A DNA stretch of 36,020 nucleotides, taken from the IMG/VR virus record IMGVR_UViG_3300042344_000244, positions 1 to 36,020 of that record; one strand, written 5' to 3'. The notes under the pieces were generated by a model. That model saw only the letters and a list, made by a program, of their open reading frames with translations, made no database searches and was not told the DNA's origin. Position numbers and translations under genes: made by a program. How positions within the stretch are numbered: the stretch's first letter is position 1; every line of letters starts with the position of its first letter. Source of the stretch: a virus. Shown here piece after piece: positions 1 to 36,020 of this stretch.

Positions 1-87
1 CCGCAGCGACGATCCTTGAACACTTCGGAGGCAGCACATGGGCCAAGCCAGACTCCAAGCGGCACGCCGAAGCCGCCAAGGTGCTGG
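1..87. repeat. Terminal direct repeat, left copy (assembly overlap)
   Basis: These 87 bases are identical to the last 87 bases of the window. They lie inside a gene whose start codon is just upstream of the right-hand copy, so they are one locus seen twice. This is the usual sign of a circular or circularly permuted genome assembled into a linear contig. Confidence 0.95.
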
Positions 88-440
88 ACGAGTTCAGCCA
101 CGAGGACATCGTGCAGGCGTGCAAGACCATGCGCCTGACCCTCTCGCGCTCCAGCGTCAAGCCGGAGGAACTGGCCGGGGAGATCCGGCGCAACACCAAG
201 CGTGCAAAGGTTCACTCACAGGCGTGGAAGGACGGCATCAACCCGGACGAGATAGAACGCGAGCGCAAGCAGGCACGCAACGCCGTACTCCTCGCTCCGC
301 GCGAAGTCATCGCAGCAGCGGTCGCACGATGCCGGAAGGTAGGTGCGCTCGACGGCACGCCGCTGTCGCCCAAAGTCGAGGAGTGGAGCGCGTACACCGT
401 CGGCATGGTCTATGCCGCGATTGAGGACGCACACGGATGA
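1..440 (+). CDS. Hypothetical protein, gene interrupted by the window ends
   Basis: This is the 3' part of a 150-residue gene whose ATG is at 35921, in the right-hand end of the window. Joining the ends gives an uninterrupted frame beginning MRTETAATILEHF. The protein is charged, mostly helical in look and without a motif I recognise. Its ATG overlaps the stop of the upstream DUF1376-type replication gene (ATGA), and its own stop overlaps the ATG of the HTH gene at 437. The place after a replication initiator is often held by a helicase loader or other replication partner, but no ATPase motif is visible here, so no function is claimed. Confidence 0.8.
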   Translation, partial: AATILEHFGGSTWAKPDSKRHAEAAKVLDEFSHEDIVQACKTMRLTLSRSSVKPEELAGEIRRNTKRAKVHSQAWKDGINPDEIERERKQARNAVLLAPREVIAAAVARCRKVGALDGTPLSPKVEEWSAYTVGMVYAAIEDAHG

Positions 441-736
441 GAAACGCATGGCGACAAGCACCCGTTACCATGAGTCGCAAGGCTCCAAGCGAAACCGTAG
501 GCCTCGCCAAAACAGTTCAAAAACTGTTCAGTCAGGCCGCATATCAGGATGCCGCACTACGCCACACCGGGCCGCGTGCGATTGAGCAGGCCAAGCGTGG
601 CCGGAGCCTGCGAGAACTATCTAGATCAACTGGGTTGAGTCCAGCGTATCTCTCGCTGGTCGCCCGTGGAGAACAGCGAATCAGCCTCGCCGCTCTTCAA
701 CTCCTACTGGCTGAATGCGAAGGAATCGAAGCATGA
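437..736 (+). CDS. XRE/Cro-type helix-turn-helix protein
   Basis: A 99-residue protein whose C-terminal half (about residues 48-95) reads as a Cro/C1-type HTH: a helix with RSLRELSRSTGLS, a turn, then AYLSLVARGEQRISLAALQLL, the usual pattern of helices 2 to 4. It is probably a small DNA-binding regulator. The ATG at 437 overlaps the previous stop (ATGA) and has GAGGA about ten bases upstream. A second in-frame ATG at 470 has no clear ribosome site. It is the only XRE-like protein I see in the genome. The inverted repeats in the divergent region near 31.9 kb are possible targets, but nothing links them directly. The N-terminal 45 residues are unassigned. Confidence 0.75.
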   Translation: MRNAWRQAPVTMSRKAPSETVGLAKTVQKLFSQAAYQDAALRHTGPRAIEQAKRGRSLRELSRSTGLSPAYLSLVARGEQRISLAALQLLLAECEGIEA

Positions 737-981
737 CCGAAGAAATCGAAATCACTAAAGCCGGAGTCGGAGAGTCTGATGGATGCTGGATCTGGCACGG
801 CAATGCGTTGCATCAGATTCAGATTCAAGATGGTTCACATGGTGAAATCCACTCGCTGCGTCTGACATGTCACAAGGGCGATTGGAGTCTGATTCCAGAA
901 ACTACGCGCGACCCGGTTTTGTGGAACACTCTTGCCTCAAAGGTTGCCAACAAACTCAATGCATGTCAGGTAGTGGCATGA
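733..981 (+). CDS. Hypothetical small protein
   Basis: 82 residues from the ATG at 733, which overlaps the preceding stop (ATGA) and is preceded by AAGGA; a further in-frame ATG at 715 lies inside the upstream gene and is less likely. The protein has a central stretch rich in Trp, His and Gln (DGCWIWHGNALHQIQIQ) followed by a short hydrophilic tail. I do not recognise a family. Its stop overlaps the next ATG at 978, so it is one link in a chain of coupled small genes between the replication initiator and RusA. Confidence 0.65.
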   Translation: MTEEIEITKAGVGESDGCWIWHGNALHQIQIQDGSHGEIHSLRLTCHKGDWSLIPETTRDPVLWNTLASKVANKLNACQVVA

Positions 982-1304
982 CCGACTCCGATCACATCAT
1001 GCAACTTCGACAGCAGGTGGCGAATCTGCATGAATTGCTAGTCAAGGCCCAAGCCGAGCGCGACCAAGCAAAGTTAAAGGTAGAGCGGATCATGGAGGGG
1101 CTGGAGGGCACTTGCATGACCTGCGAGCCTGTCGGGGTTCGCAATCAGCAGATGGAACAGCACATCAAGACTCTGCAAGCCGAGCGCGACGAGGCGAGGC
1201 GGGAAGTCTGCAAGTGCAACTCCACTTCATACCCCCATGACATGAAGGAATCCCATGAAATTGCAGAGTCCCGTGGCTGGTGCTGTTTCAAGGAGAAGCC
1301 ATGA
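978..1304 (+). CDS. Hypothetical coiled-coil protein with cysteines
   Basis: 108 residues starting at the ATGA overlap at 978. Residues about 8-37 and 56-72 form charged heptad-like stretches, including two similar segments (KAQAERDQAK and LQAERDEARRE), so at least one coiled coil is likely. Between and after them lie CMTC and, near the C-terminus, C-x-C and C-C pairs, which might bind a metal or might simply be surface cysteines. Small coiled-coil genes like this are common fillers in phage early regions. No function can be assigned. Confidence 0.65.
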   Translation: MTDSDHIMQLRQQVANLHELLVKAQAERDQAKLKVERIMEGLEGTCMTCEPVGVRNQQMEQHIKTLQAERDEARREVCKCNSTSYPHDMKESHEIAESRGWCCFKEKP

Positions 1305-1543
1305 AGCATCCAAGCGAACTGGCCGAGCGTTTGCTAGAGCATTGGCGTAGCACAGGCATGACCCTGTGCGTCGAGGCCGCAGCCCAGATCGAAGCGCAGC
1401 GCGAACGCATCGCGCAACTAGACGATGAAGCCTTGCGCGTGGCTCGCAGGAACTCGCTGCTCGTCATCGAATGCGATGACCTCAAGGCACGGTGCAACCG
1501 ACTCACGCACCAGTTGCAGGAACTTGAAGCGAGGGAGCAATGA
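1301..1543 (+). CDS. Hypothetical coiled-coil protein
   Basis: 80 residues from the ATG at 1301, with AGGAGA eight bases upstream and an ATGA overlap with the upstream gene. Residues 28-80 are almost entirely helical and charged, ending QLQELEAREQ, which suggests a coiled coil. It resembles its upstream neighbour in style (repeated AER/QRER-like segments) and may be a diverged partner. The stop overlaps the start of the next gene at 1540. I cannot name a family. Confidence 0.65.
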   Translation: MKHPSELAERLLEHWRSTGMTLCVEAAAQIEAQRERIAQLDDEALRVARRNSLLVIECDDLKARCNRLTHQLQELEAREQ

Positions 1544-2091
1544 GCAGGCCAGCCAGAAACGAGGACAAGCAAGCGTGGTGCGACGAATATGGCCCCAAGA
1601 CCGAACGGAAGTTCTGCGACTGGGCAACGCAAGTCTTGGGTGTTGATGTCATGCCGAACCCGGCCAAAGATCAAGACCCGTACACATTCGACTTGCTCTA
1701 TGACGGCAAGCCAGCAGACCTCAAGACCGTCCGTACGCCATTCTTCATGGCCGAGCATCTGTACGGCATCGACCCGCAGTTCGCCGTGACTTTCAATCAC
1801 AAGGACGGACAGCGTTACAGGGAACACTATCCCAGTATCCGCATCGTGTTCGATGTGAAGTTCGATGGCGGCACTCTGGCATCTAGCGCGATGCCTGAAC
1901 CCGTACATGTACAGTCGATGCACCTCGTTGCCATCGGAACGCTAGATGAGGTAAGCAGAGCCATCACAGATAGCGGATTCCATCGGCACGACTACCAAGC
2001 CCGAGTCAATGACACCGAGGGGAACGCCAAAGCATCTTGGCTTCTTGATGTTCGGAAGTTGACCGTGCTGCATCATGTTGATCCTCGTTAG
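1540..2091 (+). CDS. Possible PD-(D/E)XK-type nuclease
   Basis: 183 residues. After an N-terminal helix with E22, the segment F50-D51-L-L-Y-D-G-K-P-A-D60-L-K62 has the spacing of a PD-(D/E)XK active site: an acidic residue at the end of one strand, a beta turn, then D-x-K on the next. This is the core of many phage resolvases, recombination nucleases and restriction-like enzymes. The rest (a beta-rich region with FFMAEHLYGIDPQFAVTF) would fit the remainder of such a fold. RusA lies nearby, so this need not be a resolvase. The fold call rests only on this motif. It starts with an ATGA overlap and is followed by a gap of about 48 bases, so a coupled gene block ends here. Confidence 0.5.
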   Translation: MSRPARNEDKQAWCDEYGPKTERKFCDWATQVLGVDVMPNPAKDQDPYTFDLLYDGKPADLKTVRTPFFMAEHLYGIDPQFAVTFNHKDGQRYREHYPSIRIVFDVKFDGGTLASSAMPEPVHVQSMHLVAIGTLDEVSRAITDSGFHRHDYQARVNDTEGNAKASWLLDVRKLTVLHHVDPR

Positions 2092-2139
2092 AATGACCAT
2101 TGCAAGCCCTTGGAAATAAGGGGTAGGGGTAAAACTGCC

Positions 2140-2382
2140 ATGACCTTGCCACGCGAACGATTCCGAGCCATCTCAAAGACGCGCTACCTGCTGGGAGCGT
2201 TGTGCGATGCCAAGCGAACGCCGGGAATACCGAAGCCGATCAGGGACGAGGCAGCAGCGTGCCTTCGGCACTATCCCAGCCCGATGGACATGGACGAGGC
2301 CATCAGCGGGCTGCGACTGGCTGCACAGGTCTTCGCAGCAGTTGAACCGATCCCACGCAGGAAGCGGCGACCACCGGAGTAG
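2140..2382 (+). CDS. BPSL0761-like small phage protein
   Basis: 80 residues from the ATG at 2140, preceded by a G-rich stretch; an in-frame TTG at 2110 is a weaker alternative. The sequence MTLPRERFRAI, then a helix, then LRHYPSPMDMDEA, resembles a family of small phage and prophage proteins I know as BPSL0761-like, which share an M-T-x-P-x-E-R-x-R-A start and a central RHYPS motif. Their function is unknown to me. The C-terminus is basic and proline-rich (EPIPRRKRRPPE). It stands just upstream of RusA, a common neighbourhood for this family. Confidence 0.65.
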   Translation: MTLPRERFRAISKTRYLLGALCDAKRTPGIPKPIRDEAAACLRHYPSPMDMDEAISGLRLAAQVFAAVEPIPRRKRRPPE

Positions 2383-2415
2383 GATTCCCAGCGCAGGACG
2401 CGCCGGAAGCCAAGG

Positions 2416-2841
2416 ATGGCTCTTCCCCTTCCATCTCGCGACTCGGCGTGGCACGCTACGCGCATGCCCGAGAGCCTTACCGTCACGGTTGGCATCCCAC
2501 CTCGGGTGTTGAGTCCGAACGCGCGTTGCCATTGGGCGGTCAAGGCCAAGGCCGTCAAGCGTGCGCGTGTCGAGGCGTGGGCGCAGGCGCAGATCGCCAT
2601 GCACGAAACGAACTGCAAGGGAGCGTGGAAGGCCGCGTCATGCGTCGTGCATTGGTACGCACGCGACTCGCGCAGGCGCGACCGGGACAACTGCCTGTCG
2701 AGCCTGAAGGCCACCTTTGACGGGCTGACGGACTCCGGGCTGCTAGTCGATGACAGCGGCATCACGCACCTGCCGCTGGTGCTGGCGGTCGATCCCAAGA
2801 ACCCGCGCGTGGAACTTCATCTCACACAGGAGGCCGCGTGA
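2416..2841 (+). CDS. rusA: RusA-like Holliday junction resolvase
   Basis: RusA resolvases are small dimeric, metal-dependent endonucleases that cut four-way DNA junctions during phage recombination and before packaging. The diagnostic segment is at about residues 86-113: RRRDRDNCLSSLKATFDGL with D89-x-D91-N92, K98, D102, then a D112-D113 pair, matching the acidic cluster of the family. An N-terminal beta strand (LTVTVGIPPRVLSPNARCHW) also fits. Length is 141 residues from the ATG at 2416, or 125 from the ATG at 2464, which is closer to the usual family size. GGAAG lies upstream of 2416, and no ribosome site is seen before 2464, so I keep 2416. Its stop overlaps the next start (GTGA). Confidence 0.87.
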   Translation: MALPLPSRDSAWHATRMPESLTVTVGIPPRVLSPNARCHWAVKAKAVKRARVEAWAQAQIAMHETNCKGAWKAASCVVHWYARDSRRRDRDNCLSSLKATFDGLTDSGLLVDDSGITHLPLVLAVDPKNPRVELHLTQEAA

Positions 2842-3821
2842 AGCGCAAGCCCAAGCCCAAGCCGTCGAAGAACGGCGAGATCGTGGTTCCCGGCATCAAG
2901 CGGTTCCCAGACCGCAAACGCGGCTGGAGCATCGAACACCACGGAAGCAACATCCATGTGGTCAAGGTGAAGCGTCCCACGATGGGAAACTTTGAGCAAT
3001 GGTGTCTCCTGCTCGCTGACAACCATGTTGACAGCAAGGGCGCGAACAACGAGATGACCACGCGCCTGCTAGCGCAGGCTGTCGAGCGTGATGCCGTGGT
3101 GCTTTGCATCGGCGACAGCCTCGACTTGATGCAAGGCGTAGGCGACAAGCGCGGCAGCAAGTCGGCCTTGCGTAGCACGCTGCTCTCGGACAATTACTTC
3201 GACCGGGTGATAGATCAGGCCGCTGACCTGTTCGCACCGTACGCATCGCACATCGGGATGTTGGCCCAAGGAAATCACGAGAGCGCATGGCTCCGACACC
3301 GCGAAAGCGACCCCACCGCGCATCTCGTCCGGGCCATCAAGGATCGCGCACACTCGCCAGTCGGCACGGGCGGATACGGCGGCTGGGTGAAGTGGCAGTT
3401 TGAGTTGGGCGGATGCAATTTGACCTACACCCAGCGATACCACCACGGCGGCGGCGGCGGCGCGATGATGTCATTCGGCGTGCTGGATGTTCGCCGTATG
3501 TACTCAATGATTGAGGGCGCAGACAGCATCGTGACGAGCCATCTTCACACCAGCAATGTGGTCGGCATTGCACGCGAGTTCCTGTCCACGCAGAACGGGG
3601 TCTACAAAATCGAGAAGAAGTACTGCGACTTCATCCGGGTGGGTACGACCAAGGACGGCTGGAAGGACGGTAGCCACGGCTGGGAGGTAGAGAAAAACTT
3701 TGGCCCTTCGCCGCTTCGCCAGAAGTGGGTAAGGATTTACTTGCAATGGGATGCCGCTGAAACAAACGCTGGTCGGCGCGGCGTGCCTCGCATAGCGTGG
3801 GATGTTCACGATGCACAATGA
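2838..3821 (+). CDS. Calcineurin-like metallophosphoesterase
   Basis: 327 residues starting with GTG at 2838, preceded by AGGAGG and overlapping the rusA stop. The metal-binding blocks of the calcineurin-like superfamily appear in order: D61-N-H63 (LLLADNHVDS), G92-D93-S-L-D96, G145-N146-H147-E148, H202-H203, and H235-L-H237 (SHLHTS). These ligate two metal ions for phosphodiester or phosphomonoester hydrolysis. Phage members are found among replication and recombination genes and may act on nucleotides or nucleic acid; the substrate cannot be read here. The basic, proline-rich N-terminus (KRKPKPKPSK) precedes the catalytic fold and might contact nucleic acid. A glycine run (residues 204-208) follows the HH motif. 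Confidence 0.85.
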   Translation: MKRKPKPKPSKNGEIVVPGIKRFPDRKRGWSIEHHGSNIHVVKVKRPTMGNFEQWCLLLADNHVDSKGANNEMTTRLLAQAVERDAVVLCIGDSLDLMQGVGDKRGSKSALRSTLLSDNYFDRVIDQAADLFAPYASHIGMLAQGNHESAWLRHRESDPTAHLVRAIKDRAHSPVGTGGYGGWVKWQFELGGCNLTYTQRYHHGGGGGAMMSFGVLDVRRMYSMIEGADSIVTSHLHTSNVVGIAREFLSTQNGVYKIEKKYCDFIRVGTTKDGWKDGSHGWEVEKNFGPSPLRQKWVRIYLQWDAAETNAGRRGVPRIAWDVHDAQ

Positions 3822-4113
3822 GGCGCGGCTGAAAATCAACGGGCGCAACTGGCGCGTGCGACTGGTCAAGGCCAGCGAACTGCCACGCGACCGCTTCGGA
3901 GACTGCGACCATCCGCCCGGGCCGCATCCCACCATCCGCGTGCGCCGCGACCTGCCGCAGCAGCGTTTGGCCGAAATCGTCTGCCACGAAATCCTGCATG
4001 CTGCGCTACCTTCGCTTTCCGAGGAGGCCACAACCGACGCGGCAGCCGTCCTCGGTCGTGCGCTTTTCTCTTTAGGCTGGCGCAGGAAGCCGCTACCATC
4101 CCAAAAGCCATGA
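3802..4113 (+). CDS. Small HExxH metallopeptidase-like protein
   Basis: 103 residues with H62-E63-I-L-H66 in the helix LAEIVCHEILHAALPSL, followed by acidic residues in SEEATTDAA that could supply a third ligand. This is the minimal zinc-peptidase signature. Upstream is a short beta-rich part (RLKINGRNWRVRL and HPTIRVRRDL). Compact proteins of this kind, ending in a helix such as AAVLGRALFSLGW, occur in many phages with no established role. It could be a peptidase of ImmA/IrrE or SprT type, or part of lysis, as no ordinary endolysin is visible. Starts at 3802 and 3811 are both in frame. The gene overlaps its upstream neighbour by 20 bases and its stop overlaps the next ATG. Confidence 0.65.
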   Translation: MFTMHNEARLKINGRNWRVRLVKASELPRDRFGDCDHPPGPHPTIRVRRDLPQQRLAEIVCHEILHAALPSLSEEATTDAAAVLGRALFSLGWRRKPLPSQKP

Positions 4114-4394
4114 GCGAGCAGACCGAAGTGAAGATCGGCAAGCAGGTGAGCCTCCAGACCTTGATGCAGGGCGTGCAGACCGTTGTGCTGCTCGGCAGCA
4201 TCGCTGGCGCGTTCTTGATGGTCGGTCGCCGGGATGCGGCCATCGACAATCAGGCCGAACGCATGAAGGAACTCGCAGCCATCACCGCAGACCTCGCTCG
4301 CACCGTATCGACCTTATCCGCCACCGACCGCGAGTACGCGGCCCGCATCGACAGCATCCAGTCCCGCATCGACCGACTCGAAAGGAAGCCGTAA
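4110..4394 (+). CDS. Single-pass membrane protein with coiled coil
   Basis: 94 residues: a short polar N-terminus, one membrane segment at about residues 22-39 (VQTVVLLGSIAGAFLMVG), then a charged helix to the C-terminus with heptad repeats (IDSIQSRIDRLERK). This plan, a membrane anchor followed by a long periplasmic or cytoplasmic coiled coil, is shared by inner-membrane spanins and by many small phage holin-like proteins. It is separated from the other lysis-type genes (6333-6836) by two virion-type genes. ATGA overlap with the HExxH gene upstream and TAATG with the gene downstream. Confidence 0.6.
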   Translation: MSEQTEVKIGKQVSLQTLMQGVQTVVLLGSIAGAFLMVGRRDAAIDNQAERMKELAAITADLARTVSTLSATDREYAARIDSIQSRIDRLERKP

Positions 4395-4936
4395 TGGCAA
4401 ACGCAATCATCTCGACCGCACAGCCCCAGTTCAGAACTACGGGCCTCATCACTCTGACCTCCGCGCAGGCTTACGATGCCGCTAGCCCCACGGCGACCAA
4501 GCCCAGCACCACAAGCCAGTCCGCGCTGCTTTACGATGTCGGAACGAACTACCCAAGCCTGCTGCGCTTGACCCCAATCGCAAGCAACAACAACTTCACC
4601 TCGGTTGGCATGCGCGTCGTCGGTTGGAACTCGTACCTCCAAGCGGCTGGAACAAAGGTTTATATTCCCACCGTGCTTGCGGATGTGACGCTCGGCTACA
4701 CCAGCGGCACGGTTGCTAGCCTGTCCATCGACAGCGTGACCACCTACTTCTTCAGCAGCGCGACCATCGGCGCAGGCGTTCCGACCGTGAACGCCTACAG
4801 CCCTGCGACCGCTGCCACGACCAATGTGCAGCCCGCTAGCGTCATCGTGGATGCCGTCGGCTCGCAGTTGATCACCCTCCAGTTCAAGGCCACGGGAACC
4901 ACGCCCAAGTTGGGCGCATTTTGGGCGACGATCTAA
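4394..4936 (+). CDS. Hypothetical beta-rich virion-type protein
   Basis: 180 residues, low in charge and rich in Thr, Ser, Ala and Val, with alternating hydrophobic strands (VYIPTVLADVTLGYTSGTVASLSI is split across two strands). This composition is typical of phage structural or adhesin subunits and not of enzymes. No domain is recognised. It starts in a TAATG overlap at 4394 and its stop overlaps the start of the SGNH-like protein at 4936, so the two are probably made together and may interact, for example as fibre and fibre tip. Confidence 0.55.
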   Translation: MANAIISTAQPQFRTTGLITLTSAQAYDAASPTATKPSTTSQSALLYDVGTNYPSLLRLTPIASNNNFTSVGMRVVGWNSYLQAAGTKVYIPTVLADVTLGYTSGTVASLSIDSVTTYFFSSATIGAGVPTVNAYSPATAATTNVQPASVIVDAVGSQLITLQFKATGTTPKLGAFWATI

Positions 4937-6282
4937 TGCGACCACGACCATTGCGACGGCTGAACGATCAGGTGTTGCCCCCGGCAGCAGGGGTGTATGG
5001 ATCTTCACAAGTCAAAACAATGCTTCAAGATGTCGTGCAGCGCAGAGATTCTGTAGACATCTTGATTGCGGGAGACAGCAACACGAACTACGGCGGATGG
5101 GGATGGGTTGACGGAATAAATTGGGCACTACAAACAAACACGACTGCCGTGGAATACGGAACTCCAATCGTCCCAGTTATTTCGTGGGACAATGCTGTGT
5201 ACTACGGCGTGTATCTTGCAGAAGGCGTATACAGCAAAATCAACGCTTCTGGAACGGTAGTCAATGCAACCGGGACTCCAGCACTTGGTAACACGCTCGT
5301 TAGTGGCAAGACTTCTGGCCCATCCGATTTGACGAATGCAATGACGCGAGGCTCTGGATCATTGCAACCGAATACTTCTCCGTTTGACTACGGATGGTGG
5401 GCGGGAACGAGCGATTGGAGCGACACGATTGGTGGCATGTTTCTTTATGACGGTAGCAATCGTTTGCCTTGGATTGGAAGTGCAATCCAGTATCGCGTAG
5501 TTCATGGTCTAGGGCCGAGCATGGGAACGCTCCGCTTGTCTGGAAGGTTGGATGTTGCTCCTTTTACTGCGCTTGGAACGCAATCAGTTTCATGCGCGCA
5601 AGCGTCATATGCTTGGACGACATCAACTCTGTCAGTTTCGGCGGACTCAAGCAGAACTGGCGGACAATACAGTTTCTTGTATGCCAGCAACAACATCTCT
5701 ACTTCTCGTTTGACTGGCCCAATGGCGTTGGCATTGCAATCACTTTCTCGCATCAACACGAAGGGATACGCAGTCACATCAATATCGCATCATGGTGGTG
5801 CAACGATGGATACCGTTGCAAGCAACGCTTCATCGGGAAACACGGTGATTCGACAGTACTTGCGCGAGGCGCGGCTGCGCCAGATTTCATGCGGCGGAAG
5901 TGGACGAGTAATTGTGGCGATTCAGGGTGGAATCAACGCAGGCACAAATTCTTGGGCAACAAGCGCAAGCAGTTTTTTCAGCACTTGCACAACTGAATGG
6001 GCAACGCTTGGATATCCAACTAGCGATCTTGCATGTCTAGGATGGGTAAGCCATCAAACCGCTAGCACCGATACGCTCACTACAGAAAGAGCATCATCAA
6101 TCACGCTTGGAAACTCTGGCTCTTGCACCATCTTGGATACCACCGCGTTTGTAACCTATAACGACATCAACACGGGTGGCGGGTCAGGAACGACTTGGTA
6201 TGACAGCGGTGGAAACAGTCACTTGACTGCACTTGGATATCAAGCGATTGCCTCCCGTATGATTTCTGCCCTGTTGTCTTGA
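4936..6282 (+). CDS. SGNH-hydrolase-like protein, possible adhesin or depolymerase
   Basis: 448 residues from the ATG at 4936 (TAATG overlap). Near the N-terminus, VDILIAGDSNTNYGGWGWVD has the block I motif of SGNH/GDSL hydrolases (G-D-S-N at about 46-49, nucleophile S48). Near the C-terminus, D423 and H429 in YDSGGNSHLTALGYQAI fit the last block, where the catalytic Asp and His normally lie, although the spacing is wider than the usual DxxH. Such enzymes remove acyl groups from polysaccharides and appear in phage tail fibres. The middle is Ser/Thr/Gly-rich and beta-like. The gene looks more AT-rich than its neighbours, with many AAT, CAA and TTG codons, which suggests acquisition. It lies upstream of the lysis cassette and far from the tail module. 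Confidence 0.65.
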   Translation: MRPRPLRRLNDQVLPPAAGVYGSSQVKTMLQDVVQRRDSVDILIAGDSNTNYGGWGWVDGINWALQTNTTAVEYGTPIVPVISWDNAVYYGVYLAEGVYSKINASGTVVNATGTPALGNTLVSGKTSGPSDLTNAMTRGSGSLQPNTSPFDYGWWAGTSDWSDTIGGMFLYDGSNRLPWIGSAIQYRVVHGLGPSMGTLRLSGRLDVAPFTALGTQSVSCAQASYAWTTSTLSVSADSSRTGGQYSFLYASNNISTSRLTGPMALALQSLSRINTKGYAVTSISHHGGATMDTVASNASSGNTVIRQYLREARLRQISCGGSGRVIVAIQGGINAGTNSWATSASSFFSTCTTEWATLGYPTSDLACLGWVSHQTASTDTLTTERASSITLGNSGSCTILDTTAFVTYNDINTGGGSGTTWYDSGGNSHLTALGYQAIASRMISALLS

Positions 6283-6332
6283 TTTCTCATCATCTACTCT
6301 CTTGCGGGTTTGGGCCTAACGAAAGGAACCAC

Positions 6333-6515
6333 ATGAAGAACAACTGGAAGACCACTTCGGCAGGCATCGCGGCAATCCTCGTCGCCGTCGGCGCAGCCCT
6401 GAAGGCTCTGACCGACAATGACCCGGCGACCGTGCCGGACATCGGCGCGTGCATCGCGGCCATCATGGCTGGCGTGGGCCTGATTCTCGCCAAGGACGCT
6501 GCGAAGGCCGACTGA
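6333..6515 (+). CDS. Holin-like two-segment membrane protein
   Basis: 60 residues from the ATG at 6333, preceded by GAAAGGAA. Two hydrophobic segments (about residues 8-24, TSAGIAAILVAVGAALK, and 34-52, PDIGACIAAIMAGVGLILA) are joined by a short acidic loop and end with a charged tail (KDAAKAD). Size and plan match small phage holins, which form the lesions that release endolysin or trigger lysis. It is the first gene of a compact three-gene cluster ending in a lipoprotein, supporting a lysis role. Its stop overlaps the next start (TGATG). Confidence 0.65.
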   Translation: MKNNWKTTSAGIAAILVAVGAALKALTDNDPATVPDIGACIAAIMAGVGLILAKDAAKAD

Positions 6516-6685
6516 TGGCGTGGCTGTCCGCATTGATCGCGGCCATCGTGGCCGAGGTGCTAGGCCGCTTCGGCGGCAAGATCGGCAAGACGGAGGCAAC
6601 TGATGCGAAGGCTGACAAGGCTCTACTGTCTCGCGCTGGCGAGCGCGTGCGCGACTGGATGCGCTCGTGTCACATTGGTAAGTGA
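6515..6685 (+). CDS. Small membrane-anchored protein, possible inner spanin
   Basis: 56 residues: a hydrophobic N-terminal segment (AWLSALIAAIVAEVLGRF) followed by a charged helix. The downstream lipoprotein gene begins inside it in another frame, with 83 bases shared, an arrangement like the Rz/Rz1 pair of lambda. It is short for an inner spanin, so it may instead be an accessory membrane protein or a second holin-type factor. The function is inferred only from topology and position. Confidence 0.5.
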   Translation: MAWLSALIAAIVAEVLGRFGGKIGKTEATDAKADKALLSRAGERVRDWMRSCHIGK

Positions 6686-6836
6686 AGGCAGCCCGGTTCG
6701 CATCGGCCCGGAGTGTCGAGTGCGTGTGTACACCCTCACTAGTGACGGGTGGGAACTGTCACCCAACGCGGTGACGATCCCCGAGGGCTGGTACTGCGTC
6801 CCGCCTTCGTTCGTGGAGAAGGACGAGCCGCGCTAG
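6603..6836 (+). CDS. Small lipoprotein, possible outer spanin
   Basis: 77 residues. The N-terminus MRRLTRLYCLALASACATGC is a short signal peptide with lipobox-like cysteines at 16 (ASAC) and 20 (ATGC). The mature part is small and beta-like, with GSPVRIGPECRVRVYTL and IPEGWYCVPP. I recall similar lipoproteins with a PEGWxxVPP ending near lysis genes of other phages. A lipoprotein overlapping a small membrane-protein gene suggests an outer-membrane spanin subunit, which would complete a Gram-negative lysis cassette. The mature domain lacks the proline-rich look of Rz1, so the role remains a guess. Confidence 0.55.
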   Translation: MRRLTRLYCLALASACATGCARVTLVSEGSPVRIGPECRVRVYTLTSDGWELSPNAVTIPEGWYCVPPSFVEKDEPR

Positions 6837-6845
6837 ACTCGCAGC

Positions 6846-8015
6846 ATGCAGACACAGCGAGTCAAGATCGACACCCTGACGCTTGATCCCGCCAATGTGC
6901 GGCGGCATCCAGCGAAGAACCTAGACACGATCAAAGCAAGCCTGACTCGCTTCGGGCAGCAGCGGCCCGTGCTGGTCAACGCCAAGGGAATCATCATCGC
7001 CGGGAACGGCACAGTAATGGCCGCCAAGGCTCTCGGATGGGATCACATCAACATCGTGCGAACGGAGTTGGACGGCAGCGAGGCGACCGCCTACGCCATC
7101 GCAGACAATCGCACGGCTGAACTAGCCGAGTGGGACGATAGTGCGCTGGCGCAGCAGTTGGCCGCGTTGCAGATTGAGGACGAGGAACTAGCGCGAGCGG
7201 CAGGCTTTGACGCAAAAGAAATTGCCTCGTTAGCCGAAGCCACAGTGGATGTGGTTGAGGATGAAACTCCTGAGCCGTCAGCGGAGCCGATCACAAAATC
7301 GGGCGACCTTTGGCTACTTGGAGAGCATCGCGTGCTGTGCGGAGACAGCACGAAGGCCGAGGATGTTGATCGGCTCATGGCGGGGGCCAAGGCTGGCATG
7401 ATTCACACTGACCCGCCCTACGGGATGTCTTACCAGTCAAATTACCGAACCAAGTCAGCCAAGTTCGATGTATTAGAAAATGACGACCGCGTTCTTACGG
7501 AATGGATTGAGCCAGCCATCCGCAACAGCAAAGGATGGGTGTTCATCTGGACTACATGGAAAGTGCTTGAACAGTGGTTTCCAGTCGTAAAGCCTTTCGG
7601 AAAACTCAGCAATTTAGTTGTATGGAGTAAGGGTGGAGGCGGAATTGGCGATCTAAAGAAAACATTTTCAACCGACCATGAGATTGCGTTCGTATTCAAT
7701 CGGGGAGCCGAGTTGTGCGGCAAGAGAATCGGCAGCGTCTGGTCGTTTGGCAAGGATGCCGCAGGCGACTACGAACACCCAACACAGAAGCCAGTTGCAT
7801 TGGCTGCTGAAGCAATTGAAAAGACCACAACAAAAGCCTGCACTGTCTACGACCCGTTCCTTGGCTCCGGCACGACCCTGATCGCAGCCGAGCAACTGGG
7901 CCGCAAGTGCTACGGCATGGAAATCAGTCCGGCCTATTGTGATGTCATCGTGAAGCGTTGGGAAACCCTGACCGGGAAGAAGGCAGAGCGTGCCGCGCAA
8001 ACCGCGAAAGCCTAA
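6846..8015 (+). CDS. ParB-like domain fused to beta-class DNA methyltransferase
   Basis: 389 residues. Residues 1-130 form a ParB/sulfiredoxin-like domain: VKIDTLTLDPANVRRHPAKN, IAGNGTVMAAKALGW and YAIADNRTAELAEWD are its usual landmarks. Residues 150-380 are an amino-methyltransferase: D189-P-P-Y192 (catalytic), HPTQKP at 311-316 and D336-P-F-L-G-S-G-T-T344 for S-adenosylmethionine. DPPY before the FxGxG block defines the beta class, which methylates adenine N6 or cytosine N4. This fusion is common in phages beside the terminase genes, where it may protect DNA from restriction. The start is ten bases after the lipoprotein stop, and the end overlaps the small terminase by 26 bases. Confidence 0.9.
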   Translation: MQTQRVKIDTLTLDPANVRRHPAKNLDTIKASLTRFGQQRPVLVNAKGIIIAGNGTVMAAKALGWDHINIVRTELDGSEATAYAIADNRTAELAEWDDSALAQQLAALQIEDEELARAAGFDAKEIASLAEATVDVVEDETPEPSAEPITKSGDLWLLGEHRVLCGDSTKAEDVDRLMAGAKAGMIHTDPPYGMSYQSNYRTKSAKFDVLENDDRVLTEWIEPAIRNSKGWVFIWTTWKVLEQWFPVVKPFGKLSNLVVWSKGGGGIGDLKKTFSTDHEIAFVFNRGAELCGKRIGSVWSFGKDAAGDYEHPTQKPVALAAEAIEKTTTKACTVYDPFLGSGTTLIAAEQLGRKCYGMEISPAYCDVIVKRWETLTGKKAERAAQTAKA

Positions 8016-8406
8016 ACCGCAAGACGCGCAGACGGAACCGACACCGACTCCCGTATCGCCTGCAGCGGAGATTCCAGACCGCACGGCAGCATCGGCTCTC
8101 CGGCTGCTACAGCGAGCCGTGCGCGAGGGATGGCAGATTCCCGAGGGCGTGATGAAGGCCGCACCTAACACGGCTACGCGCATTATGTTGAATGAAAACG
8201 CACCGCACCGCGACCGACTGCGTGCTGCGGAGGTGCTTGCAGCCATGCACCGGGACAAGGTGAACGCGGCCATCGCGCTGGACAAGATCGAACGATTGGA
8301 AGGCGGGCAGGCTACGGAGCGCATGGAGATCAGCCCAGCCATCCAAGCACGCGCCCGCGAAATCATCGCCAAGCGACTAGGTTCAAGTGATCGACCCGGA
8401 AACTAG
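7990..8406 (+). CDS. terS: Putative small terminase subunit
   Basis: 138 residues from a GTG start at 7990 that overlaps the methylase. The N-terminus is basic and proline-rich (PRKPRKPKPQ); residues about 30-105 are helical and end in a region, NAAIALDKIERLEGG, that could mediate oligomerisation. It sits immediately before the large terminase and overlaps it, which is the main reason for the call: small terminases bind the packaging site and load the large subunit. No clear HTH consensus is visible, so position is the chief evidence. Confidence 0.6.
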   Translation: MPRKPRKPKPQDAQTEPTPTPVSPAAEIPDRTAASALRLLQRAVREGWQIPEGVMKAAPNTATRIMLNENAPHRDRLRAAEVLAAMHRDKVNAAIALDKIERLEGGQATERMEISPAIQARAREIIAKRLGSSDRPGN

Positions 8407-9817
8407 CGCGGTCATCGCGGCAGCGCGTGAGTGCCCGGATGTGTTCGCCGAGTTGCTGGGATTCAACCAGTCCGGCCTGCATACGGATATGCAGGCGCAC
8501 CTGTCGAAGAACGGCGATGCCGCCATCGGCGTGCCTCGCGGTCACGGCAAGTCCGTGCAGATCGGCATCCGCGAGGCGTGGGAGATTGGCCGCAACCCGC
8601 ACATCCGCATCAAGCATGTGGGACAGACCGTGGTGAAGGCACAAGAGCAGATCCGCATGGTTGTGCAGATCATGCGCTCGGATGTGTACCGCGAGGTGTT
8701 CCCAGAGATTCAGATCGTCAAGCCCAAGCCCGATGACGATGGCTCTAGCGAGATCATCGTGAAGTCAGAAACCATGCACCGCGATCCGACGATGCAGGCT
8801 GCGAACATATTCGGACGCGCAGGTGGCCGCGTCGATCTGCTGATCGGCGACGATGTGTGCGACCTTCGCAACTCCGTCCTCATCCCGGCAGAGCGCGAGA
8901 AGGTGAAGGAAGCGTGGCGCAACAACTGGTTGCCAATGCGCGACTTTAGCGCGGGACGGCCCCGGACTTGGCGACTGTTCACGCCGTATCACTCGGACGA
9001 TCTGACCGCCGAATGGAAGCGCGTAGGCGAGCAGGACGGCACTCTGTTCTGGCGACCGTGCCGGGGCTTTGAGAGTCCGTGGGGCGAGGTGTTCACGCCG
9101 GACATCCTGCAAGCGCAGCGGCGCGAAATGGGGCCGCTCGGCTACGCACGCGCCTACGAACTCATCCCCGTGTCGGACGAGAGCCTGATCTTCCGGCCCG
9201 AGTGGCTGGAGCGGGGCTACTACACGGGCGACCCTGCCCACGATGCGACCGCCAACGGCACGGTGGTTGCGGCGATTGACTGGGCATTCACCGCAAACGC
9301 CACAGGCAGCGGCGACTACAGCGTGTGCGTCATTGCCCTAATGGACTCGCAAGCCAATGTCTGGGTGCTGGAATGCCTCCGCATGCAGGCCACCTTCCCC
9401 GAGTTCCTGCGCCGAGCCGTGGATGCGTGCGACCGTCTAGGAGTCGCGCAGATCATCGCCGAGGGCAACGGCCCGCAGGCTGGCCTGTGCCAGCAACTCC
9501 AACAGTCCACCCGCATACCCGTGCGGCGCGTCGCACGCACGAAGGACAAGATCACGAGGGCGAGCGAGGCGCAAGCGATGGTCGAGCAGCATCGGCTTCG
9601 GCTTCGGTGTCGAGCGGATGGCCGGGTCGAAGCGTCCCAGCAACCAATCGTGGATGAACTTGTTGGATTCCCCGCAGGGGAGCATGATGACACCGTGGAT
9701 GCCGTGGTGGATTTGCTAGAGCATGCCCGCACCCGCCGTTATGATCCACGGGCAAAGCCAGCCACAATCAAAAGCACACGGCCGCAACTGTGGCGACTCT
9801 ACGGAAACAACCCCTAA
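8387..9817 (+). CDS. terL: Terminase large subunit
   Basis: 476 residues, GTG start at 8387. It is the ATP-driven packaging motor and nuclease. Walker A is P50-R-G-H-G-K-S56, and Walker B is D150-L-L-I-G-D-D-V157. The RNase H-like nuclease has D298 (AAIDWAFT), E359 (IIAEGNG) and the H433-D-D-T-V-D438 motif, three acidic positions that bind metal. Length is normal. It forms the usual order terS, terL, portal. The Walker A variant RGHGKS is frequent in large terminases. From one sequence I cannot say whether packaging is headful or site-specific, although the circularly closed assembly fits headful packaging. Confidence 0.93.
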   Translation: MIDPETSAVIAAARECPDVFAELLGFNQSGLHTDMQAHLSKNGDAAIGVPRGHGKSVQIGIREAWEIGRNPHIRIKHVGQTVVKAQEQIRMVVQIMRSDVYREVFPEIQIVKPKPDDDGSSEIIVKSETMHRDPTMQAANIFGRAGGRVDLLIGDDVCDLRNSVLIPAEREKVKEAWRNNWLPMRDFSAGRPRTWRLFTPYHSDDLTAEWKRVGEQDGTLFWRPCRGFESPWGEVFTPDILQAQRREMGPLGYARAYELIPVSDESLIFRPEWLERGYYTGDPAHDATANGTVVAAIDWAFTANATGSGDYSVCVIALMDSQANVWVLECLRMQATFPEFLRRAVDACDRLGVAQIIAEGNGPQAGLCQQLQQSTRIPVRRVARTKDKITRASEAQAMVEQHRLRLRCRADGRVEASQQPIVDELVGFPAGEHDDTVDAVVDLLEHARTRRYDPRAKPATIKSTRPQLWRLYGNNP

Positions 9818-12402
9818 TGCCCAACGACGCGAACCAGACCCAAGGCGGCGACCAGATCCGAGTGGCTCCCGTGTTCCAAGCACTCGTCACCCCGGTCGAG
9901 ATGCAGAGGTCGTACTACCTCTCCGTCAACAAGATCCTCCGTCAAGGCTCGCTGGCGTTCCGCAAGGATCGAAACCTTCAGCGGCAGATGCGATACGACC
10001 CCGACATCATGGGGCCGCTCGTCATGCTGCAACTCTCGGTCGCGTGCGCGGAGTGGGCGGTTCAGGTTCCAGCCGACATGCAGGGCGACGAGCAAGCCAC
10101 GGAGCAGGCCGCGTTCGTGGAGAAACTGCTGAAGAACACTCCACGCTTTACGGACATGATGCGCCATTTGCTCGACGCGCTCTGGTACGGGCGTTCGGCG
10201 GTCAACATGGTGTTCGGCAAGCAAGGCGAAACCATCTACATCCGAGACTGGATGCCGATCCACGGCGACAGCCTGACCATGACCGAACTCGGCCAGTTGG
10301 GCCTGAAGGTCGGCCCGCGCTACTACACGCAGACCATCGGCGGCGCAGCCCCGGACACGGACAAAATCAATGGCACGGTCATCGGCTGGGATAGCCGCGT
10401 TCTGCCACTGGACGATCAGCAGCGAGCGACCATCGCGCTGCACACCTATCAGCAGCAAGGGGTGGACTTCGACGAAATATACGATGCCGAAAACGCCTAC
10501 CTCGGTCGCGGCATGCGCGATCTGGTCTGGTACTACTGGTCGCTGAAGCAGGCCGCACTACAGAACTGGGCGACCTACATTGAGCGATACAGCATGGGCA
10601 TCCGCGTGGGCAACTACCCCGTGGGCAATGAGGCTGCGAAGGCTGACATGGAGTCGGCCATGCAGAACCTGCTTGGCGATGTCTCGGTGCTGATTCCAAA
10701 GAACGCAGACGGCAGCGATGCGGGATTCGGCATCAACATCATGGAGCCGAACGGCGGCAACGCAGAAGCGTTCGCCAAGATGGTTGAGTACCTGACGGAG
10801 AACATCAAGGAAGTCATCCTCGGCCAGACTGGCACTTCGCAGGCTGTGTCGAGCGGCCTTGGCTCGAGCATCGGCGACCAGCACGCGCAGACGCTCAACC
10901 GTCAAGTGACCTACATCGCCAACGCGCTGGCCGAAACCATCACGCGCGAAATCGTCACGCCGCTGTTCCGCATGAACTTCGGCGACGATGCCGTGCCGCC
11001 GTCCTTCTCATTCAGCGTGAGCAAGCCGAACCCTGACGAGTACATGAAGGCGATTGAGGCGTTCACCAAGTTGGGTGGCCGCGTCAGCGAGCGCGAGGCA
11101 CGCAAGGTGTTGGGCCTTGCCGAGCCAGAGGATGACGAGATGGTGCTTCAGGCTCCGTCCGAGGGCGGCATGGGCGGTGGCGGAATGCCTCCGCTTGATG
11201 TCCGCCCAATGGGCGATGAGCCGGGTGACGCAGGCCCAGAGGGCGACGCAGAGCCGTTCAGCAAGGACAAGTTTGCCCTGTCCGATGTCGATCTGACCCC
11301 GCCCAAGGGCGCAGCCGAGGCCGCTGCCCGTGGGCTTGAACTGCGCCGCAAGCACGGTCGAGGCGGAACCGAAGTCGGCGTTGCTCGAGCACGCGACTTG
11401 TCGAACCGCAAGACGGTATCGCCTAGCACGGTGCGCCGCATGAACTCGTACTTCGCACGGCACGAAGTGGACAAGCAGGGCGAGGGTTGGGGCGAGGACA
11501 GCGCGGGCTACATCGCGTGGCTGCTCTGGGGCGGCGACGCGGGCAAGTCGTGGGCGAAGAAGAAGTCTGCCGAACTGGATCGCGCCGAGGGCAAGGACGA
11601 GAGCGAGAAGCGCGGCAGCAAGGATCGCTTCGACGGTGCGAACTGTGGCATCGGCGAGGGCGGCTTCCAGCCGGGAAACAAGTGCGCCGAGGGCGGTGGC
11701 GGCGGTGGCGAGCAGCCAAAAGGGGGCGAGGGCCGCGAACGCGCTGCGCCGAAGAAAGAACGCCGACGCGACCGGATCGAAGGCACGGACGAGGAAGTGA
11801 AGGATGAGATTCGCAAGTCCGAGCGACAAGTGAAGCGCATCCGAGCCAAGATTGCGGAGATCAATGACAAGTGGGAGCAGGCGCAAAAGCCCATCCCCGC
11901 AGATCAATGGAAAAAGATGGTCGATGCGGAAGTGCAGAAGCGCATGAGCGAACGCGCAAAGGAAATCCACGCCGACATCATCGCCAAAACGCGACAGGCA
12001 CTTGACGCATCTGCGAAGGAGAGAACGGAATCGTTCCTTCGGGAAGCCGCAGCAAAGGCAAAAGCATCTGAAGAGCGCATCGCTGCATCGCAGAAGAAGA
12101 TTGATGAATCATCCGAGAGGATGCGAGAGATGATCCTTGCCTATCGGAAGAAGTGGGGCAAGGACTGGAAGCCAAAGGTAGCCGCTGAACTTGGACTGCC
12201 TGCATTCAAGGCAGAGAACTCCAAGCCACGCATGATGTTTGACATGGCCGAGCAGAAGATGCGAGCCAAGATTTCCGCGATGTTCAAGCGGTACTCCGCG
12301 CAGAGTTCTGACATGTCGAATGCCATGAATGATCTTGATGAGGCCGAAGCAACCCTTGAGGCCATCGGCGCAATCTTGACCGTGGCTAGCCGCCGCAAGT
12401 GA
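9817..12402 (+). CDS. DUF935 (Mu gp29-like) portal protein with long C-terminal extension
   Basis: 861 residues from the ATG at 9817 (TAATG overlap with terL). Residues 1 to about 430 are the Mu gp29-like portal, the dodecameric ring for DNA entry: LRQGSLAFRKDRNLQRQMRYD, DALWYGRSAVNMVF and VILGQTGTSQAVSSGLGSS are characteristic stretches. Then come a Gly/Pro/Met linker (about 440-485), a domain at about 488-585 with SDVDLTPPKGAAEAAARG through WLLWGGDAGKSWAKKK that I recall from other phage head proteins, a C-G-I-G-E-G-G-F motif near 610, a glycine run, and about 200 residues of charged coiled coil. Portals of this family are usually near 450-550 residues, so the extension is exceptional. It may act as an internal scaffold or an ejected part. 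Confidence 0.88.
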   Translation: MPNDANQTQGGDQIRVAPVFQALVTPVEMQRSYYLSVNKILRQGSLAFRKDRNLQRQMRYDPDIMGPLVMLQLSVACAEWAVQVPADMQGDEQATEQAAFVEKLLKNTPRFTDMMRHLLDALWYGRSAVNMVFGKQGETIYIRDWMPIHGDSLTMTELGQLGLKVGPRYYTQTIGGAAPDTDKINGTVIGWDSRVLPLDDQQRATIALHTYQQQGVDFDEIYDAENAYLGRGMRDLVWYYWSLKQAALQNWATYIERYSMGIRVGNYPVGNEAAKADMESAMQNLLGDVSVLIPKNADGSDAGFGINIMEPNGGNAEAFAKMVEYLTENIKEVILGQTGTSQAVSSGLGSSIGDQHAQTLNRQVTYIANALAETITREIVTPLFRMNFGDDAVPPSFSFSVSKPNPDEYMKAIEAFTKLGGRVSEREARKVLGLAEPEDDEMVLQAPSEGGMGGGGMPPLDVRPMGDEPGDAGPEGDAEPFSKDKFALSDVDLTPPKGAAEAAARGLELRRKHGRGGTEVGVARARDLSNRKTVSPSTVRRMNSYFARHEVDKQGEGWGEDSAGYIAWLLWGGDAGKSWAKKKSAELDRAEGKDESEKRGSKDRFDGANCGIGEGGFQPGNKCAEGGGGGGEQPKGGEGRERAAPKKERRRDRIEGTDEEVKDEIRKSERQVKRIRAKIAEINDKWEQAQKPIPADQWKKMVDAEVQKRMSERAKEIHADIIAKTRQALDASAKERTESFLREAAAKAKASEERIAASQKKIDESSERMREMILAYRKKWGKDWKPKVAAELGLPAFKAENSKPRMMFDMAEQKMRAKISAMFKRYSAQSSDMSNAMNDLDEAEATLEAIGAILTVASRRK

Positions 12403-13451
12403 CGGAGTTTGAGCGCATCTATAGGCGCGGACTCGCCGATGTCCGGCGGTGGTATCTCGCAGCCCTAGCCGCGCAGGTGCGCGACGAGCCGGAGGATGCC
12501 GCCGAGGCGTGGGAGCGGTACGGCGAGGTGCTAGGGCAGGTGATGACCCTGACGGCCCTAGCGGGCGCAGCGCAGGCTCACGCGGCCACCAAGGAGCAAG
12601 GAGCCGACTGGGAGGCCGGAGAATGGCCGGAGGAGCGTCCGGAGACATTCGCGGCTGCGTCGGCGGGCTTCGGCCCCGGAGCGTACTGGAAGGCCATCCA
12701 AGCCTTCAGGAACCGCATCCCGCGTTCATGGTGGGAGGTGCGCCGCATCCGGGCCAAGATGCGACGGCTGGCCGAGCGCATCGCCAAGGCCGAGAGCCGG
12801 GAAGCCATCCGCGACCTGTCCAAGCGGCTGCAAGCACTTCAGGACACGCTCTCCGGATCGTTCCGAGTCAAGGGCGCGACAGACGCGCAGGCTCGCCGCA
12901 TCCGTGACTTGATCGCGCAGAGCATGGTGAACCAGTCCATCCCGAAGGGACTCAAGACTGGGAGCCTGTCTGCGTTCATCCGGCGGGCGCAAGTCGAGGG
13001 CATCATCGGCATGACCTCTGCGCGGTTGGAGACTGTCTACCGCACGAACACGGCCACGGCCTACAACGAAGCGACCGCCGAAACGATGGACAGCCCAGCC
13101 GTTGCGCGATGGGCTCCGCTGGTGCGTCTAGTCGAGATTCACGACAGCCGGACGCGCGGCGCACCCAACGGCGTGTACCGTCCCAAAGGCAAGAGCAAGA
13201 ACCCCGGATCGCATTGGCAGATGGATGGATACATCGCTACGGCGGCTGACATGCGCTCGCAGGGGCTTGTGCCACCGAACGGCTTCAACTGCCGAGGCTC
13301 GCTAGAGCCTGTGACCTTCGACGAGGCCAAGAGCATGGGCTTCATACGCAAGGACGAAACTCTAGATCGTGCTGCGCTTGCACGGTATAACGCAACCCGG
13401 CAACGCATCATCGACAGAGGCGACTACCCCGACCCCGGATTCAAACGATGA
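12399..13451 (+). CDS. Mu F-like head morphogenesis protein
   Basis: 350 residues, GTG start at 12399 in a GTGA overlap with the portal gene. The C-terminal half matches the Mu gpF family: ARLETVYRTNTATAYNEATAE, then RLVEIHDSRTRGAPNGVY, a His in GSHWQMDGYI, and the PPNGFNCRGSLEPVT segment with its C-R-x-S ending. These minor head proteins assist early prohead assembly and are typically encoded right after a DUF935 portal, as here. The N-terminal 200 residues are helical. No truncation is seen. Confidence 0.87.
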   Translation: MTEFERIYRRGLADVRRWYLAALAAQVRDEPEDAAEAWERYGEVLGQVMTLTALAGAAQAHAATKEQGADWEAGEWPEERPETFAAASAGFGPGAYWKAIQAFRNRIPRSWWEVRRIRAKMRRLAERIAKAESREAIRDLSKRLQALQDTLSGSFRVKGATDAQARRIRDLIAQSMVNQSIPKGLKTGSLSAFIRRAQVEGIIGMTSARLETVYRTNTATAYNEATAETMDSPAVARWAPLVRLVEIHDSRTRGAPNGVYRPKGKSKNPGSHWQMDGYIATAADMRSQGLVPPNGFNCRGSLEPVTFDEAKSMGFIRKDETLDRAALARYNATRQRIIDRGDYPDPGFKR

Positions 13452-13993
13452 CCAACAAGACAGAAGATCGGTTCTACTTTGGCAAGCACGGCCAGCCCGA
13501 GCGGTTTGGCCTCATGCGAGTTGAACTTTCAGACGCGGGCCGATCTTCAACGGTGTCTACTGACGAGTTCAAGCGATACGCAATCGCCAATATCCCCGGC
13601 GTGAGCCGATCTGACTTTCTGGAAACCATGATTGAAAAAGTCAATGCGTGGGCGAAGCAGAACGGAAAAGGTGTTCGCGCCAAGGTGGCTGTGAAGGGCA
13701 TGGATTTCTCCCGCCCCGGCCAGCCCGAGCGGTTCGATGCGTCGAGCGTTGACCGCAAGGGGTTTGCGGCGGCTTCGTCCTCGCCCATGCTTGGCAAACT
13801 GCTCTCCGAGAAGCAGATGCCCGAGGGCGGATGGCGTGCGGTCGAGACTGGCGGCGGTGCGCTGGTCATTTCGTTTGAGGACGGCGATGTGGCTGGGAAC
13901 TTCGCTCGCCGCGTGGCGAGCAACGGCTACAGCGCAACGGCTCCGGTGCAGTCCATCGGACGCTACTGGAATGTGGAGGTGAAGAATGGCTAA
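13448..13993 (+). CDS. Head-locus protein with two GQPERF tag motifs
   Basis: 181 residues, ATGA overlap at 13448. No named domain is recognised. Residues 6-20 (EDRFYFGKHGQPERF) and 87-96 (FSRPGQPERF) share the hexapeptide GQPERF, encoded by an identical 18-base repeat. The first motif is followed by a helical segment ending VNAWAKQNGKG. The next gene carries the same EDRFYFGK tag and a similar NWAKS ending, so the two are partly paralogous. Lying between the F-like protein and the protease/scaffold, it may be an internal head, scaffold-bound or injected protein. It is conceivably a non-structural insert. Confidence 0.65.
   Translation: MTNKTEDRFYFGKHGQPERFGLMRVELSDAGRSSTVSTDEFKRYAIANIPGVSRSDFLETMIEKVNAWAKQNGKGVRAKVAVKGMDFSRPGQPERFDASSVDRKGFAAASSSPMLGKLLSEKQMPEGGWRAVETGGGALVISFEDGDVAGNFARRVASNGYSATAPVQSIGRYWNVEVKNG
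13489..13734 (+). repeat. Two 18-bp direct repeats encoding the GQPERF tag
   Basis: The 18 bases at 13489-13506 (CGGCCAGCCCGAGCGGTT) recur exactly at 13717-13734, in the same reading frame, 228 bases apart. They encode the core of the motif found twice in this protein and, in variant form, in the following gene. Identity in DNA suggests recent internal duplication. Confidence 0.85.
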
Positions 13994-14447
13994 TTGGTCG
14001 CGTACGCAATCGCAAGGCTGGGGAGATTTGTCAGAGGGATGGGAAGCAACCATCAACGGAACAAAGTTCACGATTGTGGTAGATGCAAAAAGGGGAGGAG
14101 GAACGCTGTATCGACATCAACCGGGTAAATCCCCAATCAATGTCAAGGATGGCCCCGTGGAGCAATTGAAGCGATACGCAGAAACAATCAAGTTCTCCCG
14201 CCCCGGCGCGAAGGCGACCTTCAAGGTCGAGGATCGCTTCTACTTCGGCAAGGGCCGCAAGGAGCGGTTCTGGGCGCGTGGATACGACGATGCCAAGGAT
14301 CGCGTGCGTCGCTCCCCTGAACTCGGCAAGTATGCAAAGATCATCATGCAGCCGGAGTTCGACACCGCAGACCATTGGGAATGGGTGTCACGCGCTTCGA
14401 CTAGCGAAATCGTGAATTGGGCAAAGAGCATCTCGCGCGATATGTAA
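13986..14447 (+). CDS. Head-locus protein sharing the EDRFYFGK tag
   Basis: 153 residues, overlapping its upstream neighbour by 8 bases. The N-terminal 68 residues (GWGDLSEGWEATINGTKFTI...) look like a small beta domain in noticeably more A-rich codons. Then FSRPGAKATFK leads into E82-D-R-F-Y-F-G-K89 and KERF, followed by a helical part ending SEIVNWAKS. The C-terminal half thus resembles the tagged unit of the gene before it, whereas the N-terminus differs, giving the look of a shuffled protein. Function unknown. The place between head genes suggests a virion or assembly role. Confidence 0.65.
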   Translation: MANWSRTQSQGWGDLSEGWEATINGTKFTIVVDAKRGGGTLYRHQPGKSPINVKDGPVEQLKRYAETIKFSRPGAKATFKVEDRFYFGKGRKERFWARGYDDAKDRVRRSPELGKYAKIIMQPEFDTADHWEWVSRASTSEIVNWAKSISRDM

Positions 14448-14449
14448 CC

Positions 14450-15709
14450 ATGCCAGCATCCCACACCGTCGAAAAGACCGAAGAAGGAAAGGTTCGCATC
14501 AAGAACCTTGAGTTGTTCATGGGCTTCGATCCGTCCATCGACTCGGACGATGACGAGGCCATGCAGGGGTACGACAATCGCAAGGTGCGCGACATCGTTT
14601 CACGCACCGGGAAGTTCATCCAGCGCGGCTCGCGTCCGAAACTCGTCATCGAACACGAGAAGGACGGCAAGCCCACGCGGCCCGAGGCGGTCGGCGACAT
14701 CACTAGCGTCCGCTACGAGGAGCGCAACGGCGTTGCCTATGTGGTCGGCGATGTGGAGATGCCCAAGGAGGCGTTCGATTCGCTGCTGGCGACCAACGCA
14801 TTCCCGCGCCGCAGCGCGGAGATTTGGAAGGACAATCATCTGTCGGAGGTGGCTCTGCTCGGGCGCGATACGCCGCGCAGGCCGCTGCCTGACACTCGGT
14901 TCACGAAGCACGGCTCGAAGGTGGTCTTCGAGCGTCCGCTTGGAGTGGTGCGCGTTTCTATTGACTCCAAGGAAAAGTTTGATGAAATTGGCGTCGGCGG
15001 AGGACTCAACACCTTCGTCCCGTCCGCAGGAACCAAAAGGAAGAACATGCCAAAGCACATGAAGAAGAAGATGGAAGCCGACGAGGAGGCCAAGAAGGCT
15101 CTTGAGGCTGCTGCCGCTATGGAGTGCGCGGTTGACGAGGACGAGGACAAGATGGCCGAGGAGGCCGATGCCGAGGCGATGGCCGCCGAGGGCATGGAGT
15201 TCGCTGGCCCGATGGACGGCGATGAGGACGAGGAGAACTTCGCCGACGGCGTGCATGTTGACATCGGCTCGCATCAGGGCGAGGAAGAGGAAGAGGACGA
15301 GGAGATGGAAGCCGCCTACGGCGGAAAGGCCAAGATGAGCAAGGGTGACAAGTCCACGAAGGCTCTGTTCGCACGCGTGCAGGAACTTGAGAAGCAGTTG
15401 AAGTTGGAGCGTTTCGGCAAGGAAGTCGATTCCATGATCCGCGACGGCTACCGCTGTGGCAAGTTCCGAAACAGCATGGTGGAGGAACTGTCGGACGCTG
15501 CTAACCCCGGCGCGAAGATCGCGTTCTGGAAGGCCACGATGGCCCGCCTGCCGCTGAATGTTCCGACCGTGGCGCAGCACACCGTGACCGATGAAAGTGG
15601 CGAAACCCTCGACCCCAAGGTGGCGACCGCTCGTGCGGTGCATGAGGCCGCTGGTGACCTCGCCAAGTTCAAGCAACTGTTCGCAAAGTACACGGGCCAG
15701 AAGGCCTAA
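14450..15709 (+). CDS. Prohead protease with acidic scaffold domain (Mu I-like)
   Basis: 419 residues from the ATG at 14450, two bases after the previous stop. Residues about 60-150 resemble the Mu gpI-type protease domain: LVIEHEKDGKPTRPEAVGD with a candidate catalytic His at 69, DVEMPKEAFDSLL, then FPRRSAEIWKDN with a candidate Ser at 122, and LSEVALLGRDTPRRPLP. After a linker come a very acidic stretch (about 225-295) and a C-terminal helical part (about 315-419) suited to scaffolding. Fusion of protease and scaffold is normal for Mu I-type genes. Residues 183-191 read GGGLNTFVP, identical to residues 7-15 of the major capsid protein. The tag-like FTKHGSKVVFERP at 151-163 is also present. 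Confidence 0.8.
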   Translation: MPASHTVEKTEEGKVRIKNLELFMGFDPSIDSDDDEAMQGYDNRKVRDIVSRTGKFIQRGSRPKLVIEHEKDGKPTRPEAVGDITSVRYEERNGVAYVVGDVEMPKEAFDSLLATNAFPRRSAEIWKDNHLSEVALLGRDTPRRPLPDTRFTKHGSKVVFERPLGVVRVSIDSKEKFDEIGVGGGLNTFVPSAGTKRKNMPKHMKKKMEADEEAKKALEAAAAMECAVDEDEDKMAEEADAEAMAAEGMEFAGPMDGDEDEENFADGVHVDIGSHQGEEEEEDEEMEAAYGGKAKMSKGDKSTKALFARVQELEKQLKLERFGKEVDSMIRDGYRCGKFRNSMVEELSDAANPGAKIAFWKATMARLPLNVPTVAQHTVTDESGETLDPKVATARAVHEAAGDLAKFKQLFAKYTGQKA

Positions 15710-15727
15710 TCGAAAGGACAAAAGACA

Positions 15728-16129
15728 ATGGGATCTTTCTCTGATACTCCGGCACTTATCGCGGGCGGCACGATTGCGCCCTATCGCTTCGTTCGGCCTT
15801 CGACCTCGGCTGACGATACGGGCCTTCAGTCCGCTGCCATCACCACTCCGGTTCTCGGCGTGACCGACGGCAGCACCAAGGCGTTCAACAGCGCAAATCA
15901 CGCGGAGACTGGCGACCCCATCACCCTTCAGGGTGGCGATGTCGTGCTGGTTGAGGCTGGTGGAAACATCACTCGCGGTGCGATGGTGGAGTCGGACAGC
16001 GATGGCAAGGCCATCACGGCAACCACCACCACGGGTCTGAACTATCAGGGTTATGTGGCACTTCAGAGCGCGGCCTCTGGAACCATCATCCGTGTCCAGC
16101 GCATTGCTGGCTTCGCTCGCTACGCCTAA
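15728..16129 (+). CDS. Head decoration / capsid cement-like protein
   Basis: 133 residues with GAAAGG upstream of the ATG at 15728. Low in charge and beta-rich, with repeated Gly/Thr turns: APYRFVRPSTSADDTGLQ, PVLGVTDGSTKAFNSANHAETG, then GDVVLVEAGGNITRGAMV and YQGYVALQSAASGTIIRV. The layout (an N-terminal arm, a compact beta body and a G-x-x-x-R-G turn) matches DUF2190-like decoration proteins that clamp mature capsids. It lies directly before the major capsid gene, as these proteins usually do. High copy number would be expected, and codon choice is of the same kind as in the capsid gene. Confidence 0.78.
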   Translation: MGSFSDTPALIAGGTIAPYRFVRPSTSADDTGLQSAAITTPVLGVTDGSTKAFNSANHAETGDPITLQGGDVVLVEAGGNITRGAMVESDSDGKAITATTTTGLNYQGYVALQSAASGTIIRVQRIAGFARYA

Positions 16130-16164
16130 TCCAACGGCCCAACAAACAAAAGGAGAAATGAAAC

Positions 16165-17205
16165 ATGGCTCTTGAAGGAATTGGTGGTGGACTGAATACT
16201 TTCGTCCCCACTTTCTCTGCCGCTACCGGGCAGATTCAGATCGAGTTCACTCGCAGCGTCAACCGCTTCCCCATCACGCAGTACGCGCAGATCGTGCCCG
16301 TGCAGCAGCAAAGCGGATACTATTTGAGGATCGACGAGCAGGAGACTGCTCGCGTGGTCAACACGCAGGATCTGCTGTGGCCTCTTGGTGAGGATCGTCC
16401 TACTGGCATCAACTCGGACTTTGAGTTCAACCAGTTCACCACGCAGCGTTTCCAGACCTCGTTCCATATCCCGCAGGAGACTGCTCGTCAGGCTCAATGG
16501 GATGTGGTGGCGAGCCATGCCCGCATCGCGGCTGCGAAGATGATGACTCACCGTTCGCTGCGTATGGCTACGCAGTTGACCACGAGCAGCAACTACAACA
16601 CCAGCGGTGGCAGTCAGAACTACTACGCAGCCGCGACCGATCTGGTGACTGGCGTGAACATCACCAGCGCCGATGGCGTGCAGCAGATCATTCGTGCAGC
16701 GATTGAGCGCATTGTGCAGAACACGGTCGGCGCGGTTGGCCCGCAGGACATTCTGATGATCGTGAACCCCATCACGGCTCGCATCATGGCGACCAACGAT
16801 GGTGTTCGAGACTACATCAAGAACACTCCTCACGCGCTGAACTTCCTGAAGGGTGACGCGACCTTCGCCGCTTACGGCCTCCCGCAGACCCTCTTTGGTC
16901 TGGGTGGCGTGGTGGTCGATGACACCGTTCGCGTGACCAGTCGCAAGGGTGCGACCGATGCGCGTAGTTTCCTGTACGGCACGGCATCGGCTCCCGGCAT
17001 GGTGTTCGTGAGCCGTCCCGGCGGTCTGGTTGGCAACGAAGGCCCGTCGTTCTCGACGGCGACCATCTTTGCCTACGAGGACATGACCGTGGAAACGATG
17101 GACGATCCGTGGAACCGTCGCGTGCGTGGCAGCGTGACCGACAACAGCGCGACCGTGCTGACGGCTGCTCTGTCCGGTCTGTACATCGCCGACTCGAACT
17201 CCTGA
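16165..17205 (+). CDS. Major capsid protein (HK97-like fold expected)
   Basis: 346 residues with AGGAGAAATG upstream of the ATG at 16165. It is the main shell protein. Sequence features fit an HK97-type capsid: an N-terminal arm, an extended E-loop region near FQTSFHIPQETARQAQWD, a long helix (WDVVASHARIAAAKMMTHRS), P-domain and A-domain segments (DILMIVNPITARIMATNDGV) and a beta C-terminus (TATIFAYEDMTVETMDDPW). The assignment also rests on position after the decoration gene and before a transcription terminator. Residues 7-15 (GGGLNTFVP) match the protease/scaffold protein exactly, so the N-arm may contact or mimic the scaffold. Confidence 0.87.
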   Translation: MALEGIGGGLNTFVPTFSAATGQIQIEFTRSVNRFPITQYAQIVPVQQQSGYYLRIDEQETARVVNTQDLLWPLGEDRPTGINSDFEFNQFTTQRFQTSFHIPQETARQAQWDVVASHARIAAAKMMTHRSLRMATQLTTSSNYNTSGGSQNYYAAATDLVTGVNITSADGVQQIIRAAIERIVQNTVGAVGPQDILMIVNPITARIMATNDGVRDYIKNTPHALNFLKGDATFAAYGLPQTLFGLGGVVVDDTVRVTSRKGATDARSFLYGTASAPGMVFVSRPGGLVGNEGPSFSTATIFAYEDMTVETMDDPWNRRVRGSVTDNSATVLTAALSGLYIADSNS

Positions 17206-17227
17206 TCGGCTCTGACTCTGCAACTTC

Positions 17228-17264
17228 AGGGCCGCTCCGCTAACACCGGGGCGGCCCTATTTCA
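17228..17264 (+). terminator. Terminator-like hairpin after the capsid gene
   Basis: The 31 bases 17228-17258 form a 12-bp stem (one G-T pair) with a 7-base loop: AGGGCCGCTCCG pairs with CGGGGCGGCCCT. The stem is followed by ATTTC, a short U-rich tract. It lies in the only sizeable gap of the late operon (17206-17278), so it probably lets excess capsid transcript end here while some reads through to the tail genes. Confidence 0.75.
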
Positions 17265-17278
17265 TGGAGGACTGACCT

Positions 17279-17770
17279 ATGGCAATGGCACAACTGCTCT
17301 CCAACCCAAACTTCATCCTGTATGCCGACGAGCGACTGCTCAAGGAACTGGCGACCGACACGAACGCGGACGGCACGATTTCGTCGTCCACGATCATCAC
17401 GGAAGCCCTGCTCCGTGGCGGCGAGGAGGTGGCGAGCGCGGCTACCCGGTCGAACTCTTACACCGTCATTGAACTAGAGGCACTAGCCACCGAGGGCAAC
17501 GCGCTGCTACGCGGGCTGGTGGCGGATCTGGCTCTGTGCTACTTGTTTGAGCGGCGTGGTGGCGATGTGCCGGAGTCGATCAAGGCCAAGGCTAATAGGG
17601 CGCAAGAGGCTCTAGGATCGCTCCGGGACGGCAAGCGGGTGTTTGCCGTGGATGCCAACCGACAGGCTGGGACGGCCTCTGTAGCGGTCATAATGGCCTC
17701 TACGCGGGGAAGCCTCCGAATGGCCTCGGATGACTCGTTCTACCCGACCCGGCGCACGCAGGCGTACTGA
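17279..17770 (+). CDS. DUF1320 (Mu gp36-like) head-tail connector protein
   Basis: 163 residues, ATG at 17279 with GGAGG nine bases upstream; a second in-frame ATG lies two codons later. Residues about 20-120 fit the family: LLKELATDTNADGTISSS, TIITEALLRGGEEVASAATR, then LVADLALCYLFERRGGDVPESIK, the usual helix with Y-L-F-E-R-R. These proteins join the portal complex to the tail and commonly follow the capsid gene in Mu-type clusters, as here. The C-terminal 35 residues are polar. Its stop overlaps the next start (TGATG). Confidence 0.84.
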   Translation: MAMAQLLSNPNFILYADERLLKELATDTNADGTISSSTIITEALLRGGEEVASAATRSNSYTVIELEALATEGNALLRGLVADLALCYLFERRGGDVPESIKAKANRAQEALGSLRDGKRVFAVDANRQAGTASVAVIMASTRGSLRMASDDSFYPTRRTQAY

Positions 17771-18300
17771 TGGATCTAGGGCGTGAACTAGTCCGGCGGC
17801 TGGGCAGCAAGGGAGCCAATGTCGCCCTCGTGTTGGTCAAGCAGGCCAAGCAGCGCATTCGCACGCGAGGCGCGGATGTGGGCGGCTACGCCCGCCTGTG
17901 GGCTGACACGGCCACCATCAAGGTTTGGAAGGGCCGGGGCAAGAACCGTAAGCAGGTCGATCTGCCCCACTACCGGGCGGGCGGAACGCCGCTCGCCGAC
18001 ACGGGCAACCTCCTCCAAAGCCTGAACGGGACGATTCAGGAGATCCCAAACGGCGTGCGGCTGTTCCTGCGCGGCCCGCTCTATGCGGTGTTCCAGCACC
18101 ACGGCTTCAAGACGAGCGGCGGCAACTTCATCCCGTTCACCCGTGGTGCTGTCCGGCGCGACCCCAAGGCCATGAAGGCCAAGGAGTATCTGTACGCGAA
18201 GAGCGGCGTAACCGTCCCGGCTCGCCCCATCTTCGCCATGCCATCGACTGCGAAGGCCGAGTTGGCTCGCGCTATCGCTCGCGCTCTGGGTGCGCGTTAG
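17770..18300 (+). CDS. Tail completion / virion morphogenesis protein (Mu G-like)
   Basis: 176 residues beginning in a TGATG overlap. Features fit phage tail-completion proteins: an N-terminal helix followed by basic residues, LADTGNLLQSLNGTIQEIPNGVRLF with the L-x-D-T-G-x-L-x-x-S motif, a strand and YAVFQHHGFKTSGGNFIPF, then VPARPIFAMP with the P-A-R-P-F/I ending before a terminal helix. In Mu-like clusters this gene follows the DUF1320 gene. It probably sits at the head-tail interface. Residues 47-65 are strongly basic. Confidence 0.82.
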   Translation: MDLGRELVRRLGSKGANVALVLVKQAKQRIRTRGADVGGYARLWADTATIKVWKGRGKNRKQVDLPHYRAGGTPLADTGNLLQSLNGTIQEIPNGVRLFLRGPLYAVFQHHGFKTSGGNFIPFTRGAVRRDPKAMKAKEYLYAKSGVTVPARPIFAMPSTAKAELARAIARALGAR

Positions 18301-18321
18301 AATCAAACAGGAGGAATCCCC

Positions 18322-18840
18322 ATGCCAGTAGCATTTGAAGTCACAGGCCCGCACACCATTCAGATGAAGTCCGCAAGCGGCTCATACGCTACGGTTGGTC
18401 GCGGTGATAACGACGATCTGTTCCGTATTGAGAGCGAATACCAGTATGTGGACATCTTCACGAATGAGTTTGGCACGATGCCAGCGGAAGTCATCCGCAC
18501 GGGCGCAAAGGCGACCGTTTCCTTCTCGCTGGTGTCAATTGATCGCACCAACTTTGAGACTGTGATTGCTGCCATTGACGGCGGACAGACCAGCGGAACC
18601 TACGCATACCCCAAGGTTGGTTCGGTTCTGAAGCCCGGAATCACGGGCGACACAACCTTCAGCGTCAAACTGCTGCCCGACAGCACGGCGGCGGGACAGA
18701 AGACTGTGGAGGTGTTCCGTTGCCGCCTGTTGGGTCTGAATCACACCGACTTCGGTAACAAGGCCAACCGGATCGTGATTCGTGCAGAAGCCCTGCCGGA
18801 CGCAGACGCTGCTGACAGCACGATGTATACAATCACCTGA
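18322..18840 (+). CDS. Putative major tail (tube) protein
   Basis: 172 residues with a strong AGGAGG before the ATG at 18322, which suggests high expression. The protein is beta-rich, with SASGSYATVGRGDNDDLFRIE, then KATVSFSLVSIDRTNFETVIAAI, and a terminal barrel-like part (KTVEVFRCRLLGLNHTDFG). Its position between tail completion and tail assembly chaperones is where the tube protein is usually found, and the size fits a short tube subunit. No specific family is recognised, so the call rests on position and composition. Its stop overlaps the chaperone start. Confidence 0.6.
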   Translation: MPVAFEVTGPHTIQMKSASGSYATVGRGDNDDLFRIESEYQYVDIFTNEFGTMPAEVIRTGAKATVSFSLVSIDRTNFETVIAAIDGGQTSGTYAYPKVGSVLKPGITGDTTFSVKLLPDSTAAGQKTVEVFRCRLLGLNHTDFGNKANRIVIRAEALPDADAADSTMYTIT

Positions 18841-19094
18841 TGACCGAAAACCAGTTCATTCAGGAATACCCAGTCGGCGACAAGGCGTTCAAGATCGACG
18901 CGCTGCTGGTTCTGTCCGAACTCACCCTTGCGGGTGCGACGGACAATCCCACATCCGATCAACTCATCAAGGCCGTCAAGGCTGCGGTGCGTCCTGTCTG
19001 CGATGTCGAAGCGATGACCAATGCCGAAGCCCACGCGCTCGCGCTGCGAGTGATGATGAGCCTGAAGCAACTGGGAAACGCTGGCGCACCGTAG
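18840..19094 (+). CDS. Tail assembly chaperone, short form (G-like)
   Basis: 84 residues from the ATG at 18840 (overlaps the previous stop). This is the unshifted product of a frameshifting gene. It is acidic and helical at the N-terminus (DKAFKIDALLVLSELTLA) and ends four codons after the slippery GGA-AAC codons 79 and 80. In lambda, the G protein and its frameshifted GT form keep the tape measure soluble and recruit tail tube subunits. Position between tube candidate and downstream tail genes, and the slippery site, support the role. Confidence 0.8.
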   Translation: MTENQFIQEYPVGDKAFKIDALLVLSELTLAGATDNPTSDQLIKAVKAAVRPVCDVEAMTNAEAHALALRVMMSLKQLGNAGAP

Positions 19095-19342
19095 CGATCT
19101 TTGCCGCTGTCTACGGTGTGACTCCTTGGCAGTTGCCACCAGAGGTGGCGTTGGGCCTGATGATGAATCTTGGCCTTGCGAATGCTTGGAAGACCGTACC
19201 CATCGTGCAGGGTGTGGGCCTAGCGTTCGGAGGAAAAGATTCAATGAGTGGCTTCATGCCCACGCTCTTTGGCAAAACTCCTAGCGTTCGGGATCAGATT
19301 GCGGCATCATTCAATGAATTGAGGAGAAGCCATGACCGTTAG
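18840..19342 (+). CDS. Tail assembly chaperone, -1 frameshift product (GT-like)
   Basis: A -1 shift on GGGAAAC at 19073-19079 fuses 80 residues of the short form to 87 residues of the -1 frame (RWRTVAIFAAVYGVTPWQLP... to TAG at 19342), giving 167 residues. The extension is a coherent helical protein with NLGLANAWKTVPIVQGVGLAF and a polar tail, and has no good start of its own. The ratio of the two products is usually fixed in tailed phages. The downstream gene's ATG at 19332 lies inside the extension, so shifting ribosomes end close to the next start. Confidence 0.8.
19073..19079 (+). other. Programmed -1 ribosomal frameshift site GGGAAAC
   Basis: The heptamer is read G-GGA-AAC in the zero frame (codons 79 and 80 at 19074-19079), which is the X-XXY-YYZ form. 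After slippage the tRNAs pair with GGG and AAA, and the next codon is CGC at 19079. Lambda uses the near-identical GGGAAAG at the same place in the tail operon. The zero-frame stop is at 19092-19094. Confidence 0.88.
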
Positions 19343-20624
19343 TTTTTCAACCCTGTATGCCCGCATCGGAAAACTAATGGGCATCGCCAAAGCGCAGATT
19401 GATGCCCGCTCCGCGCTGCAAGACCGCGTGAAGGGGACGGGATCGTTTTCAGGCTCGGGCCTTGACGGTCAGTACGACTCCAGCACCCGGTACATGATCT
19501 CCGGCGTGTTGGATTACTTCCTGAACTTGACCCGGACGGCAGACACCAGCATCACGAACTCCATCGGCGGCGCGACCAAGACCGTGACAGAGATGGTGAC
19601 TGCGGACAATGGCAACATCCCCAAGAGCGCGATTCCGGCGTTCAAGGAACTGAACCGCCAGATGCGAGCGGCCAGCACCACGCTCTATCAGAATGTGGTG
19701 ACGCAGGGCAGCGTTTCCTACGCGGCTGCAAATGTCGGCACGGGCAAGATCATTCTCCACGGCACGCCGTCGCAGATGTCTCCGAGCGAGACAATCACTT
19801 TCCAATGCATCAGCGATACCACGACTGGGGCGACGGCTGGCCGCGAGGTGTTCCAGATCACGGGCGGTCTGCGCGTGCCGGATGTCACCTCCAACCTTTG
19901 GCCGGGTGGCAGCGGCGCGAACTTCACGCTTGCGAGCAGCGATTACAATGACTCAAAGAACACGCTGACCAACGGCGGATTTGATTCATGGAGTGGCGGC
20001 GTGCCGAATGGATGGACTGCGTATCTGGGAGCGGCAAACATTGCACAACTGTCATCGGGAGTATTTCGCAACGGAAGCGCGTTGCAGATCACTCCGACGA
20101 GTGCAACAGGCATCAGTCAAACAACGACTGCTAGTGTGATTGGCCCCGGCAAGCGAATCGTGTTTGGATTCTGGGTCAAGAAGATTAGCGGAACAGTTTC
20201 GCAGCCTGTGTATTTGGCATTGCAAAATGCGAGTACCGGGTTGGAGTTTGCGTATGCAGTTGCTCCGGCGGTGTCGATCACAACATCTTGGCAGTTGTTC
20301 ACCGCATCGTATCAGTTCGACTATTCGGCTCCGATTGCCGATGTGGATTGCTCTGTTTCAATGGCCTTGAATGCGGGCTGTGTTGTTGCGGTCGATTGCG
20401 CCTTCATCTTTGTGCCTCCGCAGGCGGGAACGAATGGTCAGTTCGTTCAGATCATCGGAGGAGATGTTGACTGGCGCATCGGCGACTACGCAACTGTGGC
20501 GATCTCCAACAACTACCAGTCGAATGTGCTGACCTACACCGAGCGGTTCTTCGCCCCGTTCGCAAACGGGATTGAACTGCCAACCGATTCGACTGGCACG
20601 ATCACAAACAGCGTCATCCCGTGA
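19332..20624 (+). CDS. Tail-locus protein with carbohydrate-binding-like module
   Basis: 430 residues, ATG at 19332 with GAGGAG upstream. Residues 1-195 are helical, then beta, ending at the landmark LWPGGSGANFTL. Residues about 213-360 look like a jelly-roll carbohydrate-binding module: LTNGGFDSWSGGVPNGWTAY, NGSALQITPTSATG, RIVFGFWVKK and WQLFTASYQF, as in CBM4/9-like domains. The C-terminus is beta-rich (VDWRIGDYATVAISNN, FANGIELP). DNA for the middle module (about 19960-20430) is more AT-rich than the flanks. The protein at 27646-29001 has the same order of landmarks and seems to be a paralogue. It may be a virion decoration or adhesin. The order before the tape-measure gene is unusual for an adhesin. 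Confidence 0.65.
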   Translation: MTVSFSTLYARIGKLMGIAKAQIDARSALQDRVKGTGSFSGSGLDGQYDSSTRYMISGVLDYFLNLTRTADTSITNSIGGATKTVTEMVTADNGNIPKSAIPAFKELNRQMRAASTTLYQNVVTQGSVSYAAANVGTGKIILHGTPSQMSPSETITFQCISDTTTGATAGREVFQITGGLRVPDVTSNLWPGGSGANFTLASSDYNDSKNTLTNGGFDSWSGGVPNGWTAYLGAANIAQLSSGVFRNGSALQITPTSATGISQTTTASVIGPGKRIVFGFWVKKISGTVSQPVYLALQNASTGLEFAYAVAPAVSITTSWQLFTASYQFDYSAPIADVDCSVSMALNAGCVVAVDCAFIFVPPQAGTNGQFVQIIGGDVDWRIGDYATVAISNNYQSNVLTYTERFFAPFANGIELPTDSTGTITNSVIP

Positions 20625-21082
20625 GCAGCATTACCGCCAGCACGACGCTCGGTGCGTTCTTCTCCGCTATCGCGGGACGGATTGCAACGCAACTGTCCTA
20701 CGCATCCAATCGCGTGTTCGTGGTTGACAAGTTGCGTCTACAGGATTCGGCGGTTCCGAACATTCAGATCGAACCCATTAGCCTGTCGGCTGCTGGAGAC
20801 ATGTCGGGCTTGAATGTGTCGCTCATCGACTACCGAGTGCATGCCGTGGTCAAGGTCGAGTACGACTTTGCCAAGCGCATGACGGAGAGCCTTGTGGACA
20901 ATAAGAGCGCGTTCCTGACTGCCAACGCTGCCGCCGAAGCCTTGATCGGATATGTACCGAACACGGGTAGCAGCGGTCAGGTGTGGATGAAACTGGATGC
21001 GGGCACGCACGATGACATGACCGGGCTTGTAAGTGCGTCCGCGACGATGCGTTCATTCGTGAGGATCATGGCCGATGGCTGA
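20621..21082 (+). CDS. Hypothetical tail-locus protein
   Basis: 153 residues from a GTG start at 20621 in a GTGA overlap. No domain recognised. It has a helical N-terminus (TLGAFFSAIAGRIATQLSY) and a mixed alpha/beta body, with a polar loop near FAKRMTESLVDNKSAF. Lying between the CBM-bearing protein and the tape-measure candidate, it may be a tail terminator, initiator or minor tube protein. The gene overlaps the next by 8 bases. Confidence 0.6.
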   Translation: MSSITASTTLGAFFSAIAGRIATQLSYASNRVFVVDKLRLQDSAVPNIQIEPISLSAAGDMSGLNVSLIDYRVHAVVKVEYDFAKRMTESLVDNKSAFLTANAAAEALIGYVPNTGSSGQVWMKLDAGTHDDMTGLVSASATMRSFVRIMADG

Positions 21083-22007
21083 CGAATCTCTGGGACATAT
21101 TGACCTTCGGATGGTCACTAGCGGCCTGACTGGCGGGGCTGTCGGTGGCGGTGCGGCAGGCGGTGGCGGTCAGAACACCGTGTCAGCAATCACGCAGGCC
21201 ATGTCGAAGATGTCGTCCGCGCTCGATGTCATCCGCATGGGCACGCGTGGTGAAGGCGTTGGCGAAATCGCTAGTTCTGGACTCGGCATGGCTGCGGGCG
21301 CAGGCGCAGGCGGCGCGGCGTTGGCTGGAGTTGCGATTGGAATGGGCGTTGTTGCTGCGGCGGCTCTTGCTATCAAGGCCGGAGTATCTGCCATTCAAGG
21401 CCGAATCTCCGAACTGGCTCGCGTGGATGCAGGCATGGCGCAGCAGGAGGCGTTGAATCAGATTGCCGACATCCGCAGGGACATGGCAGAGGCGCGCGTT
21501 CTTGGCCCGTTGTATGCAAGGGTGTCGGAGATCATGCGTGCGCTCAAGGATGCGATTCAGCCGTTCTTGGTTCTGTTCAAGGGCTTGTTCACCGCCATCA
21601 TCATCCCAATCCTCAACGGCTTGGTGGTACGACTAAACGAGTTGGCAAAGTACATCCCGCAAGTATTGAAGTTCATCATCACCATTTTCCAGACCATCGC
21701 ATTCACGGCCAATCTGTTCTCTGTGTTCGTGGCCGGGTTGGCGCAGTCATTCACGAATCTGTCAGGCCCACTCACGGGGTTCTCGCAGGGACTGTCCAAC
21801 ATCGGCTTCAACATGATCACGATTGTTGGTGCGCTTGGGCAGATTCTGAACTCGCTCAATCAGCAGCAGCAGTCGCAGAACCCCAACCAGTGGGCAATCA
21901 ACACGCTGAATGCTCTGTCTAGCGGCGGTACTTTGACTCCTGCGCTCGTCCCGGCTGGCCCGACGATGCCGGGATACAACCCAACCAAGCCGAAGGTGAC
22001 TCCATGA
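21075..22007 (+). CDS. Tape-measure-like tail protein (short)
   Basis: 310 residues. A glycine/alanine-rich start (SGLTGGAVGGGAAGGGG), a hydrophobic segment at about 81-105, charged helices (about 108-158) and long hydrophobic helices at 161-185 and 196-222, then a Gln-rich and Pro-rich tail. Tape-measure proteins set tail length, fill the tube and often have such membrane-active helices. Position after the chaperones supports the call, although two other genes come between. At roughly 1.5 angstrom per residue this would give a tail near 45 nm, short for a siphovirus. A portal-adjacent or baseplate membrane protein is the main alternative. Confidence 0.6.
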   Translation: MADESLGHIDLRMVTSGLTGGAVGGGAAGGGGQNTVSAITQAMSKMSSALDVIRMGTRGEGVGEIASSGLGMAAGAGAGGAALAGVAIGMGVVAAAALAIKAGVSAIQGRISELARVDAGMAQQEALNQIADIRRDMAEARVLGPLYARVSEIMRALKDAIQPFLVLFKGLFTAIIIPILNGLVVRLNELAKYIPQVLKFIITIFQTIAFTANLFSVFVAGLAQSFTNLSGPLTGFSQGLSNIGFNMITIVGALGQILNSLNQQQQSQNPNQWAINTLNALSSGGTLTPALVPAGPTMPGYNPTKPKVTP

Positions 22008-23752
22008 TTTTGACCTATGTGGTTGGAGGTACGACCTACACGGTCAACAATGTCAAGTTGACTCGATTCTCGACCGAGAATCTGTACGAGGGCGATGCGT
22101 TCAATCGCACCGGACGCAAGCACACGATTGAAGGCACTGGCCTCATTCAAAGCACAAGCGATCCGTTCACAGGAACCATCGCCAACATTAGACAAGGCTT
22201 GAACCGTCCCCGCGGAACGCTGTCGCTGAAGTTTGATGATGGAAGTACCGTCGCACTTGCATCGTCATCGGACTCTGGAACCGCAACGGCTGACACGCGC
22301 AACGGCCCGCTCCCGAGCGTGACGGTCAGCGAGATCATCGGCGGAAACAATAGCAACGCCATCATCGTTGGGTTCTCGTACACCTTCTTCAACTGCGGTG
22401 ACACACGAGTGCAGCGGTTTGAGATGATCGTGACCCAGTCGATTGACGAGGCCGGGTTCATCACGATGAGCCGTTCGGGCACGCTGTCCGTTTCGCGCAA
22501 ACCCGGCACATCGACCGCTCCGCTCAATACGCCGAACTCAATCATCACGGGGCCAGCGCAGGCAACATCGACGGGCAACAGCCCTGACCTATACCGCCGA
22601 CTGGTTGCGGGAACGCCAGCGCCGGGTTTCCGTCGCATCAAGCAGGAGTTCACGCTAGACGCAAGCCTGCATCATCTCACCTTTGCCATTGACGATCACT
22701 TGGTGCTGCGCGATCTGAAGTACCCGGTGATGATGGGCGATGCCTCGTTCGACTACCAGCGCAGCATCGACAATCCGCTAGGAACAAAGACCTTCAAGGC
22801 CACCTTTGAGGGCGAGCCAAATACGCCACCGCAGCAGTTGCTGGCGATTGCATACGAGGCCGCACAGTCACGCATCGACTTCACAAACGACTTCGTCCAG
22901 TCGATCACGGTGCGAGAGCCGAATATCTACTCGCGCAACAAGATTGAACTAGAGGTTACGGCGAAGGGACAGGGTTCCGACAAGGTTGACCCTGCTGTGA
23001 TGAAGCAAATCTTCAGCGCACCGCATACGGGCGGCTCGACGAAGTATGTAAACGCCTACCCGCAGCGTGGCGTGTATTTGGAGAGCAACACCTTCCTAGA
23101 GTGGGATGCCTGCAACGCTCCTACATTGGTGCAGGATGTCATCCCGAACCCCGAGGATGCCACCACGGGCACGACCATCACGGTCACGGATGAGAGCAAG
23201 GATGCCCCAGTAGGTAACCCCGAAGATCCCAAGACCACGCCAGTTGAGCCTGACGCTGGCATTCCGCAGACGGCCAACGGGGTCAAGCACTTTGAGTCAT
23301 CGCAGACCTACGAGATTGCCGATACGGGCATGGCGTATCTGGAATCGACCGGAGGCGCGTTCCAGTATCCGATCCAAGTCCGCACGCCCGTGGTGATGAT
23401 CACGCAGACCGTGCGGATGGTGACGACGAGTTCTTCGCAGCCGATCCCGTGGCCAGAGATCAATGATGCGTTCATCGTGAAGGCGCAGACCATCGCGGTC
23501 AACAATGCGCCCATCGACGCTACGGGCAAGCCGACCTACGCCATTGTGGCTACGCGCACAATTCAAGCGCAGGCAGCCAACAGCCCCAACACCGTCCGCA
23601 GGACGGGCGGGGACGAACTCGGCGGGCCTCCGCGACTGGTGTACGCTCCCACAAGCATCGGGCAGGCACGCGACCCGTACAGCAAGGACAATCAAATCAA
23701 CACCCAGCAGGTTGATACGAGCGGCACATCGAAGCAGATGGACTTCATCTAA
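22004..23752 (+). CDS. Large tail protein (distal tail or hub candidate)
   Basis: 582 residues starting in an ATGA overlap. It is beta-rich with low charge. The N-terminal 100 residues resemble a small beta sandwich (LTYVVGGTTYTVNNVKLTRFS, TLSLKFDDGSTVALASSS). The centre (about 210-330) has FTLDASLHHLTFAIDDHLVLRD and TFKATFEGEP, and the end is a linker with Pro/Asp/Thr followed by a beta domain. Size and position just after the tape-measure gene fit a distal tail or baseplate hub protein. No named family can be supported. Confidence 0.6.
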   Translation: MILTYVVGGTTYTVNNVKLTRFSTENLYEGDAFNRTGRKHTIEGTGLIQSTSDPFTGTIANIRQGLNRPRGTLSLKFDDGSTVALASSSDSGTATADTRNGPLPSVTVSEIIGGNNSNAIIVGFSYTFFNCGDTRVQRFEMIVTQSIDEAGFITMSRSGTLSVSRKPGTSTAPLNTPNSIITGPAQATSTGNSPDLYRRLVAGTPAPGFRRIKQEFTLDASLHHLTFAIDDHLVLRDLKYPVMMGDASFDYQRSIDNPLGTKTFKATFEGEPNTPPQQLLAIAYEAAQSRIDFTNDFVQSITVREPNIYSRNKIELEVTAKGQGSDKVDPAVMKQIFSAPHTGGSTKYVNAYPQRGVYLESNTFLEWDACNAPTLVQDVIPNPEDATTGTTITVTDESKDAPVGNPEDPKTTPVEPDAGIPQTANGVKHFESSQTYEIADTGMAYLESTGGAFQYPIQVRTPVVMITQTVRMVTTSSSQPIPWPEINDAFIVKAQTIAVNNAPIDATGKPTYAIVATRTIQAQAANSPNTVRRTGGDELGGPPRLVYAPTSIGQARDPYSKDNQINTQQVDTSGTSKQMDFI

Positions 23753-26262
23753 TGACCACCGTCATCGGTTCGATCACCTATAGCCCGGATGTCAAAAACC
23801 CGTTGAACGAATCGCTTGCGGGCTATGTCATCAATCGCAGCGAGACAATCGACGCGATGCTGGACAGGGCTGGGATTGATCCGAACAGCGTCAACTGCAT
23901 CACCACGCCCCTGATCGGTGCGAGCCGCTACGCAGAGGTGTCGCTGCTTGTGGCGGTCAATGCAGCAAGCACGCCAACGGGCGGCACGAATCCATTGCCG
24001 GGAGCGCAATGGCTGAACGGTGTTGACGGATCAAATCGCTTTTCGATCATTGTCTGGGAACCGTTTGCGGGCAACACGGACAAGCCCGGAGGCGGCGACA
24101 CGGGCGGGCCGATCACGGGGCCGGGTGTGGGTGGTGGCGAGATTCCAGACACCTTGCCGGATGTGGAGCCGGACACGCGCGGCGGCACGCGCGAGAGTTT
24201 CGCGCCACAGGGGTTGACCGCGCCAACCTATAGCACGCTTGCCTTGATGAATCTGGGACGAGCATTGCGCTGGCGCGGGATGATTCAACTGTCGGCGCAG
24301 GAGTTGATGGTGAGCGTGACTGGCTCCGGCCTAATCGGCACGCTGCCCAACGCATCGCAGACAAGCGGTCTATGGGTGGTCAAGTTTGCCGATCCTCGAC
24401 TGTCCTTGCAGGCGCAGGGCGTTGCGATGCCGTCGCGTGGCAATGATGGAACCACGGCCCTGTCCGGCTTCGCTGCCGACCAATGGAACATGCTTGCGGA
24501 GAACCCGCTGCACCTCGTCGCTGCCACTTGCAAGAGCAGCACCGCCTATGCGCCGAGCGACAATCCGGCTAGTGCAATTCCTGCCAGCAGCACGGGCGAC
24601 ATCCCTACTGCAAGCCTTGCCGGAATCCCATCGCCGCAGTTCTGGTACGACGACAAGCCGTGGTCAGCGGTTGAGATCCTCGACTACTACACGGGCGTGG
24701 CAGCGAACAATGTGGGCCGCGCGTCATGGGATCGCTATCCAATCACCTACGACTACAAGTCCGTGGCAGGGATTCAAGAACAGCGCGGCGACATGCTCAA
24801 CCTCGACCTCCGAGGCCGCAACATCGGCGAAGCGTTGGACGAGATCGCAGCGCGCATCGGCTGCATTTGGATCTGGGATCGGTTCTTGATGCGCTTGTCG
24901 CTTGTCAAGTTGGACTACGGAAATACTTGGCTTCAGAACTACACGCCGGGGCCGACTGACCTGACCAACATCAACATGTGGCACAGCGCGAACTCGCCCT
25001 TCAGGACGGGCGGCGGGTTCAATCAGATCACGAATGAAGTGCCCGACCTTCTCTATGGCACGGTGCATCAGACGCGCCATGTGTCATGCTGGGGCAAGGT
25101 GACTAGCGGCAAGAGCGAGGTGTATGTTGACAACCGAGCGTCGCAGTCGCCCGATGGCGTGCGCGTACCGGGAAGCGAAGCGACCGCGCCGCATCTGGCT
25201 ATGGCGGGATCGCCGCGCCCGCCGCTCTACTTCCAACTGAACAAGAACGGCACGACGGGCCGAGTGGCTTTCATTGGCGACCACATCCCGGCCTTCATCG
25301 GATACCAAAGCGACACGACGGATGCGAATGCAGGGTGGTTCATGCCTGCGGCTACGGCTGCTAGCAGCCCGATGCCATCCACGCCGTGGAATGCTGCCGC
25401 GACGAGTAAGCAATGCCCGTGGTGGAAGAAAGACTGGGCGACGAGCCTAGAGGCTCGCTTGGCTGTGGTGGTGAATCGCTACACCCGAGCGCAGTACATC
25501 ATCGACGGCGAGGTGACGCTGAACCGCATCCCTGCGTACCCCGGCAACTCTCCGATGAACCGCACTTGCTCTAGCGGCTTCCAGTACGACCAGATTCACT
25601 TTGGGCGTGGTGGCGTGCCGCTGATGTATCGCATATTCGGGAGCAATGCCGATGCGCTGCTGCTGCCTCATCTCATGCCGGATGCCCGAGTGAAGTCCTA
25701 CGGCCTCGGCTCACAGTACCGGGCCAACGGCTTTGTCAACCTCGTCCACATCCCGAAGCGGTGCGGGATCGTGCGAACCTTCCTCGCGCAATTCCAGCAG
25801 TCGCAGGTGTTGAAGGAAAATGCCAACGGGCAGGCGTATGTGTGGCTGTATCGCTTCAACGAGGTGTTTCCAAACAGCCTGACCAATGGCACATTCAGCC
25901 CCGGCAACGAGTACGGCGACGGTGCGTTGGGTGCGCGTGGCGTGGCGTTGAACTTGGCCGAGATGACAGGAAGCCTCACGAGTGCGCCAACCACCAACTT
26001 CGACGGCGGCTTGCTGCGCTACAACGCAACCTCGACGCAAACGCTGATCGTGCGAACGGCTCCGAAGGGTGTTGCACCGTGCTACGAGTACGCGCACCCA
26101 AGCGGCTTCACGATGTACTACCTGATGGCTCCCAACGGGGTGGATGTGACTTGCCCGACATCCGTTCCGTTCACGGCTCCCAACCCCGCGTGGCAGAAGT
26201 CCGGAGCGAGCGGCATCGCGGACAATAGCAGCGCAAGCATCGCTAGTATGATTCAGCAATGA
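23752..26262 (+). CDS. Large tail protein (baseplate or tip candidate)
   Basis: 836 residues, the second largest gene, starting in a TAATG overlap at 23752. N-terminal part (1-95) followed by a Gly/Pro-rich linker near 105-140 (GGGDTGGPITGPGVGGGEIP), then a long body with a central segment IGEALDEIAARIGCIWIWD, reminiscent of the phage-hub beta/alpha domain, and a C-terminal half rich in Asn, Gly and Tyr. Order in the operon makes it the likely hub or central tip of the tail. No lytic motif is visible. I cannot assign a family. Confidence 0.6.
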   Translation: MTTVIGSITYSPDVKNPLNESLAGYVINRSETIDAMLDRAGIDPNSVNCITTPLIGASRYAEVSLLVAVNAASTPTGGTNPLPGAQWLNGVDGSNRFSIIVWEPFAGNTDKPGGGDTGGPITGPGVGGGEIPDTLPDVEPDTRGGTRESFAPQGLTAPTYSTLALMNLGRALRWRGMIQLSAQELMVSVTGSGLIGTLPNASQTSGLWVVKFADPRLSLQAQGVAMPSRGNDGTTALSGFAADQWNMLAENPLHLVAATCKSSTAYAPSDNPASAIPASSTGDIPTASLAGIPSPQFWYDDKPWSAVEILDYYTGVAANNVGRASWDRYPITYDYKSVAGIQEQRGDMLNLDLRGRNIGEALDEIAARIGCIWIWDRFLMRLSLVKLDYGNTWLQNYTPGPTDLTNINMWHSANSPFRTGGGFNQITNEVPDLLYGTVHQTRHVSCWGKVTSGKSEVYVDNRASQSPDGVRVPGSEATAPHLAMAGSPRPPLYFQLNKNGTTGRVAFIGDHIPAFIGYQSDTTDANAGWFMPAATAASSPMPSTPWNAAATSKQCPWWKKDWATSLEARLAVVVNRYTRAQYIIDGEVTLNRIPAYPGNSPMNRTCSSGFQYDQIHFGRGGVPLMYRIFGSNADALLLPHLMPDARVKSYGLGSQYRANGFVNLVHIPKRCGIVRTFLAQFQQSQVLKENANGQAYVWLYRFNEVFPNSLTNGTFSPGNEYGDGALGARGVALNLAEMTGSLTSAPTTNFDGGLLRYNATSTQTLIVRTAPKGVAPCYEYAHPSGFTMYYLMAPNGVDVTCPTSVPFTAPNPAWQKSGASGIADNSSASIASMIQQ

Positions 26263-26573
26263 GCACGCCATTCCTGCTACGCAAGATGATGACCGATACG
26301 GAGTCCCCGCTGCTTATCGCATCGGGCGGCTCGTATTACTTCAAGAGCATCACGGTCAGCAACAGCCTCAACAGCACGGCACACTTCTACCTTGCCGTGA
26401 CGGCGGGCCGAGCCTTCGCGCAGATTGGTGACTACATCGTGTATCGCTACGACATCACCGGGTACAACTTCCTCACGCTCAATGACATCCTCGTGCCAGA
26501 TGGTCACGAACTGCGAGGATGGGCGGTCACGAGTGGCGTTCTGTCGGTGGTCGGCTCTGGGGTGTTTGAGTGA
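26259..26573 (+). CDS. Small tail-locus protein
   Basis: 104 residues, ATGA overlap at 26259. Beta-rich: ASGGSYYFKSITVSNSL, AHFYLAVTAG, IVYRYDITGYNFLTLNDILV and ELRGWAVTSGVLSVVGSG. The pattern (a Ser/Gly turn, hydrophobic strands, then a closing G-V-L-S-V-V strand) is that of small beta-sandwich virion proteins seen beside tail-tip genes in marine and freshwater phages. The function is probably structural. The next gene starts in its stop (GTGA). Confidence 0.6.
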   Translation: MSTPFLLRKMMTDTESPLLIASGGSYYFKSITVSNSLNSTAHFYLAVTAGRAFAQIGDYIVYRYDITGYNFLTLNDILVPDGHELRGWAVTSGVLSVVGSGVFE

Positions 26574-27271
26574 GCCACAGGCTCGCTGGCTGCTGCTGCG
26601 AATCGAATCCGTGTCAAGGCCCGAGCGGGAGTTGCTGCTTCCCTGATGGATCGTGCCGCGATGTGGCGTGCGCTCACTACTGCTCGCAGCAGGGGGGCGT
26701 GTTCCGACCCAATGTCCAATGCTCTGGCAATCCGTGCGTGCCGCCTACGCAGAAGTGCAACTGCGACGATGCGACTTGGCGCAAGTCAAACTTGGGAATC
26801 ACGGTCACTCGCATCTGGACTCGTACTATTGTTGAAGAAGCAAATGCCAATGCACAAGCGGCAGGGCTGTACTACAAGTCAAGCACCACAACTTTCTATT
26901 CGACTTCGTACTACTTGACGCAAGCCGCAATTGATGCAGGGTTGCTCCCAGCAATACCGACCGACAATCCGACGGGCTATCCGTTTGGATTCAACTCGTA
27001 TCAATTTGGCGATGTAGATGCGACATCTGAAGTGACGGTTCAGGAGTATCGAGACACGCAAGAGTGCTGCAATCCGATCAGCGTGACACGCACGGTATCC
27101 GGGCCGGATGACTACTACTACGACAATCAAGGGACTACGAGCGGCCCGTTCCCGACTAGCACTAGTCGAAGCACTACAGACACGCCCTACTACACTCCGG
27201 GCTTCGGCTATTGCTACGACTGCTGCTGCCAGCGAATCCCGACAGCCTGCGCTCAAGTCACCACATGCTGA
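26570..27271 (+). CDS. Cysteine-rich tail-locus protein with planctomycete-like motif
   Basis: 233 residues from a GTG at 26570. The first 65 residues hold 13 cysteines (C8, 9, 10, 15, 22, 23, 29, 34, 38, 51, 56, 63, 65). The segment GSCCFPDGSCRDVACAHYC, then GGVF and NPC, fits a disulfide-type module (G-x-C-C-x-P-D-G-S-C-x-x-x-x-x-x-x-C) that I associate with secreted proteins of Planctomycetota. The middle is Thr/Tyr/Ser-rich and more AT-rich in codons. The C-terminus has another Cys group (CYDCCCQ...). Disulfides would form only outside the cytoplasm, which argues for an exposed adhesin. The codons differ from flanking genes. Confidence 0.6.
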   Translation: MSHRLAGCCCESNPCQGPSGSCCFPDGSCRDVACAHYCSQQGGVFRPNVQCSGNPCVPPTQKCNCDDATWRKSNLGITVTRIWTRTIVEEANANAQAAGLYYKSSTTTFYSTSYYLTQAAIDAGLLPAIPTDNPTGYPFGFNSYQFGDVDATSEVTVQEYRDTQECCNPISVTRTVSGPDDYYYDNQGTTSGPFPTSTSRSTTDTPYYTPGFGYCYDCCCQRIPTACAQVTTC

Positions 27272-27636
27272 CCCCACCTCCTCGACCATCCTTCATCCTC
27301 ATGCGCGACATGCGCGAGGCTATGGATCGCGTGCGTGCTGACCATCTCCGGCAGCAGACGGAAGATCCGACCTACTGGGAGCGCGACAAGGGCGCACAAG
27401 CGGCAGCGCAGCAGCCCCCGGCGCACGGCCCCATGCACTACATCGCAGGCGCAGCGAAGGCGGTAGTTGCCTCCGTGACCGCCGACAGCCCAATGTCCGA
27501 GCGGCGACTAGCCATCTGCAAGGGCTGCGACCAATGGGACGGCTCGCGGTGCAGGCAATGCGGCTGCTTCACCGGGCTGAAGGTGCGGTTGCCAGCCGAG
27601 GCATGTCCTATCGGAAAGTGGTCGGCCGAAGGCTAA
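27265..27636 (+). CDS. Zinc-ribbon-like tail-locus protein
   Basis: 123 residues from the ATG at 27265 (an upstream in-frame start at 27211 would overlap the previous gene by 61 bases). The N-terminal part is helical and hydrophilic. The C-terminus carries C85-x-x-C88, C96-x-x-C99-x-C101 and C114-P-I-G-K-W, in WDGSRCRQCGCFTGLKVRLP. I recall this C-x-x-C...C-x-x-C-G-C-F...K...CPIGKW ending from many phage proteins, probably a zinc-bound knuckle. Function unknown. It sits between the cysteine-rich protein and the last late gene. Confidence 0.65.
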   Translation: MLTPPPRPSFILMRDMREAMDRVRADHLRQQTEDPTYWERDKGAQAAAQQPPAHGPMHYIAGAAKAVVASVTADSPMSERRLAICKGCDQWDGSRCRQCGCFTGLKVRLPAEACPIGKWSAEG

Positions 27637-27645
27637 ACTGCCCGC

Positions 27646-29001
27646 ATGAGCCTGCTACCTGCCTTCGGTGCGCGTCTTGGATCGCTGTTCGGCTACGCGA
27701 ACAATGTGAAGACCGTCACATCGCCGCTTTACACCACCAACATCGGAACCGTGCTTTCGTTCTACGAGGGAACATCGTTTCGACAGGACACCGCCAATCT
27801 TGCGCCGCTCCAGAATCTTTCGACCGGGCTTTCATCCACGCTCGGGGTGTCTGTGTATTCCGCGATTCAGCAGAGCATCACGGAAACGATCATCAACGAC
27901 ATGCGAAACATGTACAGCGCATACGACGGAACGCTGGCAACGGCTCTCCGCAAGTTGCGCGACCAGATGATTTCGGAGTCCTACAAGTTTGAGGCGGTGG
28001 GTACGAGCAGCGTCACCTACACAGCGACGAGCGGCAATCAGGGCACGGGCACGGTTCTGGTTCGCGCCTACCGTCCGGCCTCGTCTAGCCTGTTCCTGCA
28101 AGAGATGTACGACGAAACCATCCGCATGAACTGCACGGTGGGTGGCGACATCGGCAACTTCGGCGAGGCAACCTTTGCGTTCTCTGGCTTCTCGTCCTAC
28201 GCCATGAACAACATTGCGTGGCCGGGTGGCTCTGGCTTGAACACCACGGTGCAGGCGACGAGCGCAGCGATCACCGCGAGCGTGGGCGCACCCGGCGTGA
28301 GCATCCTTGCCAATGGCGACTTTGAGAGTTGGTCAAGCAACACGCCGCGTGGATGGACGATTGTGACGGGCACGGCGGGTACGCAGGTGACGCAGGGCAG
28401 CACGCCGTTCCGTGGAACTTACGCGCTCCAGTTCGTCGGCAACGGCTCAACTCTCACGCGCATTCGTCAGCAGATCGCGTCCGGCTCCGGCGCACCTACG
28501 AGCGTGCAGGCTGAAACCGATTATGCGCTCACTTTCTACGCTCGCGTGGCTGCATCCACGACGGGAACCGTCGGCGTTGCGCTGCGCGATGCGTCGGGCA
28601 CGGTGGTTGGAACTGCGATCACCCTAAACCTCGCCAGCCTGACCACGACCTACGCCCTGCAGAGTGTGACCTTCAGCATCGCCAAGTCTGCGCTGCCAAC
28701 CACGCTATACCTCGACATCTACAGCACGGCGGCTATCGCGTCCTCTGGCACGCTGATGATCGACGAACTGGTGCTTGCTCCGATGACCCGGCTGTACGCG
28801 GCTGGCCCCTCCGTCCTCATCACCTGTGGCGCGACGGACTGGGCGGCTGGCGACTCGGGAACCATTGCGGCTGTCAGCGATCCAAGCACGACGGGTAAGT
28901 TTGTGAAGGGCTTTGCACGCTGGGTCGGTGCAGAGCGTCAGGGCATCTATCTGCCGCTAGCCGGAACCAACACGCTTGCCGACACGCTGGTGACGATCTA
29001 A
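27646..29001 (+). CDS. Tail-locus protein with carbohydrate-binding-like module, paralogue
   Basis: 451 residues. The landmarks match the 19332-20624 protein in order: WPGGSGLNTTV, LANGDFESWSSNTPRGWTI, then a jelly-roll-like region (ALQFVGNGSTLTRI, YALTFYARVA, LYLDIYST), DWAAGDSGTIAAVSD and a terminal strand series (GIYLPLAGT). The N-terminal 190 residues differ more. CBM4/9-like modules bind glycans, so the protein may be a receptor-binding or virion-surface protein. It is the last gene of the rightward late operon and meets a leftward gene tail to tail (4-bp overlap). Here the module is not visibly AT-rich, unlike its paralogue. Confidence 0.65.
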   Translation: MSLLPAFGARLGSLFGYANNVKTVTSPLYTTNIGTVLSFYEGTSFRQDTANLAPLQNLSTGLSSTLGVSVYSAIQQSITETIINDMRNMYSAYDGTLATALRKLRDQMISESYKFEAVGTSSVTYTATSGNQGTGTVLVRAYRPASSSLFLQEMYDETIRMNCTVGGDIGNFGEATFAFSGFSSYAMNNIAWPGGSGLNTTVQATSAAITASVGAPGVSILANGDFESWSSNTPRGWTIVTGTAGTQVTQGSTPFRGTYALQFVGNGSTLTRIRQQIASGSGAPTSVQAETDYALTFYARVAASTTGTVGVALRDASGTVVGTAITLNLASLTTTYALQSVTFSIAKSALPTTLYLDIYSTAAIASSGTLMIDELVLAPMTRLYAAGPSVLITCGATDWAAGDSGTIAAVSDPSTTGKFVKGFARWVGAERQGIYLPLAGTNTLADTLVTI

Positions 29002-29285
29002 CGCATCGGACGGCGTGCGCGGCGGTCTTTGCGCTGCCCGTGCATTGGATCGATTGCCGTGCCTCTGCGTGGCCGGAGCGCGTGCCGGATGTTCAGGATG
29101 TTGCGTATCTCATCCCCGAACAGGCAATCGCCAAACTTGGTCAGGTCGAGCATGGTGCGGAGCGATTCGCTCGCGGCCTCGACATCCCCGGCAAGTCCGT
29201 GCGCGTTCATGTCGCGCAGCGTGTCCGCTACATCGCGCAGCATGTCTGTGATGGATGGTGGGCGTGGTGGTGGCTTCCTTGCCAT
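28998..29285 (-). CDS. Hypothetical protein, beyond the leftward terminator
   Basis: 95 residues from the minus-strand ATG at 29285. Acidic-helical core (ITDMLRDVADTLRDMNAHG, LTKFGDCLFGDEIRNILNI) between basic ends; no family recognised. No good ribosome site is seen upstream, and a strong leftward terminator lies only 14-51 bases before its start, so it should be poorly transcribed from the leftward operon. Its stop overlaps the end of the rightward late operon by 4 bases. It may be a real but weakly expressed gene, or a reading frame by chance; the amino-acid pattern favours a gene. Confidence 0.5.
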   Translation of the reverse strand: MARKPPPRPPSITDMLRDVADTLRDMNAHGLAGDVEAASESLRTMLDLTKFGDCLFGDEIRNILNIRHALRPRRGTAIDPMHGQRKDRRARRPMR

Positions 29286-29298
29286 GCGAGCAGCGTAC

Positions 29299-29336
29299 AA
29301 AGAAAAGCCCCTACCGCACGGAAGTACGGCAGGGGC
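29299..29336 (-). terminator. Rho-independent terminator of the leftward operon
   Basis: On the minus strand, 29336 to 29307 forms a GC-rich hairpin (outer 6-bp stem GCCCCT/AGGGGC, inner pairs, TTCC loop, two mismatches), followed directly by TTTTCTTT at 29306-29299. This is a textbook intrinsic terminator for leftward transcription. The plus strand has no T-run after the hairpin, so it is one-directional. Confidence 0.85.
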
Positions 29337-29397
29337 GAGACACCCGCATGCGCGGTGTAGTGATGGGGGCGACCGCGCAGCGATGAGATTGTAGCGG

Positions 29398-29898
29398 CTA
29401 GCGGTGCGAGTCCGCGCCGAAGACATCGTAGATCGACGCATCTTCGGCCCATCGGTTCACCCAGTCGCCGCGCTTGCCCAGCCAGTATTCGTTTCCGTCG
29501 CCGTCGATGCGAGCCACGGCGTACATGATCTCGCCATCGGGCACGCAGCCCCGGTCGCGGATGTCGCATTCCAGTTCGATGGAGTGCGTGATGATCGGCC
29601 CCCACGGACTCTTTGCGCGGATCACCTCATGCGCGAGGTTCTCTAGCGACTGCATGTAGAGCGTGTGGACGCGCCCGATGTGACCGTTCCCGTGCATGAT
29701 CCATGCGATGTGCGTGGCATCGCGTGGCAGGCGTTGCGTGTGCCACGGGATCGGCGAAGCCATGTCCGGTCGGTTCATCGGATCACCGGGAAGCACTACG
29801 CGCATCTCCGGCGTGCGCTTGTGCGTGAGAACGATGTAGGTACAGGCGCACACCATCACGATGGAGCAGCCTATGAGGATTTGCATGAGTTCAATCAT
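29398..29898 (-). CDS. Membrane-anchored hypothetical protein
   Basis: 166 residues starting at the ATG at 29898, with AGGAG upstream on the minus strand. Residues 4-25 (LMQILIGCSIVMVCACTYIVL) form a membrane segment followed by basic residues (THKRTPEM). The rest is soluble, with HTQRLPRDATHIAWIMHGNGH and a compact alpha/beta end (MYAVARIDGDGNEYWLGKRGDW). It is the last gene before the leftward terminator. With its membrane anchor it could be an exclusion or host-envelope protein, but nothing in the sequence proves this. Confidence 0.7.
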   Translation of the reverse strand: MIELMQILIGCSIVMVCACTYIVLTHKRTPEMRVVLPGDPMNRPDMASPIPWHTQRLPRDATHIAWIMHGNGHIGRVHTLYMQSLENLAHEVIRAKSPWGPIITHSIELECDIRDRGCVPDGEIMYAVARIDGDGNEYWLGKRGDWVNRWAEDASIYDVFGADSHR

Positions 29899-30226
29899 TG
29901 GTGACTCCTAGTCGGGCCTCGACGGCAAGCAGCAGTTCACGGCCTTGGCGTAGCCATTCCTCGCTAGTGGCGTTGGGCGTGCCGCCGTTGGCAACGGCAT
30001 CGGAATCCGCCTGCGCCTGCATTCGCACCACATGCATGCGAAGGACTGGCCGGATGCGAGCGAGCAGGCGAGCCTGATTCTCCTCCTCGTCGGCTGCATT
30101 GGCTACGGCCTCTCGTAGCGCAACCAGAGCCGAGCAGTTGACGGGCTGGGTAGCCGACGATCCGCAGCAGGCTGCGACTTGCGGGATCGTGGAGAGGATG
30201 TCTGCGGCGGTTTGGATCGGTGTCAT
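29891..30226 (-). CDS. Hypothetical helical protein
   Basis: 111 residues from the ATG at 30226, which overlaps the stop of the 27-residue gene upstream (ATGA). Mostly helical: AADILSTIPQVAACCG at the N-terminus, ALREAVANAADEEENQARLLARI in the middle and WLRQGRELLLAVEARLG at the end. No named domain. It overlaps the next gene by 8 bases, so it is translationally coupled within the leftward operon. Confidence 0.7.
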   Translation of the reverse strand: MTPIQTAADILSTIPQVAACCGSSATQPVNCSALVALREAVANAADEEENQARLLARIRPVLRMHVVRMQAQADSDAVANGGTPNATSEEWLRQGRELLLAVEARLGVTND

Positions 30227-30306
30227 GGGATGAACTCCAAGAGTAGCGCGTTAGCCCAACTGCCCGCGAGGAACGCGGCAACGGACAGGGAGTCGCTGCG
30301 CTTCAT
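30223..30306 (-). CDS. 27-residue mini-protein, probably membrane-active
   Basis: On the minus strand, ATG at 30306 to TGA at 30223 encodes 27 residues: MKRSDSLSVAAFLAGSWANA followed by LLLEFIP. Both ends are exact ATGA overlaps, with the upstream gene's stop at 30303-30305 and the downstream gene's ATG at 30226. Without it there would be a 76-base hole between two otherwise coupled genes. Its hydrophobic centre and basic N-terminus suggest a short membrane peptide. It is too small for routine gene callers. Confidence 0.6.
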   Translation of the reverse strand: MKRSDSLSVAAFLAGSWANALLLEFIP

Positions 30307-30503
30307 TCGCGGCCTCCTGCCGGATAAAGGTCGGCGAACATCTCCGTGATGTGATCGGTCGCGCTTCGCAGTCGGCGCGAGTCGGTGAGCGCGTCAAGGA
30401 TGCGCTCGGCGTGCAGGCTGTCTTGGCCGCGCTCGTTCATCACCGTCAAGCGCAGGCGTGTCTCCAAAAACTTCGCTTCATCTTCGGTCAGGTGCAGTCT
30501 CAT
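30303..30503 (-). CDS. Small hypothetical helical protein
   Basis: 66 residues from the ATG at 30503, preceded on the minus strand by AGGAG. Highly charged and helical: MRLHLTEDEAKFLETRLRL, then ERILDALTDSRRLRSA and a short aromatic end (FADLYPAGGRE). No family is recognised. It is followed directly by the 27-residue gene through an ATGA overlap, and starts ten bases after the stop of the winged-helix gene. Confidence 0.65.
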   Translation of the reverse strand: MRLHLTEDEAKFLETRLRLTVMNERGQDSLHAERILDALTDSRRLRSATDHITEMFADLYPAGGRE

Positions 30504-30513
30504 GGGGTGTCTC

Positions 30514-30927
30514 CTAGTTCAGTCTCTTGCGCTCGGCGGCAGGCAACGCGCCTACCGCATCATCGAACGCTGTCCAATCGCCCGATGCTCGCGCAGCAAT
30601 CGCTGCACGAATCGCGGCTCGTAATCCATCGGCTCGCCCTGTCCGTGGACTTGAAAACAGAGTCCCGGGTTCCGTGAACAGGTAGACCGCTGCCGCGCTG
30701 CCAGTTCCCGTCGTCCTGCGACGATCCGTGCGCCGGAGCCAGCCCTTGCGCTCAAGCGTGGTGAACGCAGGGGACGCGGACTGGTGCTGCATTCCGAGCG
30801 TGCGGATTGCCTCATCACAGGTGGCCCCGTGGCTGCCCGAGGATTTCACGAACGACAGAACGCGCTCCTCGTTCTCGCCGATCTGCGCCGTCGCGTAGGC
30901 GGCTCGACTGGTGTCGCGGTAGGTCAT
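30514..30927 (-). CDS. Winged-helix DNA-binding-like protein
   Basis: 137 residues, ATG at 30927 overlapping the upstream stop. Residues about 22-85 fit a winged helix: ERVLSFVKSSGSHGATCDEAI (helix 1, then helix 2), LGMQHQSASPAFTTLERKGWL (recognition helix and following turn), then RRRTTGTGSAAAVYLF, the wing. This resembles MarR-like or phage regulatory proteins of this kind. The C-terminal 40 residues are helical and Ala-rich. It is one of two or three regulator-like genes in the leftward operon and could control the divergent promoters nearby. Confidence 0.7.
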   Translation of the reverse strand: MTYRDTSRAAYATAQIGENEERVLSFVKSSGSHGATCDEAIRTLGMQHQSASPAFTTLERKGWLRRTDRRRTTGTGSAAAVYLFTEPGTLFSSPRTGRADGLRAAIRAAIAARASGDWTAFDDAVGALPAAERKRLN

Positions 30928-31085
30928 GGTTCGTCGCGCCTCCAGTCCTCGTTATCCATAGGGCCGAAGTCGGCATCATCCGCTGCGGCCTCCGCAGCCT
31001 CGCGCTTGCGTCGGGCACGCCGCTCCTCTGGCGTTTCATCGTCCCACCACTCATCGTGGTTGTATCCAGCCGGGTAGTTGCTCAT
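30924..31085 (-). CDS. Small acidic hypothetical protein
   Basis: 53 residues from the ATG at 31085, which overlaps the upstream stop (ATGA). It has a Tyr/Trp/Asn-rich start (SNYPAGYNHDEWWDDE) and a charged helix of Glu, Arg, Lys and Ala (EERRARRKREAAEAAADDAD), ending in an acidic tail. The low-complexity composition is typical of small phage accessory proteins; no function is inferred. A longer upstream reading frame exists, but the ATGA junction fixes the likely start. Confidence 0.65.
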   Translation of the reverse strand: MSNYPAGYNHDEWWDDETPEERRARRKREAAEAAADDADFGPMDNEDWRRDEP

Positions 31086-31285
31086 CGGTTCTCCTGTCGG
31101 TCGTAGCCGTAGACCGTCAACGCCTCGCGCAACTTGAGCAGCAACTTCTGCTCGGCGTGCCGGAGTTGATGCGATGTCATGCCAAGAGCCTTGGCGGCTT
31201 CTAGATGCGAGCGGATCGGGGTGAAGCCGCACAGCGGCTTGCGGTCGCCCGTCCCCGGCACGCTTGGCTTGCGGTCACACCGCAT
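31082..31285 (-). CDS. Small sigma region-4-like HTH protein
   Basis: 67 residues from the ATG at 31285 (an in-frame ATG at 31306 is less likely). The segment SHLEAAKALGMTSHQLRHAE followed by QKLLLKLREAL closely follows the sigma-70 region 4.2 HTH pattern (E-I-A-x-x-L-G-V-S-x-x-R-V-R-Q-I-E-x-K-A-L-x-K-L-R). Standing alone, such a domain could bind -35 elements or modulate the host polymerase, as some phage-encoded small sigma-like proteins do. Its N-terminus is basic (RCDRKPSVPGTGDRKP). It overlaps both neighbours in the leftward operon. Confidence 0.68.
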   Translation of the reverse strand: MRCDRKPSVPGTGDRKPLCGFTPIRSHLEAAKALGMTSHQLRHAEQKLLLKLREALTVYGYDRQENR

Positions 31286-31610
31286 GAGCGACCTCCACTT
31301 CCACATTGGCGCACAGGCGCAGCAGATGCGACTCGGCTTCGATCCACGCGCTGTGTGCGCGGTCTAGCGCGGCCTCGGCCTGTAGTTCGGGCATGCCGTC
31401 GCCTGCGCGGTCAAACTCGGCTCGCCGCTGCTCAAGGATGCGACAGGCTGCGAGGTACACATGCACGGCCTCCAGTTGCGCGGGGCCGACCCCGGCGCGG
31501 TTCTGGATCGCCTCCGCGCATTGGCGCATACGCTGATCCTCCGTTGGCCCGTTGAGCCGGGTGTGATGGTTGATGATCTCTTCCACCGTGGCCTTGATCG
31601 TGTTTGCCAT
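31275..31610 (-). CDS. Hypothetical helical protein
   Basis: 111 residues from the ATG at 31610. Almost fully helical: TIKATVEEIINHHTRLNG, RMRQCAEAIQNRAG, AVHVYLAACRILEQRRAEFD and AALDRAHSAWIEAESHLLRL. No known domain, membrane segment or catalytic motif. It begins in a TAATG overlap with the first gene of the leftward operon and overlaps the sigma-like gene by 11 bases. Helical bundle proteins of this sort in early phage operons are often host-takeover or accessory factors, which is only an inference. Confidence 0.68.
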   Translation of the reverse strand: MANTIKATVEEIINHHTRLNGPTEDQRMRQCAEAIQNRAGVGPAQLEAVHVYLAACRILEQRRAEFDRAGDGMPELQAEAALDRAHSAWIEAESHLLRLCANVEVEVAHAV

Positions 31611-31810
31611 TAGCGGCCTCCCTTGAAAGCAGCGCGGATTGCTTGATTGCGATTCTCAAACCGCATGCGACCCATCACGCTCAAGTACCAGATCGTGCCG
31701 CTGCTCATCTTGCAGAGCAGGGCGCGGGCCTCCTCAATCGTGCGGAACCGCTCATTGACCCGTGCGCCGAACCCGTATGAACCCGTGACCTCGTAGAACA
31801 TTTCGCGCAT
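31610..31810 (-). CDS. First gene of leftward operon, hypothetical protein
   Basis: 66 residues from the ATG at 31810, with GAGGAGA seven to ten bases upstream. A further in-frame ATG at 31900 would add 30 residues that run past the predicted leftward -10, so the shorter start is preferred. The protein is compact alpha/beta: EMFYEVTGSYGFGARVNERF, a helix (TIEEARALL) and IWYLSVMGRM, ending in a basic tail. No family recognised. As the promoter-proximal gene it should be well expressed. Confidence 0.68.
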   Translation of the reverse strand: MREMFYEVTGSYGFGARVNERFRTIEEARALLCKMSSGTIWYLSVMGRMRFENRNQAIRAAFKGGR

Positions 31811-31866
31811 TTGTTGTCTCCTCGGCCTACCGGGCCGTTCGGTGTGGTCGCCCCGACCACGGTGTA

Positions 31867-31894
31867 AGTATGACCACACTTCGGCAAATTGCAA
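31867..31894 (-). promoter_or_regulatory. Candidate leftward promoter
   Basis: On the minus strand, TTGCAA (31894-31889) is followed by 16 bases and CATACT (31872-31867), about 57 bases before the first leftward start at 31810. It matches a sigma-70 type promoter at four of six bases in each box. It lies in the AT-richer divergent region, the expected site for the leftward operon's promoter. The exact boxes are uncertain. Confidence 0.4.
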
Positions 31895-31912
31895 GTCCAT
31901 AGAACAAAGAAT

Positions 31913-31966
31913 CTAGACAGAATGTAAAACAGTCTAGGCACTATTGAATATGCAAGCCTGTATTCA
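31913..31966. promoter_or_regulatory. Two inverted repeats, possible operators
   Basis: CTAGAC (31913-31918) and GTCTAG (31932-31937) form a 6-bp inverted repeat 13 bases apart, and TGAATA (31945-31950) with TATTCA (31961-31966) form another 10 bases apart. They are adjacent, lie in the centre of the divergent intergenic region and are about one to two helical turns across each, as dimeric HTH operators are. A further CTAGAC lies at 32010-32015 within the rightward promoter candidate. This makes regulator binding plausible, but short repeats also occur by chance. Confidence 0.45.
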
Positions 31967-32001
31967 TTTGCACGAAATGCGGAAATATGGCTGAAGGGTT
32001 C

Positions 32002-32029
32002 TTGCGCTCTAGACGATAGTGGGTAGAGT
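32002..32029 (+). promoter_or_regulatory. Candidate rightward early promoter
   Basis: TTGCGC (32002-32007), 16 bases, then TAGAGT (32024-32029), giving an expected transcription start near 32036 and a leader of about 47 bases before the ATG at 32083. The -35 matches four of six and the -10 matches four of six positions. It is the best plus-strand candidate in the divergent region and would drive the replication genes. A CTAGAC copy occupies its spacer. Confidence 0.45.
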
Positions 32030-32035
32030 TCACCA

Positions 32036-32054
32036 GTCAGCCGGGGCGGCTGAC
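32036..32054 (+). other. Perfect hairpin at the 5' end of the early transcript
   Basis: GTCAGCCG (32036-32043) and CGGCTGAC (32047-32054) form a perfect 8-bp stem with a 3-base loop. If the promoter call is right, it begins within a base or two of the transcription start, where it could protect the mRNA 5' end or bind a protein as DNA. No U-run follows. Confidence 0.6.
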
Positions 32055-32082
32055 GAGACACCCCAACCGAAAGGACACAACA

Positions 32083-32310
32083 ATGAAGACCGCAACCGTG
32101 ATTCAAGGTGGCTACAAGACCGAGATTCGATGCACCACGATTTGCAACCGTGCAGCGTGGTGGGTGATTGCCTGCGACTCTTACGGAAATGAGGAAGTGG
32201 TGTTCCGAACAGACTGTGAGGGCGCAGCGCGAGTTTATCGCAACCAGCGCGTGGAAGAGGGCCGCGATTACACCGTGAACTTGCATTGCAACATCATCGG
32301 ATGGCTCTGA
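32083..32310 (+). CDS. First early rightward gene, hypothetical protein
   Basis: 75 residues, with AAGGA eight bases before the ATG at 32083. It is beta-rich with several cysteines and aromatic residues: TEIRCTTICNRAAWWVIACDSYG, then VVFRTDCEGAARVYRN and DYTVNLHCNIIGWL. No known family; small early genes with this look often act on the host. It stands alone in its own gap structure, 66 bases before the ERF gene, with stable hairpins on both sides, so its mRNA level may differ from that of downstream genes. Confidence 0.65.
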   Translation: MKTATVIQGGYKTEIRCTTICNRAAWWVIACDSYGNEEVVFRTDCEGAARVYRNQRVEEGRDYTVNLHCNIIGWL

Positions 32311-32324
32311 ACGGCGCAAGGCTC

Positions 32325-32363
32325 GCCACCCCTCCGGGGGTGGCCTGCCCTGCTTCGCAGGAG
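32325..32363 (+). other. Tandem intergenic hairpins between early gene and ERF gene
   Basis: GCCACCCC (32325-32332) pairs with GGGGTGGC (32337-32344) around a TCCG loop, a stable cTCCGg-type hairpin. CCTGC and GCAGG form a second 5-bp hairpin with a TTC loop, about 32349-32361. No T-run follows, so this is not a standard terminator. It could act as an mRNA processing or stability element, or as an attenuator. Confidence 0.55.
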
Positions 32364-32376
32364 AAACGAGACACCC

Positions 32377-33267
32377 ATGAAGGACACCCAGACACTCGCT
32401 AGCGCGTTGCTGGCGGCACAGAAAGCCCTGCCCAGCGTCGGCAAGGATGCGAAGAACTCATTTCACCACTACTCGTATGTGAGCGCGGAAGCGATGATCG
32501 GCGCGTGCCGAGAAGCCCTGCACGGCGCAGGCTTGACTGCCCGTAGGGCGGGATGGAAGTTCGACGGCAGCCCGGAAGGCGGAATCGTGTACAGCACATT
32601 CGTTGTAACCCACGGCTCTACCGGAGAGTCGATTACCGACGAGATTGCATGGGTTTGCGTACCGGAGAAGGGCCGCCCCATAGACAAAAGTCTTGCGGGG
32701 TGCTTGACATCCTCATTGAACTACTGGTTGCGTGATTTGCTCCTCGTTCCCCGCGAGGATGAATCCGAGATGGATCGCCGCGATGACCGAACCTACGAGC
32801 CGCGCAAGGCAGCCCCGGCCCCGGCGCGTCCGGCCTCGCGTTCGGCGCAGCAGGATGCCCCACAAGCCGCCCCGGCTCCCAAGGCCACCCCGACCCCAAC
32901 CAAGGCCAAGGAACCCGCCACAGCGGCTCCTAGCGCGTTTGGTGAGGTGCTGGCTTCCCGGCCCGCCAAGGATTGTGTGTGGCATGATGGTCTGACCGTC
33001 AAGCGCGTCGGACAGGGCAAGCCCACGGCGAAGGGCAGCATGCGCTACCCCATCTTGCTGGAAGTTGGCGGGTCGGAGCAATGGGCATCGTGCTTCGATG
33101 ACAAGGTGATGCAGGCGGCACAGGATGCGCTAGGCGGTCAGGCTGTGTCCGGCTTCGTGCAGGAAGGTCAGTACGGTTGGACGCTCTACGGCATCCGCAT
33201 CGTGCTAGAATCCGCCGAGCAGCACGCCGCGCCAGTCGCGGTCGCGGAAGATCACATTCCGTTCTGA
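32377..33267 (+). CDS. erf: ERF-family single-strand annealing protein with OB-like C-terminal domain
   Basis: 296 residues. Residues 1-135 fit the ERF recombinase family: an N-terminal helix, FHHYSYVSAEAMIGACREAL, the strand VVTHGSTGESITDEI, and KGCLTS-like SLAGCLTSSLNYWLRDLLLV. ERF proteins anneal complementary single strands in phage recombination and genome circularisation. Residues 145-185 are a Pro/Ala linker. Residues about 198-277 form a beta-rich domain (VWHDGLTVKRVG, RYPILLEVGG, YGWTLYGIRIVL) that resembles an OB fold. The last residues are E-D-H-I-P-F, like the SSB protein-interaction tip. The C-terminal part is not typical of ERF proteins. Confidence 0.85.
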   Translation: MKDTQTLASALLAAQKALPSVGKDAKNSFHHYSYVSAEAMIGACREALHGAGLTARRAGWKFDGSPEGGIVYSTFVVTHGSTGESITDEIAWVCVPEKGRPIDKSLAGCLTSSLNYWLRDLLLVPREDESEMDRRDDRTYEPRKAAPAPARPASRSAQQDAPQAAPAPKATPTPTKAKEPATAAPSAFGEVLASRPAKDCVWHDGLTVKRVGQGKPTAKGSMRYPILLEVGGSEQWASCFDDKVMQAAQDALGGQAVSGFVQEGQYGWTLYGIRIVLESAEQHAAPVAVAEDHIPF

Positions 33268-33279
33268 ACCCCCGGAAAG

Positions 33280-33315
33280 GCTGGGGAGGTGGCGCAAGTC
33301 CCTCCCCGGCTATTT
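33280..33315 (+). terminator. Terminator-like hairpin after the ERF gene
   Basis: GCTGGGGAGG (33280-33289) pairs with CCTCCCCGGC (33301-33310), a 10-bp stem with one G-T pair and an 11-base loop, followed by TATTT. The short U tract resembles that of the hairpin after the capsid gene. It would allow part of the transcription to stop between the ERF and Gp157-like genes. Confidence 0.6.
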
Positions 33316-33338
33316 CACCCACACCCAAAGGAGACACC

Positions 33339-33854
33339 ATGAGCGCAATCACACGACTGTACGAAGCGAGCGGAGCCGCCCGCGAACTGGAGGCGATGCT
33401 GACCGAGGCCGACGGCGAACTGACCGCCGACATGGACGGTCACTTCGACATCCTCGCCAAGCAGGCCGAAAGCCTGCCAGCAGCGATTGACGATGTTCTT
33501 TCGCTCGTCCGCGACATCGAAGCACGGGCAGAGGCACGCAAGGCCGAGTCCGACAGGCTGAAGCAGCGAGCGCGGCGCGATGAAGCCGTCGCGGCGTGGT
33601 TCAAGAGTCAGGTGCTTCGCACGATGCAAGCCGAGGGTCTGAAGAAAATTGAGACAGCCCGCTGGCGTGCGACGGTCGCGCAGCCGGGTGGGAAGCCTGC
33701 GATGGAGATCGTCGGCGAGATCCCGCCAGAGTTCATCACCGAGAAGATTGAAATCGTGCCGGACAAGGAGGCGATCCGCGCCGCGCTTGAATCCGGCCAG
33801 ACGCTACCGTTCGCAATGTTCGTCCCCAAGCAGCCCTACCTGAAAGTGAGTTGA
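33339..33854 (+). CDS. Siphovirus Gp157-like protein
   Basis: 171 residues from the ATG at 33339, preceded by AAAGGAGA; a longer in-frame opening from 33177 overlaps the ERF gene and reads as non-coding low complexity. The plan matches Gp157 proteins: an N-terminal helix with acidic residues, a long charged coiled coil (residues about 40-90, SLPAAIDDVLSLVRDIEARAEA and LKQRARRDEAV), then MQAEGLKKIETARWRATVAQ and a short basic beta C-terminal half with V-P-D-K-E-A-I. Gp157 family members are reported in phages beside annealing proteins and have been linked to phage resistance in Streptococcus thermophilus. Here it follows ERF, as often found. Confidence 0.78.
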   Translation: MSAITRLYEASGAARELEAMLTEADGELTADMDGHFDILAKQAESLPAAIDDVLSLVRDIEARAEARKAESDRLKQRARRDEAVAAWFKSQVLRTMQAEGLKKIETARWRATVAQPGGKPAMEIVGEIPPEFITEKIEIVPDKEAIRAALESGQTLPFAMFVPKQPYLKVS

Positions 33855-33855
33855 G

Positions 33856-34164
33856 ATGTACGCAGCAGCCATTGTCATTCCAGCCGTCGAAGCAGCCCTG
33901 TCCCGCAGGGGCTTCGCGTTCCCAAGACCCGGTAGCGGCATCGGCAAGGACGCTGTAGCGGCACGCCGACTCGCCTACGACGCGCTGCACAGCCTGACGA
34001 ACGGAACGCCGAGCGGCATCGCCAAACTCATCGGCTGCACGGCCACGACTGCGCTAGTGATGCAGCAGGCAGCGGCGGGGTTCTACCGCTCGCCGGAGGA
34101 GCGGCAGGAGTGGCTAGACGAGGTGCGAGGTCTGATTGAGAGGGGAACGCAATGCGATACTTGA
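33856..34164 (+). CDS. Small protein with possible helix-turn-helix
   Basis: 102 residues starting one base after the previous stop. After a helical start (AAIVIPAVEAALSRRGF), residues about 36-72 (ARRLAYDALHSLTNGTPSGI, then AKLIGCTATTALVMQQAAAGF) read as a basic helix followed by an HTH, somewhat like the DNA-binding domain IV of DnaA. The similarity is weak and there is no DnaA signature motif. It overlaps the methyltransferase start by 13 bases. A DNA-binding role beside the replication genes is a modest inference. Confidence 0.6.
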   Translation: MYAAAIVIPAVEAALSRRGFAFPRPGSGIGKDAVAARRLAYDALHSLTNGTPSGIAKLIGCTATTALVMQQAAAGFYRSPEERQEWLDEVRGLIERGTQCDT

Positions 34165-35042
34165 GCGTGTGCAGCGGCATCGAAGCCGCGACAGTTGCGT
34201 GGGAGCCGCTTGGGTGGAAGCCTGTCGGCTTCAGCGAGATTGAACAGTTCCCGTGCGAGGTGTTGCAGCATCACTACCCAGAGACAAAGAACTACGGAGA
34301 CATGACGAAACATGAAGAATGGGACATCAAGCCCGGAACTGTCGATCTTCTGGCAGGTGGAACACCCTGCCAAGCGTTCAGCATGCTTGGCAAGCGAAGA
34401 GGACTTTCCGACCATCGTGGCAACTTGGCCCTTGTCTATCTCGGAATTGCTGCACGCTTGCAGCCTCGCTGGATCGTGTGGGAAAATGTCGTGGGTGTCT
34501 TGTCAGCAAACGGAGGACGAGACTTTGGAGCCTTCCTCCGGGCATTGGGAGACTGCGGCTATGGGTGGTGCTACCGAGTGCTTGACGCTCGGTATTTCGG
34601 AGTCGCCCAGTCCCGGCGACGAGTCTTTCTTGTGGCGTTCCGTAGAAACGGTGTTGGAGACTGGCGACCTCCCGCAGCGGTACTTCTCGACAAAAGTGGC
34701 CTGCTTGGGAATCCTGCGCCGCGACATCCGCCGGGGCATGAAATTGTCGGATGCCTTACGGCACGCTTTATGTCGCGCAGTCAATTCGGAGCCGAAGAAG
34801 GACATCTCCGAGTGCATCCAAACGGCCCACGATGGCTTGTTCCAGTAGAAATGGAGAGGCTCATGGGCTTTCCTGACGAGTACACGAACATCAAGACCTC
34901 CACAGATGCAAAGCGATGCAAGTCTCTTGGCAATTCGTGGTGCGTGCCTGTAGCCCGGTGGGTTGGCAAGCGCATTCAGATGGTTGAGGATTTGCTGTCG
35001 GCGCGGCGCGATGGCTTGCAATCCGACGCAGATCGCGGATGA
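34152..35042 (+). CDS. C5-cytosine DNA methyltransferase (Dcm-type)
   Basis: 296 residues. All main blocks of m5C methyltransferases are visible: motif I L4-S-V-C-S-G-I-E near the N-terminus, P72-C73-Q74 (catalytic Cys) in GGTPCQAFS, E111-N-V113, Q153-S-R-R-R157 and the closing G260-N-S-W block. The target-recognition region is about 160-235. Phage enzymes of this type methylate the genome against host restriction or alter gene expression. Its central and C-terminal part overlaps a long reading frame in the +1 frame (34312-34848) that resembles a known phage protein. It follows the small HTH gene with a 13-base overlap. Confidence 0.93.
   Translation: MRYLSVCSGIEAATVAWEPLGWKPVGFSEIEQFPCEVLQHHYPETKNYGDMTKHEEWDIKPGTVDLLAGGTPCQAFSMLGKRRGLSDHRGNLALVYLGIAARLQPRWIVWENVVGVLSANGGRDFGAFLRALGDCGYGWCYRVLDARYFGVAQSRRRVFLVAFRRNGVGDWRPPAAVLLDKSGLLGNPAPRHPPGHEIVGCLTARFMSRSQFGAEEGHLRVHPNGPRWLVPVEMERLMGFPDEYTNIKTSTDAKRCKSLGNSWCVPVARWVGKRIQMVEDLLSARRDGLQSDADRG
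34312..34848 (+). CDS. Overlapping ORF in the methyltransferase gene, conserved phage-type protein
   Basis: 178 residues read in the +1 frame of the methyltransferase gene. Its C-terminal part, TECLTLGISESPSPGDESF, then VETVLETGDLPQRYFSTKVA and ACLGILRRDIRRGMKLSDAL, matches what I recall of a phage protein family with the pattern T-L-x-x-S-E-x-P, S-L-S-x-I-L-E-T-G-x-V-P-Q-R-Y-F-L, A-C-x-G-I-L-R-R-A-E-x-R-G-K. The start is uncertain: ATG at 34312 has a weak GGAG 12 bases upstream, and later ATGs exist. Function unknown. Both frames look protein-like, which is why it is listed. It must be weighed against chance. Confidence 0.6.
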   Translation: MKNGTSSPELSIFWQVEHPAKRSACLASEEDFPTIVATWPLSISELLHACSLAGSCGKMSWVSCQQTEDETLEPSSGHWETAAMGGATECLTLGISESPSPGDESFLWRSVETVLETGDLPQRYFSTKVACLGILRRDIRRGMKLSDALRHALCRAVNSEPKKDISECIQTAHDGLFQ

Positions 35043-35045
35043 TGT

Positions 35046-35084
35046 GAAGCGAAACGGCCCACCTTGCGTTAGGTGAGCCGCTTC
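35046..35084 (+). other. Imperfect hairpin between methyltransferase and initiator genes
   Basis: GAAGC (35046-35050) pairs with GCTTC (35080-35084), and GGCCCACC (35056-35063) pairs with GGTGAGCC (35072-35079) apart from one mismatch, with a 5-base bulge on one side. It lies in the 81-base gap before the replication initiator. No U-run follows. It may be an RNA control element for the initiator. Confidence 0.45.
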
Positions 35085-35123
35085 TGACCGTAACCGCGCT
35101 GACAAGAGCGCAGGAGGCTTTGA

Positions 35124-35924
35124 GTGAGTGTAGCGAATGCGACGAATGAAACGGATGGCACGGCCAAGGGTCGCGCACCGTGGATGCCCTTTTGGGGAAC
35201 GGACTTCATGGCCGCAACTCTGGGGTGGAGCGCAAGCGAGCGCGGCGCGTACATGATCCTGCTCTGGGCCGCGTGGGAGGGCGACGGACTTCCGAGCGAC
35301 CCGGAACGGCTGTTCAGGCTCGACCCTGACATCCGATCCGCGTGGCATCTGCTGGAGGACAAGTTCCCGGTGTACGGCGACGGCAAGAGGCGCAACCCAC
35401 GGCAGGAGCGTGAGCGCGGCGAGATGCGCGAGTCCGGCAAGCGCAACGCAGACAGGGCACGCAAGGCCGCAGCAGCACGGTGGGATGCTCCAAGCAATGC
35501 TCGTAGCAATGCTCCAGCCATGCTTGGATCATGCCAAACACAAACACAAACACATACACAATCACTATCAGAGACAGAACCAATCAGAGATACGCTCAAC
35601 GGCGTTGCCGTCGAGCATGTTTCATCCGTAAATGATCCGAAGCCGAACCGCCGAGCCACGATCCCACAGGCCGCGCTAGACGCGCTCTGGCAACGGTTCC
35701 CGCGCAAGGTGGGCCGGAAGAAGGCCATGACCCTGCTAGACAGGGCCGTGCGCGAAGTCATGGAGGACTTTGAGCATGACGAGCCGGCTGATGCGCTGAT
35801 CTGGATGGAGGAGCGGATCGACGCGCTCGCCAAGCAGCACAAGACGACCGACCCGAAGTTCATCCCGCACCCGGCGACTTGGCTAGGCCAAGGCCGCTAC
35901 CTTGACCCTGTGGAGACACCATGA
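35124..35924 (+). CDS. DUF1376 (YdaU-like) replication initiator
   Basis: 266 residues from a GTG at 35124 with CAGGAGG upstream. Residues 19-75 match DUF1376/YdaU: APWMPFWGTDFMAATLGWSA, SERGAYMILLWAAWEGDG, LPSDPERLFRL. A basic helical stretch (about 90-120) precedes a low-complexity linker (NARSNAPAMLGSC and QTQTQTHTQS), then a C-terminal domain with FPRKVGRKKAMTLLDRAV and the HPATWLGQGRY ending common to phage replication proteins. Such proteins act like lambda O in initiating replication. The linker DNA contains evenly spaced iteron-like repeats. Its stop overlaps the next gene (ATGA). Confidence 0.82.
   Translation: MSVANATNETDGTAKGRAPWMPFWGTDFMAATLGWSASERGAYMILLWAAWEGDGLPSDPERLFRLDPDIRSAWHLLEDKFPVYGDGKRRNPRQERERGEMRESGKRNADRARKAAAARWDAPSNARSNAPAMLGSCQTQTQTHTQSLSETEPIRDTLNGVAVEHVSSVNDPKPNRRATIPQAALDALWQRFPRKVGRKKAMTLLDRAVREVMEDFEHDEPADALIWMEERIDALAKQHKTTDPKFIPHPATWLGQGRYLDPVETP
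35485..35575 (+). other. Iteron-like repeats and AT/CA-rich tract, candidate replication origin
   Basis: ATGCT(C/T) occurs at 35485, 35497, 35509 and 35520, with a variant ATGCC at 35531: steps of 12, 12, 11 and 11 bp, close to one helical turn. The two inner copies extend to AGCAATGCTC (35493-35502 and 35505-35514). An AC-rich, easily melted tract (about 35534-35575) follows. This is inside the initiator gene, as the lambda origin lies inside gene O. Confidence 0.6.
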
Positions 35925-36020
35925 GAACCGAAACCGCAGCGACGATCCTTGAACACTTCGGAGGCAGCACATGGGCCAAGCCAGACTCCAAGCGGCACGC
36001 CGAAGCCGCCAAGGTGCTGG
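35921..36020 (+). CDS. Hypothetical protein, 5' part of the junction gene
   Basis: This is the start of the 150-residue gene continued at 1-440. The ATG at 35921 overlaps the stop of the DUF1376 gene (ATGA). Bases 35934-36020 are the second copy of bases 1-87, so the unique part here is only 13 bases. Confidence 0.85.
   Translation, partial: MRTETAATILEHFGGSTWAKPDSKRHAEAAKVL
35934..36020. repeat. Terminal direct repeat, right copy (assembly overlap)
   Basis: Identical to bases 1-87. Closing the two copies gives a 35,933-bp circle with an intact gene across the join. Confidence 0.95.

Follow-up and report, generated by a model that had tools for sequence, protein, structure and literature searches.

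The gene at positions 32,377 to 33,267 of the window, that is, of the whole stretch of 36,020 nucleotides of viral DNA analysed here, raises the question whether a phage annealing protein may carry in its own chain a single-strand DNA binding (SSB) type of domain together with a tail like that with which bacterial SSB proteins recruit repair enzymes. The features needed for the discussion are given below.

32377..33267, + strand: ERF annealase gene with predicted C-terminal OB domain and SSB-like tip; ATG start, 296 aa
32398..32757, + strand: ERF annealing core, residues 8-127 (Pfam PF04404; phrog_155)
32782..32931, + strand: flexible Pro/Ala/Lys linker, residues ~136-185, seen in the sequence; its length differs between homologues
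32839..33279, + strand: portable module (late linker, OB domain and tip), delimited by DNA homology with RecT-type annealase genes (blastn)
32968..33210, + strand: predicted OB-fold domain, residues ~198-278 (AlphaFold2 model ma7499bcd22a8; Foldseek, VIA-align)
33247..33264, + strand: SSB-Ct-like tip EDHIPF, residues 291-296 (IPF invariance; low model confidence)
33342..33854, + strand: Gp157 / Mu Gam-like end-protection protein, conserved downstream neighbour (Pfam PF05565, 5e-28; phrog_253; synteny)
35124..35924, + strand: DUF1376 primosomal/replication protein, conserved downstream neighbour (family matches; synteny)

The annealing core and its genomic setting

Residues 8-127 matched the Pfam ERF family PF04404 with an E-value of 1.7e-7 and 31.8 bits, above the curated cut-off of 25, and phrog_155 (Erf-like annealing protein) was matched at 5e-14. 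By the curated Pfam cut-off the protein is a member of the ERF family, and annealing activity is presumed. The initial annotation had recognised the ERF core, the Pro/Ala linker and a C-terminus reading E-D-H-I-P-F, and all three were borne out, the linker occupying residues ~136-185 and the product of the plus-strand open reading frame ending in ...VAEDHIPF*.

The window is a 'linear' record. In its relatives the gene found at its left end comes next after that found at its right end. By this order the window resembles a near-complete genome in permuted form, which lends some weight to the absence of a separate SSB gene from it. This absence, already remarked on in the initial annotation, was confirmed within the window, in which neither a PF00436 match nor, among ORFs of 45 aa or more, a second one ending in [ILVM]PF was found.

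Some further features of the gene order may be mentioned. The 327-aa ORF at 2838-3818 matched the PHROG 'DNA repair exonuclease' at 8e-13 and no Pfam family; its product is a possible resection partner of the annealase. The matches of the Dcm methylase gene (34152-35042) were split in L001, L007, L014, L015 and L028 into pieces ~400-800 nt apart, which may reflect inserted DNA or a target-recognition part of another kind. In L028 an additional gene (3346-3975) encoding 209 aa lies between erf and the Gp157 gene, and its product ends in SDDLPL, a near-miss of the tip.

Fold of the C-terminal domain and character of the tip

The C-domain was modelled with AlphaFold2 on a shallow alignment of 18 homologous C-domains. 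The model, ma7499bcd22a8, has a mean pLDDT of 75, with values of 80-87 in the folded block, and is beta-rich, with strands at residues 15-26, 37-45 and 48-54 (domain numbering), a helix at 57-65 and two further strands at 71-78 and 83-91; this b-b-b-alpha-b-b succession is the OB order. The top Foldseek matches in the PDB were SSB, PriB and RPA domains (E 2e-3 to 2e-2), VIA-align superposed domain residues 13-93 on PriB and SSB with a Z of ~9 and an rmsd of 2.2-2.6 over 76-81 residues, and RecO also appeared among the structure matches. Residues ~198-278 are thus predicted to form an OB fold near SSB and PriB, in agreement with the OB-like second domain proposed from the sequence, and a C-terminal fold unlike OB was not encountered. 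A three-helix bundle of the Red-beta type is not predicted, since the modelled OB barrel has just one helix, a short one.

At the sequence level the C-domain gave nothing significant against Pfam, PHROGs or the PDB. The PF00436 SSB family was matched neither by the full protein nor by the C-domain alone nor by anything in the whole record, and a gp2.5 / DUF2815 Pfam match was lacking for the full protein to E 1 and for the C-domain to E 10. Since the C-domain has no sequence similarity to PF00436, common descent with SSB is not claimed.

It was found that the last ~18 residues of the model have low confidence, as is usual for a flexible or disordered tail. The IPF of the tip is shared by all 18 aligned C-domains and is kept in 21/21 non-identical genes, in which the codon changes at I (ATC/ATT) and P (CCG/CCA) are all synonymous, while the residues preceding the acidic patch are freely variable; L174, a relative from a bacterial assembly, ends in EDEIPF. 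Loss of the IPF, which would have told against the initial annotation, was not seen in any intact homologue found. The ERF gene at L081:3001-3891 has a C-terminal part resembling a frame-shifted L049 C-domain and has lost the tip, either as a broken gene or through a sequencing error.

Such endings were counted across the related loci fetched, which yielded 2321 unique ORFs when a minimum length of 80 aa was set. Only 59 ended in [ILV]PF, and by inspection these comprised 47 annealases, 5 SSB genes and 7 proteins of 80-90 aa encoded directly downstream of erf. A chance origin of the tip was rejected because of the invariance of IPF and the confinement of [ILV]PF to annealases, SSBs and the small erf-downstream proteins. 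The residues before IPF (EDH) are less acidic than in the E. coli tail DDDIPF. Taken as a pattern, EDHIPF fits the SSB-Ct in being acidic, C-terminal, predicted to be disordered and provided with a conserved [IL]PF, and a recruiting role is predicted for it.

It has to be considered that the OB domain could be a protein-protein adaptor or a dimerisation domain, the PF tip having no recruiting function. OB folds have many uses, protein contacts included, and the VIA-align list holds OB folds that do not act on nucleic acids, such as SilF, with scores as high as those of SSB and PriB; the fold is therefore not proof of ssDNA binding, and the OB core, with a net charge of ~0, is not strongly basic. 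We consider this explanation improbable, since the tip matches SSB-Ct, is seen only in annealases and SSB-type proteins and, being predicted as disordered, should have no role in the fold. On the reading preferred below, the OB domain of the window protein would bind ssDNA.

Module exchange and the distribution of tips and SSB genes

In four related loci (L012-L015) the late linker, the OB domain and the tip are attached to a RecT/Bet core instead of an ERF core, with 86-87% protein identity to the module of the window. The RecT assignment of these cores is given by Pfam (E 2e-31 and 8e-28) and by TIGR01913. A blastn comparison of the window with L012 and L013 gave 81-83% DNA identity over the shared module, the homology with the RecT-type genes beginning within the linker (32839-32846) and ending 12 nt past the stop codon. 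L013-L015 moreover have the gene order of the window, namely Gp157, a small gene, Dcm, DUF1376 and then the window's left-end gene, which is 92-93% identical. The shared module and the same neighbours indicate that one annealing core took the place of the other at the same site, and that the linker-OB-tip module was retained. Altogether 22 unique sequences with the window-type C-domain were collected (17 ERF, 5 RecT), and the tip is present in all of them.

Since the same module and tip occur on both ERF and RecT cores, the annealing core itself is unlikely to be the partner of the tip, which on these sequence comparisons would be something else. The same observation bears on the idea that the tip, together with the OB domain, is an acidic tail gating or inhibiting the protein itself, by lying on the DNA groove of neighbouring subunits or on the core, and recruits nothing. 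Autoinhibitory or gating acidic tails have been proposed for gp2.5, gp32 and SSB. Acidic SSB C-tails can occupy their own DNA-binding site, as discussed in PMC5928155, and the spacer between OB domain and tip is short, ~12-18 residues in the aligned C-domains, as such a mechanism would favour. However, the module is unchanged on cores of two different Pfam families, and autoinhibition needs acidity rather than an exact IPF, yet IPF is invariant and the acidic positions vary; in addition, tips of the IPF type were found on a variety of OB domains and on zinc-ribbon domains. Self-inhibition of this kind is therefore regarded as unlikely.

When ERF and RecT cores were scanned more widely, several types of C-domain came to light. 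A cluster of 27 RecT sequences has a different C-domain, unrelated by BLAST to that of the window, for which an OB fold is again predicted (pLDDT 87, OB matches in the PDB); most members end in an acidic LPF tip, a tip being present in 20/27 and the remaining 7 having no PF ending. The tip was also found in most members of two more beta clusters plus a singleton, and in two of the three members of an ERF zinc-ribbon cluster. The different OB C-domains are not put forward as one family, the profile links being weak (the best one of the window family, to RecT cluster 6, was 51%). In unique sequences the tip occurs in 52/67 OB/beta C-domains vs 0/46 helical ones, and by sequence cluster, a fairer count since related sequences are not independent, in 5/10 vs 0/17 (Fisher p 0.003), the helical and OB/beta classes having been assigned by eye save for two modelled families; a blind residue-propensity score for the fold class gave p 0.012 for the association. 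The tip is absent from helical C-domains. Its association with the OB/beta class is not absolute, since 7/27 in the RecT OB cluster and several other beta C-domains have no PF ending. Among individual loci, the ERF proteins of L078, L079 and L080 combine a zinc-ribbon C-domain with a DDLPF or NDIPF ending, so that a non-OB domain carries the tip there, and those of L047, L048, L050 and L057 have beta C-domains ending in DHGMDID or GEILF, without a PF tip, which are possible variant tails.

The neighbourhood of many tipless annealases with helical C-domains was found to contain candidate SSB genes. In two of the helical ERF clusters (L067, L070-L072, L075, L077, L082-L084), a small protein with an [IL]PF tip is encoded directly downstream, its start lying at most ~11 nt from the erf stop or overlapping it, and 4/5 of the small erf-downstream proteins tested matched PHROG families of single strand DNA binding proteins. 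Those at L067:3708-3953, L075:3690-3941 and L082:3696-3968, and similar ones, have 80-90 aa, are DUF736-like as well as PHROG-SSB-like and end in DIPF. By their sequences, the small DIPF proteins appear to represent a minimal phage SSB type without a PF00436 match. Among the RecT records, 9/24 with helical or other C-domains have a PF00436 SSB gene vs 0/26 of the OB type, and seven of these nine genes sit at most ~430 nt downstream of recT; in a set of 50 records, mostly of ERF type, PF00436 had no match. Tipless annealases with a nearby SSB are also found in Lactobacillus PL-1 (SSB ending DDDLPF) and Synechococcus S-H1 (DEDVPF). This is the familiar arrangement of two neighbouring genes, which in proteins such as that of the window appear to be fused.

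A further explanation would make the tip a decoy, competing with host SSB for partners such as ExoI, RecQ or RecO and in this way blocking host repair or nucleases. The tip does resemble the SSB-Ct of many bacteria (DDDIPF), and no recombination exonuclease of the PF09588 or PF12684 families was found in the records of the window family; the product of 2838-3818, on the other side, suggests that resection may be phage-encoded. A decoy would not need to be fused to an annealase or an OB domain, and the tip would not have to be lost in phages with a separate SSB; we judge this explanation very improbable. As a general rule, the tip as a stand-in for a missing recombination exonuclease was rejected, several tip-bearing clusters having a DUF3799 nuclease and the window a candidate exonuclease.

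The C-domain of the window was not found in GenBank phage records; the YPDE C-domain of RecT and the ERF type of L054 were likewise without a match there. A scan of genome contigs with the window C-domain gave no match and one with the ERF core gave a single 3.9-kb contig in a Nitrospiraceae assembly, too little for naming a host.

Relation to known annealase-SSB systems

The reading that we prefer, and hold to be rather probable, is that this gene joins the known annealase-SSB pair in a natural fusion, with an SSB-like recruiting tail of its own. The computed domain order, tip conservation, module exchange and exclusion from helical C-domains, the modelled OB fold and the neighbouring SSB genes support the suggestion of the initial annotation that annealing and SSB-type functions are combined in one chain, in which ssDNA binding and recruitment would be the inferred parts. 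In such a protein the ERF core would anneal complementary strands, the tethered OB domain would probably hold or cover ssDNA next to the annealing ring, and the free EDHIPF tail may mimic the bacterial SSB tail and dock proteins that recognise it. Candidate host readers of SSB tails are RecO, PriA, RecQ, RecJ, primase and Pol III chi. We infer as the partner such a host reader or a phage replication protein, through which recombination intermediates could be passed to resection, priming or the restart of replication. In many relatives a separate SSB gene directly downstream would do the same job, whereas in proteins of the lambda Red-beta type the host SSB tail is instead read by a helical C-domain.

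The comparison with known systems showed likenesses to each of them. ERF annealases (PF04404; P22 Erf, phrog_155) share the N-terminal core and the recombination/replication setting with Gp157, but the named example inspected, the ERF protein of Lactobacillus PL-1, is without the OB domain and the tip and has its SSB separate, whereas the window protein has both. Bacterial SSB proteins (PF00436) have the OB fold and the C-terminal IPF tip in common with it; in the window protein, unlike these, the predicted OB domain has no family match, is fused to an annealase and is joined to the tip by a short spacer. T7 gp2.5 is an OB-fold protein with annealing activity and an acidic C-tail. There the OB protein itself anneals, while in the window protein annealing would lie in a separate ERF core (in relatives RecT), with no gp2.5-type Pfam match. 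The gp2.5 family is listed among the annealing families in PMC8093625. The erf-ssb and sak4-ssb pairs of phages resemble the window protein in combining an annealase with an acidic, -PF-tailed SSB (HK620, PMC5928155), but they are two genes, in contrast to one polypeptide whose OB domain has no detectable PF00436 similarity. The tail NDYPPF of SSB(HK620) recruits and stimulates the annealase Sak4 (PMC5928155), and erf adjoins ssb in almost 80% of cases for Firmicutes phages (PMC8093625). RecT/Red-beta proteins with a helical C-domain are alike in having a core, a flexible linker and a small C-domain tied to SSB biology. In Red-beta a three-helix bundle serves as the C-domain and binds both SSB and lambda exonuclease, the contact with SSB being required in vivo (PMC8303780), whereas the OB domain of the window carries the SSB-type tail itself. 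Helical C-domains are known to be shuffled between annealase families (PMC8093625). Earlier work has described annealase-SSB pairs, SSB tails and the shuffling of C-domains; the fusion of an OB domain and an SSB tip to ERF or RecT is apparently new, no description of it having been found in the literature searched, which excludes most subscription journals.

The occurrence of the single-chain form on two core families, and its retention through a core swap, argue directly, on genetic grounds, for a service of the SSB-type tail to the annealing reaction. It is tempting to speculate, although we are inclined to doubt so broad a generalisation, that phage annealases follow two plans for dealing with SSB-coated DNA, one in which a helical C-domain reads the SSB tail and another in which the SSB, as OB domain plus tip, is part of the chain; the second, portable between ERF and RecT, would free the annealase from matching the host SSB. 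The match of an annealase to the host SSB tail has been reported to set where the annealase works (PMC10711431). If the two plans exist, the second would imply independence from this match, a reported limit on the host range of annealases in recombineering, and OB-tip annealases could possibly be less host-dependent tools for genome editing.

One tipless cluster of helical C-domains is common to ERF and RecT cores (L062-L069, L073, L074 and L124, L126). A YqaJ exonuclease is present in 5/5 of its ERF records tested, as expected if this C-domain works like that of Red-beta.
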